Assembly: GCF_900176475.1 (NCBI RefSeq)
Contig: NZ_FWXX01000006.1
Location: forward strand, 186,001-250,000
Origin: Tropicibacter naphthalenivorans
GTDB taxonomy: Bacteria > Pseudomonadota > Alphaproteobacteria > Rhodobacterales > Rhodobacteraceae
Length of the DNA: 64,000 nt
Reading direction: 5' to 3'
A model generated the notes under the pieces. That model saw nothing but the letters and a program-made list of their open reading frames with translations, ran no database searches and was not told where the DNA came from. Below are positions 1 through 64,000 of the stretch, piece after piece. The translations under genes and the position numbers were made by a program. Each line of letters begins with the position of its first letter. Positions within the stretch are counted from its first letter, which is position 1.

Positions 1-312
1 TTCGGCCCGTGCTGTGATCGCCTGACCCGGAGCCGCAGGACGCATATAGTCAATGCGCAGGTTGATCGTCGCTGTTCCGGTGGGGCTTTGCGGATGGCTC
101 ATCACCGCCGCCCCGCCGCAGGTGTCCATCAGGGCCGACACCGCGCCGCCGTGAATCACCCCCGTCTCGGGATCGCCAATAAACCGCGCGTCATAGGGCA
201 TCACGATGGTCGCGCTGCCGTCGCCAATGTCAGTGATCCGCATCCCCAACGCCTTGGAGTGCGGGATCGTCTCGATAAACTGTCTGGCGATGCGGGCTTT
301 GTCGGCGGTCAT
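1..312 (-). CDS. PaaI-family hotdog thioesterase, 3' end cut off by the window edge
   Basis: The minus-strand frame opens with ATG at 312 and runs off the left edge after 104 codons. It contains GVIHGGAVSALMDTCGGAAV (about residues 58-77), the HGG segment and following helix typical of PaaI/YbgC-type hotdog-fold acyl-CoA thioesterases. Family members hydrolyse acyl- or aryl-CoA thioesters in the cytoplasm. It lies divergent from a MerR regulator and next to acyl-CoA dehydrogenase genes, which fits a housekeeping role in CoA-ester turnover. The C-terminal third is not visible, so substrate class cannot be judged. Confidence 0.85.
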   Translation of the reverse strand, partial: MTADKARIARQFIETIPHSKALGMRITDIGDGSATIVMPYDARFIGDPETGVIHGGAVSALMDTCGGAAVMSHPQSPTGTATINLRIDYMRPAAPGQAITARAE

Positions 313-462
313 TGCGGCTCTCTGACGGTTATGCACCCCCATATTGGGCGGCGCAAAGCCCCTGTGCAAGCGCGGTTTTTCCGTCGCGTCCCGGCCCCCG
401 TGATCCCGGTTGCACACCGCCCAAACGCGGCTTACCTTGCGTCTGCCGAGGGGAGAGACGAG

Positions 463-837
463 ATGGCCGAGACACGCCTAAGCTTTAAAGAGATGTGCGC
501 AAAGTTCGACGTGACCCCGCGCACGCTGCGCTATTACGAGTATATCGAACTGCTCCACCCTGATCGCGAGGGCCGCTCGCGCTTTTATGGCCCCAAGGAA
601 ATCGCTCGCATGACCCTGATCCTGCGGGGGCGCAAATTCGGCTTTCAACTCGAAGACATCCGCCAATGGCTGCTGATCTACGAAAAGGAAGGCACCGAGG
701 CGCAGATGAAGGCTTGGGTCGAAATGGCCGACCGCCAGCTGCAAGAGCTCGAAGAGCAGCGCCGCCAACTGGACGAGGCGGTCGATGAGCTGCGCGCCCT
801 GCGCAACGAGACCGCCGAATCTGTTAATCTATCTTAA
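463..837 (+). CDS. MerR-family transcriptional regulator (first of a tandem pair)
   Basis: A 124-residue protein. Residues about 6-75 form a MerR winged helix-turn-helix with FDVTPRTLRYYEYIELL, followed by a coiled-coil dimerisation helix (EMADRQLQELEEQRRQL). No C-terminal ligand domain or metal-binding cysteines are visible. The ATG at 463 follows GGGAGAGACGAG; an open frame continues upstream but has no protein-like content. It is a clear paralogue of the MerR gene at 1067. MerR proteins of this short type are known to control fatty-acid and branched-chain acyl-CoA genes in alphaproteobacteria, and acyl-CoA dehydrogenase genes follow. Confidence 0.9.
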   Translation: MAETRLSFKEMCAKFDVTPRTLRYYEYIELLHPDREGRSRFYGPKEIARMTLILRGRKFGFQLEDIRQWLLIYEKEGTEAQMKAWVEMADRQLQELEEQRRQLDEAVDELRALRNETAESVNLS

Positions 838-946
838 TTATTCGTTAACATTTTCCGACGACGTCGGGTAAGGTTTCCCTTACTAAGCCACCCAAAGCGC
901 TTTGAAGGATTATTGCGAATTCGCGCTGTTGACCTTTCGTGATGTT

Positions 947-986
947 ACGTCAACTTGGAATTGACGTGACGTATGAGTTACGTCAA
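947..986. promoter_or_regulatory. Probable MerR operator: three ACGTCAA half-sites
   Basis: ACGTCAA at 947-953 and TTGACGT at 961-967 form a perfect 7-base inverted repeat with a 7-base spacer. A further ACGTCAA at 980-986 makes a second inverted pair with the middle copy. The cluster lies about 80 bases before the second MerR gene and the acyl-CoA dehydrogenase operon. Related TTACGTAA/TACGTAAC sequences precede the thiolase operon at 5903. MerR control is inferred from position and symmetry. A separate palindrome, CCGACGACGTCGG, lies at 855-867 just after the first MerR gene. Confidence 0.6.
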
Positions 987-1066
987 CGAAAATTCCCGTT
1001 GTAGGAATAAGCACGAATGAGCACCTCGAGGCGTACACACTCACCTGCGGCTTGAGGAAACGGAAA

Positions 1067-1468
1067 ATGAACGACGAACGACAGATGACGATTCGAGAGA
1101 TGTGCGATGCTTTCGAGGTGACGCCACGGACGCTGCGCTTTTACGAGCAAAAGGAACTGCTGTTCCCCATTCGTGAAGGCCAAAAGCGTCTGTTCACCCG
1201 CCGCGACCGCGCGCGTCTCAAGCTGATCTTGCGCGGCAAGCGCTTTGGGTTCTCGCTGGAGGAAATCCGCCAGCTTCTGGACCTGTACAGCGTCGGCGAC
1301 CAGCAGCGCACGCAGTTGGCCCGCGCCTACGAGATCGCTCAGGATCGTCTGGCAGATATGAAATCGCAGCGCGCCGAGCTGGATGCAGCCATCGGCGAGC
1401 TCGAAGACCAGATGAAGTGGGGCGAAAAGATGCTCGCCTCGATGGACCAGAAAAGCGCGGCCGAATAA
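1067..1468 (+). CDS. MerR-family transcriptional regulator (second of a tandem pair)
   Basis: A 133-residue protein. I chose ATG 1067 because GAGGAAA lies 7 bases upstream; a TTG at 1052 is a weaker alternative. The N-terminal DNA-binding domain carries FEVTPRTLRFYEQKELLFP, LILRGKRFGFSLEEIRQLL and then a coiled coil (residues about 85-125). Domain layout and wording closely match the MerR gene at 463, suggesting tandem duplication. It lies 33 bases before a DmdC-like acyl-CoA dehydrogenase and is probably co-transcribed with it. The ACGTCAA array at 947-986 is the natural autoregulatory site. Confidence 0.92.
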   Translation: MNDERQMTIREMCDAFEVTPRTLRFYEQKELLFPIREGQKRLFTRRDRARLKLILRGKRFGFSLEEIRQLLDLYSVGDQQRTQLARAYEIAQDRLADMKSQRAELDAAIGELEDQMKWGEKMLASMDQKSAAE

Positions 1469-1501
1469 CGGTCGGCCGCGGGCAGTTTTAGGGAGAAACA
1501 C

Positions 1502-3280
1502 ATGCCCACATACACGGCGCCTATCGCAGATCAGGTTTTTGTCCTCGAAGAGATGCTTGGGGTATCTCGGCAGGACGTTCCCGGTTACGGGGACATGGAC
1601 CGCGACACCCTGACGGCCATCCTGGAAGAGGCGGGCAAGGTCGCTTCTGAAGTGATGGCCCCGCTGAACGCTGTGGGCGACACCCAAGGGTGTGTGTTGG
1701 AAAATGGCGTGGTTCGCACGCCGGACGGCTTCAAGGCGGCGTTTGATGCCGTGCGCGAAGGCGGCTGGACGGCGCTGGATTGCGATCCCGAGTATGGTGG
1801 TCAGGGTCTGCCTTATGTCGTCGCAACTGCGGTTGGAGAGCAGTTTTCGGCGGCCAACATGGCATTCAACATGTACCAGGGTCTGACGCATGGCGCATAT
1901 TCCGCGATCCATGCGCATGGCACTGACGACCAAAAAGCGACCTATCTGCCCAAAATGGTGACCTGTGAATGGACGGGCACCATGAACCTGACGGAGCCGC
2001 ATTGTGGCACCGATCTTGGCCTCATGCGCACCAAGGCCGTCCCGCAGGAGGACGGCACTTACAAGGTCACCGGCCAGAAGATTTTCATTTCTGCCGGTGA
2101 CCATGACATGTCCGAAAACGTGATCCACCTGGTGCTGGCCAAGATTCCCGGCGGCCCCGATGGCATCAAGGGCGTGTCGCTGTTCATCGTGCCCAAGTTC
2201 ATCGTCGAGGATGGCCAACCCGGCGCGCGCAACAGCGTCTCTGTTGGCAAGCTCGAAGAGAAGATGGGCATTCACGGCAACGCCACTTGCGTGATGAACT
2301 ACGACGAGGCGACCGGCTATCTCTTGGGCGAGGAACACAAGGGTATGCGCGCCATGTTCACCATGATGAACGAAGCCCGCGTCGGCGTTGGCCTTCAGGG
2401 CTATGCGCAGGCCGAGGTCGCCTATCAAAACGCGCTGATCTACGCCAAAGACCGCCTTCAGGGCCGTGACGTGACCGGCGCGAAAAATCCCGACGGCCCC
2501 GCCGATCCGCTGATCGTGCACCCGGATATTCGCCGCAACCTCTTGGATCAAAAGAGCTTTGTCGAGGGGGCCCGCGCCTTTGCGTACTGGGGGGCATCCT
2601 TGATTGACCGTGCCCACCGCTGCGAAGACAAGGCCGCCGATGGTCTGGTGTCGCTGATGACCCCCGTGGTCAAAGGCTTCCTCACCGACAAGGGCTTCGA
2701 GATGGCAACGCAGGCCCAGCAGGTCTACGGCGGCCACGGCTACATCGAGGAATGGGGCATGTCGCAATTCGCCCGCGACGCCCGCATCGCCATGATCTAC
2801 GAAGGCGCAAACGGCGTTCAGGCGCTGGACCTCGTGGGCCGCAAACTGGCGCAGGACGGCGGCAAGCACGTCATGGCCTTCTTTGCGCAGGTCACCGATT
2901 TTATCAAGGAAACCAAGGGCCGGTCCGAAGCCTTCGACAAGGACTTCCGCGAGCCTTTGAAAGCCGCCTCCAAGGATCTGCAAGCGGCGGGGATGTATTT
3001 CATGCAGAACGGCATGAAAAACCCCAACGCGGCGCTGTCGGGATCGTATGATTTCATGCACCTGATGGGCCACGTCTGCCTTGGCCTGATGTGGGCGAAG
3101 ATGGCGGTCACCGCCGAGGATAAACTGGCGGAAGGCACCGGCGACGCGGACTTTTACAAGACCAAGATCGCCACGGGCCGCTACTACATGGCGCGGCAAC
3201 TGCCGATGACCACGACCCACCTGCGCCGCATCGAAAGCGGCGCGGACCCGGTGATGTCGCTGGACGCCGAGCAGTTCTGA
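1502..3280 (+). CDS. Long acyl-CoA dehydrogenase, DmdC-like (592 aa)
   Basis: A flavoprotein dehydrogenase introducing the 2,3 double bond into an acyl-CoA. At 592 residues it is the long subclass with a C-terminal extension, like DmdC (3-methylmercaptopropionyl-CoA dehydrogenase) and related FadE-type enzymes. Visible are [16 protein letters not shown] (substrate/FAD region) and [18 protein letters not shown]. The catalytic glutamate of the MCAD type is E434 in [19 protein letters not shown] precedes the ATG. It follows the second MerR gene and heads a run of small genes and another dehydrogenase. DmdC versus general FadE activity cannot be separated from sequence alone. Confidence 0.9.
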
Positions 3281-3322
3281 GGGAAAGGTGGGGGCAACCC
3301 CACCCAAACCCCCGGAGGCGGC

Positions 3323-3535
3323 GTGATTTCTTTTCTGGAACTGATCAAACTGCTGGCGATGCTGGTGCTGTTCGGCGCGCTGGTCCGGGCCGGGTACGGC
3401 GCGGTATCGGTGTCGCCCGAATTCGGGGACGGCACGCTGAACGCTGGCCCGCAGGTGCGCCCCGCGCTGATCTGGGCGGGTTGCGCGCTGGGGGTCTTTG
3501 TCCTCTCAGGACTTTTACAGAAAAGGATAAAATGA
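3323..3535 (+). CDS. Small two-helix membrane protein, unknown function
   Basis: A 70-residue protein starting at GTG 3323 behind GGAGGC. It has two hydrophobic segments: residues about 6-27 (LIKLLAMLVLFGALVRAG) and 48-64 (ALIWAGCALGVFVLSGLL), ending in a basic tail QKRIK. Its TGA stop overlaps the next ATG as ATGA (3532-3535), so the two small genes are translationally coupled. It sits between two acyl-CoA dehydrogenase genes in one direction. I do not recognise a family. Confidence 0.7.
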   Translation: MISFLELIKLLAMLVLFGALVRAGYGAVSVSPEFGDGTLNAGPQVRPALIWAGCALGVFVLSGLLQKRIK

Positions 3536-3747
3536 TGCCAAAACGTTTCCGTCTGACGCGGCGTTTTCCTGTCGCCATGACCGAAGATGGCTATCGTGGC
3601 CTCAAGCGGTTCGCGCATGACGCCGGGCTCGACGAAGGAGAGGCGCTGTCCTTTTTGTTCGAGCATTTCGACAGCGTGACAGACACCGACGCGCTGAACC
3701 ACCGGCTGCGGGTTTTCAACTCCGAGCTGGAGGCGCGCAAACGCTAA
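3532..3747 (+). CDS. Small basic hypothetical protein coupled to the membrane protein
   Basis: A 71-residue protein starting at ATG 3532 (or 3535) with AAAAGGA upstream, overlapping the preceding stop. It is rich in charged residues (FRLTRRFPVAM, EDGYRGLKRFAHDAGLDEGE) and predicted helical, with no cysteine or membrane segment. It ends 21 bases before the next acyl-CoA dehydrogenase gene, inside the same operon. The fold vaguely recalls small ribbon-helix-helix or antitoxin-size proteins, but no signature supports that. Function unknown. Confidence 0.65.
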   Translation: MMPKRFRLTRRFPVAMTEDGYRGLKRFAHDAGLDEGEALSFLFEHFDSVTDTDALNHRLRVFNSELEARKR

Positions 3748-3768
3748 CGCCGGTTGGGGAGGACCGAC

Positions 3769-4902
3769 ATGAGCTGGATGACCGAAGAGCACGCGATGCT
3801 GGCGGAAATGACCGCCAAGTTCATCGAAACCGAGTGGCAGCCGCAGTTTGAACGCTGGCGCAAGCAAGGCATGATGGACCGCGCGACATGGCAGCAGGCG
3901 GGCGAGCTGGGCCTGCTCTGCCCCTCCATCCCCGAGGAATACGGCGGCGCGGGCGGCGATTTCGGCCACGAAGCGGTCATCCTGATCGAAGGCTCACGCG
4001 CCAATCTGGCCTCTTGGGGCCACGGCATCCATTCGGGCATCGTCGCGCATTACATCCTCGCCTATGGCACCGAGGAGCAGAAAAAGCGCTGGCTGCCCAA
4101 GATGGTGACCGGCGAGCTGGTGGGCGCCCTGGCGATGACCGAGCCGTCGACCGGATCGGACGTCCAGCGGATCAAAACCCGCGCCGTGCGCGACGGCAAC
4201 GCCTATAAGCTGTCGGGACAAAAAACCTTTATCACCAACGGCCAACACGCCAACCTGATCGTGGTAGCGGCGAAAACCGACCCTTCGCAGGGCTCCAAAG
4301 GCGTGTCGCTGGTGGTGGTGGAAACCGACGGCGCGGCTGGCTTTTCGCGCGGACGCAACCTTGACAAGATCGGCTGCCACGCCGCGGACACGTCCGAGCT
4401 GTTCTTCGACAACGTGGAAATCCCGCCCGAAAACATTCTCGGGCAGGAAGAGGGTCAGGGCTTTTACCAGCTGATGAAACAGCTCCCCCAAGAGCGCCTG
4501 ATCATCGGCTGCGGCGCCGTGGGTGCCATGGAAGGCGCGGTCGCCCGCACCATCGCCTACTGCAAGGAACGCGAAGCCTTTGGCGGCCCGCTCACCCAAT
4601 TCCAGAACACCCGCTTCAAACTGGCGGAATGCCAGACGAAAACCACCGTCGCCCGCGCCTTTCTTGACGCCTGTATGGTGGAACACCTGCGCGGTGAGCT
4701 GTCGGTCGAAAAGGCCGCCATGGCCAAATACTGGCTGTCCGACACCCAAGGTGAAGTCCTCGACGACTGCCTGCAACTGCACGGCGGCTACGGATTTATG
4801 CAGGAATACGCGGTGGCCGAGATGTGGACCGACGCACGGGTCCAGCGCATCTATGGCGGCACCAATGAGATCATGAAGGAACTGATTGCGCGCAACCTCT
4901 GA
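3769..4902 (+). CDS. Acyl-CoA dehydrogenase (377 aa), IVD-like catalytic position
   Basis: A standard-length acyl-CoA dehydrogenase. ATG 3769 has GGAGGA 5 bases upstream. Motifs are [19 protein letters not shown] (FAD/substrate loop), [19 protein letters not shown] and [16 protein letters not shown]. The C-terminal site that bears the MCAD-type catalytic Glu is Gly here (IYGGTNE). E242 in PQERLII lies where isovaleryl- and long-chain enzymes keep their base on helix G. This separates it from the 592-residue enzyme upstream, which has the MCAD-type base. Last gene of the MerR-led operon. Confidence 0.92.
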
Positions 4903-4931
4903 CGGCGGTGCGGGCTGAAAGCGGGGAAGAT

Positions 4932-4953
4932 GGATATTTGTAAAGAGAAGAAG
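4932..4953 (-). repeat. Dispersed motif copy 1 (gene-border repeat)
   Basis: The plus strand carries GATATTTGTAAAGAGAAG inside a 22-base unit just after the acyl-CoA dehydrogenase stop. It is the reverse complement of the form found at 5134, 23365, 28355 and 33458 and is identical to the 28355 copy over 22 bases. It lies in the 319-base gap 4903-5221, which has no convincing gene and contains this copy and the next. No strong hairpin adjoins this copy. Confidence 0.75.
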
Positions 4954-5133
4954 CAGGAAGGTCGCACATCGTACCCAGCGTCAGGGCTGCACTCGACCTT
5001 CCTGCATTGCCGGCTCCGTTTCGGCAGAGCCGGTCTTCTCCTCTTGCGGTCATCGGCTTCCCAGCCTGTACCGCAGAACCAGACTACACTTATGCGTGTT
5101 AAAGAGCGGTTACCGAGGGCTGCGACATTGTGT

Positions 5134-5184
5134 TTCTTCTCTTAGAAAATATCCTGCGGGGGTGTGGGGGTGCAAAACCCCCAC
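5134..5184 (+). repeat. Dispersed motif copy 2 with adjoining hairpin
   Basis: TTCTTCTCTTAGAAAATATC at 5134-5153 (the unit ends at 5154) is the most divergent copy. It is followed by a perfect 8-bp hairpin, GTGGGGGT (5164-5171) and ACCCCCAC (5177-5184), with a 5-base loop. It ends 37 bases before the glutathione transferase ATG, so the hairpin could be in that gene's leader. Copies at 23365 and 33458 also have a GC-rich hairpin downstream. Confidence 0.75.
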
Positions 5185-5221
5185 GCGATCCCTTGAAACA
5201 AGCGCAACGGGAGGTTGGCGC

Positions 5222-5860
5222 ATGACCATCAAACTGCATTGCTTCGGCGAAAGCGGAAACGCCTACAAGGCGGCTTTGCCCTTGGAACTCTCCGGCCTCG
5301 TGTGGGAGCCGGTTTACGTTGACTTCTTCGGCGGCGCGACCCGCACGCCTGAATACTTGGCCAACGTCAACGAGATGGGCGAAGCCCCAGTGCTCGAAGA
5401 TGGAGACCTCAAGCTTAGCCAGTCTGCCATCATCCAGATGCACATCACCGAGAAAACCGGCAAGTTCGGCGGCACCACCCCCGAGGAGCAGCGCGAAGTC
5501 ATGCGCTGGATGTTCTGGGACAATCACAAGATGTCGTCCCAAGCCGGCATGACCCGCTTTCTCATGAACTTCCTCCCCGAGGACAAGCGCCCCGCCCCGG
5601 TGATCCAATTCATGCAAGGCCGCCTCAAGGCCGCCTACAAGACGCTCGACCACCATCTCGAAAACCGCGACTGGATCGTGGGCAGCGCCCCCACCAACGC
5701 CGATTTCAGCTGTTGCGGTTACCTTTTCTACCCCGAGCCCTTTGGCTTTGACCGCGCCGACTGGCCCAATATCGACCGGTGGCTGTCCAACATCCAAGGC
5801 CTCGACGGCTGGAAACACCCTTACGATCTGATGCCGGGCTCTCCGGCGGATCGCGCCTGA
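5222..5860 (+). CDS. Glutathione S-transferase family protein (212 aa)
   Basis: Starts at ATG 5222 behind GGGAGG. The N-terminal thioredoxin-like half has the LHCFGESGNAYKAAL start and EMGEAPVLEDGDLKLSQSAI, where the Pro and Ser correspond to the glutathione-binding cis-Pro and ESxAI region. The helical C-terminal half (about 90-205) has WIVGSAPTNADFSCCGYL, matching the conserved N-cap of GST helix 6. It probably conjugates or reduces with glutathione in the cytosol. It stands alone between the dehydrogenase operon and the thiolase operon, preceded by the dispersed motif and hairpin. Confidence 0.88.
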   Translation: MTIKLHCFGESGNAYKAALPLELSGLVWEPVYVDFFGGATRTPEYLANVNEMGEAPVLEDGDLKLSQSAIIQMHITEKTGKFGGTTPEEQREVMRWMFWDNHKMSSQAGMTRFLMNFLPEDKRPAPVIQFMQGRLKAAYKTLDHHLENRDWIVGSAPTNADFSCCGYLFYPEPFGFDRADWPNIDRWLSNIQGLDGWKHPYDLMPGSPADRA

Positions 5861-5902
5861 CATGGCGGCCCCGGCCCGGACAGTCAAAACGACCTAACGT
5901 CT

Positions 5903-5925
5903 TTACGTAAGCCGCCACTACGTAA
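5903..5925. promoter_or_regulatory. ACGTAA-rich probable operator before the thiolase operon
   Basis: TTACGTAA at 5903-5910 is a perfect palindrome, followed after 8 bases by TACGTAA at 5919-5925, about 70 bases before the thiolase ATG. The ACGT-centred wording recalls the ACGTCAA array before the second MerR gene. A shared MerR regulator for both beta-oxidation operons is plausible but inferred. Confidence 0.5.
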
Positions 5926-5993
5926 CTCTTGCGTGGGCCGCGGCTTTCCCCCACCCTGATCTCAAGAAATCGATCCGACAGGAGCCTAACTCT

Positions 5994-7205
5994 ATGACCG
6001 AAGCCTATATTTATGACGCAGTCCGGACCCCGCGCGGCAAGGGCCGCAAGGACGGGTCGCTGCACGAGGTGACCTCGCTGCGTCTGTCGGCGCAGGTGCT
6101 CAACGCCATCAAGGACCGCAACGGTCTGGACGGGCACGCCGTCGAAGACGTCATCTGGGGCAATGTCACCCAGGTTGGCGAGCAGGGCGGCTGCCTTGCG
6201 CGCTCGGCGGTGCTGGCCTCGGACCTTGATGAATCCATCCCCGGCCTGTCGATCAACCGCTTTTGCGCCTCGGGCATGGAGGCGGTAAACCTTGCCGCCA
6301 ACCAGGTCAAGGGCGGCGCAGGGCAAGCCTATATCGCCGGCGGCGTCGAGATGATGGGCCGCGTGGCCATGGGCAGCGACGGCGCGGCGATTGCCGTGGA
6401 CCCCAGCCTTGCCATGGAAAGCTATTTCGTCCCCCAAGGCATCAGCGCCGATATCATCGCCACCGAGTATGGCTTTAGCCGCGATGACGTGGACAGCCTT
6501 GCGGTTGAATCCCAGCGCCGCGCCGCCGAGGCTTGGGCCGACAACCGCTTTGCCAAGTCGGTCATCACCGTGCGCGACCAGAACAATCTGGCGATCCTCG
6601 ACCGCGACGAATACATGCGCCCCGCCACCGATATGCAAAGCCTTGGCGCGCTGAAACCGTCGTTCAAGGACATGGGCGAAGTCATGCCCGGTTTCGACCA
6701 GATTGCCTTGATGAAATACCCGCACCTTGAGCGGATCAACCACGTGCACCACGCCGGGAACTCTTCGGGGATCGTCGATGGCTCTGCTGCGGTGCTGATC
6801 GGCAACAAGGAATTCGGCGAGCAATACGGCATCAAGCCCCGCGCCCGCATCCGCGCCACCTGCAAGATCGGCACCGATCCGACCATCATGCTGACCGGCC
6901 CCGTCCCCGCCACCGAGAAAATCCTGCGCGACAGCGGCATGTCGATCAACGACATCGACCTGTTCGAAGTCAACGAAGCCTTTGCTTCTGTTGTGCTACG
7001 CTTCATGCAGGCGTTCGATGTGGATGCCTCCAAGGTCAATGTCAATGGCGGCTCGATCGCCATGGGCCACCCGCTTGGCGCGACCGGCGCGATCATCATC
7101 GGCACCCTGCTCGATGAGCTGGAGCGCACCGGCAAGGGCACCGGCCTTGCCACGCTGTGCATCGCCAGCGGCATGGGCGCGGCCACCATCATCGAAAGGC
7201 TCTGA
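5994..7205 (+). CDS. fadA: Acetyl-CoA C-acyltransferase (thiolase), FadA-like
   Basis: A 403-residue thiolase that cleaves 3-ketoacyl-CoA with CoA in beta-oxidation. All active-site elements are present: nucleophile C91 in NRFCASGM, HHAGNSSGIVDG, NEAFASV, H359 in AMGHPLGATG and C389 in CIASGMGA. ATG 5994 follows ACAGGAGCC. Six bases separate it from the next gene, and it heads a co-directional series ending in the FadB/FadJ-type enzyme, so the usual fadA-fadB pair is split by four inserted genes. Chain-length preference cannot be read from sequence. Confidence 0.93.
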   Translation: MTEAYIYDAVRTPRGKGRKDGSLHEVTSLRLSAQVLNAIKDRNGLDGHAVEDVIWGNVTQVGEQGGCLARSAVLASDLDESIPGLSINRFCASGMEAVNLAANQVKGGAGQAYIAGGVEMMGRVAMGSDGAAIAVDPSLAMESYFVPQGISADIIATEYGFSRDDVDSLAVESQRRAAEAWADNRFAKSVITVRDQNNLAILDRDEYMRPATDMQSLGALKPSFKDMGEVMPGFDQIALMKYPHLERINHVHHAGNSSGIVDGSAAVLIGNKEFGEQYGIKPRARIRATCKIGTDPTIMLTGPVPATEKILRDSGMSINDIDLFEVNEAFASVVLRFMQAFDVDASKVNVNGGSIAMGHPLGATGAIIIGTLLDELERTGKGTGLATLCIASGMGAATIIERL

Positions 7206-7211
7206 TCCCAG

Positions 7212-8123
7212 ATGCAGACCACACCGGGCGATACGGCATTGGACATTGCGCAGCTCTCTCTGGATGAAACCGGAGAGGCTCTGCTGACGCGCAATTTCGA
7301 CCTGTTCGCCCGGCATTACACCACGCCCTTTACCATCTCGACCGAAGCCGGGATGCAGCTGCGCCCGACCATGGCCGAGCTGCGCACCGGCTTTGAGGCG
7401 GCCAGCGATCACTATGCCTCGCTGGGGGTGGATCGGCTGGTACGCAACGTCGATGTGGCGGTGTTTGACGGGCCGGACCGGCTGCGCTTTGTCCATGTTT
7501 CGCACCTGTATGCGGGGGACGACCTGGTGCGCCCGCCCTATCCGAACTTTACCGTGATGGAGCGGCGCGGCGACGGATGGAAGACCGTCTCGACCCAGCA
7601 TGTGGTGGCCGACGCGGGCGCGCATGGCAAGGCGCTACTGGCCATTGGCCAGAGCGACGAGCCCACCGCGCAGGACCGCGAGCAAACCTTGTGGGAGTTT
7701 CAAACGACGCTGGACCGGATGACCCACGCCTATCTGGACGGCGATTTTGACGCCCTGTGTGACACCGTGCAGTTCCCGCTGTTCATGCAGGGCAGCCGGA
7801 TCAACCAAGTGATCGCGGATCGGGATGCGCTGCGGCAAGACTTTGACCGCTGCATGACCGAATTCAAGGTGCATGGGCTGACCGACATTGTGCGCCTTGT
7901 CAAAAGCGCCGAAGCCGTGGGCACGCGCCGGATGCACGGCACCTACCGCACGCATATCCTGCGTAAGACAGAGCTGCTGATCCCGTCCTACACCAGCGCG
8001 ATGACGCTGGAACAAGGCGACGACGGCCAGTGGCGCGTCACCGCCGTCATGCACCCCATGGGCCATTTGACCCTTGATCGGATCACCGGCAGCGACCTGT
8101 CGGCGTCCCGGACCAAAGTCTGA
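7212..8123 (+). CDS. Double NTF2-like (SnoaL-type) domain protein A
   Basis: A 303-residue protein made of two related domains of about 130 residues (15-150 and 160-300), each with an N-terminal helix, a beta-rich centre and a closing strand pair. The second domain has THILRKTELLIPSYTSAM near the end, matched by TEFLREGQQVIPPYTSSA in the protein at 8669, so the two are paralogues. NTF2-like folds include cyclases, isomerases and ligand-binding proteins; no catalytic residue can be named. No signal peptide is present. It lies 6 bases after the thiolase gene in the same operon. Confidence 0.8.
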   Translation: MQTTPGDTALDIAQLSLDETGEALLTRNFDLFARHYTTPFTISTEAGMQLRPTMAELRTGFEAASDHYASLGVDRLVRNVDVAVFDGPDRLRFVHVSHLYAGDDLVRPPYPNFTVMERRGDGWKTVSTQHVVADAGAHGKALLAIGQSDEPTAQDREQTLWEFQTTLDRMTHAYLDGDFDALCDTVQFPLFMQGSRINQVIADRDALRQDFDRCMTEFKVHGLTDIVRLVKSAEAVGTRRMHGTYRTHILRKTELLIPSYTSAMTLEQGDDGQWRVTAVMHPMGHLTLDRITGSDLSASRTKV

Positions 8124-8138
8124 GTAAAGGAGTAACCC

Positions 8139-8207
8139 GTGCCCAACGTGACCGCAAAAGCCACTCGCCCGGCCCCATCCACCGCGCCCCGCGCAGGAGG
8201 TGCGTAA
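8139..8207 (+). CDS. Possible 22-residue micro-ORF coupled to the cupin gene
   Basis: GTG 8139 has AAGGAG 7 bases upstream, and the TAA stop shares its last base with the cupin ATG (TAATG at 8205-8209). The peptide is Ala/Pro/Thr-rich (PNVTAKATRPAPSTAPRAGG) with no recognisable fold. The good ribosome site and tight stop-start overlap suggest it is translated and couples translation into the cupin gene, possibly a leader peptide. Short length makes chance possible. Confidence 0.4.
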   Translation: MPNVTAKATRPAPSTAPRAGGA

Positions 8208-8665
8208 TGCCCAAGATTGACCTGACCCGGCTGCCGGTTCTGACCGGATCAAGCTATCCCGCACCGCATGACGCCGCCATGGCGGGGCGCAGCCAGCAGC
8301 GCCTTGGTGATGCGGCGGGCCTGACGCAGTTCGGGGCCAATCTGGTGCGGCTCGCGCCCGGCGCCATGTCGTCGCTGCGGCACTGGCACGAGGAACAGGA
8401 CGAATTTCTGGTGGTCACCGAGGGCGCGCTGACGCTGGTCGATGACACGGGCGAGACGCCCCTGAGCCCCGGCGATTGCTGCGCCTTCCCCAAGGGGGAT
8501 CGCAACGGTCATCACATCGTCAACAGATCGGACGCCGAAGGCGCCTTTGTCGTCATCGGCACCCGCACCCCGACCGAGCGGGGCCATTATTCAGACGTCG
8601 ATATGCAAGTCACCGTGGACGCGGGCCAAATGGCCTTTACCCGCCGCGACGGAAGCCCTTTCTGA
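8207..8665 (+). CDS. Single-domain cupin protein
   Basis: A 152-residue protein starting at ATG 8207. Residues about 45-120 form a cupin barrel: HWHEEQDEFLVVTEGALTL (motif 1, with two His and a Glu for metal binding) and LSPGDCCAFPKGDRNGHHIV (motif 2 with the closing His). A bound metal is likely. The tail VDAGQMAFTRRDGSPF is family-like. It lies between two paralogous double NTF2-like genes in a beta-oxidation operon; its TGA at 8663 is 3 bases before the next ATG. Role unknown; it could act on an unusual acyl-CoA-derived ring or hydroxy acid. Confidence 0.85.
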   Translation: MPKIDLTRLPVLTGSSYPAPHDAAMAGRSQQRLGDAAGLTQFGANLVRLAPGAMSSLRHWHEEQDEFLVVTEGALTLVDDTGETPLSPGDCCAFPKGDRNGHHIVNRSDAEGAFVVIGTRTPTERGHYSDVDMQVTVDAGQMAFTRRDGSPF

Positions 8666-8668
8666 CCC

Positions 8669-9568
8669 ATGCCCGAGACCTCGCTCATATCCTCGGCCAA
8701 GGCCCGCGCGGTCATGCAGGGCGTGCTGGACAAGCTGACCCAAGCCATCTGGGAGGACAACCCTCACCTGATGATGCAGCACACCACCAACCCGCATTGG
8801 ATCTACACCAAGGAAGGCCCGACCACCTTTAACCATGACGCCAAACTCGGCGAAGCGCTGCACACGCTGCACCGCTCAATCCACAACATGAAGGTGACGA
8901 ACTATGTGCGCAGCGTGGTCGACGCGCATTTCCTTGGGCCGGATGAGATCGAAGGGCAGTACCGCTCTTGGTTCTTGAACGGCACGCTGGACGTCTACCC
9001 CAGTTTCAACGCGCATATGGTGCTGGTGCGCAAAGGGGACCGCTTTGTCATGCAAGAGGTGCGCAACCACATCTCACGCGCGGCTTGGCCACTGCTGGCC
9101 CCTGATGACATTCCCAGACCCACCCCGCCGCCCGTTGCCTTTTCCCAGGGCGATTTCGACGCTTTCCTGGAAGACATCACCCAGCCCTTCCTGACACGCG
9201 ACATCACGCGCTGGGAAAACCGGATTAGGCTGCCGTTCTCGTTGATCACCCGCGAGGGGCCGACGATGTTGCGCACCCCGCAAGAGGTCATGCAGAATTT
9301 TCAGTACTATTTACAGGCCTGCGACGTCATGGGGCTGGACCAGATCATTCGGCAACCGGTGGGCTTTGAGGTCTGCGACGACTTTTCGATCATCGCGACC
9401 TACCGCACCGAATTTCTGCGCGAGGGGCAACAGGTGATCCCGCCCTACACCTCGTCTGCCTTGCTGCACCACACACCCGAGGGCTGGCAAATGTCCTCTA
9501 TCCTTAATGGCATGGGCCACCAACGGTGGACCGGCACCACAAATAACGCTTCGGGAGAGAAGAGCTAA
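8669..9568 (+). CDS. Double NTF2-like (SnoaL-type) domain protein B
   Basis: A 299-residue paralogue of the protein at 7212. It again has two NTF2-like domains (about 12-140 and 155-290). Shared wording includes DFDAFLEDITQPFL against DFDALCDTVQFPLF, and PPYTSSALLHH against PSYTSAMTLEQ. No signal peptide or membrane segment. It begins 3 bases after the cupin stop and its TAA directly abuts the ATG of the FadB/FadJ-type gene, so all four genes are probably one translationally linked unit. The function is unknown; a lyase, isomerase or CoA-ester binding role would suit the context. Confidence 0.8.
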   Translation: MPETSLISSAKARAVMQGVLDKLTQAIWEDNPHLMMQHTTNPHWIYTKEGPTTFNHDAKLGEALHTLHRSIHNMKVTNYVRSVVDAHFLGPDEIEGQYRSWFLNGTLDVYPSFNAHMVLVRKGDRFVMQEVRNHISRAAWPLLAPDDIPRPTPPPVAFSQGDFDAFLEDITQPFLTRDITRWENRIRLPFSLITREGPTMLRTPQEVMQNFQYYLQACDVMGLDQIIRQPVGFEVCDDFSIIATYRTEFLREGQQVIPPYTSSALLHHTPEGWQMSSILNGMGHQRWTGTTNNASGEKS

Positions 9569-11767
9569 ATGACCGATTTCACGATGGAAAAACACGCCGA
9601 CGGCGTTGCGATCATCACTTGGGACGTGGCGGATAAGTCGATGAACGTCCTCAGCCTCGAGGGGCTGGAAACGCTTGATAGTCTGATCGACGACGCGCTG
9701 GCCGATGAGACGGTCAAGGGCGTGGTGATCACCTCTGGCAAGGACAGCTTTGCCGGCGGGATGGACCTGAACGTCATCGCCAAGATGAAGGAAATGGCCG
9801 GCGACAACCCCGCCCAAGGCCTGTTCGAGGGCACCATGCGGATGCACGGCATCCTGCGCAAGATTGAGCGCGCGAACATGGACCCCAAGACCAACAAGGG
9901 CGGCAAGCCCATCGCCGCCGCCCTGCCCGGCACCGCTCTGGGCATCGGGTTGGAGCTGCCGCTGTCGACCCATCGCATCTTTGCCGCGCCCAACCCCAAG
10001 GCCAAGATCGGCCTGCCGGAAATCATGGTTGGCATCTTCCCCGGCGCGGGCGGCACCACCCGCCTGACGCGCAAGCTGGGCGCCATGGGGGCCTCGCCCT
10101 TCCTGCTCGAAGGCAAGCTGCTGGACCCGATCAAGGCGCAAAAGGCGGGTCTGATCGACGAAATCGCCGCCAACCCGGTGGAGGCCGCTCGCGACTGGGT
10201 GCTGAATGCCAAGGACGCCGATATCGTCAAACCCTGGGACGCCAAGGGCTATAAAATGCCCGGCGGAGCGCCCTATCATCCGGCCGGTTTCATGACCTTT
10301 GTCGGCGCGTCGGCCATGGTTAACGGCAAGACAAAGGGCGTCTACCCGGCGGCCAAGGCGATGCTTTCGGCGGTCTACGAGGGCGCGATGGTCCCCTTTG
10401 ATACGGCTCTGAAAATCGAGGCGCGTTGGTTCACCAACATCCTGATGAACCCGTCTTCAGGCAACATGATCCGCTCGCTTTTCATCAACAAGGAAGCGCT
10501 GGAAAAGGGCGCGGTGCGTCCCGCCGATGTGGCCGACCAGCGTGTGCAAAAGGTCGGCATCCTTGGTGCGGGCATGATGGGCGCGGGCATCGCGCTGGTG
10601 TCCGCTCAGGCGGGGATCGAGGTTGTCCTGCTCGACCAAAAGCAAGAAGCAGCGGATCGCGGCAAAGCCTACACCGCCACCTACATGGACAAGGGCATCG
10701 CCCGCAAAAAGGCCACGCCCGAGAAGAAAGAGGAGGTGCTGGCCCGTATCGAGGCGACCACCGATTACGCCGCGCTGGCCGACTGTGACCTGATCGTCGA
10801 AGCCGTCTTCGAGGACCCGAAAATCAAGGCCGAAGTGACCAAGGCTGTGGACGCCGTGACCAACGCCGACTGCATCTTTGCCACCAACACCTCGACCCTG
10901 CCGATCACCGAACTTGCCAAGGCGTCCAAGAACCCCGAGCAGTTCATCGGCATCCACTTCTTCAGCCCCGTCGAGAAAATGATGCTGGTCGAGATCATCA
11001 AGGGCAAGGCGACCGGCGACCGGGCCGTGGCCAAAGCGCTTGATTTCACGCGGCAAATCCGCAAGACGCCGATTGTTGTCAACGACGCGCGCTTCTTTTA
11101 CGCCAACCGCTGCATCATTCCCTACATCAACGAAGGCATCCGTATGGTCGCCGAGGGCGTCAGCCCGGCGCTGATCGAAAACGCCGCCAAGATGGTGGGG
11201 ATGCCGCTGGGGCCGCTGCAATTGGTGGATGAAACCTCGATTGACCTCGGCGCGAAAATCGCCCGCGCCACCAAGGCCGCCATGGGCGACGCCTATCCCG
11301 ACGCGGCCGTGGACGAGGTGATCTTCTGGATGGAAGGCGAGGGCCGTCTGGGCCGCAAGGCCTCTGCGGGGTTCTACGACTACGACGAAAAGGGCAAGCG
11401 CACCGGCCTGTCCGCCACTGTCAAGGCGCAGTACCCCGAAGCCGACGCGCAGCCCAGCCTGATCGACGTGCAGCACCGCCTGCTGTTCGCCCAATCGCTC
11501 GAAGCGGTCCGCGCGCTGGAAGAAGGCGTGCTGATGGACATCCGCGAAGGTGACGTGGGCGCGATCCTTGGCTGGGGCTTTGCGCCTTGGTCCGGCGGTC
11601 CGCTGTCGTGGCTGGACATGCTGGGCGCGGCCTATGCTGCCGAGCGGTGTGACCAGCTGACCGAGCAGTTTGGCGACCGTTTCACCTGCCCGCCGCTGCT
11701 GCGCGAGATGGCCGACAAGAACCAAAGCTTTTACGGGCGCTTCGACAAATCCGCAGACGCTGCGTAA
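9569..11767 (+). CDS. FadB/FadJ-type enoyl-CoA hydratase / 3-hydroxyacyl-CoA dehydrogenase
   Basis: A 732-residue bifunctional beta-oxidation enzyme. Residues about 1-290 are a crotonase domain with GKDSFAGGMDL and PGTALGIGLELPLS forming the oxyanion hole and IGLPEIMVGIFPGAGGTTRL. Residues about 325-510 are the NAD-binding domain starting KVGILGAGMMGAGIALVSAQ; H463 in HFFSPVEKMMLVE is the dehydrogenase catalytic histidine. Two C-terminal 3HCDH domains follow. The ATG abuts the preceding stop. With the thiolase at 5994 it completes hydration, oxidation and thiolysis of acyl-CoA. A terminator follows. Confidence 0.93.
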   Translation: MTDFTMEKHADGVAIITWDVADKSMNVLSLEGLETLDSLIDDALADETVKGVVITSGKDSFAGGMDLNVIAKMKEMAGDNPAQGLFEGTMRMHGILRKIERANMDPKTNKGGKPIAAALPGTALGIGLELPLSTHRIFAAPNPKAKIGLPEIMVGIFPGAGGTTRLTRKLGAMGASPFLLEGKLLDPIKAQKAGLIDEIAANPVEAARDWVLNAKDADIVKPWDAKGYKMPGGAPYHPAGFMTFVGASAMVNGKTKGVYPAAKAMLSAVYEGAMVPFDTALKIEARWFTNILMNPSSGNMIRSLFINKEALEKGAVRPADVADQRVQKVGILGAGMMGAGIALVSAQAGIEVVLLDQKQEAADRGKAYTATYMDKGIARKKATPEKKEEVLARIEATTDYAALADCDLIVEAVFEDPKIKAEVTKAVDAVTNADCIFATNTSTLPITELAKASKNPEQFIGIHFFSPVEKMMLVEIIKGKATGDRAVAKALDFTRQIRKTPIVVNDARFFYANRCIIPYINEGIRMVAEGVSPALIENAAKMVGMPLGPLQLVDETSIDLGAKIARATKAAMGDAYPDAAVDEVIFWMEGEGRLGRKASAGFYDYDEKGKRTGLSATVKAQYPEADAQPSLIDVQHRLLFAQSLEAVRALEEGVLMDIREGDVGAILGWGFAPWSGGPLSWLDMLGAAYAAERCDQLTEQFGDRFTCPPLLREMADKNQSFYGRFDKSADAA

Positions 11768-11773
11768 ACGACC

Positions 11774-11802
11774 AAAGGCCAGCCCCTCGGGGTTGGCCTT
11801 TT
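11774..11802. terminator. Rho-independent terminator after the beta-oxidation operon
   Basis: AAAGGCCAGCCCC and GGGGTTGGCCTTTT form a long stem (one G-T pair) with a 3-4-base loop and a T-run on the plus strand. The A-run at its left side makes it potentially bidirectional, and it abuts the stop of the small minus-strand gene at 11801. Confidence 0.85.
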
Positions 11803-11977
11803 AGCTTTCGGTGATGTGGTCCAGTTGTGGAGCCATGGTGCACCAGCGCTCTTCGACGGCGACCCAGTGCACATCCCCAGAGGTGGCGGCAATCACCACC
11901 CGATCGGGCGCGGCGTCCACAAGGTCGATGGGCAGCAGGTTCAAGAACAGGGCAAAGGCTTCGACGGACAGGCACAT
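11801..11977 (-). CDS. 58-residue conserved-looking hypothetical protein
   Basis: The minus-strand ATG at 11977 has AAAGGAG 6 bases upstream, a near-ideal ribosome site. The protein starts MCLSVEAFALFLNLLPIDLV, continues with VVIAATSGDVHWVAVEERWC and ends at TAA 11801-11803, inside the bidirectional terminator. Composition is protein-like, and the hydrophobic N-terminus could be a short amphipathic or membrane helix. No family recognised. It runs convergently towards the FadB/FadJ-type gene. Confidence 0.65.
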   Translation of the reverse strand: MCLSVEAFALFLNLLPIDLVDAAPDRVVIAATSGDVHWVAVEERWCTMAPQLDHITES

Positions 11978-12120
11978 GGCGTGCTCCTTTTCAGGTTCGC
12001 TGCGTCCCCCCTATGCGCAGAATGGTGCCCTTAACCCTACGCGCAAATCCTAAACAAAGCTTTCCCGACCGCGCGCCGCCCCGTCATGCGCGCCTGTTTC
12101 CTGGGCAAATCCCCCAGAAA

Positions 12121-12152
12121 ACAAAAAAGGCGCCGCAAAAATGGGCGCCTTT
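12121..12152 (-). terminator. Terminator for the sugar transferase gene
   Basis: Read on the minus strand, AAAGGCGCC and GGCGCCTTT form a 9-bp stem with a 9-base loop, followed by a run of six T then GT. It lies 22 bases after the transferase stop at 12175. Confidence 0.8.
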
Positions 12153-12174
12153 CCGTCGTTTTATGCAGGTCGGC

Positions 12175-12834
12175 TTAGCTGCCTGCGCGTTTGAACACCA
12201 CGACCAGCGTGCGCCAGAAAATCCACGCTTCCAGTGCAAAGCTGGCGTTCTCGATGTAGTGCAGGTCTGCGGCGACCTTGCGACGGGTGGCCTCGACGCC
12301 TTCGATGTAGCCCAGTTCGGTCTGCGCATAGCCGCTGATGCCGGGACGGACATCGTGGCGTTCGCGGTAGCCGGGAATCTCTTCGATGTAATGCAGCGCG
12401 TGATCATAGTAGTCGGGGCGCGGGCCGATCAGGCTCATGTCGCCCTTGAGAACGTTAAGAACCTGCGGCAGCTCATCGATGCGGCTTTTCCGCAAAAAGC
12501 CGCCCAGCGGGGTGATGCGGTCGACCTCCAGCGGGCAATCCGCCGAGCGCTGAACCTTTTCCACCGCGCGCATCGAGCGGAACTTGATCGCGTTGAAGGC
12601 TTTTGTATCTCGCCCCATCCGAGGCTGAACAAAAAAGAGTTTTCCCTTATTTGCAAACGGGTTAACGATCAGCAGCGCGATCCCAAACAGTAGAACCAGC
12701 GGTAAAAGAGCGAGACCGACAACGATGTCAAAAGTTCTTTTTGCGACGCGAAATCCAAAAGATCCTCCGCGCGGCGCTGTGTCAAAAATAGGGGTGCTGT
12801 GATCGGTGGTGTCGAACGAGGTTGTGTTAACCAT
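12175..12834 (-). CDS. Polyprenyl-phosphate sugar-1-phosphate transferase (exopolysaccharide)
   Basis: A 219-residue small (monotopic-type) phosphoglycosyl transferase that loads the first sugar phosphate onto undecaprenyl phosphate. KRTFDIVVGLALLPLVLLFG is the re-entrant membrane helix. It is followed by KFRSMR, RKSRIDELPQVLNVLKGDMS, LIGPRPDYYD and RPGISGYAQ, the core signature of the bacterial sugar transferase family. I prefer ATG 12834 with AAGG upstream over a TTG at 12852. It stands alone, so it may act as an exopolysaccharide initiating enzyme whose partner genes are elsewhere. Confidence 0.9.
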   Translation of the reverse strand: MVNTTSFDTTDHSTPIFDTAPRGGSFGFRVAKRTFDIVVGLALLPLVLLFGIALLIVNPFANKGKLFFVQPRMGRDTKAFNAIKFRSMRAVEKVQRSADCPLEVDRITPLGGFLRKSRIDELPQVLNVLKGDMSLIGPRPDYYDHALHYIEEIPGYRERHDVRPGISGYAQTELGYIEGVEATRRKVAADLHYIENASFALEAWIFWRTLVVVFKRAGS

Positions 12835-13184
12835 TTGTGACGTTACCTTCAACGCTTAAGAATTGATTAATGTAAAACCGAGATGCCGCCAAAGCCCCCT
12901 GCAAGTCAAGGCGTGGAAATGCTGCAACTGCGAAACCCAGCAAATTTGGGCACATTTTTGCCACTTTTTTTATGGAGCAAGGCCCGGTTTCCCGGGATGA
13001 TTGTGTTCCGCCAAACCTATGGCAGAGGAAAGGGCTGGGTCGCGACTCGGGCCGTTGCGACGGATTGGCCATAAAACCCCATGTACAAAGGCGTGCGCGG
13101 GTGCTAGGAAGGCAGCTTGGCGCGCCCTGCGCCCCCTTTTTTCTGCCGCGCAGCATGTGCGCCTGCCCCGAACGGACCCCATTC
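12835..13184. other. Divergent intergenic region, 350 bases
   Basis: Lies between the sugar transferase (minus) and the helicase (plus). The left part is AT-richer around TTAAGAATTGATTAATG (12854-12870) and could hold the transferase promoter. The right part is GC-rich and probably a long helicase leader. No convincing gene or strong hairpin seen. Confidence 0.5.
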
Positions 13185-15410
13185 ATGATTCAAACGATCG
13201 CCGACGCGCTGGCCGAGCGCGGCTATGACACTCTCACAGACGTCCAACAGGCCGTGTCCAACCCCGAGCTAGACGGCAAGGATCTGCTGGTGTCGGCGCA
13301 GACCGGATCGGGCAAGACCGTGGGCTTTGGCCTTGCGATCGCCAAGACGCTGCTGGGCGACGAAGAGAAACTGGGCTTTGCCGCAGCGCCTCTGGCGCTG
13401 GTCGTGGCGCCGACGCGCGAGCTGGCCTTTCAGGTGATGCGCGAGCTGGGCTGGCTTTATGCCAAGGCGGGCGCGCGCATGGCATCCTGCATCGGCGGGA
13501 TGGACGCGCGCGATGAACGCCGGGCGCTGGAACGCGGCGCGCATATCGTTGTCGGCACGCCGGGCCGTCTGCGCGACCACATCCAGCGCGGCACGCTGGA
13601 CCTCAGCAGCATCCGCGCCATCGTGCTGGACGAAGCGGACGAGATGCTGGACCTCGGCTTTCGCGAAGACCTTGAGTTTATGCTCGATGAGGCCCCCGAA
13701 GAGCGCCGCACCCTGCTGTTCTCGGCCACCGTGCCGCCGATGATCGCCAAGCTGGCGCAGCAGTACCAAAAGGACGCCGAGCGCGTCACCACCCTCTCGG
13801 GCAAGACCCAGCACGCAGACATTGAATACCACGCGGTCAAGGTGGCCTTTCATGACAGCGAAAACGCCGTCATCAACCTGCTGCGCTATCACGAGGCGGA
13901 AAACGCCATCGTCTTCGCCAACACCCGCGCGGCGGTGAACCACCTGACGGCGCGTCTGTCCAACCGGGGTTTCCGCGTGGTCTGCCTGTCCGGTGAGCTG
14001 TCCCAGACCGAACGCACCCATGCGCTGCAAGCCATGCGCGACGGGCGGGCGCGGGTCTGCGTGGCCACCGATGTGGCTGCGCGCGGCATCGACCTGCCGA
14101 ACCTCAACCTCGTGATCCACGCCGATTTGCCCAAGAACCAGGAGGCGCTGCTTCACCGCTCTGGCCGCACCGGCCGCGCCGGGCGCAAGGGCATTTCCGC
14201 CCTGATCGTGACCCCGAAACTGGCGTCCAAGGCCGACCGTCTGCTGAAATTCTCCAAGATCACCGCCGAGTGGATCACGCCCCCCACCGCCGATGAGATC
14301 CTGCGTCAGGACGAAGAGCGCCTGTTGAACGACGAGCTTTGGTCGCAGGAGATGACCGACGACCAGCGCGCCTTTGCCGCGCGCCTGCTGGAAACCCGCT
14401 CGCCCGAGGAAATCGCGGCGGCCTGCCTGCGGCTGTTCCGCGCCGGGCAGTCCGCGCCCGAAGAGCTGAGCGACCCCGATGCGCGCACCCCTCGGGCGGA
14501 ACGCAAGCCCTTTGGCCCGTCCAAGTGGGTCGCATTGTCCGTAGGCCGCGACGACAAGGCAGAGCCGCGCTGGCTGCTGCCGCTGATCTTGCGCGCGACC
14601 GGCATTTCCAAGGACGCTCTGGGCGCGATCCGCGTGCAGAACAGCGAGACTTTTGTTGAGCTGCTTGAAGAGAAGATGCCCGAGGTTCTGGCCCGCGTCC
14701 CCGATGGCGGCGAGCTGGAAGACGGCGTGATGATGCGCGTTCTGGACGCCGCGCCCGACCTGCCGCGCGGCCCTGCCAAGGGCGCCACGCAGGGCAACAA
14801 GCGCTTTGACAAGCCCCGTGGCGAGAAATCTTGGGGCGATAAGCCGCGCGGCGACCGTCCGCAGCGCGACGGCAAGCCCGATTGGAAAGACAAGCCGCGC
14901 AAACCCCGCCCCGATGGCGAGGCGCAGCGCTCGCTTGGCGGTTCGGACAAGCCGCGCGGTGAAAAGGCGTGGGGGGACAAGCCCCGCAGCGATAAACCGC
15001 GTGGGGACAAGCCCGGTGGTGGCAAGCCTTGGGGCGATAAACCCCGCGGCGACAAGCCCTTTAACAAGGACCGCTCGGACGACCGCCCCTATAAGCCCAA
15101 GGGCGACAAGCCTGCTTACAAGGGCAAATCCGACGCCCCGCGCGGCGACAAACCCTACAAGGGCAAGCCCTCGGGGGATAAACCGTTCAAGGGTAAACCA
15201 TCAGGTGACAAGCCGTTCGGCAAAGGCAAACCCTCTGGCGACAAACCTTTTGGCAAGGGCAAACCGGGTGAGAAACCCAAGCCCAAGCCCAAGTTCAACA
15301 AGGCGGCGGACACCTCCAAGCGCTTTACCGCCCCCGGCAAACCGGGCAAGCCCGGCCCCAAAGGGAAACCGCGCCCCGGTGGCATGGACGCCCCCCGGCG
15401 CAAGCCGTAA
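13185..15410 (+). CDS. DEAD-box RNA helicase with DbpA-like domain and long basic repeat tail
   Basis: A 741-residue ATP-dependent RNA helicase. Core motifs in order: AQTGSGKT (39-45), PTREL, GTPGRL, DEAD (149-152), SAT, then helicase C with HRSGRTGRAGRKG. Residues about 440-510 (GPSKWVALSVGRDD to the following helix) resemble the DbpA RNA-binding domain. The last 200 residues are low-complexity Lys/Gly/Asp/Pro repeats (KPRGDKP, KGKPSGDKPF). ATG 13185 starts the family's MIQTIADALAERGYDTLTDV; an in-frame ATG at 13155 is an alternative. Likely ribosome assembly or cold adaptation. A strong terminator follows. Confidence 0.92.
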   Translation: MIQTIADALAERGYDTLTDVQQAVSNPELDGKDLLVSAQTGSGKTVGFGLAIAKTLLGDEEKLGFAAAPLALVVAPTRELAFQVMRELGWLYAKAGARMASCIGGMDARDERRALERGAHIVVGTPGRLRDHIQRGTLDLSSIRAIVLDEADEMLDLGFREDLEFMLDEAPEERRTLLFSATVPPMIAKLAQQYQKDAERVTTLSGKTQHADIEYHAVKVAFHDSENAVINLLRYHEAENAIVFANTRAAVNHLTARLSNRGFRVVCLSGELSQTERTHALQAMRDGRARVCVATDVAARGIDLPNLNLVIHADLPKNQEALLHRSGRTGRAGRKGISALIVTPKLASKADRLLKFSKITAEWITPPTADEILRQDEERLLNDELWSQEMTDDQRAFAARLLETRSPEEIAAACLRLFRAGQSAPEELSDPDARTPRAERKPFGPSKWVALSVGRDDKAEPRWLLPLILRATGISKDALGAIRVQNSETFVELLEEKMPEVLARVPDGGELEDGVMMRVLDAAPDLPRGPAKGATQGNKRFDKPRGEKSWGDKPRGDRPQRDGKPDWKDKPRKPRPDGEAQRSLGGSDKPRGEKAWGDKPRSDKPRGDKPGGGKPWGDKPRGDKPFNKDRSDDRPYKPKGDKPAYKGKSDAPRGDKPYKGKPSGDKPFKGKPSGDKPFGKGKPSGDKPFGKGKPGEKPKPKPKFNKAADTSKRFTAPGKPGKPGPKGKPRPGGMDAPRRKP
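14800..15290 (+). repeat. In-gene tandem degenerate repeats encoding GDKP-type units
   Basis: The helicase tail encodes many copies of GDKP, PRGDKP and KGKPSGDKPF in a row, with near-identical 24-27-base DNA units at 15165-15270. This lysine- and glycine-rich disordered tail would bind RNA nonspecifically, and DNA this repetitive can expand or contract in frame. Confidence 0.85.
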
Positions 15411-15438
15411 CCGTAACAAAGGCAACGATAATTCACTC

Positions 15439-15466
15439 AGGCGCGCCCCACCCGGCGCGCCTTTTT
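15439..15466 (+). terminator. Rho-independent terminator after the helicase gene
   Basis: AGGCGCGCC (15439-15447) and GGCGCGCCT (15454-15462) form a perfect 9-bp stem with a 6-base loop, followed by TTTT. It separates the convergent helicase and sbcC genes. Confidence 0.9.
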
Positions 15467-15473
15467 GTTGCGC

Positions 15474-18400
15474 CTATAGCACCGCCACGGACACGTTGCT
15501 GGCCCCTGCCCCGCGCTGGGTCACGCGGACCTGCACCGGGATGCGATCCTTCATCGCTTCGACGTGGCTGATTACGCCGATGGTGCGCCCCTGCGCCTGA
15601 AGCGCCTCCAGCGCGTCCATCGCCACATCAAGGCTCTCGGCATCCAGCGCGCCAAAGCCTTCGTCGATGAACAGCGTATCGGCCAAACCGCCCCGGCTGC
15701 CCATCTGCGACAGCGCCAAAGCCAGCGACAGCGACACAAGGAACCGCTCGCCGCCCGACAGCGAGCGGGTCGAGCGCTGCTCGTCCCCCATGTCGCGGTC
15801 GACGATGTGCAAGGACAGATCCGCCCCGCCCTGCGCCAACCGATAGCGCGGTTTCAGGCTTTCGAGATGCAGGTTGGCGCGCTCGACCAGCATGGCCAGC
15901 GTCACGCTTTGGGCGACGCGCGCGAATTTGTCACCCTGACGAGAGCCGATGGCGTCGTTGACCGCCGCCCAGACCTGTTCGTGGGCGCGGGCCTCTTTGA
16001 TCTGCGCCTCGATCCCGCGCAGTTGCGCGCGCAAGGCATCGTCCTGCGTCAGCCGTTCCTGCAAGGCGCCGCGCTGTGCGTCAAGATCGCTGAGCTGCGC
16101 ATCGGCCTGCTCGAGCTGCGACTTGAGGGTTGCGGCATCCTCTTCGGGCAAGCCCTTTGCCTCTAGCGCGGCCACATCCTTTTGCCGGGCCTCATGGCTC
16201 GAGACTGCGCGCAAATGCGCATCTTCAAGCGCCTTGAGCTTGGCCCGAAGCGCGTCCAACTGCCCGCTGTCTGCGATCAATTGCGCCAGGGTATCAAGCG
16301 ACAAATCGGCGGCGGTGGCCTTGGTGGTCAGATCGGCCTGCGCGGCTTGTCGGTCTTTGCTCGCCTGCGTGGCGGCACGCTGACAAGCGGTCAGATGGGC
16401 CTTGGCGGCGCTCAGCGCACTGCGGGCCTGCGCCAAGGCATCGGCGCTGCTGTCCTTGGCGGTTTGCGCCTGCGTGCGTGCGGTGTTGTGGCGCGTTCGG
16501 TGGGTGTCGGTGGGCTCGCCGTCCAACAGAGCGGCACGCTCTGTTTGTTGCTGCGCCAACTTGGCGGCGCGAGTGTCGGCGACCTGGCCAAGACGCGTGG
16601 CATTTTCGGCGGCAGAGCGCGCCTGCGCCTGCGCGGCGCTCAGCTGTGGGGCGAGATTTTTCAGAGCGATTTCAGCCTCTTGCTGCGCCTTGAGGCGCGC
16701 GCTGACCTGCTCAATCCGGTCAGATAACCGCGCCTGCGCCTCGGTGCCGAACCCGTCCGGCTGGAGTTGCATCGCCGCAAAGATCGGCGTCAGATCGGTC
16801 TCGGCGGCCGCGCGTTGCTGGGCCGCATGGCGGGCGGACTGCTCGGCCACACCAAGCGTGGTGCGCAACTCGGCCAGCGCCTCGGCCTGCGCTTCACGGG
16901 CCGCGCGGCGCTGCTCCAACCGCTGTCGGATCGCTTGGGCGGCGGTCTGATTGCGGTCCAATTGGCTGCGCTGCGCCTCGCGCTGAGCCAGCTGATCGGC
17001 GAGTTGCAAGCGCTCTGCCTCCAGCGTTTCAGCAGCCTGTGTCAGCGGCAAAATTGCCCAGTCCGGCGCAGCGGGCAAGCTCGCCTCTGCGCCCCGCGCC
17101 TGCGTGTAGCTGTCGGTCGCTGCCTGCATCGCGGCTTGCGCAGTGGCGCAGGTTTCCTGCGCCTGCGTCATCGCCAAGCGCGCCGCATCGCCTGCCCGCG
17201 CGGCGGTGTCCTGCGCCCGCAGCGCGGTGTCCCGTTCTGTACGGGCAGTGTCCAACGCTGTGCGCATGTCCTGCGCGAACGCCGCCAAGGCATCATCCGC
17301 CAGACTGGGGTGCTCTGTCGCGCCGCACACCGGACAAGGACAATCGGGTTCAAGGTGCGCGCGCAACTGCTGGGCCAGCTCCGACACGGCGGCCTCGGCG
17401 CGCTGTGCTGGCGCTTCGAGAGCCGCAACCCGCTGCGCTGCGGCATCGGCGGCCGCCTGATGAGCGCGCGCTTCGGCGTCAGCGTTGGCCTCTGCCTCGG
17501 TTTGTGCCGCCAAACGCCCTGCGGCCTTTGCATGTTGGGCCTTGGCGCTGTCATAATCCCGCGCCGCGCGGCGCATTTCTTGGACGGCGCTAAGCTTGGC
17601 GAGCACGGCCTCCAGCCGCGTCTGCGGGCTACGGTCGGTGTTCAACGCGGCCTGAGCGTCGGTGATCGCCTGCTCTAGCCCGCTCAGCTTGGCCCGGTCC
17701 TGCGGCGTTTGCGCGTCCAGTTGCGCAAGGGCTGTCTGTGCCTGCGTGATTTGATGACGCGCCTCCGCCGCCTGCCCCACGGCGGTCTGCTCGGCCAAGG
17801 CAAGGTCCGCGCAAGAGGCCAGCTGCCGCTGCACGTCGGGCCAGCGATCCACCCAACGCGCGGCGTCCGGCACGCGCGCCAAGGCCGCCCCCGCCGCCGC
17901 AAGGGCGGTTTCGGCGGTTTCCTTTTGCCCGTTCAGGTCAGAGACGGATTGTTGCACCTGCGCGGCGGCCTCCTCTGCCTCAAGCTGGGCCGCGCGTGCA
18001 TCCTGAACCTCTTGCTGGGCGGTCAGGATGGCTTGGTCAAGCTGGGTCGCTTGCGTCCAGATCGGCCCAAAGGCCTTGAACACGCGTTCCGTTTCCTCCC
18101 ACGCCGCGACCGCGTCCGAAGCACGGGTCTGGGCGGTTTCGACCTCTGCGGACAGGCGCAAGTGATCGGCCTGGGCCTGTGTTTCGGCCTCTGTCGCCTC
18201 TTTCAGCGTGCGCTGCGTCGCGGCAAAGCGATCAAACTCGGACCGCAGCGACAGGGCCGTTTCCAGCTGGGCCAATTGCGCGCGCTCTGGCGCGGCCTGT
18301 TCCAATGCCTCTGCCGCGTGCTGTGCGGCCTCGGACGCTTGGGCCAAGGCGGTGCGCGCGTTTTCCAGATCCACATGCGACTGCAATTTCGCCGCACTTT

Positions 18401-19169
18401 CAGCGCGTTGCGCCCTAGACTGCGCGATCTGAGGTGCCAAGGCTGCCGCGTCCTGCACCAAAGTCTCGCGGGCCTCATCGGTCAAAATCGGAACCGTGCC
18501 ACATTGCGCCTCTAGCGTGGTGACCGCCGCCAGTGCCTTTTGGTGCAGGGCATAAACGCGGCGGGAAATCAGGCGATAGACCTCGGTGCCGGTGACCTTT
18601 TCCAGCAGCGCCGCGCGCTCGGTTGTGCCCGCCCGGAGGAAGGCGTCAAAGTCCCCCTGCGCGAGCAAGACCGTGCGGCGAAACTCGTCATAGGTCAGGC
18701 CGGTCAGCGCGGTCACCCGGTCGTTCACCGCCTTGATCTGGCTTTCCAAGACCGTGCCGTCGGCCACGCGGGTCAGACTGCGGTCGATGCTTTGCAGCCG
18801 CCCGTCCGCCTTGCCGCGCGCCCTCCGCGCCGCCCATGTCGCGCAGTAGGTCTCTGCGTCCGGGGCGACGAATGTGACCTCGGCCCAGCCCTGCGCCGCC
18901 CCCCGCCGCAGGATCGCCCGCGCGTCAGACGATTTGATCGTCTCGCCGCTGGCGTCGGGCACGTCGTCGTTGACCCCCGCGCTCGAAAGCCGCGGGCAGT
19001 TGCCATAAAGCGCAAGGCACATGGCGTCGAGGATCGTCGATTTGCCCGCCCCCGTCTCGCCTGTAATGGCGAAGAGGCCCGCGGAATGCAGCGGTTCCGC
19101 CGTCAGGTCGAGGACAAAGGCGTCCGACAGGCTGGCGAGGTTTTCGCCCTTGATCTGAAGGATTTGCAT
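15474..19169 (-). CDS. sbcC: SbcC-type nuclease-associated SMC-like ATPase (1231 aa)
   Basis: The large subunit of the SbcCD exonuclease, which cleaves hairpins and processes double-strand ends. The N-terminal ATPase half has Walker A GETGAGKST near residue 37. Two long Ala/Gln-rich coiled coils flank a zinc hook with C612-P-V-C615. The C-terminal half carries signature SLSGGERFLVSLSLALALS and Walker B TLFIDEGFGALD. Length fits SbcC. It starts 3 bases after the sbcD stop, and the two are clearly one operon. Confidence 0.95.
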   Translation of the reverse strand: MQILQIKGENLASLSDAFVLDLTAEPLHSAGLFAITGETGAGKSTILDAMCLALYGNCPRLSSAGVNDDVPDASGETIKSSDARAILRRGAAQGWAEVTFVAPDAETYCATWAARRARGKADGRLQSIDRSLTRVADGTVLESQIKAVNDRVTALTGLTYDEFRRTVLLAQGDFDAFLRAGTTERAALLEKVTGTEVYRLISRRVYALHQKALAAVTTLEAQCGTVPILTDEARETLVQDAAALAPQIAQSRAQRAESAAKLQSHVDLENARTALAQASEAAQHAAEALEQAAPERAQLAQLETALSLRSEFDRFAATQRTLKEATEAETQAQADHLRLSAEVETAQTRASDAVAAWEETERVFKAFGPIWTQATQLDQAILTAQQEVQDARAAQLEAEEAAAQVQQSVSDLNGQKETAETALAAAGAALARVPDAARWVDRWPDVQRQLASCADLALAEQTAVGQAAEARHQITQAQTALAQLDAQTPQDRAKLSGLEQAITDAQAALNTDRSPQTRLEAVLAKLSAVQEMRRAARDYDSAKAQHAKAAGRLAAQTEAEANADAEARAHQAAADAAAQRVAALEAPAQRAEAAVSELAQQLRAHLEPDCPCPVCGATEHPSLADDALAAFAQDMRTALDTARTERDTALRAQDTAARAGDAARLAMTQAQETCATAQAAMQAATDSYTQARGAEASLPAAPDWAILPLTQAAETLEAERLQLADQLAQREAQRSQLDRNQTAAQAIRQRLEQRRAAREAQAEALAELRTTLGVAEQSARHAAQQRAAAETDLTPIFAAMQLQPDGFGTEAQARLSDRIEQVSARLKAQQEAEIALKNLAPQLSAAQAQARSAAENATRLGQVADTRAAKLAQQQTERAALLDGEPTDTHRTRHNTARTQAQTAKDSSADALAQARSALSAAKAHLTACQRAATQASKDRQAAQADLTTKATAADLSLDTLAQLIADSGQLDALRAKLKALEDAHLRAVSSHEARQKDVAALEAKGLPEEDAATLKSQLEQADAQLSDLDAQRGALQERLTQDDALRAQLRGIEAQIKEARAHEQVWAAVNDAIGSRQGDKFARVAQSVTLAMLVERANLHLESLKPRYRLAQGGADLSLHIVDRDMGDEQRSTRSLSGGERFLVSLSLALALSQMGSRGGLADTLFIDEGFGALDAESLDVAMDALEALQAQGRTIGVISHVEAMKDRIPVQVRVTQRGAGASNVSVAVL

Positions 19170-19172
19170 GGC

Positions 19173-20396
19173 TTAGCCCTCCTCTGCCAAGGCATCGCGG
19201 AAGGCGGCGATATGCGCGGGTTCGGGTGCAAGGCCGTTGGCGGCCTCGAAAGCCGTGCGGAAAAGGTCTTCGGGCGTGGTTTCGGCCAGCGACACCGGCG
19301 CAGGGGTCTGCGTTACCTCGGTCGCGGGGCGGTGCACGCGGATGCCCGCGGGGCGGACGGGGGCGTCTGACAGCAGCCGTTCGGCCTCGGTCATCAGCAC
19401 GGCGGCAGAGCCGGTCGCGGTCAGCTCCACGTAGACGAAGGGGCGCAGATCGGCGGGAACATCAGGCAAATCAAGGGCTTGCAGGGCCGCGCCCAGATCG
19501 GACACCTCCATCGTGCCACGCTCTGGCAGGCGCAACATCGGCGCGGGGCGGGGCATGGGCAGATGGGTCTTGGTGATCTCGTCCCCGACCTCGATCAGCG
19601 TCACGCCATGCTCATAGCCCGCCTCGGTGGCGGACAGCGGAAAACACGAGCCGGAGTAGCGGATGCGCCCGCCGGCCAGATTTTGCGGACGGTGCAAATG
19701 CCCAAGCGCTACGTAGTCAAAGGCCTGCGGGAAAATATCCTCGGGGACCGCGTGTTCGCCGCCGATCAGGATGCGCCGCTCGGCCCCGTCGCTCTCGGTC
19801 GCGCCGTGGCAATGCAGGTGCCCCATGGCGAGGATCGGCAGGCCATCCGCCAGCGCCAAAGCGCCTTTGGCCATTTCGGCGTGGAACCGGCGCGCGGCCT
19901 CAACGATGGGCGAGCCCGCGCCGTTTTCGGCAAAGCTCAGCCCCGGCAGGTCAGCAGCGCGCAAAAACGGGATCGCGCAGGCATAGGCGCGCACCGCGCC
20001 GCTGGCATCGGGCAGCGGGACCATGTGGCGCGCCACGTCCAAAGCGCCCTCGGACCGCCGCACCGTCGCCACCACATGCACATCGAGGCTGTCAAGAATG
20101 GCGGCGGGCGCCTCGAGCCGCGCTGCGGGGTCATGGTTGCCCGCTGTTATCACCGTCACCAGACCGGGCCGCCGGGTCTTGAACCCGCGCAAGGCCTGAT
20201 ACAGCAGCTTTTGCGAGACCCCCGACGGGTTTATCCCGTCAAACACATCCCCCGCAATCAGCAAAACGTCGATCTGATGCGCCTCTAGAACGTCTTCCAA
20301 AGCCTTTAGCCAAGCGCGATGCTCGGCCTCGCGGCTCCACCCGTTGAGGGTCTGGCCGATGTGCCAATCGGCGGTGTGCAAAACGCGTAACGTCAT
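19173..20396 (-). CDS. sbcD: SbcD-type exonuclease subunit (407 aa)
   Basis: The Mre11-like metallophosphoesterase subunit of SbcCD. Metal ligands are visible: D10 and H12 (HTADWHIG), D50 (IAGDVFDG), N87-H88 (TAGNHDP), then MGHLHCHG and ALGHLHRPQ. I use ATG 20396 (MTLRVLHTADWHIG); an upstream in-frame start would add an unlikely 19-residue leader. A C-terminal capping domain follows (about 280-400). It is transcribed with sbcC and lies tail-on to the LysR gene. Confidence 0.95.
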   Translation of the reverse strand: MTLRVLHTADWHIGQTLNGWSREAEHRAWLKALEDVLEAHQIDVLLIAGDVFDGINPSGVSQKLLYQALRGFKTRRPGLVTVITAGNHDPAARLEAPAAILDSLDVHVVATVRRSEGALDVARHMVPLPDASGAVRAYACAIPFLRAADLPGLSFAENGAGSPIVEAARRFHAEMAKGALALADGLPILAMGHLHCHGATESDGAERRILIGGEHAVPEDIFPQAFDYVALGHLHRPQNLAGGRIRYSGSCFPLSATEAGYEHGVTLIEVGDEITKTHLPMPRPAPMLRLPERGTMEVSDLGAALQALDLPDVPADLRPFVYVELTATGSAAVLMTEAERLLSDAPVRPAGIRVHRPATEVTQTPAPVSLAETTPEDLFRTAFEAANGLAPEPAHIAAFRDALAEEG

Positions 20397-20465
20397 CAAG
20401 AAAACCGTTCCAGTGTTCTGGCATGTGATAGCGCGCCGCGCGCCGGGATGCACGCCCCGGATGTG

Positions 20466-21368
20466 TCAGGTGATGTCGTCCAGCATCGCCAGAAAGTTGC
20501 GCAAGGTCGGCGTGTCATCCTGTCGCCGCCACACGACGCCCGTCTCCAGCTGCGGCGCGTCCCCCGCCAGCGTCAGGTAACACACCCCGGCCCGCGCGAG
20601 GTTGCGCAAGGACGCAGGCACCAGGGCAATGCCCATCCCGGCGGACACCAGAGAGATGATCGTCTGCATCTGGATGGCGTTTTGCACGATCTGCGCCGCC
20701 CCGCCATGGGCCGCGTAATAGCCTGTCACCAAATCATAAAACAGCGGCGCGACGTGTCGCGGAAAGACAATGAGCGGCGAAGCCACCACCTGCGCCGCTG
20801 TCACCTGCCCCGCCACCGGGGTCAAACGCCCCTCGGCCAGCCAGCTTTCCGGTACGGCGGCGACCAAGGGTTCAGACGCCAGACAGCGATAGGCAAACCG
20901 CTCCGGCAGGCTCGCCTCTTGCGGCGGGATGATGATCCCCACCTGCCCGCGCCCCTCTACCATTGCGGCGATCTGCCGGTCGCTGGTCGCCTCGGTCAAG
21001 GACAGCTCAACCTGCGGGTAAAGCTGGCGAAAGCGCGCCACCAGCGTCGGCAAAATGCTGTAATCGGCGGTGCTGACAAAGGACAGCTCCAGCCGCCCGG
21101 CGCGCCCTTGGCGGATGCTGTCCGCCGTCTCGGGCAGGGCATCCACCGCCGCCACCGCCTGCGCCACATGCGGCAACCACTGCGCGCCAAAGGCCGTCAG
21201 GGCCACGCTGCGCCGCGTCCGGTCGAACAAGGGCGCACCCAGCTGCGCCTCGAGCGCCTTGATCGACTGCGACAGCGGCGGCTGGGTCATCCCCAACTGC
21301 TCGGCGGCGCGGCCAAAGTGCAAACTCTCGGCCAAGGCAAGGAAATGCCGCAGCGGGCGCAGGTCCAT
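20466..21368 (-). CDS. LysR-family transcriptional regulator divergent from ilvD
   Basis: A 300-residue LysR protein. The N-terminal winged helix (FLALAESLHFGRAAEQLGMT, then QPPLSQSIKALEAQLGAPLF) is followed by a periplasmic-binding-like effector domain (about 90-295). ATG 21368 is used; GTG 21371 lies just before it. The 100-base gap to ilvD holds AT-rich AATAATATATTTC and the repeated word TTTCACTC, typical ground for a shared LysR operator. Control of ilvD is inferred from the divergent arrangement. Confidence 0.9.
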   Translation of the reverse strand: MDLRPLRHFLALAESLHFGRAAEQLGMTQPPLSQSIKALEAQLGAPLFDRTRRSVALTAFGAQWLPHVAQAVAAVDALPETADSIRQGRAGRLELSFVSTADYSILPTLVARFRQLYPQVELSLTEATSDRQIAAMVEGRGQVGIIIPPQEASLPERFAYRCLASEPLVAAVPESWLAEGRLTPVAGQVTAAQVVASPLIVFPRHVAPLFYDLVTGYYAAHGGAAQIVQNAIQMQTIISLVSAGMGIALVPASLRNLARAGVCYLTLAGDAPQLETGVVWRRQDDTPTLRNFLAMLDDIT

Positions 21369-21468
21369 CACTTAGTCCCTCAGGCTATCAATCCGCCCAG
21401 AATAATATATTTCACTCTGGCAAACCACCGCTATAAGGTGCGCCAAATTTCACTCCGGGAGGGCATCC

Positions 21469-23316
21469 ATGCCTCGTTATCGTTCCAGAACCAGCACCCA
21501 TGGCCGCAACATGGCAGGCGCACGCGGCCTGTGGCGCGCCACCGGCATGACCGACGAAGACTTTGGCAAGCCGATCATCGCCATCGTCAACTCTTTCACC
21601 CAATTCGTGCCCGGTCACGTCCACCTCAAGGATCTCGGCCAGATGGTCGCCCGCGAGGTTGAGGCCGCAGGCGGTGTGGCCAAGGAATTCAACACCATCG
21701 CCGTGGATGACGGCATCGCCATGGGCCACGACGGGATGCTCTACTCGCTGCCCTCGCGTGAGATCATCGCCGACAGCGTCGAATACATGGTCAACGCCCA
21801 TTGCGCCGACGCCATGGTCTGCATTTCCAACTGTGACAAGATCACGCCGGGGATGCTGATGGCCGCCATGCGCCTGAATATCCCGGTGATTTTCGTCTCG
21901 GGTGGGCCGATGGAAGCAGGCAAGATCGACCTCGCCGATCTTGACGTGAAAAAGGTCGACCTCGTCGACGCCATGGTCGCCGCCGCCTCGGAAACCTACA
22001 CCGACGAGCAGGTCCAGCACATCGAGGAAAACGCCTGCCCGACCTGCGGGTCGTGCTCGGGGATGTTCACCGCCAACTCGATGAACTGCTTGGCCGAAGC
22101 GCTTGGCCTCGCCCTGCCCGGCAACGGCTCGACGCTGGCAACCCACGCCGACCGCAAAAACCTGTTCCTCGAAGCGGGCCGCAAGATCGTCGAGATCACC
22201 AAGCGTCACTACAACGACGAAGAAGCGGGCCTTCTGCCGCGCGAAATCGCCACCTTTGAAGCGTTCGAAAACGCCATGTCGCTCGACATCGCCATGGGCG
22301 GGTCCACCAACACCGTGCTGCACCTGCTGGCCATCGCCCGCGAGGGCGAGGTGAACTTCACCATGGATGACATCGACCGCCTCTCGCGCAAGGTGCCCTG
22401 CCTGTGCAAGGTCGCGCCGAACATCGAAAACGTCCACATGGAGGACGTGCACCGCGCCGGCGGCATCTTCTCGATCCTGGGCGAACTCAGCCGCGCGGGC
22501 CTCTTGCACAACGACTGCGCCACGGTCCACTCCAGCACCATGGCCGAGGCGATCGGCAAATGGGACATCAAGGTCGCCAACAACCCCGAGGCGGAACAGC
22601 TGTTCAAAGCGGCCCCCGGCGGCGTGCGCACCACGCAGGCCTTCTCGACCGAGAACCGCTATAAAGACCTCGACACCGACCGCGCAGGCGGCGTCATCCG
22701 CTCCAAGGACCACGCTTTCAGCCAGGACGGCGGCCTCGCCGTGCTCTTCGGCAACATCGCCGAGGAAGGCTGCATCGTGAAAACCGCGGGCGTCGATGCC
22801 TCGATCCTCAAGTTCACCGGCACGGCGCATGTTTGCGAAAGCCAGGACGCCGCGGTCAGCGACATCCTCACCGGCAAAGTCAAGGAAGGCGACGTGGTGG
22901 TCATCCGCTACGAAGGCCCCAAGGGCGGCCCCGGCATGCAGGAAATGCTCTACCCGACCTCGTATCTCAAATCCAAAGGTCTGGGCAAAGCCTGCGCGCT
23001 GCTCACCGACGGGCGTTTCTCGGGCGGCACCTCGGGCCTGTCCATCGGCCACGTCTCCCCTGAGGCGGCCGAAGGCGGCACCATTGGTTTGGTGGAAAAA
23101 GGCGACAAGATCGAAATCGACATCCCCAACCGCAAAATCCACCTCGCCGTGGACGATGCCGTGCTCGCCGCCCGCCGCGCCGCCCGCGACGAAAAAGGCT
23201 GGCAGCCCGAGGAGCAGCGCAAACGCCAAGTCTCCACCGCACTGCAAGCCTACGCCGCCCTGACCACCTCGGCGGCAAAAGGCGCGGTCCGCGACGTCAC
23301 CCAACTCAAAAAGTAA
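21469..23316 (+). CDS. ilvD: Dihydroxy-acid dehydratase
   Basis: A 615-residue enzyme converting dihydroxy-acids to 2-keto acids in valine, leucine and isoleucine synthesis. Iron-sulfur ligands are visible: C122 in [10 protein letters not shown] and the C190/C193/C196 cluster in [18 protein letters not shown]. The first ligand cysteine of [2Fe-2S]-type enzymes is absent ([11 protein letters not shown]), as in the E. coli-type enzyme. GGGAGG precedes the ATG. Length and motifs are standard. Terminator at 23329. Confidence 0.96.
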
Positions 23317-23328
23317 CCTACAAAACCA

Positions 23329-23359
23329 AAGGCCACCGCAAATCCACTGCGGTGGCCTT
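23329..23359. terminator. Terminator after ilvD
   Basis: AAGGCCACCGCA (23329-23340) and TGCGGTGGCCTT (23348-23359) form a perfect 12-bp stem with a 7-base loop. No T-run follows directly on the plus strand; the dispersed motif begins 6 bases later. Confidence 0.75.
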
Positions 23360-23364
23360 CCCAT

Positions 23365-23414
23365 CTTCTTCTCTTTAAAAATATCCTGGGGAGCGCGAGG
23401 GGCGAGCCCCTCGC
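23365..23414 (+). repeat. Dispersed motif copy 3 with adjoining hairpin
   Basis: CTTCTTCTCTTTAAAAATAT at 23365-23384 (unit to 23386) is followed by GCGAGGGGC (23395-23403) and GCCCCTCGC (23406-23414), a near-perfect hairpin with a very tight loop. It sits between the convergent ilvD and glycoside hydrolase genes. Confidence 0.8.
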
Positions 23415-23421
23415 CCTTTCC

Positions 23422-25851
23422 TCACACAGCCAAACTCTCGGCCTCGCGCACGACCTCACAGCGCAGCGGCAAATCCGCAGCCGAGAACCCGACTTCCACG
23501 GAAAACGCCCCGGCCTCGACGCGCCAACCCCCGGCCTCCACGTCATAAAACGCAAAATCCCGCGCGCTCAGCGTCAGGGTCACATCGGCGCTCTCACCCG
23601 CCTCCAGCCGGACCTTGCGGAACGCCTTCAGCTCGCGCGTGGGCCGCGCCACGCTGGCCTCCAAATCGCCGACGTAGACCTGCACCACGCTCGCCCCCGC
23701 GCGCGCGCCGGTGTTGGTCACAGTGACCGTTACCTCCTCACCCATGACCCGCAAGTTGCTGATTTCAAACGTCGTATATCCCAAACCATGGCCAAACGGG
23801 AACAAGGGCAGCGTCCCCTGCCGGTCGTAATGGCGATAGCCGATGAACACGCCTTCCTCATAGCGCACGCGGCCATCGAGGCCCGGATAAACCTCCGGAT
23901 CCTGCGAGCGCGTCGGGTTGTCCGCCCACCGCACCGGAAAGGTCTGGGGCAAGCGCCCGCCCGGCTCAACCTCGCCGAACAGCACATCACCAATGGCGTT
24001 GCCGCACTCTTGGCCCGGATACCACGCCTGCAACACGGCGGGCGCGTCCGCGATCCAGGGCATCTCTACGGGCCCGCCGGTCTGCAAGACCACCACCGTG
24101 TTGGGGTTCGCCGCCAGCACCGCCGAGACCAGCGCGTCCTGCGCGCCGGGCAAGGCGATGTCTTGCAGGTCCGACCCTTCGGTATCCCACTCGCCCGACC
24201 GTCCAACGAAGACCAACGCGACGTCCGCTTCGCTCGCCACGCGCGCCGCCTCGGCGATCTCCGCCTCCCCCAAAGGCCGCGATACGCCAAACCGGAAAGC
24301 GCTGAATTGCAGATTGTCGGTGGGCTTGGTGCGGAAGTCCATCACCACCTCCACCGGCCTGCCCGCTGTCAGATCAGCCAGCCCCGTGACCTCGTCGCAG
24401 CCTTCCTCGAAAAAGGTGCGCCCCTTGGTCCAGCCGTCCCACACATCGACCACCAACTGCCCGTCCACAAACAGCCGCGCCAGCCCCGCCGCGTGCAGAC
24501 CAAAGCTGTGCGGCCCGCTCTGTTCAGGCGTGTACTGCCCCGTCACCCGCGCCGAGAAGTGCAGCGGATCAACCTTGCCGCCGCCCACACCTTCGATCCA
24601 GAAGGCGACGGAACTGTCCATCTCCTCCACGTGCACCGGGGCGCCGTCCAGCGTCTCGTTGTCGAAAAACGCCGCCGTGACCTTGTCCATGACCGGTTCC
24701 CAACGGTGGTTGGTGCAGCCCTGCGCGTAGGTCAGGCGATCTTCGCCAACGCGGGCCACCAGCCCCTCCCAGGGCGAGACGCGGTAATGCGGATTCAGCT
24801 GCGCCGAGCCGCCGCCCATGATCTGCGCAACCTTGGCGTTCGGGCCGATGACGGCGATCTTTTGCGGCGCATCCAGCGGCAGGACGCCCTCGTTTTTCAT
24901 CAAAACCGCCCCCTCGGCCCCGGCCCGCCGGATCAGCGCGCGGTGCTCGGGTCGGTCCTCAGCCCGCTCCTCGAAAGCGCGGTGATCGTCCAGCGAGCCC
25001 ACCCGCTGCATCAATCGCAGCATGTTCAGCGCGCGCTCGCGCACGGTTTCGCGGCTGACCTCGCCCGCCTCGACCGCGTCGATCAGCTGCTGACCGCGGT
25101 CGCGCGTCGGCCCCGGCATCTCCAGATCCAGCCCCGCGTTCACCGTCGGCGCGCAGGTCCGAGAGCCGAACCAATCGGACATGACAATCCCGTCATAGCC
25201 CCAGTCCTCGCGCAGCACCTTCGTCAAAAGCCAAGCATTCTCAGCGGCATAAGTGCCATTGAGCTTGTTATAAGACGACATCACCCCCCAAGTGCCCGCC
25301 TTTTTCACCGCATCCTCAAAGGGGCGCAGGTAAACCTCTCGCAAGGACCGCTCGTCAATTTCCGAGCTGATCGTGGTGCGCTCAATCTCAGATTCATTGC
25401 CCGCGAAATGTTTGATCGTGGCGGATACGCCCTTGGCCTGAAGCCCTTGGATATACCCAACGGCCAGCGCCGCCGCCAATTCAGGGTCCTCCGAGTAACA
25501 CTCGAAATTGCGCCCATTGGTGACGCTGCGGTGGATGTTCACCGTCGGCGCAAGGCTCACATGGGCGTTCTTTGACTTGACCTCATCGGCCAGCGCGCCG
25601 CCGATCTCGCGCGCCAAGTCCGGGTCCCATGTCGCGCCGATCCCGATTCCCGCCGGAAAGCACGCCGCCGTGACCCCCCCCACCAACGAGCCACCGCCGC
25701 GCGCGCCATTCGGCCCGTCCGTGACGCGCAGCTTACCGATGTTCAGCCGCTCCACACCGGGCAACGACCAAAAGCCACTCCCCGACAGCAGGCTCACCTG
25801 CTCTTCCAGCGTCAGCTCATCCACCAGTGTCTCAATGTCTTGGGTCGTCAT
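23422..25851 (-). CDS. Family 3 glycoside hydrolase (beta-glucosidase-like) with PA14 domain
   Basis: An 809-residue GH3 enzyme. Residues about 30-300 form the (beta/alpha)8 domain with VSATIKHFAGNESE and the nucleophile D226 in YDGIVMSDWFGS. The second sandwich domain follows (GGGSAQLNPHYRV). A PA14 carbohydrate-binding insertion spans about 395-540 (VTGQYTPEQSGPHSFGLHAA). A C-terminal fibronectin type III-like domain ends it. No signal peptide, so it is probably cytoplasmic and acts on imported oligosaccharides or glucosides. The PA14 insert is typical of the larger GH3 beta-glucosidases. Confidence 0.93.
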   Translation of the reverse strand: MTTQDIETLVDELTLEEQVSLLSGSGFWSLPGVERLNIGKLRVTDGPNGARGGGSLVGGVTAACFPAGIGIGATWDPDLAREIGGALADEVKSKNAHVSLAPTVNIHRSVTNGRNFECYSEDPELAAALAVGYIQGLQAKGVSATIKHFAGNESEIERTTISSEIDERSLREVYLRPFEDAVKKAGTWGVMSSYNKLNGTYAAENAWLLTKVLREDWGYDGIVMSDWFGSRTCAPTVNAGLDLEMPGPTRDRGQQLIDAVEAGEVSRETVRERALNMLRLMQRVGSLDDHRAFEERAEDRPEHRALIRRAGAEGAVLMKNEGVLPLDAPQKIAVIGPNAKVAQIMGGGSAQLNPHYRVSPWEGLVARVGEDRLTYAQGCTNHRWEPVMDKVTAAFFDNETLDGAPVHVEEMDSSVAFWIEGVGGGKVDPLHFSARVTGQYTPEQSGPHSFGLHAAGLARLFVDGQLVVDVWDGWTKGRTFFEEGCDEVTGLADLTAGRPVEVVMDFRTKPTDNLQFSAFRFGVSRPLGEAEIAEAARVASEADVALVFVGRSGEWDTEGSDLQDIALPGAQDALVSAVLAANPNTVVVLQTGGPVEMPWIADAPAVLQAWYPGQECGNAIGDVLFGEVEPGGRLPQTFPVRWADNPTRSQDPEVYPGLDGRVRYEEGVFIGYRHYDRQGTLPLFPFGHGLGYTTFEISNLRVMGEEVTVTVTNTGARAGASVVQVYVGDLEASVARPTRELKAFRKVRLEAGESADVTLTLSARDFAFYDVEAGGWRVEAGAFSVEVGFSAADLPLRCEVVREAESLAV

Positions 25852-25923
25852 GGCGCCACTCTCCCTTTGGCTATGTCCAAAGTGGTAGCCCGCCTGTTAG
25901 CGTATGACAAACGGCAAATGCGC

Positions 25924-26475
25924 CTAGGGCTGGCGTAGGATGACAGGGATATCCGAGGCGCGCGCGCCGTTGCCCAGATCGACCGCCGCCTGCCAGATCG
26001 CTGCCGCGCGCTGGCGGGGCGTTGCACGGGCCATGGGCTGCGTGCCATCCAGCAAGGTGACCGCCGCGTCCCATTTCGCCCCCGGCAGATCGCGCCATTC
26101 CACGTCCAGATGCTTGGCCGAATGTTCGAACAGATGCCGCAGCGCGCGGGCGGGCAGCGTCGTCGCAAGCGCCACATCGGGCCGCCACTCGGCCTCTTCG
26201 GCAGCCAAAGGGCCGTTCAACGCACTGAGCGCAATCGCAATCTCGCGCGCCTGATAGCTGACCTCGGCGATCACATGGCGGCGCGTCTGGCCGGGGCGTA
26301 GACTATCGCCCCACAGCTCGGCATCGCTGAGTTCATTCAGCTTGCGCGCAAAATAGGCCGTCCCGCGCCGCGCCAAAAGCAGGTCGTCATGTGGGGCGGC
26401 GTCCGCATCATAGCGCGCCCCCGCCCCCTGCCGCGCCCGCAATGCTTCGCGCGCGGCAGCGTCGTCGGTGCTCAT
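25924..26475 (-). CDS. Putative maleylpyruvate isomerase (DinB/MDMPI-like fold)
   Basis: A 183-residue protein. ATG 26475 overlaps the dioxygenase stop as ATGA. SLRPGQTRRHVIAEVSYQAR and HLDVEWRDLPGAKWDA match the maleylpyruvate isomerase N-terminal family. In the mycothiol-dependent enzyme, as I recall, the metal is bound by a His in the GHV segment and by Glu and His in a REVWVHAVDL segment. Here the first His is kept (RRHVI) but the second site reads AAIWQAAVDL, lacking both ligands. Operon context strongly supports isomerisation of maleylpyruvate to fumarylpyruvate; the cofactor and metal are uncertain. Confidence 0.75.
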   Translation of the reverse strand: MSTDDAAAREALRARQGAGARYDADAAPHDDLLLARRGTAYFARKLNELSDAELWGDSLRPGQTRRHVIAEVSYQAREIAIALSALNGPLAAEEAEWRPDVALATTLPARALRHLFEHSAKHLDVEWRDLPGAKWDAAVTLLDGTQPMARATPRQRAAAIWQAAVDLGNGARASDIPVILRQP

Positions 26476-27545
26476 GCCCCCGCGACCTGCGTGCGCATAA
26501 AGTGCAACCGCTCCATGATCGGCGCGTCGGAAAAGCGGAACAGATCGAACTGCGTCTCCGCCTGCAAAGACCAAGACACCCAAGACGGCACGACAAACAA
26601 ATCGCCCTTCTCCAGCTTTTTGACTTCGCCGTTCAGCACCACCGAACCGCTGCCTTCGAACACCTGGAACACGCTCGAGCCGACCTCTTGCCGCGCCGCC
26701 GTCTCGGTCCCTGCGCGCAGGCGGTGGAACTCGCAGCGGATCGTCGGCATCACGTCGCCGCCGGTCGTCGGGTTGGTATAGCGGATCGCCGCATGGCCCA
26801 AAGCCACCGTCGCCGGGTTTCCCTCATCCTCCAGCAACAGCTGCTGAGTCAGCGCATTATCCGTGTGTTCCCAACGGTATGCGCCTATGGGCGACGACAC
26901 CGTATCCTGCAACTGCGACAACGGCCGCAGCCCCGGATGGCACCACAGCCGCTCGCCTTGGCTGTAATTCGGCGTGGCATTGTCGGTCACCCGCTCGGCC
27001 CCGAATTCAAAGAATCCAACGTCCATCTGCTGGCTGAACGGAATATCAAGGCCATCAATCCACGCCATCGGCTCTGTCGCCACATTGTGATGCCCGTGAA
27101 AGTTCCACCCCGGCGTCAGCAGCAAATCGCCCCGCGACATGCGCACCGGATCGCCGTTCACCACGGTCCAGACGCCCTCGCCCTCGACCACAAAGCGGAA
27201 CGCGTTCTGCGAATGGCGATGCTCGGGCGCGTTCTCACCGGGGCACAGATACTGGATCGCGCACCACAGCGTGGGCGAGACATAAGCCTTTCCCCCCAGC
27301 CCCGGGTTTGCCAGACCTATCGCCCGCCGCTCCCCGCCGCGCCCCACGGGAACCAGATCGCCAGACCGCTCGGCCAAGGGCAACAGGTCCGACCATTTCC
27401 ACACATGCGGCACGGCCCTGGACTTGGGATGCACCGGCATCAGATCGCCGGTCTGCGTCCACAGCGGGTTCAGGTGGCTGTCCTCGAACCCTTTATACAG
27501 CGCGCGCAGTTCCGGCGTGTCCTCGGGTTGCATGGCGTTGTCCAT
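26472..27545 (-). CDS. Gentisate 1,2-dioxygenase
   Basis: A 357-residue bicupin ring-cleaving dioxygenase turning gentisate into maleylpyruvate with Fe(II). The first cupin has PEHRHSQNAFRFVVEGEGVW and GDLLLTPGWNFHGHHN, whose histidines form the iron site. The second, degenerate cupin is near the C-terminus (VFQVFEGSGSVVLNGEVKKL). ATG 27545 has GAAGGAGA upstream. It is in one minus-strand operon with the monooxygenase, the hydrolase and the isomerase-like gene. Confidence 0.93.
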   Translation of the reverse strand: MDNAMQPEDTPELRALYKGFEDSHLNPLWTQTGDLMPVHPKSRAVPHVWKWSDLLPLAERSGDLVPVGRGGERRAIGLANPGLGGKAYVSPTLWCAIQYLCPGENAPEHRHSQNAFRFVVEGEGVWTVVNGDPVRMSRGDLLLTPGWNFHGHHNVATEPMAWIDGLDIPFSQQMDVGFFEFGAERVTDNATPNYSQGERLWCHPGLRPLSQLQDTVSSPIGAYRWEHTDNALTQQLLLEDEGNPATVALGHAAIRYTNPTTGGDVMPTIRCEFHRLRAGTETAARQEVGSSVFQVFEGSGSVVLNGEVKKLEKGDLFVVPSWVSWSLQAETQFDLFRFSDAPIMERLHFMRTQVAGA

Positions 27546-27616
27546 CGGTCTCTCCTTCCCTGCGACTTGCGCTCTCAAACGCCCCGCGCGCGCCTAAACG
27601 CACGGGGCAAGCTTTG

Positions 27617-28312
27617 TCAGGCGCGCGGCCCGATCGTGGTGGTGCAGGTCCCCAGACCCTCAACCTCCACCACGCAAACGTCCCCCTCGACCAGCGGACC
27701 AACCCCCGCCGGCGTACCCGTCATGATCAGATCGCCCGGGCGCAGCTCCATCGACTGCGACAGGATCGAGATGATCTCGGGGATCGACCAGATCAGCTCG
27801 GACAGATCGGCATCCTGCTTGACCTCACCATTCACCGTCAGCTTGATCGACCCCTTGGACGGATGCCCCACCTTCGACACCGGATGCACCGCCGCCACCG
27901 GGGCCGAACGGTCAAAGCCCTTGCCCAAATCCCAGGGCCGCCCCTGCTCCCGCGCCTTCAACTGCAAATCGCGGCGCGTCAGGTCGTTGCCCACCGCATA
28001 ACCCCACACATGATCCAGCGCGCGCTCTTCGGGAATATTCACCCCGCCCGTGCCGATCACCGCAACCAGCTCGGCCTCATAGTGAAAATTCTCGGTCTGC
28101 GGCGGGTACGGAATCGTCGCCCCGTCCTCGACAACCGCATCCGCAGGCTTGAGGAAAAAGAACGGCGGATCACGATCCGGGTCCTTGCCCATCTCCCGCG
28201 CGTGCGCCGCATAATTGCGCCCAATGCAGAAAATCCGCCGCACGGGAATGCGATCGTCGCTGTCCACAATCGCCACCGTCGGCGTCGGAGCCGCGTCAAA
28301 AGCCAAAGCCAT
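27617..28312 (-). CDS. Fumarylacetoacetate hydrolase-family protein, probable fumarylpyruvate hydrolase
   Basis: A 231-residue FAH-fold enzyme. [31 protein letters not shown] (two acidic metal ligands) and [13 protein letters not shown] are family hallmarks, with [15 protein letters not shown] near the end. ATG 28312 follows GGAAGGAAG. The FAH family includes fumarylpyruvate hydrolase (NagK type), the last step of the gentisate pathway giving fumarate and pyruvate. The dispersed motif at 28355 lies between this gene and the upstream monooxygenase. Confidence 0.9.
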
Positions 28313-28354
28313 CCAAGTCTTCCTTCCGGTCAAGCAGGCACGAAAACCTGCGGT

Positions 28355-28376
28355 CTTCTTCTCTTTACAAATATCC
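28355..28376 (+). repeat. Dispersed motif copy 4
   Basis: The plus strand carries CTTCTTCTCTTTACAAATAT (unit to 28376), exactly the reverse complement of the copy at 4932. It lies in the 79-base gap between the monooxygenase stop and the hydrolase start. The palindrome GAGAGCTCTC (28384-28393) is adjacent but much weaker than hairpins at other copies. Confidence 0.8.
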
Positions 28377-28391
28377 AAAATCCGAGAGCTC

Positions 28392-29576
28392 TCAGCCCTC
28401 GAGTCCATTCGAACCATAGAGCCAGTTCAGCTGGTTGTACCAATCGTCCGGCGACATGCCCTTCATCACATGGTTGCGCACCGCCGCCTTGGCGTCATCG
28501 GGGTGATAGATGTATTCACCAATCAGCCGCGAATTCATCTGCACCCGCGCCGTGCGTACCCGCCGCATATCCTGATAGCGCTGCAACATGTCTTCGACAT
28601 TTTCGCCAAAGTTCTCAACGCAATGCGACAGCGCCACCGCGTCCTCCATCGCCATACACGCGCCCTGCGCAAAGTATTGCAGCATCGGATGCGCACTGTC
28701 CCCAAGCAGCGCCACACGCCCGTCCACCCAGTTCGAGATCGGCTCGCGGTCACACAGCACCCACAGCTTCCAGTTGTCGCCGTGCTCGATGATCTGCCGC
28801 GCCTTGGGGTGGATATGTTCAAAGCCCTGTGCCACTTCCTCCTTTGACACAGGGCGCCCCGCGATCGCCTCCTGAACATCGCGGTGGTAGGTCACAACAA
28901 GGTTGTACACCTTGCCCCCCTTGAGGGGGTAATGCACGATATGACACTTCGGCCCGGCCCAGAGCGTCGCCGCGTTCCAGCGCAGATCCTCGGGCATTTG
29001 CTCGGTCGGAATGACGCTGCGATAGGTCGTGTGCCCGGAAATCCGCGGCTCGCCGTCGCCCACCAGCTGCGCACGAATGGGCGAACGCAGACCTTCGGCG
29101 CCGATCAGGAACTTGCCCTTGATCGGGTCGCGGTCCTGCACCAACAGCGTCGCGCTGCTTTCGTCCTGTTCGTAACCCGTCACCACGTGGCTGGTGCGAA
29201 TATCGACCAAGGGGCTCGCCTCGCAATATTTCAGCAAAACCCCGTGCAGATCCGCCCGGTGCACCACCGCATAGGGGTTGCCGTAGAACTTGCGGAACGG
29301 CTCATCCAGCGGAATATGCGTAATATCTTCAGCGGTTTGCGCATCCATCAGGCGCAGAGCATCGATATAGACGGCGACCGCGCGCGCCTCGTCCCCGACC
29401 CCCAGATAGTCAAAGCAATGGAACGCGTTCGGCCCGATCTGGATGCCTGCGCCGATCTCGCCCAGTTGCGGCGCTTGTTCCACCACGATGGACCGCTGCC
29501 CCTTGCGCGCAAGGCCGCAAGCCGCCGCCAGACCGCCGATACCGCCCCCGGCAATGATGATAGGAAGATCAGACAT
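28392..29576 (-). CDS. FAD-dependent 3-hydroxybenzoate 6-monooxygenase
   Basis: A 394-residue class A flavoprotein hydroxylase. [20 protein letters not shown] is the N-terminal FAD fold, [17 protein letters not shown] the middle DG-type motif, and [20 protein letters not shown] the ribityl-binding motif with conserved Gly-Asp. Length and wording match 3-hydroxybenzoate (or salicylate-type) monooxygenases. The downstream gentisate dioxygenase indicates para-hydroxylation to gentisate. ATG 29576 follows GAGGAG. First gene of the minus-strand operon, divergent from the MarR gene. Confidence 0.9.
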
Positions 29577-29633
29577 CCGTTGCTCCTCTTCATGCGGCCC
29601 GCAGCCGTCCCGGCTGAGCCTCCCCCGCAGAAA

Positions 29634-29700
29634 TTGTATGTGTGCATATTAGTAGGCGGGGGATGCAGCTTTGGTCAACGAAAAAGATGAGTGTACAAAT
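29634..29700. promoter_or_regulatory. Divergent promoter/operator region of the gentisate operon
   Basis: The 178-base gap holds TTGTATGTGTGCATATTAG (29634-29652), containing TATG-N4-CATA dyad symmetry, and GTGTACAAATTAA (29691-29703), which shares the TTGTA half-word in inverted form. Both would suit the dimeric MarR regulator encoded at 29755. Binding is inferred. Confidence 0.5.
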
Positions 29701-29754
29701 TAACCCCTGTAAGATACTGAAAATGCGTAGTCTCAGCCAGAAAGGAGGCGCAAG

Positions 29755-30186
29755 ATGACCCTGAACACCATGCCCGGACACTTGATTCGCCGCCTCCACC
29801 AACACTCGACCCAAGTGTTTCAACAACGGATGAAGGCTGCTGGTCTCGACCTCACGCCGGTGCAATTTGCCGCCATGGGCGCAGTCAAGGACACCCCCGG
29901 CATCGACCAAGCCAGCATCGCCGCCGCCATCGCCTATGACCGCGCGACCATTGGCGGAGTGATCGACCGGCTGATCTCCAAGGGGTGGGTGGCGCGCAAT
30001 GTCTCGAAACGCGACCGGCGGGCGCGCGAGGTGTTCCTGACCGACAAAGGCGCGCAGGTCTTTGCCGAAGTTCTGCCGCTGGTCGCCGCCTTGCAGGACG
30101 ACGTGCTGACGGGTCTGTCCGACGCGGAAAGGGCGCAATTCTGCGCCCTCGCCCAAAAGGTCTCTGACGCCTTCGAGGCGGGTTAA
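29755..30186 (+). CDS. MarR-family transcriptional regulator of the gentisate operon
   Basis: A 143-residue winged-helix repressor. GIDQASIAAAIAYDRATIGG is the recognition region and SKRDRRAREVFLTDKG the wing, followed by a dimerisation helix. ATG 29755 has AAAGGAGG upstream. It diverges from the 3-hydroxybenzoate monooxygenase gene; MarR proteins in this position usually repress the pathway until the aromatic acid binds. Palindromic candidates lie at 29634-29700. Confidence 0.92.
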   Translation: MTLNTMPGHLIRRLHQHSTQVFQQRMKAAGLDLTPVQFAAMGAVKDTPGIDQASIAAAIAYDRATIGGVIDRLISKGWVARNVSKRDRRAREVFLTDKGAQVFAEVLPLVAALQDDVLTGLSDAERAQFCALAQKVSDAFEAG

Positions 30187-30190
30187 GCCC

Positions 30191-31168
30191 CTATTCCGGC
30201 TGGCAAATCTCGCCTTTCGCAGCGGCCTTCAAAGTTCGCCAGATCAGCCCCGCGACGATCATCCCCAGCAGCGCCAGAAACGCCCCGCCCAGCAGGTCAT
30301 GTGCCCCCGACCCGGCCAATTCGCCAAAGCGCAAGGTCGCGATGGTCAGCGCCGCCACCGGAAAGCTCAGCGCCCACCATGACAGCGCGAACGGCAGCTT
30401 GGCGAACCCCTGCGCCTGGATCGCCACAATCGCCGCAAAGCCGATCGCCGCATAGTACAGCACCCGCGCGAAGGCGTCCAAAACCCCGCCGTTCAGCTGC
30501 AACCAGCCCAGGAACGCGACGGCGGGCGGCGCGATCAGGATCACCAAGGTCGGCAGCAAGCGCCCCGGCAAAGGATCGTGGAAAATCAAGCGGTTCATCA
30601 CCAGCGTCAGCAGCACGACCCAGAACATCAGGCCGACGGAAAAGAACAGCCACGACACTTCGACAAAGCCCAAAGGCACCCCCGCGACAGGCACAATCAC
30701 GTTGCCCACCGCCGGGATGAACCACGCAGGCGAAATGTGCATCGGCTGAAACGGCCTGCGCCCGATCCACCCCGAGATGACCGCCAGCGTCAGCACCCCC
30801 TGCGCCGCCGCCCCCACGGACCACACGACGCCCGCCGCCCCCGGCGCTTCGGCGCGCAAAGCCGTCGCGATCAGCAGCAAGGAAATGGAAATCGCCGGAA
30901 AGAAGGCCAGCTTGACCGGATGCGCCCACTCGGCCTGAATGGCGCCGGGGTGGCGCAAGCCTTTGAGAACAAACAAAACTGCGATGGCGGCAAAATCGGC
31001 AATGGCCACCATCAGCGCGATCTGGCTGGCCAGATGCCCCCAGCCAAAGCGCGTTTCCGCCAGATGCAGCGCCAGTGTCAGCCCCGCAAGGCCCATCACG
31101 GTGGCAAAGAAGGTCACGGGAAAATGGGCCAACCGGCTGTGGTCCGGCGCGTGAGGCATATCAGTCAT
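30191..31168 (-). CDS. TDT/SLAC1-type transporter (TehA-like)
   Basis: A 325-residue membrane protein with about ten hydrophobic helices, starting at ATG 31168 behind AAAGGACGC. HFPVTFFATVMGLAGLTLAL opens the first helix, as in TehA/SLAC1 anion channels and C4-dicarboxylate or sulfite exporters of the TDT family. Substrate (tellurite, anion or dicarboxylate) is not predictable. It converges with the MarR gene with only 4 bases between stops. Confidence 0.85.
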   Translation of the reverse strand: MTDMPHAPDHSRLAHFPVTFFATVMGLAGLTLALHLAETRFGWGHLASQIALMVAIADFAAIAVLFVLKGLRHPGAIQAEWAHPVKLAFFPAISISLLLIATALRAEAPGAAGVVWSVGAAAQGVLTLAVISGWIGRRPFQPMHISPAWFIPAVGNVIVPVAGVPLGFVEVSWLFFSVGLMFWVVLLTLVMNRLIFHDPLPGRLLPTLVILIAPPAVAFLGWLQLNGGVLDAFARVLYYAAIGFAAIVAIQAQGFAKLPFALSWWALSFPVAALTIATLRFGELAGSGAHDLLGGAFLALLGMIVAGLIWRTLKAAAKGEICQPE

Positions 31169-31267
31169 GGCGCGTCCTTTGGTGTTCACATCACGCTTTT
31201 GGAATGCAAACTGCGCCCTCGCGTTGACCCAGATCAAGAGCGCGGGAAAAAGCGCAATGCGCGCGCG

Positions 31268-32532
31268 TCAGCCGTCCGCGGCAAGCACCTTGGCCGCCGG
31301 CATGGGCCGCGCGAAAAGATAGCCCTGCGCCATGGTGACGCCCAGTCTCTCAAGCATCACAACCTTTTTCGGATTTTCAACGCCTTCCGCAATGACAACC
31401 CCGCCATGAGACTGCACCATCTCGGCCAGCGCCTTGACGAGGCCGCGCTGCTCTCGGCTCGCCAGCAATCCAATCACAAGCGAGCGGTCAAGCTTGAGAA
31501 AATCGGGCTTCAACTGAATGACGTGCCGCAGACTGGAATACCCCGCGCCGACATCGTCGATCGCGATGCGAAACCCCTGTGCCCGCAGACGCGTCAGGAC
31601 AGACAGAAATGCCGCATAATCCGGCACGCGCTCATGCTCTGTGATTTCCAGCACAATGCGGTGGCGCACGTGCGGCGGAAAGATGCTCTCGAAGTCGAGG
31701 GTTTCAATCGAGGTGACCGAAGCATTGACTGACACGAAAAAGCCGTCGCCCATCTGCATGGGGATGGCGGCTGTCTTTCGCGCGACCGCTTCTTCGAGCG
31801 TTACGATCCGGTCATCGTATTTCGCCCGGCGAAAGATCGTCTCGACGCTCCCCAATTCGGCCGGAAACCGTGTCAGCGCCTCATAGCCTTGGGGGATGGC
31901 ACCGGGCAACGACAAGATGGGCTGAAGGTGAATGTCCAAATCTGTCCGAATGAGCTTGTCGATGCGTAACTCTAGTTCCTCTGCGGACCCGCCTTCGATG
32001 ACCTGCACCTCGATGTCGCGCGAGAGCATGTCGGCGTAAATGCCGAACATCGCGACATCGCGGTCTGTCAGATCCTGGCGCGGCTGACGGCTAAAAGCGC
32101 AGAGCATCCCCCAGGTGACACCAGTCGACAGGATGATCGGAAAACTGACATGGGCACCGATGGGCAGGTCCAGCGTTTCGGGGTTATCCGCGACAGACGG
32201 CTCGGTCCGTGCGTCTGTCATAAGGGTCGGCGCCGCCCCTTGCGCAATCCGGTCGCAATAGCTGCGCCCAGCAAAGAGCCATCTCCGCGGCGCAGCGAAA
32301 GTGTGGGGGAGCACGCGCCAATGAGAATTTCGTCGAAAATCCGTTCGGTGGCCGTGAACCGCGAGATGAAGGCGACGTCCATCCCAAAGAGGTCACGCAA
32401 GGCGGACAGCACCTTTTGCTTTTTCCAACGCAGATTTTCCGGATGGCTGGCGATGTCGGTGGCAAGCAGTTCGCCGAAACTTGGCGAGAGTATAAAAAAC
32501 CCCCTTCCGGTCGAGACGCGGGTCTTTGCCAC
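31268..32532 (-). pseudogene. GAF-EAL cyclic-di-GMP phosphodiesterase, frameshifted
   Basis: Two overlapping minus-strand frames make one protein of about 420 residues. The first (32532 to about 32276) begins a GAF domain (LFGMDVAFISRFTATERIFD). The second (to 31268) finishes it (SYCDRIAQGAAPTLMTD, VSFPIILSTG) and adds a full EAL domain: GYEALTRF, NAS, EITEHE, AIDDVGAGYSSLRH, LKLDRSL and AEGVEN, so all phosphodiesterase residues are present. The frame changes in the TTT run at 32273-32275; one extra T would restore it. The 5' start is uncertain (GTG 32532 has no clear ribosome site). Confidence 0.8.
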
Positions 32533-32795
32533 GTTCTACTTTTTGGCTGATTTATACAGGTAACTTCCCCCCAAGCCGGCATCCAGAACAAAGCTCCGTC
32601 AAGACCACCAAATGGACTCGCAGGGCGTGGACGCCTGATCTTTGGCGACAAGTGCGCGCCCAGCGATGCTCCTTGCGCCTGTCAAATCTCTCTTACGGCG
32701 GCCCGTCTGTGGCTGCCGCCCTGAGACAGGATCGCCCGCCGGCGCAGGTCAAAAAGGGGCAGAGGCGCGAAACCCCTACCCCAATCCGATCACCT

Positions 32796-32975
32796 TCAGA
32801 CGCCCGCCTGCCCACGCCGGGACAGCGCCCATCCCACGAACAAAGCCAGCCCGATAACGGCCGCGCCGATGGACAGGGCACCAGGCGCGCCCTCTTGCAC
32901 ATGCAGTTCCTGCGCGGGATGCGCCAGACCTGGGCTTGCCGCCAACACTGCGGACACAAAAGTCAGATATTTCAT
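32796..32975 (-). CDS. 59-residue membrane protein with N-terminal signal, in the guanidine locus
   Basis: ATG 32975 overlaps the His-rich gene's TGA as ATGA. The protein starts with a hydrophobic signal (YLTFVSAVLAASPGLA) followed by HPAQELHVQEG. It has one transmembrane segment (SIGAAVIGLALFVGWALSRR) ending in a basic cytoplasmic tail. Translational coupling to the His-rich protein supports it being real. Its His-Pro motif right after the cleavage site is reminiscent of metal-handling small proteins, but no function can be assigned. Confidence 0.7.
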   Translation of the reverse strand: MKYLTFVSAVLAASPGLAHPAQELHVQEGAPGALSIGAAVIGLALFVGWALSRRGQAGV

Positions 32976-33442
32976 TGGTCAATCACTCTCTTTTTCTGGG
33001 CCAAAAAGTCGCGCAAATCCAAGCTCGCCTTCTCGTCCATGGATACGTAAACTAGGCTCATATTGGTGCGCTCTCGCACCATCTCACCGGGAAACGGCAG
33101 GTAACTCAGCTCTCGAGAGCCAAAAGACGGCGAGGCCGTCCCCACCTGCCAATCCGTCGTCAACTCCACATCCACCAGCTTGAGCGCCTTCGCCCCGCCC
33201 TTGCCGGGCCGCTCGAACGGCACCCCCGCCAGCTTCAGATAGAACGTCTTGTCCTTGGCCTGCACAAAACCGTCGATGAATTGCGCCGCGAGCACCTGCA
33301 AATCCGCCGCATCGTCGTGGTGGTGCATATGGCTGTGCAAATGATCCGCGTCATGCGGGTGATTGTGGTCATGCGGGTGATGCGCGTGCCCATGGTCATG
33401 ACCGTGATCATGTCCATGATGGTGATGACGATCATGCGGCAT
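32972..33442 (-). CDS. His-rich protein, possible nickel/zinc-binding accessory protein
   Basis: A 156-residue protein. Residues 5-43 are a His/Asp tract (HHHHGHDHGHDHGH, then HPHDADHLHSHMHHHDD) with over twenty histidines; the rest is a compact domain with FLKLAGVPFE-like and YLPFPGEMVRERTNMSLVY segments that I do not recognise. No signal peptide, so it is cytoplasmic. It follows a ureohydrolase gene related to Ni-dependent guanidine hydrolase, so metal storage or delivery to that enzyme is plausible; this is inference. ATGA overlap with the next gene. Confidence 0.8.
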   Translation of the reverse strand: MPHDRHHHHGHDHGHDHGHAHHPHDHNHPHDADHLHSHMHHHDDAADLQVLAAQFIDGFVQAKDKTFYLKLAGVPFERPGKGGAKALKLVDVELTTDWQVGTASPSFGSRELSYLPFPGEMVRERTNMSLVYVSMDEKASLDLRDFLAQKKRVIDQ

Positions 33443-33457
33443 CCATCATTCCCCCTG

Positions 33458-33516
33458 TTTCTTCTCTTTCCAAATATCCCGGGGTGAGGGCGCAAGCCCG
33501 AGGGGCAGCGCCCCTC
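33458..33516 (+). repeat. Dispersed motif copy 5 with adjoining hairpins
   Basis: TTTCTTCTCTTTCCAAATAT at 33458-33477 (unit to 33479) is followed by GGGCGCAAGCCC (33488-33499) and then GAGGGGC/GCCCCTC (33500-33516). It sits between the ureohydrolase stop and the His-rich gene start on the minus strand. Confidence 0.8.
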
Positions 33517-33529
33517 TGCCACGGCCCAA

Positions 33530-34807
33530 TCATTCGCCCACCTTGTGCGGCGCGGGATTCGACCAACGCTTGCCCTCGAATTCGCCATGCGGCAGCGTCA
33601 CCGGCTTGTCGATGTGCCGCTTGTGCGCGCCCAGCTTGCCATGCGCCACCATGGACCCCAGCACATCCACGATCACCCGCGTGCCCATCAGGGCGGTGAT
33701 GTCGGACGTATCATAGGGCGGCGAGACCTCGACCAGCTCCAGCCCGCAAATCCCCTCGGCGGCAACCCCGGACGCCAAGGCCAAAGCCTCGCGCGGCAGG
33801 AACCCACCCGGCTCCGGCCAGCCTGTACCCGGGACAAACCCGCAATCAATCGAGTCGATGTCAAAGGACATATAGACCATGTCGACCCCGTCCCAGGCCA
33901 TCTCCAGCGCCATCTCGATGGTCTTGTCTAGCCCCATCTTCTCCATGTCGCCCATGGTGATGATGTTGGTATTCCGCTCGCGGGCAACCTTCACCGCCTC
34001 GCGCGGCACCTGCCAGCCGCCGATCCCGATCTGCACAAGGTTCTTGGCCGGCACGTTCGGCAGGTTGGTCGAATGGAACCAAGGCGTCGTGTGCATCCGC
34101 TCATCAAGGTCTTTTTCCTGAATGTCGGCGTGGCGGTCAAAATGCGCGATACCGATCTTCTTCGACGTACACTCCGCAATGCCGCGCACGCAGGGAAAGC
34201 CGATCGAGTGATCGCCGCCGATCATGATGGGCAAAGACCCCGACGAGAACACATGAGACACCCCGCGCGAAATCTGGTCAAAGCTCTTCTCGATATTCGC
34301 CGGAATGGTGAACACGTCGCCCGCGTCACACAGCGTCATCTGCTCGCGCAGGTCGACCCCCATCTCGTAGTTATATGGCGTATACAGCGCCGAGATCTTG
34401 CGCACCCCCTGCGGGCCAAAGCGCGTGCCGGGCCGATAGGTTGTCCCGCCGTCAAAGGGGATGCCCAAGACCGTCGCGTCGTAGTTGGCCACCTCCAGCA
34501 CGTCCTCGGTGTAGGGCGCCTTGAGAAACGTATTGATCCCTGCGTAATGCGGCAGCTCGCCGCGCGCAAAGGTCGGGATCGACTTGTCCTCGATGGTGTC
34601 CGCGCCGGTCAGACCCATGCGCAAGGCCCAGGCGCGTTCCTCGGCCCAGCGGCCTTCGGGCAGCTCGGCCTCTTTGCGCATCGCCTTCCAACCGGCCAGC
34701 TTGGTCAGGTCGGGGTGGTGGGAGCGCATCTCGCGCGTGGCATGGCGGGCACGCTGGCTGCGCGGGTCGCGGGCGCGGGCCTCTGCCTTGAGTATCTCAG
34801 AAAACAT
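33530..34807 (-). CDS. Ureohydrolase-family protein, probable guanidine hydrolase (GdmH-like)
   Basis: A 425-residue ureohydrolase, longer than agmatinases because of an N-terminal extension of about 90 residues. Metal ligands: H200 (GGDHSIGFP), D224-H226-D228 (HFDRHADIQ) and D316/D318 (SFDIDSID). The HFDRHxD wording, with DERMHTTPWFH after it and GFVPGTGWPEPGGF, is what I recall for nickel-dependent guanidine hydrolase, not for agmatinase (HFDAHxD). The locus starts with a guanidine-I riboswitch, an independent line of evidence. Product would be urea plus ammonia from guanidine. ATG 34807 follows GGGAGA. Confidence 0.8.
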   Translation of the reverse strand: MFSEILKAEARARDPRSQRARHATREMRSHHPDLTKLAGWKAMRKEAELPEGRWAEERAWALRMGLTGADTIEDKSIPTFARGELPHYAGINTFLKAPYTEDVLEVANYDATVLGIPFDGGTTYRPGTRFGPQGVRKISALYTPYNYEMGVDLREQMTLCDAGDVFTIPANIEKSFDQISRGVSHVFSSGSLPIMIGGDHSIGFPCVRGIAECTSKKIGIAHFDRHADIQEKDLDERMHTTPWFHSTNLPNVPAKNLVQIGIGGWQVPREAVKVARERNTNIITMGDMEKMGLDKTIEMALEMAWDGVDMVYMSFDIDSIDCGFVPGTGWPEPGGFLPREALALASGVAAEGICGLELVEVSPPYDTSDITALMGTRVIVDVLGSMVAHGKLGAHKRHIDKPVTLPHGEFEGKRWSNPAPHKVGE

Positions 34808-34902
34808 CTCTGTCTCCCAATCGGTTAGCCCGTTTCGGGGCTGTCATGTTCCGGGCCTTGGCTGTCCCACGCGCGGGGCCCGGCGGCGCGCGTGAGTGTC
34901 TG

Positions 34903-35692
34903 TTACGCCGGCTCTGGGACCGGCTCTGATGCGGGCGCAAGCGACGGATAGCGATCAAGGATATGCTGATGCGGCATCCCGCCGTCGCGCGCGTCGAAAT
35001 CATAGGTGACGGTGGCGCCATACAGCCCCGGATCTTGCGGATCCCAGCGCGGCTTATCAAAGACCAGCACCCGGTCGCCCAGCTTGAAGGCCTCTTCGAG
35101 GTCGTGACTGACCATAAAGACGGTCATCTGCGTCTCGGCCCGCAGTTCGGTCAAAAAGTCGTGCAGCTGCCCCCGCGTGCCGGGGTCGAGCGCGCCAAAA
35201 GGCTCGTCCAACAGCAGCACCCGCGGGCGCGCGGTCAGCGCTTGGCCAATGGCAAGGCGCTGTTGCATCCCGCCCGACAGGCTCGCGGGGTATTGCCCGG
35301 CCACGTGGTTCAACCCAATGCGCACCAGCATGGCATCAGCGCGGTCGCGGGCCGCGCGCTTGGCCGCGCCGAACAGCCAGCCAGAGCGGGTGTTGAACCC
35401 CTCGGCGGCGACGATATTTTCGCGCACAGTCAGATGTGGAAACACCGAGTAGCGTTGAAAGACCACGCCGCGCGCGCCCTGGCTCGACGGCCACGTCCCC
35501 GCCATCGACGGTGATCGCCCCGCGCACCGGGCGCTCATCCGCCAGCAGCAGCCGCAAAAAGGTGGACTTGCCGCAGCCCGACGCACCAACGATAGAGACG
35601 AACTCGCCCTCAGAGACGTCGAGGTTCACCCGTTCGATAATGGATCGCCCGCCGTAGGCTTGCCAGACGTCACGGACCTGTACGAAACTCAT
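34903..35692 (-). pseudogene. ABC importer ATPase of the guanidine locus, frameshifted
   Basis: ATG 35692 overlaps the permease stop as ATGA. The first frame gives MSFVQVRDVWQAYGG, Walker A GASGCGKST and DERPVRGAITVDGGD. The second, from about 35485, gives VVFQRYSVFPHLTV (Q-loop), LSGGMQQRLAIGQAL (signature), LLLDEPFGALD (Walker B) and SHDLEEAF. The two frames differ by one base near the GGGCGCGCGCGG run (35477-35490 region); losing one G would join them. NitT/TauT-type. As written, the protein would stop soon after Walker A. Confidence 0.85.
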
Positions 35693-36501
35693 AAGCCTGC
35701 CTCCATCCACGGAAACGCCTTGCGCGACAGCTGTTTCAGCAGCCAATCCAGCACATAGGCCAGCAGGGTGATCCAGATGACGTAAGTCAGGATCACATCC
35801 ATCGCCAGCTACCGCCGCACAAGGAAGATGCGATAGCCAAGGCCCACATCCGCCGCCACCGCTTCGGCGGCGATCAGGAACAGCCAGGCAGAGCCCAGCG
35901 ACAGGCGCACATTGGCAATCAGGCGCGGCAGCACCTGAGGCAGCGCCACCCGCGCGGCGATGACCCAGGACGACGCCCCAAGGGTCTGCGCCTTGACCAG
36001 TTGTTCATGCGGAATATCCAGCACCCGCTGCGCCAGATCGCGGGTCATAAAGGGGGTGATCCCGATCACGATCAGCACCACCTTGGACGTCTCGCCAAGG
36101 CCAAAGACGATGAACAGGATCGGCAGCAGCGCCAAGGGTGGTACCATCGACAGCACCGCCACGAACCCCGACAACAGCGACCGGAACAGCGGCAGCAGCC
36201 CGACGACCATGCCAATGACCAAGGACAGCACCGCCGAAATTCCAACGCCCCCCAGCAGGCGCGAGAGCGACGCCCATGTATCCTTCCACAGCAGGAGCTC
36301 GCCAGAGCGGCGGTCGCCTTGGGTGAACAGGCGCACGGCGGTCTCTTGGATCGTGGACAGCGCGGGCAGCAGCTTGTCCGACGGGTTCGCCGCCAGCCGC
36401 ATGTCCGAGCCGACCGCATAGGCGATCAGCACCGCGATGAACGGCACGGCGGCCAGAAACACCGCGAGCGGACGAGAGGGGATACGGTTGATCAGTCGCA
36501 T
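35689..36501 (-). pseudogene. ABC importer permease of the guanidine locus, in-frame amber stop
   Basis: A NitT/TauT-type permease with an N-terminal helix (PLAVFLAAVPFIAVLIAYAV) and the EAA-type loop HEQLVKAQTLGASSWVIAAR. After GYRIFLVRR a TAG occurs at 35809-35811, then the same frame continues with LAMDVILTYVIWITLLAYVL and ends at TGA 35689-35691, exactly overlapping the ATPase start. Homologues have Tyr at this point, one base away from TAG. The stop removes the last 40 residues including a terminal helix. Readthrough or a base error would restore a 270-residue protein. Confidence 0.85.
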
Positions 36502-36518
36502 GAGGGGGCCTTTATCGG

Positions 36519-36542
36519 GTGCCCCGACCGCAGCCGGGGCAC
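36519..36542 (-). terminator. Intergenic hairpin between importer SBP and permease genes
   Basis: GTGCCCCG (36519-36526) and CGGGGCAC (36535-36542) form an 8-bp stem with an 8-base loop. Hairpins between a binding-protein gene and its permease commonly stabilise the upstream message or partly terminate, giving excess binding protein. No T-run is seen. Confidence 0.5.
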
Positions 36543-36548
36543 GTAAGC

Positions 36549-36606
36549 ATTGCGCGGCACTCAGAGCGCGCCGGCTTCTCCATTGCGCGGCACTCAGAGC
36601 GCGCCG
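36549..36606. repeat. 33-base tandem duplication spanning the SBP stop codon
   Basis: ATTGCGCGGCACTCAGAGCG plus GCCG-type continuation occurs at 36549-36573 and again identically at 36582-36606, a 25-base direct repeat with 33-base period. The right copy contains the SBP stop (36594-36596), so the left copy repeats the gene's last codons downstream of its stop. This looks like a recent tandem duplication. Confidence 0.85.
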
Positions 36607-37661
36607 TCGGCGGCCATCTGCATGTAAGTGGCGTCAAAGCGGAACATCACGTTCGCCTCGTTCCCCGACACCGTCCCATCGGGATAGGCGATGCCGACGA
36701 AATCCGCCGAGGGCGCGCCCTCGCCCAGGATGCCCTTGTCAAAGAGGAACTCGGCCACTTCGGTCATGGTGCCCGGCAGATCGGCAGAAGAGGCCTGCGC
36801 CACCGCATCGGCCGGATCATAGAACATCTCGGTCGCGGCCAGCTGCGCCTTGTAGCCGTCCAGATCGGTGCCCGACGCTTCGGCCATGGCGGTCAAAACC
36901 GCTTCGTCGCCCGCCGCCATCAGGCCCATGACCTCGTACCACGCGCCCACCAGCGCCTTGCCAAAGTCGGGGTTGTCCGCCAGCGTTTGGGTGTTCACCA
37001 CCATCAGATCAAGGATCTCGCCGGGGATTTTCGAGCTGTCGAACAGCACGCTTGCATCCGGGTTGGAGGCCGTGATCTCGGACACCAGCGGGTTCCACGT
37101 CACCACGGTTTTCACGTCGTCGGTGGCGTAGGCGGCGATCATATCGGCGTCAGAGGTGTTCACCACCCCGTCCAGATCCTTTTCCGCCAGCCCTGCGCTG
37201 TCCAGCGCCCGCGCCAGCAGGTAGTGCGAGACCGACAGCTCCACGAGGTTGACCTTGGTCCCCGCCAGATCGGCCAGCGTCATGCCGTCCTTGGCGATCA
37301 CCGCGTCATTGTCGTTGGAATAATCCCCGATGATCAGCGCGGTGGTGTCCACGCCGCTGCCCGAGGGGATCGACAGGGTGTCCATGTTGGTGGCCGACAC
37401 GCCATCGAACGCGCCCGCGGTGTATTGGTTGATGCTTTCGACGTAATCGTTGATCTGCACGATCTCGACGTCGATGCCGTATTTCTCGGCCCATTTGTCC
37501 ATGATGCCGCTGTCTTCGAGATAGCCCCACGGCATCCAGCCCACATAGATTGACCACGCGATCTTGAAGTCGGTCTTTTCCCGCGCGGCGGCAGGCGAGA
37601 GCGTCGCGGCAAGAAGCCCCAGCGAAAGGGCGGTCGTGGCAAGGTGCTTGAGCTTGGTCAT
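36594..37661 (-). CDS. ABC transporter substrate-binding protein, NitT/TauT type (guanidine-responsive)
   Basis: A 355-residue periplasmic binding protein. ATG 37661 begins a Sec signal peptide (ATTALSLGLLAATLSPAAA). The mature part has KIAWSIYVGWMPWGYLEDSG and GVSATNMDTLSIPSGSGVD, typical of NMT1/NitT-type binding proteins. It is first in the operon, about 90 bases downstream of a guanidine-I riboswitch with terminator, and its importer partners follow. Guanidine (or a guanidino compound) is the best ligand guess; family members bind diverse ligands. Confidence 0.88.
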   Translation of the reverse strand: MTKLKHLATTALSLGLLAATLSPAAAREKTDFKIAWSIYVGWMPWGYLEDSGIMDKWAEKYGIDVEIVQINDYVESINQYTAGAFDGVSATNMDTLSIPSGSGVDTTALIIGDYSNDNDAVIAKDGMTLADLAGTKVNLVELSVSHYLLARALDSAGLAEKDLDGVVNTSDADMIAAYATDDVKTVVTWNPLVSEITASNPDASVLFDSSKIPGEILDLMVVNTQTLADNPDFGKALVGAWYEVMGLMAAGDEAVLTAMAEASGTDLDGYKAQLAATEMFYDPADAVAQASSADLPGTMTEVAEFLFDKGILGEGAPSADFVGIAYPDGTVSGNEANVMFRFDATYMQMAADGAL

Positions 37662-37695
37662 GTGATTTCCCCGGTTCAGCGTCCCGCTCATTGCA

Positions 37696-37746
37696 AAAGG
37701 TTCGCTCCCCGCGGGCGGAACAAGAACAAGGCGCGGGATGAACCTG
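37696..37746 (-). terminator. Probable terminator expression platform of the riboswitch
   Basis: On the minus strand AGGTTC (37746-37741) pairs with GAACCT (37704-37699), enclosing CCCGCG pairing with CGCGGG, and the stem ends in TTTT (37699-37696). It lies between the aptamer and the SBP start, where guanidine-I riboswitches usually place a terminator that guanidine binding disrupts. Confidence 0.65.
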
Positions 37747-37749
37747 CGC

Positions 37750-37860
37750 AGTATGCCTCCCGGGATTTTGGCCCGCCGTGTGCCCCACGGGATTTGGCCC
37801 GCCGGGTGGATTTCTCGGACCGAACCTGCCCCTTGGGACAGTGGAACCCTAAACGCCCTG
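37750..37860 (-). promoter_or_regulatory. Guanidine-I (ykkC) riboswitch aptamer
   Basis: The minus strand carries, in order, TTTAGGGTTCC (37854-37844), GGTTCGGTCCGAGAAA (37828-37813), ACGGCGGG with AAAA (37780 onward) and CCCGGGAGGC (37765-37756). These match the most conserved guanidine-I aptamer segments (UAGGGUUCC, GGUCCGAGA, ACGGCGGG..AAAA..CCCGGGAG) in the right order and spacing. A terminator-like stem follows. Guanidine binding would turn on the importer and ureohydrolase operon. A covariance-model search would settle the call. Confidence 0.85.
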
Positions 37861-37865
37861 CCCGT

Positions 37866-38598
37866 TCATGCGACACCAGCGTTCACGTTTCGGACAAGCC
37901 AGAGCGCGGGGGGCGCCCGGCAAAAATGCCAAATTGAAGCATGTTTAAGCGCTATTTTCCGGCGTTTGCCCTCTTTTTGGGCAGGTTTTGCGCGATCCGG
38001 TGGCGCGCAGCCCGTCAACAGTGGGCCGCCGCGATGGCTGCCCCTCTCGGTCACAGGTAGATCACGGGGCTTCGCGCGCGTTTGAGGCAGCCTGCGGGGG
38101 GCTTGCGCCTTTCACACGGCACAGGCGGCCTGATCGCAGCGACACCCCGATTCCGAACCGGCGGGGTGGGGCGTGGTGCGGCCTGCCCTGCCGTGCCACG
38201 GGCCAGTGGATCGCGGCGCTTTCAGTCAGGGTTTGGGGATACAAAGCGTTAATGAAATGCCTATAGCGTTAGCACTGCCGTTTTTATGGACTGAAACTTT
38301 TCTTACAAGACGCGCCGAAAAATTCCAAGAATCCGCCCAAGGAGTCCCACGCATTCTACATATTACCAATTTATAATAGGGGTTTAGGCGTAAATTTCAT
38401 TTTGGCACTCTCCTGCCAAAAATCAAAAGACATCTCTTCAGAATACCTATTTCGCGACGGTGCACAAATTTTAGGCAGGCGCGATCTAGGGCTTTCTTCC
38501 GGCGTTCTTGCGCCTTGCCGCGGCCCGTCATCCTACGGTTTGTGAACTCAACAGGCGGTCACCCCCCTGCCCCAAACGACACGGAAAAGAGCCCGACC
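37866..38598. other. Intergenic region with an AT-rich patch
   Basis: About 730 bases between the riboswitch and the M24 peptidase-like gene, with no convincing full gene. 38240-38490 is much AT-richer than its surroundings (for example TTACCAATTTATAATAGG) and probably holds promoters for the divergent clusters. Within it, 38257-38376 encodes 39 residues ending QGVPRILHITNL, which recalls the start of some capsule or glycosyltransferase proteins (PRILHxIW), so it may be a gene remnant; weak evidence. Confidence 0.5.
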
Positions 38599-39862
38599 AT
38601 GACCCTCACAAAGCTGGCTGACACCCACACCACCCCCCCCGGATTGAGCGCCTTCTGGACGGCTTTGAGCCGGATTTCGAGTTCACCCCCGTGCCGCCGC
38701 TGCCCGAAGCGGAATTTGCAGATCGTCTGCGCCGCATCCGCCAAGAGGCAAGCGCCGCAGGGCATGACGTGCTGCTGGTACATGCGGACAGCATCGGGTC
38801 GTAAAAGGTGTCCAACTCTTACCTGCGCTATATCTGCGATTGTGCCCGCGAGGGGATGCTGATCATTCCCACCGACACGGACCTACCGCTGACCCTGTAC
38901 ACGGTGTTTTCCAGCTCTGTCGTGTTGCCGCCTGCGGGCTTGCCTGTGCTGGTTGACGACATCTGGCAGATCGGGACATGGGGCCGCGAGACCTATAACC
39001 GCCCCGGCCGCGCCTTGGACCGCGTGGTCGAGGCCACGGCAAAGCGACTGGCAGAGCTGGGCTTGACCAAGGCGCAGATCGGGCTGGTGGGCGATGCAAC
39101 CTCGGCGCCCTACTGGGCGGGCCTTGCAGAGAGTCTGCCCGGCAGCCGCTTTGAAAAGGCGCAAGGCATCGTTGACCGAATGCAGCGCCGCCGGTCCAAG
39201 GCGGAGCAGGCCGTGGTCCGGGCCGCGGCGCAGCTGGCCTGTATCGGGATGCAGGCGGCCTATCACGTGATCCGCCCCGGTGTGACCGACCACGAAATCT
39301 ATGCCGCCTTCACCTTTGCCCAGATGGCGCGCGGCGGCGAGACCGGGAAGGCTACCAGATCGGGATCAACCCCTACGGCACCCACTGCGGCAAGCCCTAC
39401 GGCCATGTGGTGCGACCGGGAGCGCTGATCTCGGATGTCGCCAATGTCTCCTTCGAGCCGTACATCCGCCGCGGCGTCCTGACCGACGCCGACAGCCGCT
39501 CCATGCCCTATAACTGGAGCGCGGGCGACGATGGCGCGCCGCTGAAGGTGCCGCAGCAATATGTGCCCAACCCCGACTGGGAAGCCATGGGCCGCCGCAT
39601 CACCCATGTCTGGCCCGCCACCAAGGGGCCGCGCAACCCGAAGGTGGGACATTCGGTATCCATGCCGAAAATGCCGCCCTACAACATCCAATCCAACAAA
39701 CATGCCACCCTCGAAGAGGGCATGACCTTTGTATTGCACTCCCAATGGCTCGATCCGCTGACCGCGGGTGCGAATATTGGCGATTGCTATCTCGTGACAG
39801 ACAACGGGGCCGAGAACCTCTCTTGTCACGTGCCGCTCGGTGTTCATCGCATCCCTGCCTGA
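38599..39862 (+). pseudogene. M24-family metallopeptidase-like gene (ectoine hydrolase/creatinase type), multiply disrupted
   Basis: Pieces in successive frames give IERLLDGFEPDFEFTPVPPL, HADSIG, SNSYLRYICD, LVGDATSAPYWAGLAESLPG, GINPYGTHCGKPYGHVVRPG and VFEMGMTF-like LEEGMTFVLHSQW. This is the M24 fold as in EutD/DoeA and creatinase. Lesions: loss of one C in the C8 run at 38633-38640; TAA at 38802-38804 where homologues read Trp-Tyr (here TCG TAA); loss of one G near 39345-39347; and a probable in-frame deletion at about 39415-39430, where RPGALI joins directly to SDVANVSFEPYI. ATG 38599 is the likely original start. Confidence 0.8.
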
Positions 39863-39909
39863 CGCCTTCCTTCCCTCCCTTTCCAAGTCCAACAAGAGGA
39901 AAACCCAAC

Positions 39910-41160
39910 ATGACTTTCACCCGACGCACCCTGATGGCCGGCGCTGCGGCGCTTGCGATGCTCGCAGGCGCGGGCGCCCCCGCCGCCGCGCAGGACCAGG
40001 TCACGCTGACCATCGCCAACACCCAGTGGCTGGATGCGCTGCGCGGCGAAAACCTGTGGGCCGCCGTGAAAAGGTTCGAGGACAGCCACCCGAACATCAC
40101 GCTGGAACAGCACACGATTTCGCGCAACGAGTTCAACGACCGCCTGATCACCGAAATGGGCGCGCGTCAGGGCCCCAACATCCTCATCGGGCAGGACGGT
40201 CTGTTCTAAACGCTGATCGGGGCCGACTTCCTGATCCCGCTGGATGACGTGACCGAAGGCGTCGACACCCTGAACGCCACCAACGACAACGGCGTCGTGG
40301 ACGGCACCCGCTATGGCATCGGCTGGCACCGCGCCGTTTACGCGCTGATCTTCAACAAGGCGATCCTGGCAGAGGCCGGCGTCGAGCTGCCCGAGACCAT
40401 CGAAGAGATGATCGCCGCCGCCAAGACCGCCAGCGAAGCCACCGGCGCCATCGGCTTTACCGGCCGCCACTCGATGAACGAGTTCAGCCCGTGGTCCAAG
40501 GACTTCCTCAACTGGGCCTATGGCTACGGCGCCGAGCTGGTCGATGACAGCGGCAAGATCACCTTTGGCACGCCGGAAATGGCGCAGGCCTTTGACGCGT
40601 TCAAGGCGGCCTATGACAGCGGCATCATTCCGATCGGCGACCAGATGAGCACCCAGCGCACCCGATTCAAGGAACAGCAGATGGCGTTCTCGCTGGACAA
40701 CTCCGGCGGCTCGCTGAACATCGCCACGGGCGGCCCGCTGCCCGGTGACGAGCTTGGCGCGACGGCGCTGCCCTTCCCGCATCCGGGCGCGCACCAGCAG
40801 ATCTTTCTGGGCGTGAACACCTGGTCCAGCGACGCGGAAAATGCCGCCGCCAAGGAATTCCTGTCCTGGCTGATCTCTGAAGAGGGGCAAACCTCGCTGC
40901 GCGCCGCCTCTGGCCCCGATGCGCTGGCGACCGATGTTCCGGTCACCGCAGAGTTCGTCGCGGCGAACCCCTGGGCGACCACCTTTGCCGAAATGGCGGC
41001 AGACTCGCGCTCGACGCTGATCCCGGGGTATGAGCTGGAAACCCAGTCGATCCTGCGCCCGCTGATGACCAGCCTTGAAAAGGTCCTGCTGAACGCGGCC
41101 ACGACCGAAGAAGCCCTGGACGAGGCACAGGCCGAAATCGACGCGGACTACAACAACTGA
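39910..41160 (+). pseudogene. Sugar-type ABC transporter substrate-binding protein with in-frame stop
   Basis: ATG 39910 (AAGAGGA upstream) begins a signal peptide (MAGAAALAMLAGAGAPAAA). The frame gives VTLTIANTQWLDALRGENLW then meets TAA at 40207-40209 after IGQDGLF, and continues without shift through TLIGADFLIPLDDVTEG to DEAQAEIDADYNN and TGA at 41158. Without the stop it would be a normal 416-residue family 1 solute-binding protein. TAA is one base from a Tyr codon. Permease and ATPase genes follow. Confidence 0.85.
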
Positions 41161-41192
41161 GCCGCCGATCCCGGTTTAAAGGACCGCGACCC

Positions 41193-42042
41193 ATGACTTC
41201 TACACTGTTCAAGCGTGAACGACTGTTGGGCCTTGTTCCCTACGCGTTCGTCGCGGTCCCACTGGCCTACATGACGCTGTTCGTCGTTGGCCAGCTCATC
41301 CAGCAAGTCTGGATGAGCTTTACGGATACGCGCCTGATGAAGCCCACCGCGGACGATTTCATCGGGCTTGAAAACTATCAAGACCTGCTGACCGACGATC
41401 AGTTCTATACGTCGTTCTCGGTCACGATCATCTACACGATCCTGACGGTGATCCTTGGCATTCTGGTCGGCACGGCGTCGGCGCTGGCGCTGGGCCGTGC
41501 CGTCGGTTGCCGCCACGCTGGTCTGGCTGTGTATCTTTAACGGGCCGTCCGGCGTGGCCAGCGACATCACCCAAGCGCTTGGGTTTGGGCGCATCCCGTG
41601 GCTGACCTCTGTGGACTTGGCGCTGACCTCGATCATGTTCGTGACGATCTGGCAGGTGTCGCCTTTCGTCATGCTGGTGATGATGGCCGCGCTGCAATCG
41701 GTCCCCGAAGAAGTGCGCGAAGCCGCCCGGATCGACGGGGCCGATGCGCTGAACGTGTTCCGCAACGTAACGCTGCCCTACATTCTGCCGACCATGCAGA
41801 TCGTGGCCCTGCTGGTGGCGGTCTGGTCGATCCGCCGTTTCGAGGTGATCTACCTGCTGACCGGGGGTGGCCCGATCGGGTCCACGTCCACCCTTGTGGT
41901 GCAACTGCGCCTGACCGCGTTCGAGGACTTCGAACTGGGCCTCGCCTCTGCCTATGGCGTCGTCGGCCTTGTGCTCGCGCTCGCGGTGGCCTTTGCCCAC
42001 TTCCTGTTTGAACGCCGCCGCGCACGGGTGATGTCGAAATGA
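41193..42042 (+). pseudogene. ABC transporter permease 1, internal deletion with frameshift
   Basis: A MalF/UgpA-type permease. The first frame gives PYAFVAVPLAYMTLFVVGQL to GTASALALGRAV; the second resumes at AVPSVAATLVWLCIFNGPSG and runs through VPEEVREAARIDGADALNVF (the EAA loop) to SK and TGA, overlapping the next ATG. Around 41490-41510 the usual roughly 15 residues between LALGR and WAVPSVAA are missing. CTGGGCCGTGCC at the joint can be read both as Leu-Gly-Arg-Ala and as the end of Trp-Ala-Val, consistent with deletion between short repeats. Confidence 0.8.
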
Positions 42043-42867
42043 AAACCAATCCTCTCTTTTCCCTGCTGCGCGTGGCCTTGATCGCTGTGCTGGTCACCTT
42101 TGCCGGTTTTCCGATCTACTGGATGGCGACCACCGCGCTGGGCACCGATACGCAGCTGTTCAACACCGGCCAGTTGCCCTGTCCGCAGCTGTCCAACCTG
42201 CCGAACCTGATCACGGCCCTTAGCGAAGTTCCCGTCCTGCGCTGGATGTCCAACACCGCCGTGATCGCGCTGGGCAACACGGTGCTCAGCCTGATGCTGG
42301 GCTCGCTGCTGGGCTATGCCCTGTCGCGGTTCAAGTTCCACGGGCGCGGGTTGATCGGCTTTTTGATGTTCATGACGCAGGTCATCCCCGAGGCGCTGCT
42401 GGTGGTGCCGCTCTATGCCATGTTCATCTCGCTGGGGCTGCTGAACAGCCTGTGGGGCGTGATCCTTGCCAACTCGGGTTTTCGCTGCCGGTCGCGGCCT
42501 TCATCCTCAAGGGGGCCATCGACTCGATCCCCTATGAGATCGAGGAAAGCGCCATCATCGACGGCTGCCCGCGCCTTGGGATCCTCTCCTTTATCGTCTT
42601 TCCGCTGATCGCACCCAGCCTCGCCGCCGCCGCTGTCATCTGTTTCTTTGGTGGCTGGAACGAGTTCCAGTTCGCCGTGACCTTCCTGATGGACCCGGAC
42701 CTGTGGCCCGCGGCCGTCGGCATGGCCAGCTTTATCGGCGAGTATGAGACGCCGCTGTCCGCCGTGATGGGCACCGCACTGATGTTCTCCATTCCCGCCG
42801 TGTGTTTTTCCTTCTCGTTCAACGCAAGATCGTCGCAGGCTTGACCTCCGGCGCAGTCAAGGGGTGA
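42039..42867 (+). pseudogene. ABC transporter permease 2, two frameshifts
   Basis: A MalG/UgpE-type permease starting at ATG 42039 (ATGA overlap). The frame runs to LLNSLWGVILANSGF, then shifts near the TTTT run at 42479-42482 to SLPVAAFILKGAIDSIPYEI and IEESAIIDGCPRLGILSFIV (EAA loop). It shifts again near 42800 (GCCGTGTGTTTTT, one G short) to FLLVQRKIVAGLTSGAVKG and TGA 42865-42867. Each shift is cured by adding one base, which would give a 276-residue protein. Confidence 0.8.
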
Positions 42868-42871
42868 TCCG

Positions 42872-44047
<1,176 letters not shown>

Positions 44048-44071
44048 CCCGACTGACACAAGGAGACTGAC

Positions 44072-44980
44072 GTGGACCGCTTCCTCGTTTCGGCCACTGG
44101 CCACAGCCTGAACTACCTGCCGCACTACATCGCCAACGAACAGGGCTTCTTTGCCCAAGAGGGTCTGGAGGTGACCGAAGTGGTCCCACGCCCTTGGGAT
44201 CTGGTGCTGGATCACATCCGCGATGGCGACGCCGAGGCCGCGCTGGGCGGGATCTGGGTGCCGTCGATGTTCCACGGGCGCGGGCGCCGTCTGGTGCCTT
44301 TTGCGCAGGTGTCGAACCGGGCGCCCTTGGCGCTGATTGGGCGGCACGAAGCGCCCGCCTTTGACGCGCAGGCCTTGGTCGGCAAGACCGTCCTGATGAA
44401 AGGATCGAACGGCGCGAGCGTGGGCATGTACCTCAAGATGATGCTGCGCGAGGCGGGCGTGGACCCTGCGGCGGTCAACTATATCCAGGACCTTGACGCC
44501 GGTATCCTGCAAAGCTGCTTTGCCGGGGGCATGGGGGATTACCTGCTGATCGACCTGCCCGGCGCGCTGGCCTATCAGGCGGCAGGCCATGGCAAGCTGT
44601 GCGCGACATTTGCCCGCGACGGCGGCGACATCCCGTGGAGCGTCTACTACACCGAAGGTCTGGACGCAGGCGACACCCGGCCCGTACGCTTCGCCCGTGC
44701 GCTGGGACGCGGCATGGCGTGGGTCAACAGCCACGATGCGGGCAGCTACGCCGACGTGCTGGCGCGGCTGTTCCCCAAGATCGACTGGGCGATCTCGGTG
44801 CAGGTGGTCGAGACCTACCGCGAATGCGCCATGTGGACCTCGTCGCGCATCGGTGAAGCGTCCTATGCCCGCTGGCAACAAGGCATTGCCGACGCCCATC
44901 TGACCGACGCGCCAATCGCCTATGACACGCTGAACGACGGTGCGCCGACCCGCGCCTTGGAAAAGGGGGTTGCCGCATGA
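44072..44980 (+). CDS. NMT1/THI5-like protein without signal peptide
   Basis: A 302-residue protein with NMT1/SsuA-type binding fold features: YLPHYIANEQGFFAQEGLEV and LVGKTVLMKGSNGASVGMYL. GTG 44072 has AAGGAG upstream, and there is no signal peptide or lipobox. It could be a cytoplasmic enzyme-like THI5 relative or a binding protein that lost its export signal. It lies 24 bases after the ATPase gene and overlaps the racemase start as ATGA. Confidence 0.75.
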   Translation: MDRFLVSATGHSLNYLPHYIANEQGFFAQEGLEVTEVVPRPWDLVLDHIRDGDAEAALGGIWVPSMFHGRGRRLVPFAQVSNRAPLALIGRHEAPAFDAQALVGKTVLMKGSNGASVGMYLKMMLREAGVDPAAVNYIQDLDAGILQSCFAGGMGDYLLIDLPGALAYQAAGHGKLCATFARDGGDIPWSVYYTEGLDAGDTRPVRFARALGRGMAWVNSHDAGSYADVLARLFPKIDWAISVQVVETYRECAMWTSSRIGEASYARWQQGIADAHLTDAPIAYDTLNDGAPTRALEKGVAA

Positions 44981-45690
44981 TCCGCATCACCATCACCAAC
45001 CCCAACACCACCGCCTCCATGACGGACGGGATCGCACGCGCCACACGGGCCGCTGCCGCCTCTGATGTCCAGGTGATCGCCGGGCAGTCCGCCATGGGCC
45101 CCGCCGCCATCGAAGGCCCTTTCGACGGCGCGCTGGCCGTCCCCGGCATGTTGTCGCAAATGCAGACCGCCGAACGCGACCACGGCGCGCTGGCGCATAT
45201 CATCGCTTGTTTCGACGACACCGGCCTTGATGCGGCGCGGGCGTTGCTGAACGGCCCGGTGGTCGGCCTTGGCGAGGCGGCGATGCACGTCGCATCGCTG
45301 TTGGGGCACAGCTTTGCCGTGGTCACCACGCTGTCCCGCTCGGTCCCGATCCTCGAAGACAACGTGGCCCGCTATGGCTTTTCCAGCCGCTGCCGCGCGG
45401 TTCTGGCCAGCGACATCCCGGTCCTGGCCCTGCACGACCCAGACAGCGGCGCGACGCAATAGATCTCGGCGCTGATCGACGAGGCCAAGGCGCGCGGCGC
45501 CGAGAGCATCGTTCTGGGCTGTGCGGGCATGGCCGACTTTGCCCGCGATCTAGAGGCACGCCACGCGCTGCCGGTCGTCGAAGGCGTCGGCGCCGCCGTG
45601 GGGCTGGCCAGCATGTTGGCGCGGTCGGGCGCGCAGTCTTCGCGCCTTGGGGTTTGGGCCCGCCCCACCCGCAGCCACCTGCTGGGCTGA
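44977..45690 (+). pseudogene. Asp/Glu/hydantoin racemase, in-frame amber stop
   Basis: The fold opens with IRITITNPNTTASMTDGIAR. The first catalytic cysteine is C78 (IIACFDDTGLDAA). A TAG at 45460-45462 follows DPDSGATQ. The frame continues unshifted with ISALIDEAKARGAESIVLGC (second catalytic cysteine, codon 182) to TGA 45688-45690, a normal 237-residue length. The stop separates the two catalytic cysteines, so the truncated product would be inactive. Substrate may be a hydantoin or an amino acid. Confidence 0.85.
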
Positions 45691-45704
45691 GCGCGGCGAT
45701 GACC

Positions 45705-46631
45705 CTAGGGGGGCGTCTGCGGGGTCGACACATTGTCGAGCCTGCGCACCAGTTGATCAATGCGGCGATAGCGGTCGATGGCCGCGTCGCCACGCATCGA
45801 ATGCACCTGCCACGCAAGGCAGTTCATCAAGGTGACCGCCGCCGTAAAGGTATTGAACGGTGCCGGGCTTTGGGTGCGGCAGCGTAGCGTCATGTCGGCG
45901 GCACGGGCGCTGGCCCCGGCGGACAAGTCGGTGATCAACAAGGTGCGCGCCCCCGCCTCGCGCGAGGCTTCGAGCATGTCCACAAGGATCTTGGGGCGTC
46001 TGCGAAAGGCGATGACCAGCAGCAAATCCCCCTCTTGGAGGCTGCCCACGTCATGCGACAACGACCCCGAGCCAAAGTTCATCAGGTGGACCTCGCCCCG
46101 GATCAGGGTCAGGTAATGCGCGATGTGCAGGCCCAGACCATGCCCGCTGCGCAGGCCGATGATCCACACCCGCCGCGCGTTGGCAATCGCCCCGGCGGCC
46201 TCTGTCATCCGCGCCTCGGGGATCGCCGCAAGGGTCTGCCGGATGTTTTCCAGGTCGTCCTCCATCATGCGCTGCGCGGAAACCTCAGGCGCTTGCTCGG
46301 CGCGGCTCAGGCCACCTTGGGGCGAGCCCCAGAATTGCTCGTTGCGGATCGCGCGCTTGGCCTCGGGGTAACTGCGATAGCCGAGCGTGCGGATGAGGCG
46401 CGCCGCCGTGCTCTTGGACACGCCCGCCTTGGTCGCCAGTTCGGCGGCGGTGTAGCTTGGCAGCTCCATCTGGTGTTCCAGCAGCACGTCCGCCAACCGC
46501 TGCTCGGACCGGGTCAGCGCCGGATAGGCCCGGTAAATCCGCCCCTCAAGCGTCTGGTCCCCAAGCCCCTCCGCAGGCGCGGGCTGCGCGGGATCGACCG
46601 CCGTGGGCCTGTTGGCTCTTTCTTTCGTCAT
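45705..46631 (-). CDS. RpiR/MurR-family transcriptional regulator
   Basis: A 308-residue regulator with an N-terminal HTH_6 domain (SYTAAELATKAGVSKSTAAR) and a C-terminal SIS sugar-isomerase-like domain (RRVWIIGLRSGHGLGLHIAH, VIAFRRRPKILVDMLEASRE) that usually binds a phosphosugar or related effector. It converges on the racemase gene (14 bases between stops) and diverges from the HD/thiolase ORF with only 27 bases between start codons. It is the likely controller of the 38.6-45.7 kb cluster or of the lost gene at 46659. Confidence 0.9.
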   Translation of the reverse strand: MTKERANRPTAVDPAQPAPAEGLGDQTLEGRIYRAYPALTRSEQRLADVLLEHQMELPSYTAAELATKAGVSKSTAARLIRTLGYRSYPEAKRAIRNEQFWGSPQGGLSRAEQAPEVSAQRMMEDDLENIRQTLAAIPEARMTEAAGAIANARRVWIIGLRSGHGLGLHIAHYLTLIRGEVHLMNFGSGSLSHDVGSLQEGDLLLVIAFRRRPKILVDMLEASREAGARTLLITDLSAGASARAADMTLRCRTQSPAPFNTFTAAVTLMNCLAWQVHSMRGDAAIDRYRRIDQLVRRLDNVSTPQTPP

Positions 46632-46658
46632 ACCCCCATCTCAACAGTATTTCCTCGG

Positions 46659-48128
46659 ATGAAAAGCTATCAAATTGTTCGCCCGACCGCGCCAGAGGCG
46701 CAGCAGATCCTCGACGCCTTTCCGCGCGCCGCCGAGCTGGCCCCCGACCTGCAATCGGCCTGCGTCACTGCGTGGTTTTCGGCGCTGTCCGCCTCAAGTT
46801 ACGACCGCATTCAGGACGTGCCCTTTTCGCATGGCTCGACAGATACGCTGGTGGATCATACCAACGATGTGACCGAAGCGGGGCTGGCGTTGCTCCCCGT
46901 GGCCGAGACGCGTTGGAACTGGACGGTGAACCGGCAGCACTTGTTGGCGATGCTGCTGCATGACCTCGACAAACCGCTGCTGATGGATCGCGGCGCAGAG
47001 GGCGACGTGGCCACACCCGTGTCGCTGCGGGCACTGATGGCGCGGCACGCCGCGCTCGACTGGGAGGCGGTGGTCGACGTGATCTATGGCTGCGCCAATC
47101 AGGCGGGCGAAGACAACCGCAGCGTCGCCCGTATGGCGCTGCTGCTTGCGGGGATGCCAGAAACCGTTTCGGGCACAACGATCAACCGCCTGTGCGGCTC
47201 GGGCATGGATGCGGTGCTGGGCGCTTGGCGCAGGTTGGCGTTAGGCGAAGGCGACATCGCCATCGCGGGCGGCGTCGAAAGCATGAGCCGCGCGCCCTTT
47301 GTCATGCCCAAGGCCACCAGCGCTTTTTCGCGCGCCAACAGCGTCGAGGACACCACCATCGGCTGGCGGTTCGTCAACCCGGTGATGCAGCGCCTTTATG
47401 GCACCGACTCGATGCCCGAAACCGCCGAGAACGTGGCCGAGGACTTTGGCATCTCTCGTGCCGATCAGGACGCCTTTGCCCTGCGCTCGCAGCAGCGTGC
47501 GGCGGCGGCGATTGCCTCGGGCGCATTCGCCCAAGAGATCATCCCCGTGGACATCCCGCAGCGCCGCGGCGATCCGATCGTCTTTGATACCGACGAACAC
47601 CCGCGCGCCACGTCGCTGGAGACACTCGGCGCGCTGAGGGCGCCCTTCCGCGAAGGCGGGTCTGTGACGGCGGGCAATGCGTCGGGCGTGAACGATGGCG
47701 CGGCGGCGCTGATCCTGGCAACCGGGGCGGGGATCAAACGTCACGGACTGACGCCGCTGGCCCGCGTTACCGGCGGCGCGACCGCCGGGGTGGCCGCGCG
47801 CATCATGGGGATTGGCCCGGCACCGGCAACGGAAAAGCTGTGTGCGCACCTTGGCCTTGCGCCGACCGATTTCGACGTGATCGAATTGAACGAAGCCTTT
47901 GCCAGCCAAGCGCTGGCCGTGTTGCGCCGCCTTGGCCTGCCCGATGATGCAGAGCACGTGAACCGCAATGGCGGCGCGATTGCGCTGGGGCATCCGCTGG
48001 GCATGTCCGGCGCGCGCATCACCGGCACCGCGGCGCGGCAACTGGCAAAGGGTCAGGGCACACGCGCGCTGGCCACCATGTGTATTGGTGTCGGACAGGG
48101 CATCGCCATCGGTCTCGAAGCCGTCTGA
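46659..48128 (+). CDS. Chimeric ORF: HD-domain N-terminus fused to a truncated PcaF-type thiolase
   Basis: A 489-residue open frame. Residues about 1-118 look like an HD-domain protein (VDHTNDVTEAGLALLP, then HLLAMLLHDLDKPLLMDRGA). From about residue 120 the sequence is a thiolase starting mid-domain: SLRALMARHAALDWEAVVDV, TTINRLCGSGMDAV (nucleophile), GVESMSRAPFV, NEAFASQ, ALGHPLGMSG and CIGVGQGIA. The usual first 30 residues of thiolase (the RTPIGRFGG region) are missing and the HD protein is cut short. Best explained by an in-frame deletion joining two genes. The divergent regulator starts only 27 bases away. Confidence 0.75.
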   Translation: MKSYQIVRPTAPEAQQILDAFPRAAELAPDLQSACVTAWFSALSASSYDRIQDVPFSHGSTDTLVDHTNDVTEAGLALLPVAETRWNWTVNRQHLLAMLLHDLDKPLLMDRGAEGDVATPVSLRALMARHAALDWEAVVDVIYGCANQAGEDNRSVARMALLLAGMPETVSGTTINRLCGSGMDAVLGAWRRLALGEGDIAIAGGVESMSRAPFVMPKATSAFSRANSVEDTTIGWRFVNPVMQRLYGTDSMPETAENVAEDFGISRADQDAFALRSQQRAAAAIASGAFAQEIIPVDIPQRRGDPIVFDTDEHPRATSLETLGALRAPFREGGSVTAGNASGVNDGAAALILATGAGIKRHGLTPLARVTGGATAGVAARIMGIGPAPATEKLCAHLGLAPTDFDVIELNEAFASQALAVLRRLGLPDDAEHVNRNGGAIALGHPLGMSGARITGTAARQLAKGQGTRALATMCIGVGQGIAIGLEAV

Positions 48129-48141
48129 GGGAGGAATTGAC

Positions 48142-48808
48142 ATGAAACTGCATTGGTCCCCGCGCTCACCCTATGTGCGCAAGGTCATGATTTTTCTCAA
48201 AGAAGCCGGAATGGAAGATCGGGTCGAGCTGTCGCGCAACGTGGTCGCGCTGCACATGCCCACGCCGCAGGCGGTGCTGGCGGACAACCCCTTGGGCAAG
48301 ATCCCGACGTTGGTGACGGACGCGGGCAAGCCGCTGTATGACAGCCGCGTGGTCTGTGAATACCTGGATAGCCTCGCGGGAACGGCCTTTTTTTCCGACC
48401 GACCCGGCCGCACGCATGGATCAGCTTTGCTGGCAGGCTCTGGGCGATGGGATGACCGATATCCTGCTGCTGTGGCGCACAGAGCTGGCGCGACCTGCGG
48501 CCGCGTGGGACAAGGTCACAGACGCGTGGCGCGTGAAAATCCGTGCCGCGATGCGCCAGCTGGAACAGGACGCCGCGCAGCTGTCGAAAAGCCCCTTTGG
48601 GATTGGGCAAATCTCGGTGATCTGCGCGCTTGGGCAACTGGATTTCCGCTGGTCCGATTGCGACTGGCGCACCCACTTCCCGCAGCTTGCGGCATTTGAC
48701 GCGCAAATGGCACAGCGCGCCTCTGTCGCCAGCACGGTGCCAGATGATGACCACGCGGGCGACAACGTCGCCGACATCACCGCCGGACATCTGTGGTTCG
48801 AGACCTAA
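48142..48808 (+). pseudogene. Glutathione S-transferase family gene with homopolymer frameshift
   Basis: ATG 48142 (GAGGGAGGA upstream) begins KLHWSPRSPYVRKVMIFLKE, NPLGKIPTLV and YDSRVVCEYLDSLAGTAFF. A run of seven T at 48388-48394 shifts the frame; six T would continue with PTDPAARMDQLCWQALGDGM and end at ITAGHLWFET, TAA 48808. A typical 221-residue GST would result. As written the C-terminal helical domain is lost. Confidence 0.82.
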
Positions 48809-48809
48809 G

Positions 48810-48831
48810 TCCTAAAACCTAGCTTTTAGGA
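48810..48831. promoter_or_regulatory. Perfect inverted repeat upstream of the GntR gene
   Basis: TCCTAAAA (48810-48817) and TTTTAGGA (48824-48831) form a perfect 8-bp dyad with a 6-base spacer, 60 bases before the GntR start. It may be a GntR operator or a weak terminator for the GST gene; no T-run follows. Confidence 0.5.
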
Positions 48832-48890
48832 TTGAAGGCGCGCGTTAACCTCTGCACCCTGATCCTCACGCGAAGATCGGGGTATGGAAC

Positions 48891-49643
48891 ATGTCGCAAA
48901 ACAAAGCTGAGAACGCCACCGTGGCGGCGCTTCAGAAAAGCAACGTCTCGCGCTACATCCAACTGGCCAGCCTGTTTCGCCAGCGCATCGAAAGCGGAGA
49001 GTGGGAGGTCGGCGCAAAAATCCCCACGGTCAAGGAGCTGTCCGAACAATGCGGCGTGGCGACGATGACCATCCGCCAAGCGCTCGCAACGCTTGAAAAA
49101 GAAGGGCTGATTGCACGCTACCGAGCCAAGGGCACCTTTGTGCTGGACCGTCCGAAGCGCGACCTGTGGTGCGAGGTCAAGACCGACTGGACGGGGATGC
49201 TGATCGCGCGCGACAATGCAACGATCGAAATCCTCGAAGATGACCGCAACGTCGCCCTGCCCCGCTACGAAGGGCATATCGGCAATGCCGCGCCCGCCTA
49301 TCGCCACCTGCGCCGCCGTCACACGCGGGACGGGATCACCTTTTTGCTGGCCGACATCTACGTCGATGAACGGATCTGCCCGCAGATCGACGAGGCCGAT
49401 TATGGCAAGGTGACGGCGATGCGGCTGGTGTCGGACATTCCGGGCCAGACGATCAGCGACGCCAACCAGATCGTGACCATCGGCTCGTCTGATCTGTCGA
49501 TTGCCGATCTGCTGAACGTCTCCATCGGAGAGCCGGTGGCCAAGGTCCAGCGGATGGCGGTCAACCAGCATGGCGACATCATCCTGCTGGCCAATGGCGT
49601 CTATCGTGGCGACATGATGAAGATCGAGGTCAAGCTGCGCTAA
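48891..49643 (+). CDS. GntR-family (HutC/UTRA) transcriptional regulator
   Basis: A 250-residue regulator. The N-terminal winged helix has WEVGAKIPTVKELSEQCGVA and IRQALATLEKEGLIARYRAK. The C-terminal UTRA effector domain (about 100-245) includes YRHLRRRHTRDGITFLLADI and VAKVQRMAVNQHGDIILLAN. It is intact and points towards the CoA-catabolic operon, which it probably regulates. Confidence 0.92.
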   Translation: MSQNKAENATVAALQKSNVSRYIQLASLFRQRIESGEWEVGAKIPTVKELSEQCGVATMTIRQALATLEKEGLIARYRAKGTFVLDRPKRDLWCEVKTDWTGMLIARDNATIEILEDDRNVALPRYEGHIGNAAPAYRHLRRRHTRDGITFLLADIYVDERICPQIDEADYGKVTAMRLVSDIPGQTISDANQIVTIGSSDLSIADLLNVSIGEPVAKVQRMAVNQHGDIILLANGVYRGDMMKIEVKLR

Positions 49644-49678
49644 GGGTGCGCCCCGACCAAAGCCAGGGCGCGAATCCT

Positions 49679-50431
49679 TCAGCTTTTGAACACCGGAGCG
49701 CGCTTTTCGCGGAAGGCGGCCATGGCTTCGGCGGTATCCTCCGAGGTGGACAGCGCCTTGGTCTGGGTCTGCTCAAAGCGGTAGCCTTCGTAGATCGACA
49801 CGCATTCGGTCTGCTGGAACGACTTCTTCGCGGCGCGCACCGCCGAGGGGCTGGCCTTGGCGATATCGGCGGCGATGCCACGGGCGGTGTCCAGCAGGTC
49901 TTCGGGCGCGGTGCAGGCCGAGGCCACGTTCATGCGCAGCAATTCCGGGCCATATACGCGGCGCGCGGTCATGACCATCATGCGCGCGTCGCTTTCGCCA
50001 AAGTGGCGGCGCACATGGGCGACGCCGCCCGCAAGACCGACCATGACCTCGGTCATCTGCAGGAACCCCTTTTCCGAAGTCACGATGATGTCAGAGCACA
50101 GCGCGGTCACGCAGCCCGCGCCGATGGCCGCGCCATTGACAGCCGCGATGATCGGCTTTGGGCACTCCAGCAGGCAGTCAAAGCTGGCCCGGACGCGCCG
50201 GTTGTGCGCGGTGTAGACGCCCGGTTCCCGCGTCGGCCGCTCGGACAGGTCTGCGCCCGCGGAAAAGGCTTTGCCCGCACCGGTGATGATGATCGCACGC
50301 ACATCCGTCCGGTCGCCTAGGGCGTCGATCACCTCGACCAGTTCTTCGCGAAAGCGGTTGTTCTGCGCGTTGACGGGTGCGCGGTCGATGGTCACGGTGG
50401 CGATAAAATCGCTTACCTCTAGGGACAGCGT
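49679..50431 (-). CDS. Enoyl-CoA hydratase/isomerase-family protein
   Basis: A crotonase-fold enzyme of about 250 residues. IITGAGKAFSAGADLSERP and AAVNGAAIGAGCVTALCSDI provide the oxyanion hole, with MTEVMVGLAGGVAHVRRHFG after them. The natural start is unclear: the reading frame is open back through a heptamer repeat into the remnant of a flavin reductase, and no ATG or GTG with a ribosome site is seen at TLSLEVSDFIATVTIDRAPV. It may be translated only as a fusion. Last gene of the minus-strand CoA operon. Confidence 0.8.
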   Translation of the reverse strand, partial: TLSLEVSDFIATVTIDRAPVNAQNNRFREELVEVIDALGDRTDVRAIIITGAGKAFSAGADLSERPTREPGVYTAHNRRVRASFDCLLECPKPIIAAVNGAAIGAGCVTALCSDIIVTSEKGFLQMTEVMVGLAGGVAHVRRHFGESDARMMVMTARRVYGPELLRMNVASACTAPEDLLDTARGIAADIAKASPSAVRAAKKSFQQTECVSIYEGYRFEQTQTKALSTSEDTAEAMAAFREKRAPVFKS

Positions 50432-50437
50432 CTGGTG

Positions 50438-50464
50438 GGTCCTTGGTCCTTGGTCCTTGGTCTT
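50438..50464. repeat. Heptanucleotide tandem repeat GGTCCTT
   Basis: Three perfect GGTCCTT units (50438-50458) plus a 6-base variant (GGTCTT). It lies just upstream of the enoyl-CoA hydratase coding region and inside the readthrough frame. Seven is not a multiple of three, so gain or loss of a unit would change frame. Confidence 0.9.
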
Positions 50465-50468
50465 GAAG

Positions 50469-50899
50469 TCAGTCGATCTTGGGCCGCGCCATCTCAAAAG
50501 AGACTGGCGGCATTCGATGGACACGGGGCTTTCGGCGACACGCATCACCGGGATGTTCTCGCAAGCCACGGGCGTCAGCCCTGCGGCGGCGAATTCGTCC
50601 ACCTCTGCCGGGTACGGGGCAGAGCTTTGGTTCATTGCCTCGCGCAGATCATAGGTGGCGATATTGACGCAGAACGCACCGGTCGCCTCGGCATTGGTCA
50701 CGCTGTCCTTTGGGCCATCGGCGGAAAACACCACGAACGGCGGTTTGCCGGAAATGGCGTTAAAGCACGAATAGGGGGCCAGGTTGTTGGTGCCGTACGG
50801 CCCAACCGTTGAAATCCAACCGATCGGGCGCGGCACCACCAACGCCAGCCAAGGGTTATGCGGCAGACCGTGGTCCTGCGTTCGCGGATCATAGAACAT
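50469..50899 (-). pseudogene. Flavin reductase-family gene with internal deletion, reads through into the hydratase
   Basis: Starts at ATG 50899 with HGLPHNPWLALVVPRPIGWI, TNNLAPYSCFNAIS and VAESPVSIECRQS, typical of FMN-binding split-barrel reductases (about 200 residues). After about 133 residues the frame breaks near 50496-50505. In another frame FEMARPKID and TGA (50469-50471) give a plausible natural C-terminus. About 60 residues seem lost. The shifted frame misses this stop and continues into the hydratase gene. Confidence 0.75.
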
Positions 50900-50905
50900 G
50901 GCCGC

Positions 50906-51523
50906 TTAGCCCGCCGCCGGCATTTTGGACAACACGCCATCCTGGATCGGCAAGGACACCTCCATGCCTTGCGGCAAGGGGATGCGGTGCACATTCAACG
51001 TCATGGCAACCATCGAGTAATAGCCGATCACCGCCGTCAGCTCGACCGCACCGACCTCTCCCCAGCGGGCGACGATGGCCGCATAGTCGGCGTCTGCAAC
51101 GTTGCCGGTTTCCACCAGCTGGCGGGCGAACTCATAGATCTCGCGGGCGGCCTCGTCGCCTTTGAAATCCGGCAGTGAACAGGTGCGGATCGCCTCACCG
51201 ATCGCCGGATCAAGCCCCGCCCGGCCCGCGTCGCCAAGGTGGATCGCCCACTCCAGCTCGCTGTTCCAGCGCCGCGCGGTCACAAGGATCGCCAGTTCGT
51301 TCAGATGCGTCGGCAGCGAGGTCTCAAAGCGCAACACCCGCCCCAGACGCTGCCAGCGGTCCGCCAGAACCGGGTTGTGCAGCGCCGCGCGCAGCGGGCC
51401 GACCAGCGTCTTGCGCGGGCCGGAAACGATCTGCTCGTAGACTTCCTTTTGCGCAGGCGTCATGGTCTCGGCCTCGGGAAAGCTGATGCGCCCGGCGCTC
51501 GGCTTGGTGGTTTGGTCCGTCAT
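50906..51523 (-). CDS. Carboxymuconolactone decarboxylase-family (AhpD-like) protein
   Basis: A 205-residue all-helical protein. ATG 51523 has GGAGGC upstream and overlaps the CoA transferase stop (ATGA) once that gene's frameshift is corrected. LPTHLNELAILVTARRWNSE and EWAIHLGDAGRAGLDPAIGE align with the CMD/AhpD family; the CxxC peroxidatic motif is absent, as in many decarboxylase-type members. Context is an acyl-CoA catabolic operon. Confidence 0.85.
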   Translation of the reverse strand: MTDQTTKPSAGRISFPEAETMTPAQKEVYEQIVSGPRKTLVGPLRAALHNPVLADRWQRLGRVLRFETSLPTHLNELAILVTARRWNSELEWAIHLGDAGRAGLDPAIGEAIRTCSLPDFKGDEAAREIYEFARQLVETGNVADADYAAIVARWGEVGAVELTAVIGYYSMVAMTLNVHRIPLPQGMEVSLPIQDGVLSKMPAAG

Positions 51524-52709
51524 TCTGCCGCCTCCAGTCCCAGCGCGGAAAGCACCTCTGCGGTATGTGCCCCAGCAGCGGCGGCGCCTTTTCAAACGAC
51601 AGCGGTGCGTTGCGGAAGTTCAGCGGGCTGACCACTTGTTTCAGCGTCCCGGACAGCGGGTGCGGAATGTCGCGCAGCATCTCGCGGTGCTTGACCTGCG
51701 GCTCTTCGTACACGCGGTCGATGGTGTTGAGCGGCCCCAAAGGCACCCCGGCGGCAGCGAACTTACCGACCCACTCGTCGATGGTGCCAGAGGCCAGCGC
51801 CGCAACCAGGATCTCTTCCAACTCGGGCAGGTTTTCGACCCGCGCGGCGTTGGTGGCGAATTTCGGATCGTCCGCCAAGGCGGGCTGGCCGATCACCTCG
51901 GAGAACTTGCGGAACTGCCCATCGTTGCCCACCGCCAGCACGATGAACCCGTCCGAGACAGGGTAAACGTTCTGCGGCTGGATATTGGGGTGACGGTTGC
52001 CCCGGCGCACGGGAGTGTTCCCCGACACGAGGTAGTTCATCGCCTGATTGGCCAGCATCGCCACCGACACGTCCAGCATGGCGAGGTCGATGTGATCGCC
52101 CTGCCCCGTCTGGGTCCGGTTCGCCAGCGCGCCCAAGACCCCGATCGCGGCATACATGCCGGTCATGATGTCGATGATCGGAACGCCGACCTTTTGCGGC
52201 CCGCCCCCCGGTGCATCATCCGGCCCACCGGTAACGCTCATCAAGCCGCCCATGCCTTGGATCATGAAGTCATAGGCGGCGTCATTGGCCATCGGCCCAC
52301 TCAGGCCAAAGCCGGTGATCGAGCAATAGATCAGGCCGGGGTTTTCCTTTTTCAGGTCCTCATAGCCCAGACCCATGCGATCCAGCGTCCCGGTCTTGAA
52401 GTTCTCCAGCACGATGTCCGACTTGGCCGCCAGCGCGCGCACCGCGGCGCGGCCTTCTTCGGATTTCAGGTCCAGCTCGACCGAGCGTTTACCGCGATTA
52501 ACCGACAGGTAATAGCCTGCTTCGCGGGTCGCATTGCCGTCCTTATCCTTGAGGAACGGCGGCCCCCAACGGCGGGTGTCATCCCCTTCGCCAAGGCGTT
52601 CAACCTTGATGACGTCGGCACCCATGTCGGCCAATATCTGGCCTGCCCAAGGCCCAGCCATGATCCGGCTTGGGTCGAGCACGCGGATATGCGAGAGAGG
52701 TCCAGACAT
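51520..52709 (-). pseudogene. CoA transferase (CaiB/BaiF family, type III), terminal frameshift
   Basis: ATG 52709 follows AAAGGAG and overlaps the hydrolase stop (TGATG). Motifs: SRIMAGPWAGQILADMGADV, VNRGKRSVELDLKSEEGR and DIVLENFKTGTLDRMGLGYE, with the catalytic Asp region in the middle domain. Near the end, a C4 run (plus strand 51570-51573) shifts the frame after APPLLG. One extra base would give AHTAEVLSALGLEAAE and a TGA overlapping the next start. As written, translation continues about 65 residues into unrelated sequence. Only the tail is affected, so activity might survive. Confidence 0.85.
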
Positions 52710-53521
52710 CAAATTGTCTCCTTTTGGGGCGTGGTGGCAGCGAGGAAGTCCGCCAGAGCGGCGTTAAAGGCTTCGGGTGCCTGGTAATTCGGGATGTGGC
52801 CCGCCTGCGGGACGGTGGCAAAGCGCGCATCGGGCGCGGCGGCGAACTGGGCGGGCACGGCAGAGGGCATCGCCCCGTCCAGCGCCCCGGCCAACCCCAG
52901 CAGTGGGCAAGTCAGGGTTTCGACGACGGCGGACAGGTCATAGCTGGCCAGCGCATGGGTTGCGGCGGCAAAGCCCCCGGCCGGGGTCGCGGCGATCATG
53001 GCGCGCAGCTGCGCGGCCTTTGGATCGTGCGTTGCCACACCGGGCAGCCAATTCTTGGCGGTTTGCTCGGCGATCACCTGCATCCCCTGCGCCAGCGCCG
53101 TCTCGCGCCGTTCCGTCCAAAAGGCGACCCGCGCGGGCGCGCTTTTGCAGATGCCATCCACAACCACGAACCGCGCAAAGCGGGCGGGGTCGATGGCATG
53201 GGCCGCAAGCCCACTGGGCACACCCATCGACAGGCCGACAAAGGTGCAGCGTTTGATATCAAGGTGGTCCAGCAGCGCGATGATGTCGGCGCCGTATTGC
53301 TCAAAGCGCATCGGACCGTCCGGCAAGCTGGACCCGCCGTGCCCGCGCTGATCAAAGCGCAGCACCCGGTGCGTCGCGCCAAAGGCGGCAACCTGCGCGT
53401 CCCAGACGCCAAGGTCGGTCATCACCGAGTTGGCAAAGACGATCACTTCGGCATCCTCGGGGCCATCCAGAGCGGCGTTCAGATGCCCGCCGTCGGGCAA
53501 AGTGACTTGGAAAACGGTCAT
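52709..53521 (-). CDS. Alpha/beta hydrolase, 3-oxoadipate enol-lactonase-like
   Basis: A 270-residue hydrolase with nucleophile motif VGLSMGVPSG (GxSxG) near residue 98, HGGSSLP before it, and the catalytic His in QAGHIPNYQAPEAF. The RFDQRGHGGS opening resembles PcaD-type lactonases and CoA-ester hydrolases. GGAGGG precedes ATG 53521, which overlaps the TRAP permease stop (ATGA). Intact. Confidence 0.88.
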   Translation of the reverse strand: MTVFQVTLPDGGHLNAALDGPEDAEVIVFANSVMTDLGVWDAQVAAFGATHRVLRFDQRGHGGSSLPDGPMRFEQYGADIIALLDHLDIKRCTFVGLSMGVPSGLAAHAIDPARFARFVVVDGICKSAPARVAFWTERRETALAQGMQVIAEQTAKNWLPGVATHDPKAAQLRAMIAATPAGGFAAATHALASYDLSAVVETLTCPLLGLAGALDGAMPSAVPAQFAAAPDARFATVPQAGHIPNYQAPEAFNAALADFLAATTPQKETI

Positions 53522-55114
53522 TTCAAACCCTCCCCGGTTTCAAGTTGGCTCGGTTTGGTTTTGCTCAGGACCCCCGCCCCCATGACCAGCGCAAGGATCG
53601 CAAGCCCCGCCATGTCAGAGCGCCATTCCGGCACCAAAAGGCACAGCCCGCCCACCAAGAGGGCCGCCGCTTCCCACCCGACGGCAGGCCGCGCGAGAAA
53701 GTAGATGTAGCGCTCGGAGGCCGCCGACAGCATGAGGATCGACAGGATCGCCGTGGTGGCGGCCATGATCACGTGCAGCGTGTCGCCTTGCAGGATCAGC
53801 GCCGGGTTCAGCACGAAAAGGAACGGCAGCAGGAACAGGATCGCGCCCAGCCGCATCGCGGTGACGCCGGTCTTCATGGCCGGAGCCTTGGCGATGGACG
53901 ATGCAGCCACGGCGGCCATGGCCACGGGCGGCGTGATGTAGGACAGCATCGCCCAGTACAGGATGAACAGGTGGCTCGCCATCATCGAAAAGCCGCCCTG
54001 CACCAGAGCAGGCGCCAAAGATCAGCAGCAGGTACGGGTTGCCGCCCGCGTATTGCAACAACTCCCGGCTAAAGGCATTGCCCACCCCGGTGATCGACAG
54101 CGCGCCCACCACAAGACCCACGCCCGCCAGAACGCCCACGAGCATCCCGGTGGTGCGCCCCGTCTCCATGATCATTTCGACCAGCGGCTCGATCCTGCGG
54201 CCCTTTTCGGCGCGGATCAGCGCCGTCGCCAGCAGCATGAGCGCGCCCCCGGTCGAGGCGCAAGATTCCACCGCCCCCGCATAAGAGGCCGGGTAGCCGC
54301 ATTTCTTCATGGTCGGGATGGTCATCGACCCGGTCGAGATCACGTTGGAAATCACGCTGCCCGACAGCGAGCCGAAAAAGCCCGACGACAGGATAGCCAC
54401 CTTGGCCGGGCCGCCGCGCGCATGGCCCAACAGCGCGCTGGCCAGGTCCATAAAGAACACCCCGCCCCCCGAGGCCGTCAGCGCCACGCCAAAGACGATA
54501 AAACCGATCAACAGGTCCGCAATGACGCGGATCGGAATGCCGATGATGCTTTCGACGCCCAACGAATGGCTCAGGACCGTGTCAGAGAACGACAGCTGCA
54601 CGCCCCAGAGGAACCCCGGCAGGTGGCCGGTATACAGCGGAAAGGTCGCAAAGATCGCGCAGATCACGAACAGCGGCACCCCGGCACAGCGACGCACCGC
54701 TTCGAGCGCCAGAGCCACCAAAAGCCCCGCTTGAACAATGACATAGGTGGGGGCGACAAACTCCCACCCCTTGTAGAGGATGCTTTCGGAGTTGGACGCA
54801 AAGAACATGCAGACGTTAAACGCCAGCGCCGCCAGCCCCCAGTCGTACCAGCGCACGCGGGTCTCATCGGCTTCGCGTGCGGGCGAGCTCAGAAAGGCCA
54901 CCGGCAGGAACAACCCCACCACGATGTAGTAATAGGCCGTCGAGATCGGGCGAAAGCCGCCAAGCTTGAGATTGAAAATCTGGTTCGTGATGATCACGAG
55001 GCCAATCGCAGACAGGGCGAAGACCGTGAACCACGCCAGCCCGGACAGCCGCGTGTCCTGTGCGGCCCAAGGGCGAAATGGCGTAATAGCGTCCGGGAGA
55101 GCATCTTTTTGCAT
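53518..55114 (-). pseudogene. TRAP transporter fused permease (TAXI type), deletions and frameshift
   Basis: Starts near ATG 55114 (MQKDALPDAITPF). The frame gives N-terminal helices, SSGFFGSLSGSVISNVISTG and AGAVESCASTGGALM. There it jumps (about 54236) directly to LLATALIRAEKGRRIEPLVE, where homologues have roughly 100 more residues. After PYLLLIFGA (about 54015) it shifts frame and loses about 25 residues; the other frame continues PALVQGGFSMMASHLFILYW to the end at 53518. Total about 530 codons against the usual 640 or more. The importer is unlikely to work. Confidence 0.82.
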
Positions 55115-55246
55115 GGTCAGGTCCGTAACAGTAGGAAAGCCTGCACCCAGAGCCACCACCAATGCGGCAGGGCCCAGCGGGTCTGCGGGGGCATAAGCGG
55201 ATCGCGCCAAGGCTTGGCCCCAGGCGCGATCACGGTCTTGGATGGA

Positions 55247-56377
55247 TCAGTTCAGGTGCTCGGCGCGCCAGGCTTCCCAATAGGCGGGCCAGTCCGCGCC
55301 CTTGACGCCTTCGCTGTCAGCCTGCGCGGTTGCGGCCTCCCAAGCGGCCTTGACCTCTTCGATATGGGCGATGCGGGCATCGTTCCACTGCTGGTCCTTG
55401 TCGGTCCAGACGCCGATTTCCTTGAGGTACCTGACCGCGCCGTCGTGGAACGGAGCGCCCGCCGGGGTCGTGCCCGCGATCGAGGTGGACCAGTTCGGCA
55501 TCACCACAGAGGCGTCCTTGTACATGTCAAAGGTCTCATCGAGCGCCTTGATCATGTTGTAGACCTCATCCGCGCTGGTCGAGGCCGGCACGGTCAGCTG
55601 CGGGTAGCGGTAGCCCAGCAAGTCCGCCGGGTTGTCGTCGGAAATGCTCACGCCGACCGTCGCCTCGGAATGCGAGAACAGGCTGGCATGGGCGGCAACG
55701 CGGCCCCAGCCTTCGGTGTCTTCCTTGGGCATGGACAGCCACTGCACGCCGCGGCCCCCTTCGGCCTCGCGCAGGAAGGACGAGGTCGGCACGGCGGGCG
55801 CCACGTCGATTTCACCGGCGACAAACGCCTTGGCCATCGCGCCGTAGGACGGGTATTCGACCTTTTCCACGTCGGCGGCGGTCAGACCCGCAAAGGCCAG
55901 CACGGTTTCGGTGTTCAGCGTGGTGGACGCGTTGGCCAGCACGTAGCCGACCTTTTTGCCCGCCAGATCCGCCGGGGACGCGATGCCCGTGTCCTTGCCG
56001 GTCACCAGACCCACCTGCGACGGGCGGCCCAGCACCACGCGCAGGTCCTGCGGCCCCCACTCACGCGCGCCGAATTCGAACATGGCTTCGCCGGCAAAGT
56101 AGTTCTCGTTGCCCATAAAGCCATAGCTTGCGCGCCCGGCCTGAAGCGGCAGCAGGCGCCCGATGGAGGTGCCCGACGGGATGATCCGCACGGTGGTGCC
56201 AAACTTCTTGTCCAGCGCGTCGGCCATGGCGGACGCTTCGACGTAGCCAGCGGTGCCCACGTCATACGACGTCCAGACCTGCGTTCTGGGCAACGAGACG
56301 TCCTGCGCCATCACGGCGGTCGTGGTCATGAATGCGGCAAGCGCGGCGGCCCCGGTGGTGAATGCTCTGCGCAGCAA
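55247..56377 (-). CDS. TAXI-family TRAP transporter solute-binding protein
   Basis: A 376-residue periplasmic binding protein. I choose TTG 56377 because GGGAGGA lies just upstream. The signal peptide (AFTTGAAALAAFMTTTAVMA) is followed by the mature VWTSYDVGTAGYVEASAMAD, PSGTSIGRLLPLQAGRASYG and LAGKKVGYVLANASTTLN. Intact, unlike its permease. Confidence 0.9.
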   Translation of the reverse strand: MLRRAFTTGAAALAAFMTTTAVMAQDVSLPRTQVWTSYDVGTAGYVEASAMADALDKKFGTTVRIIPSGTSIGRLLPLQAGRASYGFMGNENYFAGEAMFEFGAREWGPQDLRVVLGRPSQVGLVTGKDTGIASPADLAGKKVGYVLANASTTLNTETVLAFAGLTAADVEKVEYPSYGAMAKAFVAGEIDVAPAVPTSSFLREAEGGRGVQWLSMPKEDTEGWGRVAAHASLFSHSEATVGVSISDDNPADLLGYRYPQLTVPASTSADEVYNMIKALDETFDMYKDASVVMPNWSTSIAGTTPAGAPFHDGAVRYLKEIGVWTDKDQQWNDARIAHIEEVKAAWEAATAQADSEGVKGADWPAYWEAWRAEHLN

Positions 56378-56511
56378 ATTCAGTCCTCCCTGGCTGAGCG
56401 GTGTCTGCAATCCCGCCCCGTTTCGCGGTGTTCGTTCCGGCGCGTCGACGCTTGAAGTATCCCCGCATACGCATAAAAATCATTGTTATACTCTTTAGTA
56501 CAAAGTGGACT

Positions 56512-57669
56512 TTATCCGGTCGGCAATCCCAGCACCGCCTTGGCCAGCATGCTGCGCATACCCTCTGTCGAGCCGCCGAAAATCGTCGTCGGACGGGCTG
56601 AGAGATAGACCGCCGCGGCGTGGTTTCGTCTGTCGCCTGCGGGCGCATGGCGCAGCCCGGCCTCTTCGCCCGCCACCTCCATCGCCAGTTCAGAGATTCG
56701 CTGGTACAACTCGCTCTGGAAAATCTTGAGCATGGCCACGTCCGCGCCGATTTCCTGCCCGCCGCGCAGCTTGTCCACGTAGGTTTCAAACAGATCGCTC
56801 AGATCGGCCACGTCGCATTGCAAAGCGACAAAGCGGTCGCGGAACACAGGGTCATCCCAGACCCCCACCCGCCGCGCGATCCGTTCCAGCCGCGCCATCG
56901 CCGAAGCCGACAGACGCGGCGCGCCAATGAACACACGTTCGTGCCCCAGCAACGCCTTGGCCGCCGTCCAGCCGCCGTTGACCTCGCCCACGATGTGATC
57001 GGCGGGCACGCGCATGTCGTCGAAAAACACCTCGCAGAACTCTTCCTCTAGGTCGAGGTTCAGGATCGGGCGTTGGGTTACGCCCTTGGCTTCCATCGGC
57101 ACCAGCAAAAAGCTGATCCCCGCCTGTTTCTTGACCGTCTTGTCGGTCCGCGCGAGGATGAAGATCCAGTTGGCGTCCATCCCCAGCGTGGTCCAGGTCT
57201 TTTGCCCGTTGATGACCCATTCGTCGCCGTCCAGCACCGCCTCGCAGCGCACCGCCGCCAGATCGGAGCCGGCCCCCGGCTCGCTGTAGCCTTGGGCCCA
57301 GATGTGCTCGCCCGACAGGATTTTCGGCAGGAAATGCGCCTTTTGCGCCTCGCTCCCGTATTTCAACAGCAGCGGCCCCAGCATGACCGGCCCGATGTCA
57401 TTGACGCGCGCCGCGCCAAAGCGTTCGAACTCTTCGATCATGATCAAGTGTTTGCCCGCCGTCAGCCCCATGCCGCCGTGCTCGACCGGCCATGTGGGGC
57501 ACAGCCAGCCGCGCTCGGACAGCTTGAGATACCACGGTTTGACCTCGTCCCAGTGCAGACGGCTCAGGGCATAGCGGCGAATGTCCGGGTATTCGGTTTC
57601 CACAAAGGCCCGCACCATGGCGCGGAAATCGGCGTCGCTCAGGGCGTTGTAATCGGTGACGTCTTTCAT
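56512..57669 (-). CDS. Acyl-CoA dehydrogenase (385 aa)
   Basis: A full-length enzyme: HIWAQGYSEPGAGSDLAAVR, GDEWVINGQKTWTTLGMDAN and a C-terminal IFGGSTEGMRSMLAKAVLGL. Such large-subunit-like enzymes often pair with a shorter partner, here the adjacent gene at 57666 (ATGA overlap). They probably oxidise a ring or branched acyl-CoA. Confidence 0.9.
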   Translation of the reverse strand: MKDVTDYNALSDADFRAMVRAFVETEYPDIRRYALSRLHWDEVKPWYLKLSERGWLCPTWPVEHGGMGLTAGKHLIMIEEFERFGAARVNDIGPVMLGPLLLKYGSEAQKAHFLPKILSGEHIWAQGYSEPGAGSDLAAVRCEAVLDGDEWVINGQKTWTTLGMDANWIFILARTDKTVKKQAGISFLLVPMEAKGVTQRPILNLDLEEEFCEVFFDDMRVPADHIVGEVNGGWTAAKALLGHERVFIGAPRLSASAMARLERIARRVGVWDDPVFRDRFVALQCDVADLSDLFETYVDKLRGGQEIGADVAMLKIFQSELYQRISELAMEVAGEEAGLRHAPAGDRRNHAAAVYLSARPTTIFGGSTEGMRSMLAKAVLGLPTG

Positions 57670-58412
57670 GCCGCGTGCTCCTGTTTCGGGTCGTTCAAAC
57701 GGTCCGACAGGACGCGCCGCTGCACGGATGCCGCGCCAAAGAGGTTCGCCTCTGTCATGGCTTTGCGCACATAAAGGCCGATGTCCGCCTCGTCGGTGAT
57801 GCCCATCGCGCCGTGCATCTGGATCGCCTCGCGGCTGACGTGCATGGCCAACGTGCCAGCCCGCAGATGGCAGCGCGCCGCGCCGTGTTTGCGCGCCGTC
57901 GCATCGGCCCCGGTGTCAAACCGGCGGGCGGTGGCCTCGACCGCGGCGCGGGTCAGCTCCAGCTGGATTTTCATCTCGGTGGCGCGGTGTTGCAGCGACT
58001 GGAAGCTGCCGATGGGTCGCCCGAACTGTTCGCGGATGCGCAGGTAGTCAAGGGTGATGTCCAGAGCGGCGTCCGACAGCCCCAACAGGTACGCCGCGTG
58101 CGCCAGCGTCGCGCTGTCCAAAACCGCGTCTGGGTTTGCGCAGGGCAGGAATTCTGCGGCAACAGTGTCAAAGGACACCGCGCCCAGCCGCGCTCCATCA
58201 AGCGTTTCGGGCGCATCGACCGTCACGCCCGCCGCACCCCTATCCACCAGGGCCACCCCTCGCCCCGTGAGCACCGCAAAGAGGTCGGCCCCGGCGGCGC
58301 CCGCCCCGTCGAACCGCGCCTTGCGCACCCGGTCCAAGGACCGATCCCCCGGCAGGATCGCGCGTGCGCTTTCCAAGATCAGGCGCGTGTTTTCCTTCCA
58401 CTCGTCGGACAT
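57666..58412 (-). CDS. Acyl-CoA dehydrogenase partner subunit, short (possible internal deletion)
   Basis: A 248-residue protein starting at ATG 58412 behind GGGGGAGGACAG. The C-terminal part is clear: LRIREQFGRPIGSFQSLQHR, AVEATARRFDTG and AIQMHGAMGITDEADIGLYV. The N-terminal third of a normal 350-380-residue enzyme is represented only by SARAILPGDRSLDRVRKARF, after which the middle domain starts. About 100 residues seem missing in frame between codons 30 and 50. It could be a natural short partner subunit, but the neighbourhood of deletions makes internal loss likely. Confidence 0.7.
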   Translation of the reverse strand: MSDEWKENTRLILESARAILPGDRSLDRVRKARFDGAGAAGADLFAVLTGRGVALVDRGAAGVTVDAPETLDGARLGAVSFDTVAAEFLPCANPDAVLDSATLAHAAYLLGLSDAALDITLDYLRIREQFGRPIGSFQSLQHRATEMKIQLELTRAAVEATARRFDTGADATARKHGAARCHLRAGTLAMHVSREAIQMHGAMGITDEADIGLYVRKAMTEANLFGAASVQRRVLSDRLNDPKQEHAA

Positions 58413-58426
58413 TCTGTCCTCCCCCT

Positions 58427-59653
58427 TTATTTTACGATACCCGCAGCGCGCAGCGCTTGGATCTGATCCGCATCCAGCCCAAGGCCCGCCAGCATCTCGT
58501 CCGTATGCTCGGCAAACAGTGGCGGAGGACGCTGGCCCTTATCCGCTTCGCCCGCCGAAAAGCGGACGGGATTGCGCACATAGCGCACCGTGCCCGCACT
58601 GGGATGGTCCAGCGTTTGCAGCAAGCCGCGATCCTGGACCTGCGGCATGGCAAAGGTCTCTTCGAAAGAATTGAGCGGTCCGGCAGGAATCCCAATCGCG
58701 TCGAGGTCCGCCCACACGTCATCCGCCTGTTTCAGCAAGAGCTTTTCGGCGATGATCGGAATCAAGGTTTCAGCATTGGCCACCGGGTCGAGATTGGTCG
58801 CAAAGCGCGGATCATCGGCCAGATCAGGCATGTCGAGATACGCGGCAAAGCGGCGGAACTGCGGGTCATTGCCAATGGCGATCATGATCGGGCGATCCGC
58901 GCAGTCAAAGCTTTGCCAAGGGCAGGTGATCTGCGAGGCGGTGCCGTTGCGCCGTGGCAGGCGCCCCGAAGACAGATAATTCATCGCCATGTGCGACGCC
59001 GCGTGGATCTGCGTATCCAGCAGCGCCACGTCGATGTATTGCCCCTCGCCCGAGACGGCGTCGCGGTGGGCCAGCGCGGCCAGAATGGCTGAGACGGCGT
59101 ATTGCCCAGCAGTGATATCCGAAATCGAATAACCCACCAAAGCGGGCCCGGCCCCCGGTTTGCCCTCGGCGATCCCGGTCATGCTGAGCAGCCCGCTCAT
59201 GGCCTGAAAGATCGGATCATAGCCGGGCAAATGCGCCATCGGCCCGGCCTGACCAAACCCGATAATCGAACAGTAGACGAGCTATGGATTGATCTGTTTG
59301 GCCTGTTCAAAGTCCAGTCCGAACTTGGCCAGTGTCCCCGTCTTGAAGTTTTCGATCAAAACGTCCGCCTGCGCGATCAGGCCTCGCGCGATCTCTTGGC
59401 CCTCGGGCTTGCCCAGATCGATGGCAACAGATTTCTTTCCACGGTTCATCGCCAGAAAAGAGCAGGTCTCGCCGGTCGGCTGGCCTTGGGCATCAAGATG
59501 CGACACGCCCATCCGTCGGACGTCATCCCCGCCTCTGACGTGCTCTACCTTGGTGACCTCCGCCCCAAAATCCGCCAGCATTTGCGCAGCCCAAGGGCCG
59601 GCAAAGACACGGCTGAAATCAAGAACCTTCACATGTTCCAGGCAACCCGCCAA
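58427..59653 (-). pseudogene. CoA transferase (CaiB/BaiF family), in-frame amber stop
   Basis: Likely starts at TTG 59653 with GAGGAGG upstream: EHVKVLDFSRVFAGPWAAQM and VLIENFKTGTLAKFGLDFEQ. A TAG at 59282-59284 follows KQINP, where homologues continue xLVYCSI. The frame goes on unshifted (LVYCSIIGFGQAGPMAHLPG) to GLDADQIQALRAAGIVK and TAA. Without the stop it is about 408 residues, normal for the family. First gene of the minus-strand CoA operon. Confidence 0.85.
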
Positions 59654-60141
59654 CGCACATACCTCCTCTTTCTCTTGGGCGGCGGCATCGGGGAATTGCA
59701 ACTCTAACGCAATACAAGAATTATAAATATGCCTCATAGTCTTTTTCGAGCTTTTCCGGCGCGTGGACGGGCTTTTGCGCGATCCAAGATGGGAAAACCT
59801 ACATTTTTGAGGGATGCGAGGGGCGGGGACGCTATCGGTTCTGCCATCCCCAAAAGGATCGGCAAGCGCAGAATTCGGCGTGGGTTGCCCAGTCCGCCCA
59901 TAGAGGTGAAATGCCATTGCTCGATTTCATCCCGGTCCAGCGTCTCGCCCTCGTCGAGACAAAACCCGTGCAGGGTCAAATGGTGCTTGCCGGGGAGCCG
60001 CAAGTAGGCAACTGCCAGATCAGGAACGCACCGGGCGGGTGCCGGTGACATGTTCGAAACCCCGAGCAACGCCAACGCGGTTTTTGTGTCGCCCCCACTC
60101 GGCGCATTGCGCCTGAGACGCATAAAAAGGGGAACGGCGCG
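59654..60141. other. Region without a convincing gene
   Basis: About 490 bases between the CoA transferase start and the DUF3299 gene. An open minus-strand frame 59734-60123 encodes 129 residues (LRLPGKHHLTLHGFCLDEGE, EQWHFTSMGGLGNP) with partly protein-like composition, but no ribosome site or family is evident and the tail is Arg/Lys/Ala-rich. It may be a small real gene or a remnant. It marks the boundary between the damaged block and the intact zinc-type operon. Confidence 0.4.
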
Positions 60142-60633
60142 CTACGCCTTGTACGGGCGGATGTCGTCGGCGGAGAGCGCATAGCCGACGTCGGCCAGCT
60201 GGGTCGAGGTCGATGCGGTGCCAAACATGCCGGTCACGGTCACCGCTTCGAACATGCCAGAGCCTTCGTAGGGCGTGCTGGTGGTGACGAACACCAACTG
60301 GTTCGCCGGAGGCGGCGGCACGTGCACGCAGGCCCCGACAAAGGGCACCAACAAGAACGCCACAACGCCGCTGCCTTTGTGGTCAATCGGCACGACAAAG
60401 CCTGACAGCCGCACGATCTGGCCGTTCCAATCGGTCCGCACGCCGGTCGACATGGGCTGGCGGGCGGCCAGATCGCTTTCGTCGTGGGGCAAGAGGTTGC
60501 GCAGGCTGCCCGGTACCGAGCGATCGTCCGCAGGCAACAAATCGCGCCACGTCAGCTCGATCACCGGCTCGGCCATCGCTCGGTTTGCAACCAGCGCAGA
60601 GGCGCCCCCAAGCAGCAGCATACGGCGGTTCAT
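60142..60633 (-). CDS. DUF3299-domain exported protein (second copy)
   Basis: A 163-residue protein. ATG 60633 begins an N-terminal signal (LLLGGASALVANRAMA). Core ELTWRDLLP, SGFVVPIDHKGSGVVAFLLV, HVPPPPANQLVFV and GYALSADDIRPYKA are typical of DUF3299. It begins 2 bases after the paralogue at 60636. DUF3299 proteins accompany FtsX-like ABC systems and DUF2796 proteins, here interpreted as metal uptake. Confidence 0.85.
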   Translation of the reverse strand: MNRRMLLLGGASALVANRAMAEPVIELTWRDLLPADDRSVPGSLRNLLPHDESDLAARQPMSTGVRTDWNGQIVRLSGFVVPIDHKGSGVVAFLLVPFVGACVHVPPPPANQLVFVTTSTPYEGSGMFEAVTVTGMFGTASTSTQLADVGYALSADDIRPYKA

Positions 60634-60635
60634 GC

Positions 60636-61166
60636 TCACTCCATCCAGTCGTAAAGTTCGATCTCGTCCGCCGCGATCTGATAGCCGACATCGCCGATTT
60701 CCGTCGACATGGGCTTGGCCGACATAAGGCCAGTCACCCAGACCGCATCCCACATCGACTCGCTTGGCCACGGGGTCTGCGTGCGCACGAACACCAGCTG
60801 GTTCGGCGGCGGCGGCGGGACGTGGATACACGCCCCCTGATAGGGCACCAGCATAAAGCTGGTCACGCCTTCGGCGGTGGTGTCAAAGGGAATGATATAG
60901 CCCGGCATCTTGATGGATGCGCCGTCCAACGCGGTGTTCAGCTTGCGCCCATTCGCGTCGAATTCGGGAATCCACGTGTCGTTGACCTCATCCTTTTGGC
61001 CGGGGCCGATGATCTCGCCATAGGCGGTACCGGGCGGGATCAGATCATCCCAAGTGATTTCGCGCACCCCCGCCGCCTCGACGCGCTTAGGGGCCAACGC
61101 AGCGGGCACGATTGCTGCGGACATCAGGGCGATAAACGCCCGGCGAGAAGAATACGTGTCAGTCAT
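60636..61166 (-). CDS. DUF3299-domain exported protein (first copy)
   Basis: A 176-residue protein. ATG 61166 starts YSSRRAFIALMSAAIVPAAL, a signal with adjacent arginines that could use Tat or Sec. Core EITWDDLIPPG, PGYIIPFDTTAEGVTSFMLV and HVPPPPPNQLVFVRTQTPW. Paralogous to the next gene, sharing HVPPPPxNQLVFV. Its ATG overlaps the permease stop as ATGA. Confidence 0.85.
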   Translation of the reverse strand: MTDTYSSRRAFIALMSAAIVPAALAPKRVEAAGVREITWDDLIPPGTAYGEIIGPGQKDEVNDTWIPEFDANGRKLNTALDGASIKMPGYIIPFDTTAEGVTSFMLVPYQGACIHVPPPPPNQLVFVRTQTPWPSESMWDAVWVTGLMSAKPMSTEIGDVGYQIAADEIELYDWME

Positions 61167-62413
61167 ACTTTCACCATCATGCCATCGGCCAGCGACAGGC
61201 GATAGGCCCGCAGGGCCGGAAACAGGCTCGCAACCGCCGCTGCGGCGATCACACTTGCGAGAACGATCAACTCGCGCGCCGTCGGCGGGTCGATCGGAAG
61301 CCACAGCCCAAAGGCCGCGTCCACCATCGGCTGGGCCAGGACCAGCCCGCCATACAGCAGCGCCAGGCCCAACCCCGCCCCGAGCGCCGCCATCAGCGCC
61401 GCTTCGAGCACCAGCAGCCCAAGGATCGTCAAGGGCCGCGCGCCCATCGCCCGCCAGATCGCCATCTCGCGCCGCCGCTCGTTGAGCGAGGAAAAGATCA
61501 TCGCCATCATCCCCAGCAAAGCGGTCACCACCACCATCGCCGACACCCCCGTCAGCGCGGTTTCCGCGATGCCCACGATCTGCCACAGCTCTTGCAGGGC
61601 CACGCCGGGCAGGATCGCCAGCAGCGGCTCCTGCGGGTATTCGTTGATCCAGCGTTGCAGGCCAAAAATCCGCAGCTTTGAGTTCACGCCAACCAAAGCG
61701 GCGGTCACCGCCTTGGGCGTCAGGTCCATCTGGCGGATTTGCTCAATCGGGGTGCCCGCGCCGGGCCGCTGCGCGCCGGAATGCCAGTCGACGTGGATCG
61801 CCTCGATCGCCTCAAGGCTGACAATCACGGTGCGGTCGACCGGCGTTCCAGTGCGCGCAATGATCCCGGCCACGCGAAAGGGCTGTTCGTCATGCTCGGT
61901 GAACGACGCCAGCCCATGCGCCACGACAATCGGATCGCCCACGTGATAGCCCAGCGTGGCGGCCACCTCGGCGCCGATCACCGCATCATACAGGTCCGTC
62001 AGGCCGTGCCCCTCGGCGATCTCCAGCGCTTGGCCACCGCGAAACTTGTAATGCTCGAAAAAGCCTTGGGTCGTGCCCATCACCCGGAATTGCCGGTGGC
62101 TGTCGCCCAGCGAGATCGGCACGATCCAGTCGACCTCGGGGCGGCGGGCGATGTCCTGATAGCTTTCCCAAGTGACGTTGTTGGTGGCATTGCCGATGCG
62201 AAACACCGAGTACAGCAGCAACTGCACCGACCCGGACCGCGCCCCGACGATCAGATCGGTGCCGGAAATCGTATCGGCAAAGCTGGCACGCGCGCCGGTG
62301 CGCACCTTTTCCACCCCAAGAAACAGCGCCACCGACAAGGCGATGGCAAGGATGGTCATCCCCACGGTCAGCGCCCGCGCCATGAGCGATCCAAAGGCAA
62401 GGCGCAAGATCAT
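61163..62413 (-). CDS. FtsX-like ABC transporter permease
   Basis: A 416-residue protein with one N-terminal helix (AIALSVALFLGVEKVRTGAR), a large periplasmic MacB-like domain (about 45-270) and three C-terminal helices (GVSAMVVVTALLGMMAMIFS, ILGLLVLEAALMAALGAGLG). This is the MacB/LolC topology. Overlaps the ATPase gene stop (62410-62413). Works with the ATPase at 62410. Confidence 0.9.
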   Translation of the reverse strand: MILRLAFGSLMARALTVGMTILAIALSVALFLGVEKVRTGARASFADTISGTDLIVGARSGSVQLLLYSVFRIGNATNNVTWESYQDIARRPEVDWIVPISLGDSHRQFRVMGTTQGFFEHYKFRGGQALEIAEGHGLTDLYDAVIGAEVAATLGYHVGDPIVVAHGLASFTEHDEQPFRVAGIIARTGTPVDRTVIVSLEAIEAIHVDWHSGAQRPGAGTPIEQIRQMDLTPKAVTAALVGVNSKLRIFGLQRWINEYPQEPLLAILPGVALQELWQIVGIAETALTGVSAMVVVTALLGMMAMIFSSLNERRREMAIWRAMGARPLTILGLLVLEAALMAALGAGLGLALLYGGLVLAQPMVDAAFGLWLPIDPPTARELIVLASVIAAAAVASLFPALRAYRLSLADGMMVKV

Positions 62414-63105
62414 GCGGTCATCCCGTCGGTTTGGGCGATGTCAGACAGGCGCACCACCCGGTCAAAGCGCGCGCCCAGCCGTTCGTCGTGGCTGACCATC
62501 AACAAGGACGCGCCCGTCGCCGCGATCCGCTCGGACAGCAGTGCGAGAAAGCTGTCCTGCGTGGCCGCATCCAAGGCCGAGGTCGGCTCATCGGCGACGA
62601 TCAGCGGCGGCTGTCCGATCAGCGCGCGGGCCACGGCGACCCGTTGCTGCTGGCCGACCGACAGGTGCCCGGCGGTCACGTCCGTGATCCCCTCCGGCAG
62701 GCCAAGCGCCGCACACAGGCGCGCCGCCTCATCCGGCGCAGCGCGCTTGCGACGGGCGGGGGCAAAGCGCAGCGGCAGCTGGATATTGTCCGACACGCTG
62801 GCGTAGGGCAGCAGGTTGAACTGCTGAAAGATCACCCCGATATGTTCGGCGCGAAAGCGGTCCCGCGCCCCGGTGCGCAGGCTGGACAGATCGGTGCCCC
62901 CGACGCTCACCCGGCCCTCATCAGCGGTGACGATCCCGCAAATCAGCGATAGCAAGGTCGACTTGCCCGACCCGCTTTCCCCCAGCAGCAGGACGGACTC
63001 GCCCCGGCTGACGCGAAACTCCGGGACCGACAGCCCAAAGGCCGCCCGCCCCGACCAGCGAAACCGGACATTCTCAAGCGACAGGGCCCGGGCAGAGAGG
63101 GTCAT
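62410..63105 (-). CDS. ABC transporter ATPase, LolD/MacB type
   Basis: A 231-residue ATPase: Walker A LGESGSGKSTLLSLICG, Q-loop IGVIFQQFNLLPYASV, signature HLSVGQQQRVAVARAL, Walker B LIVADEPTSALD, H-loop MVSHDERL. The signature is LSVGQ instead of LSGGQ, a tolerated variant. Starts 7 bases after the DUF2796 gene in the same operon. Confidence 0.93.
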   Translation of the reverse strand: MTLSARALSLENVRFRWSGRAAFGLSVPEFRVSRGESVLLLGESGSGKSTLLSLICGIVTADEGRVSVGGTDLSSLRTGARDRFRAEHIGVIFQQFNLLPYASVSDNIQLPLRFAPARRKRAAPDEAARLCAALGLPEGITDVTAGHLSVGQQQRVAVARALIGQPPLIVADEPTSALDAATQDSFLALLSERIAATGASLLMVSHDERLGARFDRVVRLSDIAQTDGMTA

Positions 63106-63112
63106 TGCGGGC

Positions 63113-63709
63113 TTACTCCAGCGTCAGGGTCGGCGCAGCGCGGGTGATTTCAGCCAGCCCGGCGCCGGTCTCTGTGACGTATTGCGCGTCGATTTCCTGC
63201 GCGTTGGCGAACTGGTCAAAGAAGGGAAAGCCGATCTGGGTCAGCGCGTCTTCGTCCTCGCAGGCAAAGGCGTAGCTGACGTGGAACTCGGTGTGCTGGG
63301 CGGCGTCTGCGTGGTCGTCATGATCCTCGTGCGCCGCGTCGTCATGATCGTCATGATCGTCGTCCATATGGGCGTCCGCCGTGTCGTCGTGATCCCCGCC
63401 ATGCAGATGCGCCAAGACCTCGGTTAGGCGGCAGCCCGCCGCCTCGGGCAAGGCCACGATGGCCTCGGGCGTCAGCAGGGCGCGGATCGCCGCTTCGACC
63501 GCGTCCTTGTCCTCGGTTGAGGCGGCTTCGTACTCGAACCCGACGATATCCATGCCCGGCGCGGTGATGTTGATCGCAACCTTGCCGTGCTCGACGGCGA
63601 TTTCCGCGACCGAGACGCCGTGCTCATGGGCGTCCATCTCGCGGGCCTCCTGCGCCAAGGCAGGCGAAGCAAGGGCCGTGACGGCAAGCGCCAAATGGAT
63701 CGGTTTCAT
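63113..63709 (-). CDS. DUF2796 (ZrgA-like) periplasmic metal-binding protein
   Basis: A 198-residue protein. ATG 63709 begins a Sec signal (LALAVTALASPALA) followed by DAHEHGVSVAEIAVEHGKVA. Residues about 115-155 are a His/Asp loop (HGGDHDDTADAHMDDDHDDH, then AHEDHDDHADAAQH), the hallmark of DUF2796 proteins such as Vibrio ZrgA, a zinc-regulated periplasmic protein. With the ATPase, permease and DUF3299 genes it forms a zrg-like operon, probably for zinc acquisition. No clear Zur box was recognised upstream. Confidence 0.87.
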   Translation of the reverse strand: MKPIHLALAVTALASPALAQEAREMDAHEHGVSVAEIAVEHGKVAINITAPGMDIVGFEYEAASTEDKDAVEAAIRALLTPEAIVALPEAAGCRLTEVLAHLHGGDHDDTADAHMDDDHDDHDDAAHEDHDDHADAAQHTEFHVSYAFACEDEDALTQIGFPFFDQFANAQEIDAQYVTETGAGLAEITRAAPTLTLE

Positions 63710-63837
63710 GGTGTGTCCTTTCGAGACTGAGTGATGAAGAATTGCCAGGCGCATGACAAGACCGCCAAGCGAGAGGGCGCGATCACATCCCCGTTTGTGC
63801 CAGCGGGCCCAAGCGGGGGTCATTTTCGGTGGCCTTG

Positions 63838-64000
63838 TTAATCAAGGGCGAGCCGCGACAGCCGGTCACGCGCCAGGGTGCGCTGTTCGGCCCGGTCAAG
63901 CCGCGCGAGCACATCCTCCAGGCTTGCGCCCTGCGCCTGGGCCTTGACCCAGATCCGGCGACAAGAGGTGGGCGACCACGGCAATGCGGCCTGCGCCATC
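63838..64000 (-). CDS. DUF6525-like protein, 5' end cut off by the window edge
   Basis: The minus-strand frame from the right edge to TAA 63838-63840 reads AALPWSPTSCRRIWVKAQAQ and LARLDRAEQRTLARDRL, which resembles the C-terminus of small Rhodobacterales DUF6525 proteins. A Met codon at 63999 is probably internal. Identification is from memory of the family. Confidence 0.6.
   Translation of the reverse strand, partial: MAQAALPWSPTSCRRIWVKAQAQGASLEDVLARLDRAEQRTLARDRLSRLALD

Follow-up and report, generated by a model that had tools for sequence, protein, structure and literature searches.

A guanidine-I riboswitch with a conserved closing helix and a histidine-rich protein gene in a Rhodobacteraceae guanidinase operon

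Gene content of the operon

The sequence analyzed here is a 64,000-nucleotide stretch of the Tropicibacter naphthalenivorans genome (positions 186,001 to 250,000 of contig NZ_FWXX01000006.1), referred to as the window; coordinates are window positions. On its minus strand, a riboswitch aptamer precedes genes for a binding protein, a permease, an ATPase, an arginase-family enzyme, and a His-rich open reading frame (ORF), in that order.

37755..37863 (-), guanidine-I aptamer (RF00442); cmscan 66.7 bits, full length
36594..37661 (-), importer substrate-binding protein; TIGR03427, 511 bits
35809..36501 (-), importer permease, interrupted early by an in-frame stop (after LVRR); BPD_transp_1
34903..35746 (-), importer ATPase in two frames; ABC_tran halves in two ORFs
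33530..34807 (-), guanidinase GdmH; 550 bits to 7esr/7oi1, 533 bits to 9fek
32972..33442 (-), conserved His-rich protein following gdmH; proposed nickel-delivery protein for GdmH

The binding protein likely starts at 37661 because its relatives begin there. An initial reading of the window from its letters and ORFs alone (the sequence-only reading) had placed an importer and a ureohydrolase downstream of the RNA. Both are there, the importer identified by its TIGR03427 match and the enzyme as the known guanidinase GdmH. The closest solved relatives of the enzyme are two known guanidinases, from Synechocystis (7esr, 550 bits) and Nitrospira (9fek, 533 bits), followed by a guanidinobutyrase (172 bits). 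Its translation, when aligned, contains the metal motifs GGDHS, FDRHAD, and SFDIDSID and the active-site tryptophan in GTGWPEPGG. Annotation of the ureohydrolase as an agmatinase was set aside, as the ranking of PDB matches favors a guanidinase. A urease alpha subunit is encoded elsewhere in the genome. Given that importer, GdmH, and urease are all present, guanidine would be imported and hydrolyzed to urea and ammonia, with urease acting last.

The same operon lies 3' of the riboswitch across Rhodobacteraceae. Riboswitch-controlled importer-guanidinase operons have been described in Synechocystis and other organisms (PMC8390497, PMC12186494), and the window operon is thus a further member of a known arrangement. 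It shares the guanidine-I riboswitch, the ABC importer, and GdmH with the Synechocystis sll1077 (GdmH) operon (PMC8390497, PMC12186494). However, the Synechocystis operon has GhaA/GhaB, whereas no hypA/hypB homologues were seen in the window operon, which has the His-rich protein after gdmH instead. The guanidinase operon of Nitrospira inopinata likewise combines a guanidine-I riboswitch with GdmH and has no HypA/HypB chaperone (PMC11410670), but it encodes an APC permease in place of the ABC importer found here.

Identity and sequence state of the aptamer

A cmscan search against Rfam matched Guanidine-I (RF00442) at 37755-37863 on the minus strand over the full model length (1-107), with 66.7 bits (E 1.2e-9 for the window) and a margin of 3.7 bits over the gathering score of 63 bits. 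This match was the sole Rfam match within the window and the sole Guanidine-I match genome-wide. With the E limit raised up to 1, cmscan still reported RF00442 only, and the PRPP and ppGpp models gave no match. The sequence-only reading had recognized a guanidine-I riboswitch by four aptamer segments in order on the minus strand; all four are present in that order, and the covariance-model search that it had proposed identifies the same aptamer. Guanidine-I riboswitches were found in 44 of 248 genomes of the family, most of them scoring above the window copy (maximum, 89.6 bits).

We took 100 distinct leaders from relatives and aligned the 54 whose platform is of the window type. The aptamer core nucleotides UAGGGUUCC, GGUCCGAGA, CACGGCGGG, CAAAA, and CCCGGGAG are all present in the window and are invariant or nearly invariant in these 54 leaders. 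An A located 3' of GGUCCG (or GGUCCA) is invariant (54/54); the A after GGUCCG may correspond to A46 of the guanidine-I aptamer. In guanidine-I, A46 is an adenosine, while ykkC subtypes 2a and 2b have a pyrimidine there (PMC6031431).

The window copy departs from its relatives in the P1 helix.

37809..37810 (-), P1 one-base deletion site; gap in the window sequence alone of 54

The sequence-only reading had stated that the GAGAG segment lacks one G. Alignment to the covariance model and to the relatives indicated that a G is indeed gone, but that the loss lies in the P1 3' strand between 37810 and 37809 (AAAU-CC versus AAAUGCC and similar in relatives), and that the last G of GAGAG is instead replaced by A, in a compensated change of a P1 C-G pair to U-A. 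The compensated change is common to the close relatives L101 (Salipiger abyssi) and L102, whereas the gap is absent from both and unique to the window sequence among the 54 aligned leaders. Because of this one-base deletion, P1 would contain a bulge. The modest RF00442 score is probably due in part to the deletion, which could also weaken the aptamer.

Taken alone, the guanidine-I RNA is one more member of a well-known switch class. The RNA class and the enzyme match agree on guanidine as the substrate, as the sequence-only reading had proposed from the RNA. Judged jointly on RNA class, operon, and guanidine function, it is quite probable that this operon serves guanidine assimilation under the control of a guanidine-I riboswitch.

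A closing helix, P0, joins the ends of the aptamer

The RNAalifold consensus of the 54 leaders contains a short helix, P0, formed by GCAG just 5' and CUGC just 3' of the aptamer, thus joining its ends.

37858..37861 (-), P0 helix, 5' strand GCAG; RNAalifold on 54 leaders, covariation in the wider leader set
37748..37751 (-), P0 helix, 3' strand CUGC; RNAalifold on 54 leaders, covariation in the wider leader set

P0 pairs are kept in 100% of cells of the 54-leader alignment, where there is hardly any variation. Across all leaders, 76 cells were paired, compared with 62.2 +/- 3.6 after shuffling, and none of 5,000 shuffles reached 76. Variants that keep the pairs are GCGG/CCGC (L191), GCGC/GCGC (L155), and ACAG/CUGU (L054). 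The P0 positions read GAG/CUC in the riboswitches of operons lacking gdmH in L033, L035, and L072.

Knappenberger and co-workers described P0 for the PRPP and ppGpp aptamers and stated that guanidine-I lacks it (PMC6031431); P0 in these leaders is therefore a variant feature. In the PRPP and ppGpp aptamers, P0 is said to take part in the expression platform (PMC6031431). The window RNA shares with guanidine-I RNAs (RF00442) a full-length covariance match above the cut-off, the conserved nucleotides, and downstream guanidine genes, but it differs from them in its conserved, covarying P0 and in a Rhodobacteraceae platform composed of the hairpins T, H1, and H2 described below. With the PRPP and ppGpp riboswitches (ykkC subtypes 2b and 2a, respectively), it shares a P0 helix that pairs the two ends of the aptamer; it differs in that the binding-pocket segment keeps purines, the gene context is that of guanidine, and Rfam gives no match to their models. 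P0 could be read as a sign that the RNA is a ykkC subtype binding PRPP or ppGpp instead of guanidine, since the helix has been described for those subtypes and not for guanidine-I (PMC6031431). Against this, Rfam returns Guanidine-I alone, the A after GGUCCG/GGUCCA never varies among the 54 leaders, and the associated genes are guanidine genes. We regard that identity as very improbable, and it was set aside. If confirmed, P0 in guanidine-I would narrow the structural gap among guanidine, PRPP, and ppGpp riboswitches.

Hairpins of the expression platform

Between the aptamer and the binding-protein gene, the following elements were recognized.

37731..37749 (-), hairpin T, GCGC-A-GG..CC-C-GCGC, terminator candidate; shares bases with the P0 3' strand
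37718..37729 (-), U-rich tract 3' of hairpin T, UUGUUCUUGUU; 43% U in the aligned columns, 17% elsewhere in the platform
37698..37745 (-), hairpin of the sequence-only reading; holds the H1 core (37738-37733 with 37712-37707)
37681..37721 (-), hairpin H2, GUUCCGCC (37721-37714) with GCGGGAC (37687-37681); RNAalifold, interleaved with H1, just 5' of the Shine-Dalgarno sequence
37667..37672 (-), Shine-Dalgarno-like GGGGAA, from the sequence; aligned leaders keep GGGGA upstream of the start codon

RNAalifold on the 54 leaders returned the aptamer, P0, and H2. The window leader folded alone was uninformative, its energy being no better than that of shuffled sequence (z 0.45). Hairpin T is paired in 86 to 89% of cells across the 54 leaders, with some two-sided changes, and has a predicted energy of -7.9 kcal/mol in the window. 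The tract 3' of it is 82% pyrimidine in the aligned leaders (43% U); it has no true U run and is not U rich in some relatives (Tateyamaria type). Forcing the aptamer in folding lowered the mean probability of T over the 54 leaders from 0.25 to 0.03 and raised that of H2 from 0.47 to 0.65. For the window's own leader, T and H2 came out with low probabilities whether the aptamer was forced or free.

The H1 core has two-sided changes at all 6 pairs (78% of cells paired), and an independent count gave 281 paired cells versus 251 +/- 5 in shuffled data. The consensus of H2 is GUUCCGCC with GGCGGRAC, with 98.6% of cells paired and few two-sided changes. Its covariation test yielded p 0.18 with a loose motif, which included unrelated leaders, and p 0.03 with the motif fixed; H2 thus rests on conservation more than on covariation. 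The interleaving and conservation of H1 and H2 make it likely that they form a pseudoknot or take part in a second switching step.

These elements allow several accounts of how the RNA acts on expression. The sequence-only reading took a stem (AGGTTC..CCCGCG..CGCGGG..GAACCT) followed by TTTT as the platform, that is, as an intrinsic terminator that guanidine binding would prevent. The stem is present at 37745-37698, is G+C rich and stable (about -17.3 kcal/mol), and holds the covarying H1 core. A short U run also follows it in the window: the Ts are found at 37698-37695, but the first lies inside the stem and only UUU follows. No such run occurs in most relatives or at the corresponding position of the closest one, L101, and the 10 nucleotides after the H1 core in the aligned leaders are no richer in U (16%) than the platform elsewhere (17%). 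At least four consecutive U residues 3' of the GUUCCGCC segment occur in just 8 of 59 leaders. Furthermore, the hairpin is missing from the consensus fold and does not overlap the aptamer, so that an action of the ligand on it is hard to see. Termination at this stem is accordingly improbable, and hairpin T is the better terminator candidate. A terminator scan of the minus strand found none.

Another account invokes translational or Rho-linked control, in which the aptamer would choose between interleaved H1/H2 alternatives (or a pseudoknot) before the Shine-Dalgarno sequence, and GUUCCGCC would pair in the free state with GGCGGGNC of the aptamer. The conservation of both H1 and H2 fits this account, as do the higher probability of H2 with the aptamer forced and the complementarity of GUUCCGCC to the aptamer P3 strand (best match, 7.5/8 versus 6.3 shuffled). 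However, Shine-Dalgarno accessibility was unchanged when the aptamer was forced in folding of the 54 leaders, the complementarity may stem from G+C-rich sequence and shared ancestry, and pseudoknots fall outside the treatment of the energy models. We consider such control somewhat unlikely. Transcription control through competition between P0 and T is favored instead because T shares bases with P0, is followed by a U-rich tail, and becomes less probable when the aptamer is forced. The covarying H1 has no role in this P0-versus-T model and is left over as one conserved helix.

Condition of the window copy

In the permease gene of the window, LVRR is followed by an in-frame stop at a position where relatives encode Tyr, and the two ATPase frames are split by a 2-nucleotide gap near 35473 relative to L101. 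Most relatives' operons look intact. In the window strain, the binding-protein, GdmH, and His-rich ORFs are intact. Given the interrupted permease and ATPase genes and the one-base deletion in the aptamer, the window copy may be weakened or decaying, and the operon may not be fully functional.

Several genes nearby are also split over two frames, namely, those for an EAL domain protein, an M24 peptidase, an ABC binding protein, and two ABC permeases (31268-32532, 38808-39862, 39745-41160, 41193-42042, and 42039-42844). These splits suggest that the region carries many small indels of sequencing or assembly origin, or pseudogenes. The permease stop lies outside an indel explanation because it is a substitution.

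The switch and importer of the window strain might thus be decaying relics whose RNA no longer regulates anything useful, to which the unique P1 deletion, the permease stop, and the ATPase frameshift would all be suited. The three intact ORFs argue against this, and the other split genes of the window suggest that some of the damage, though not the permease stop, may reflect indels from sequencing or assembly. Decay to this degree seems a less probable condition of the locus.

Divergent to the riboswitch operon, a plus-strand cluster at 38515-45462 encodes an M24 peptidase resembling ectoine hydrolase, a sugar-type ABC importer, an NMT1-like binding protein, and a probable Asp/Glu/hydantoin racemase.

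A His-rich protein accompanies GdmH

Guanidine-I riboswitches and GdmH operons being already known, the newest element of the locus is the His-rich protein. It contains 19 His in its first 38 residues (tail, 43% His), and across 31 sequences the MPHD start is invariant and HLHSH is conserved. No match was obtained in Pfam, NCBIfam (E 0.001), or PDB with either the single sequence or a profile, and chaperone families such as HypA (PF01155) gave weak matches to His-rich stretches only. PGAP names its relatives "hypothetical protein." The AlphaFold2 model predicts a core (pLDDT 88) of two helices, an antiparallel sheet, and a C-terminal helix. A Foldseek comparison of this core with solved structures gave nothing below E 0.1 (best Z, 2.8), although the lack of a structural match does not make the predicted fold new. 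Fold searches with the whole protein and the core yielded no clear match, and we claim no relation to COMMD, UreE, HypA, or SlyD.

Throughout Rhodobacteraceae, the His-rich gene follows gdmH in every gdmH riboswitch operon whose contig reaches far enough, and it is absent from riboswitch operons without gdmH, except for one remnant (L059). Among GTDB gdmH loci, 79 of 80 have it directly downstream, and the remaining one ends at a contig edge. Surveys of the class and the phylum gave a similar picture: of 385 genomes of the class, 13 encode the His-rich protein and 11 encode GdmH, with both genes present and adjacent in all 11 (hypergeometric p about 1e-19, in a test that ignores phylogeny), and all 7 genomes with GdmH among 398 of the phylum also have the His-rich protein. 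Next to gdmH in the actinobacterial Rubrobacter loci, neither the His-rich gene nor HypA/HypB is annotated; the coupling is thus not universal.

Three His-rich remnants were seen apart from GdmH: a sequence joined to a truncated binding protein (L098), a short fragment adjoining unrelated genes (L094), and the remnant directly 3' of the riboswitch in L059. They look like internal operon deletions (deletion scars) or assembly joins, two of them being attached to the beginning of the operon.

Nickel supply to GdmH

Guanidinase needs nickel. HypA/HypB relatives serve the cyanobacteria, and loading in other lineages is an open question in the literature. Synechocystis GdmH requires the Ni chaperones GhaAB (PMC11271267, PMC12186494). 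For the GdmH of comammox Nitrospira, no chaperone is known and the nickel-loading route has been said to be unclear (PMC11410670). Among 45 gdmH genomes, HypA was detected in 15, that of the window among them, and most are without it; because the window genome encodes HypA elsewhere, the His-rich protein need not be the sole nickel source here.

The His-rich gene adjoins a nickel permease gene in two genomes; in Sinorhizobium fredii NGR234, the next gene encodes a HupE/UreJ nickel permease (153 bits). A parallel is found in the metformin hydrolase operon (hypA, hypB, MefH, and hupE), which combines a Ni ureohydrolase with dedicated nickel helpers and a nearby HupE (PMC11399263), and the S. fredii His-rich gene is likewise followed by hupE. 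The helpers of that operon are HypA/HypB, however, whereas the His-rich protein matches no Pfam family.

A role in nickel delivery or storage for GdmH best explains a protein that is His rich, tied to one nickel enzyme, and located beside a nickel permease in two genomes. With moderate confidence, from sequence features and gene neighborhoods, we propose that its disordered N-terminal tail binds nickel and its folded core passes the metal on to GdmH, in place of the HypA/HypB-type chaperones of cyanobacteria. It might instead be a nickel store or sensor, or a subunit of GdmH; a His-rich tail equally fits storage, and the core has no known homologue that would fix its role. The strict coupling to gdmH favors a role dedicated to GdmH, although a subunit role would explain the coupling too. 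These other functions appear somewhat unlikely.

Proposed mechanism and its implications

Guanidine binding would stabilize the aptamer together with its closing helix, P0. P0 would then take bases needed by hairpin T, so that T with its U-rich tail, the likely stop signal, would not form; H2 would form downstream and the operon would be read. We put the chances that the RNA is an ON switch acting through this particular P0-versus-T step at about even. Imported guanidine would be cut by GdmH to urea and ammonia, with urease completing the path, while the His-rich tail would bind nickel and the folded core would hand it to GdmH.

The combined proposal, namely, a new nickel-delivery family of Alphaproteobacteria dedicated to guanidinase together with a P0-bearing guanidine-I riboswitch whose closing helix doubles as an antiterminator, is tentative, with chances slightly short of even. 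If it is true, guanidinase metallation in operons without HypA/HypB would be explained, and P0 would not be limited to the PRPP and ppGpp subtypes. Since a gene for a "hypothetical protein" follows gdmH in every alphaproteobacterial operon examined, the nickel-loading question is directly testable.

Guanidine-I riboswitches in other arrangements

One genome (G128) carries two guanidine-I riboswitches (L052 and L071), one located before a binding-protein gene alone and the other before a permease-ATPase-gdmH-His-rich gene series. In its second leader, a GCGC hairpin precedes GUUUCUCUUUUGU, which resembles a terminator tail more clearly than any other seen. Relatives without gdmH in the operon (L033, L035, L064, L070, and L072) have a guanidine-I riboswitch followed by an importer of the same type (about 60% identical); their platform is different, often GCCAAGGGAUUGGC, with P0 as GAG/CUC. 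Finally, weak guanidine-I matches (34.6 to 44.6 bits) lie directly 5' of DMT/EamA-like transporter genes in L075, L076, and L077, and these RNAs are possibly diverged ykkC variants with another ligand.
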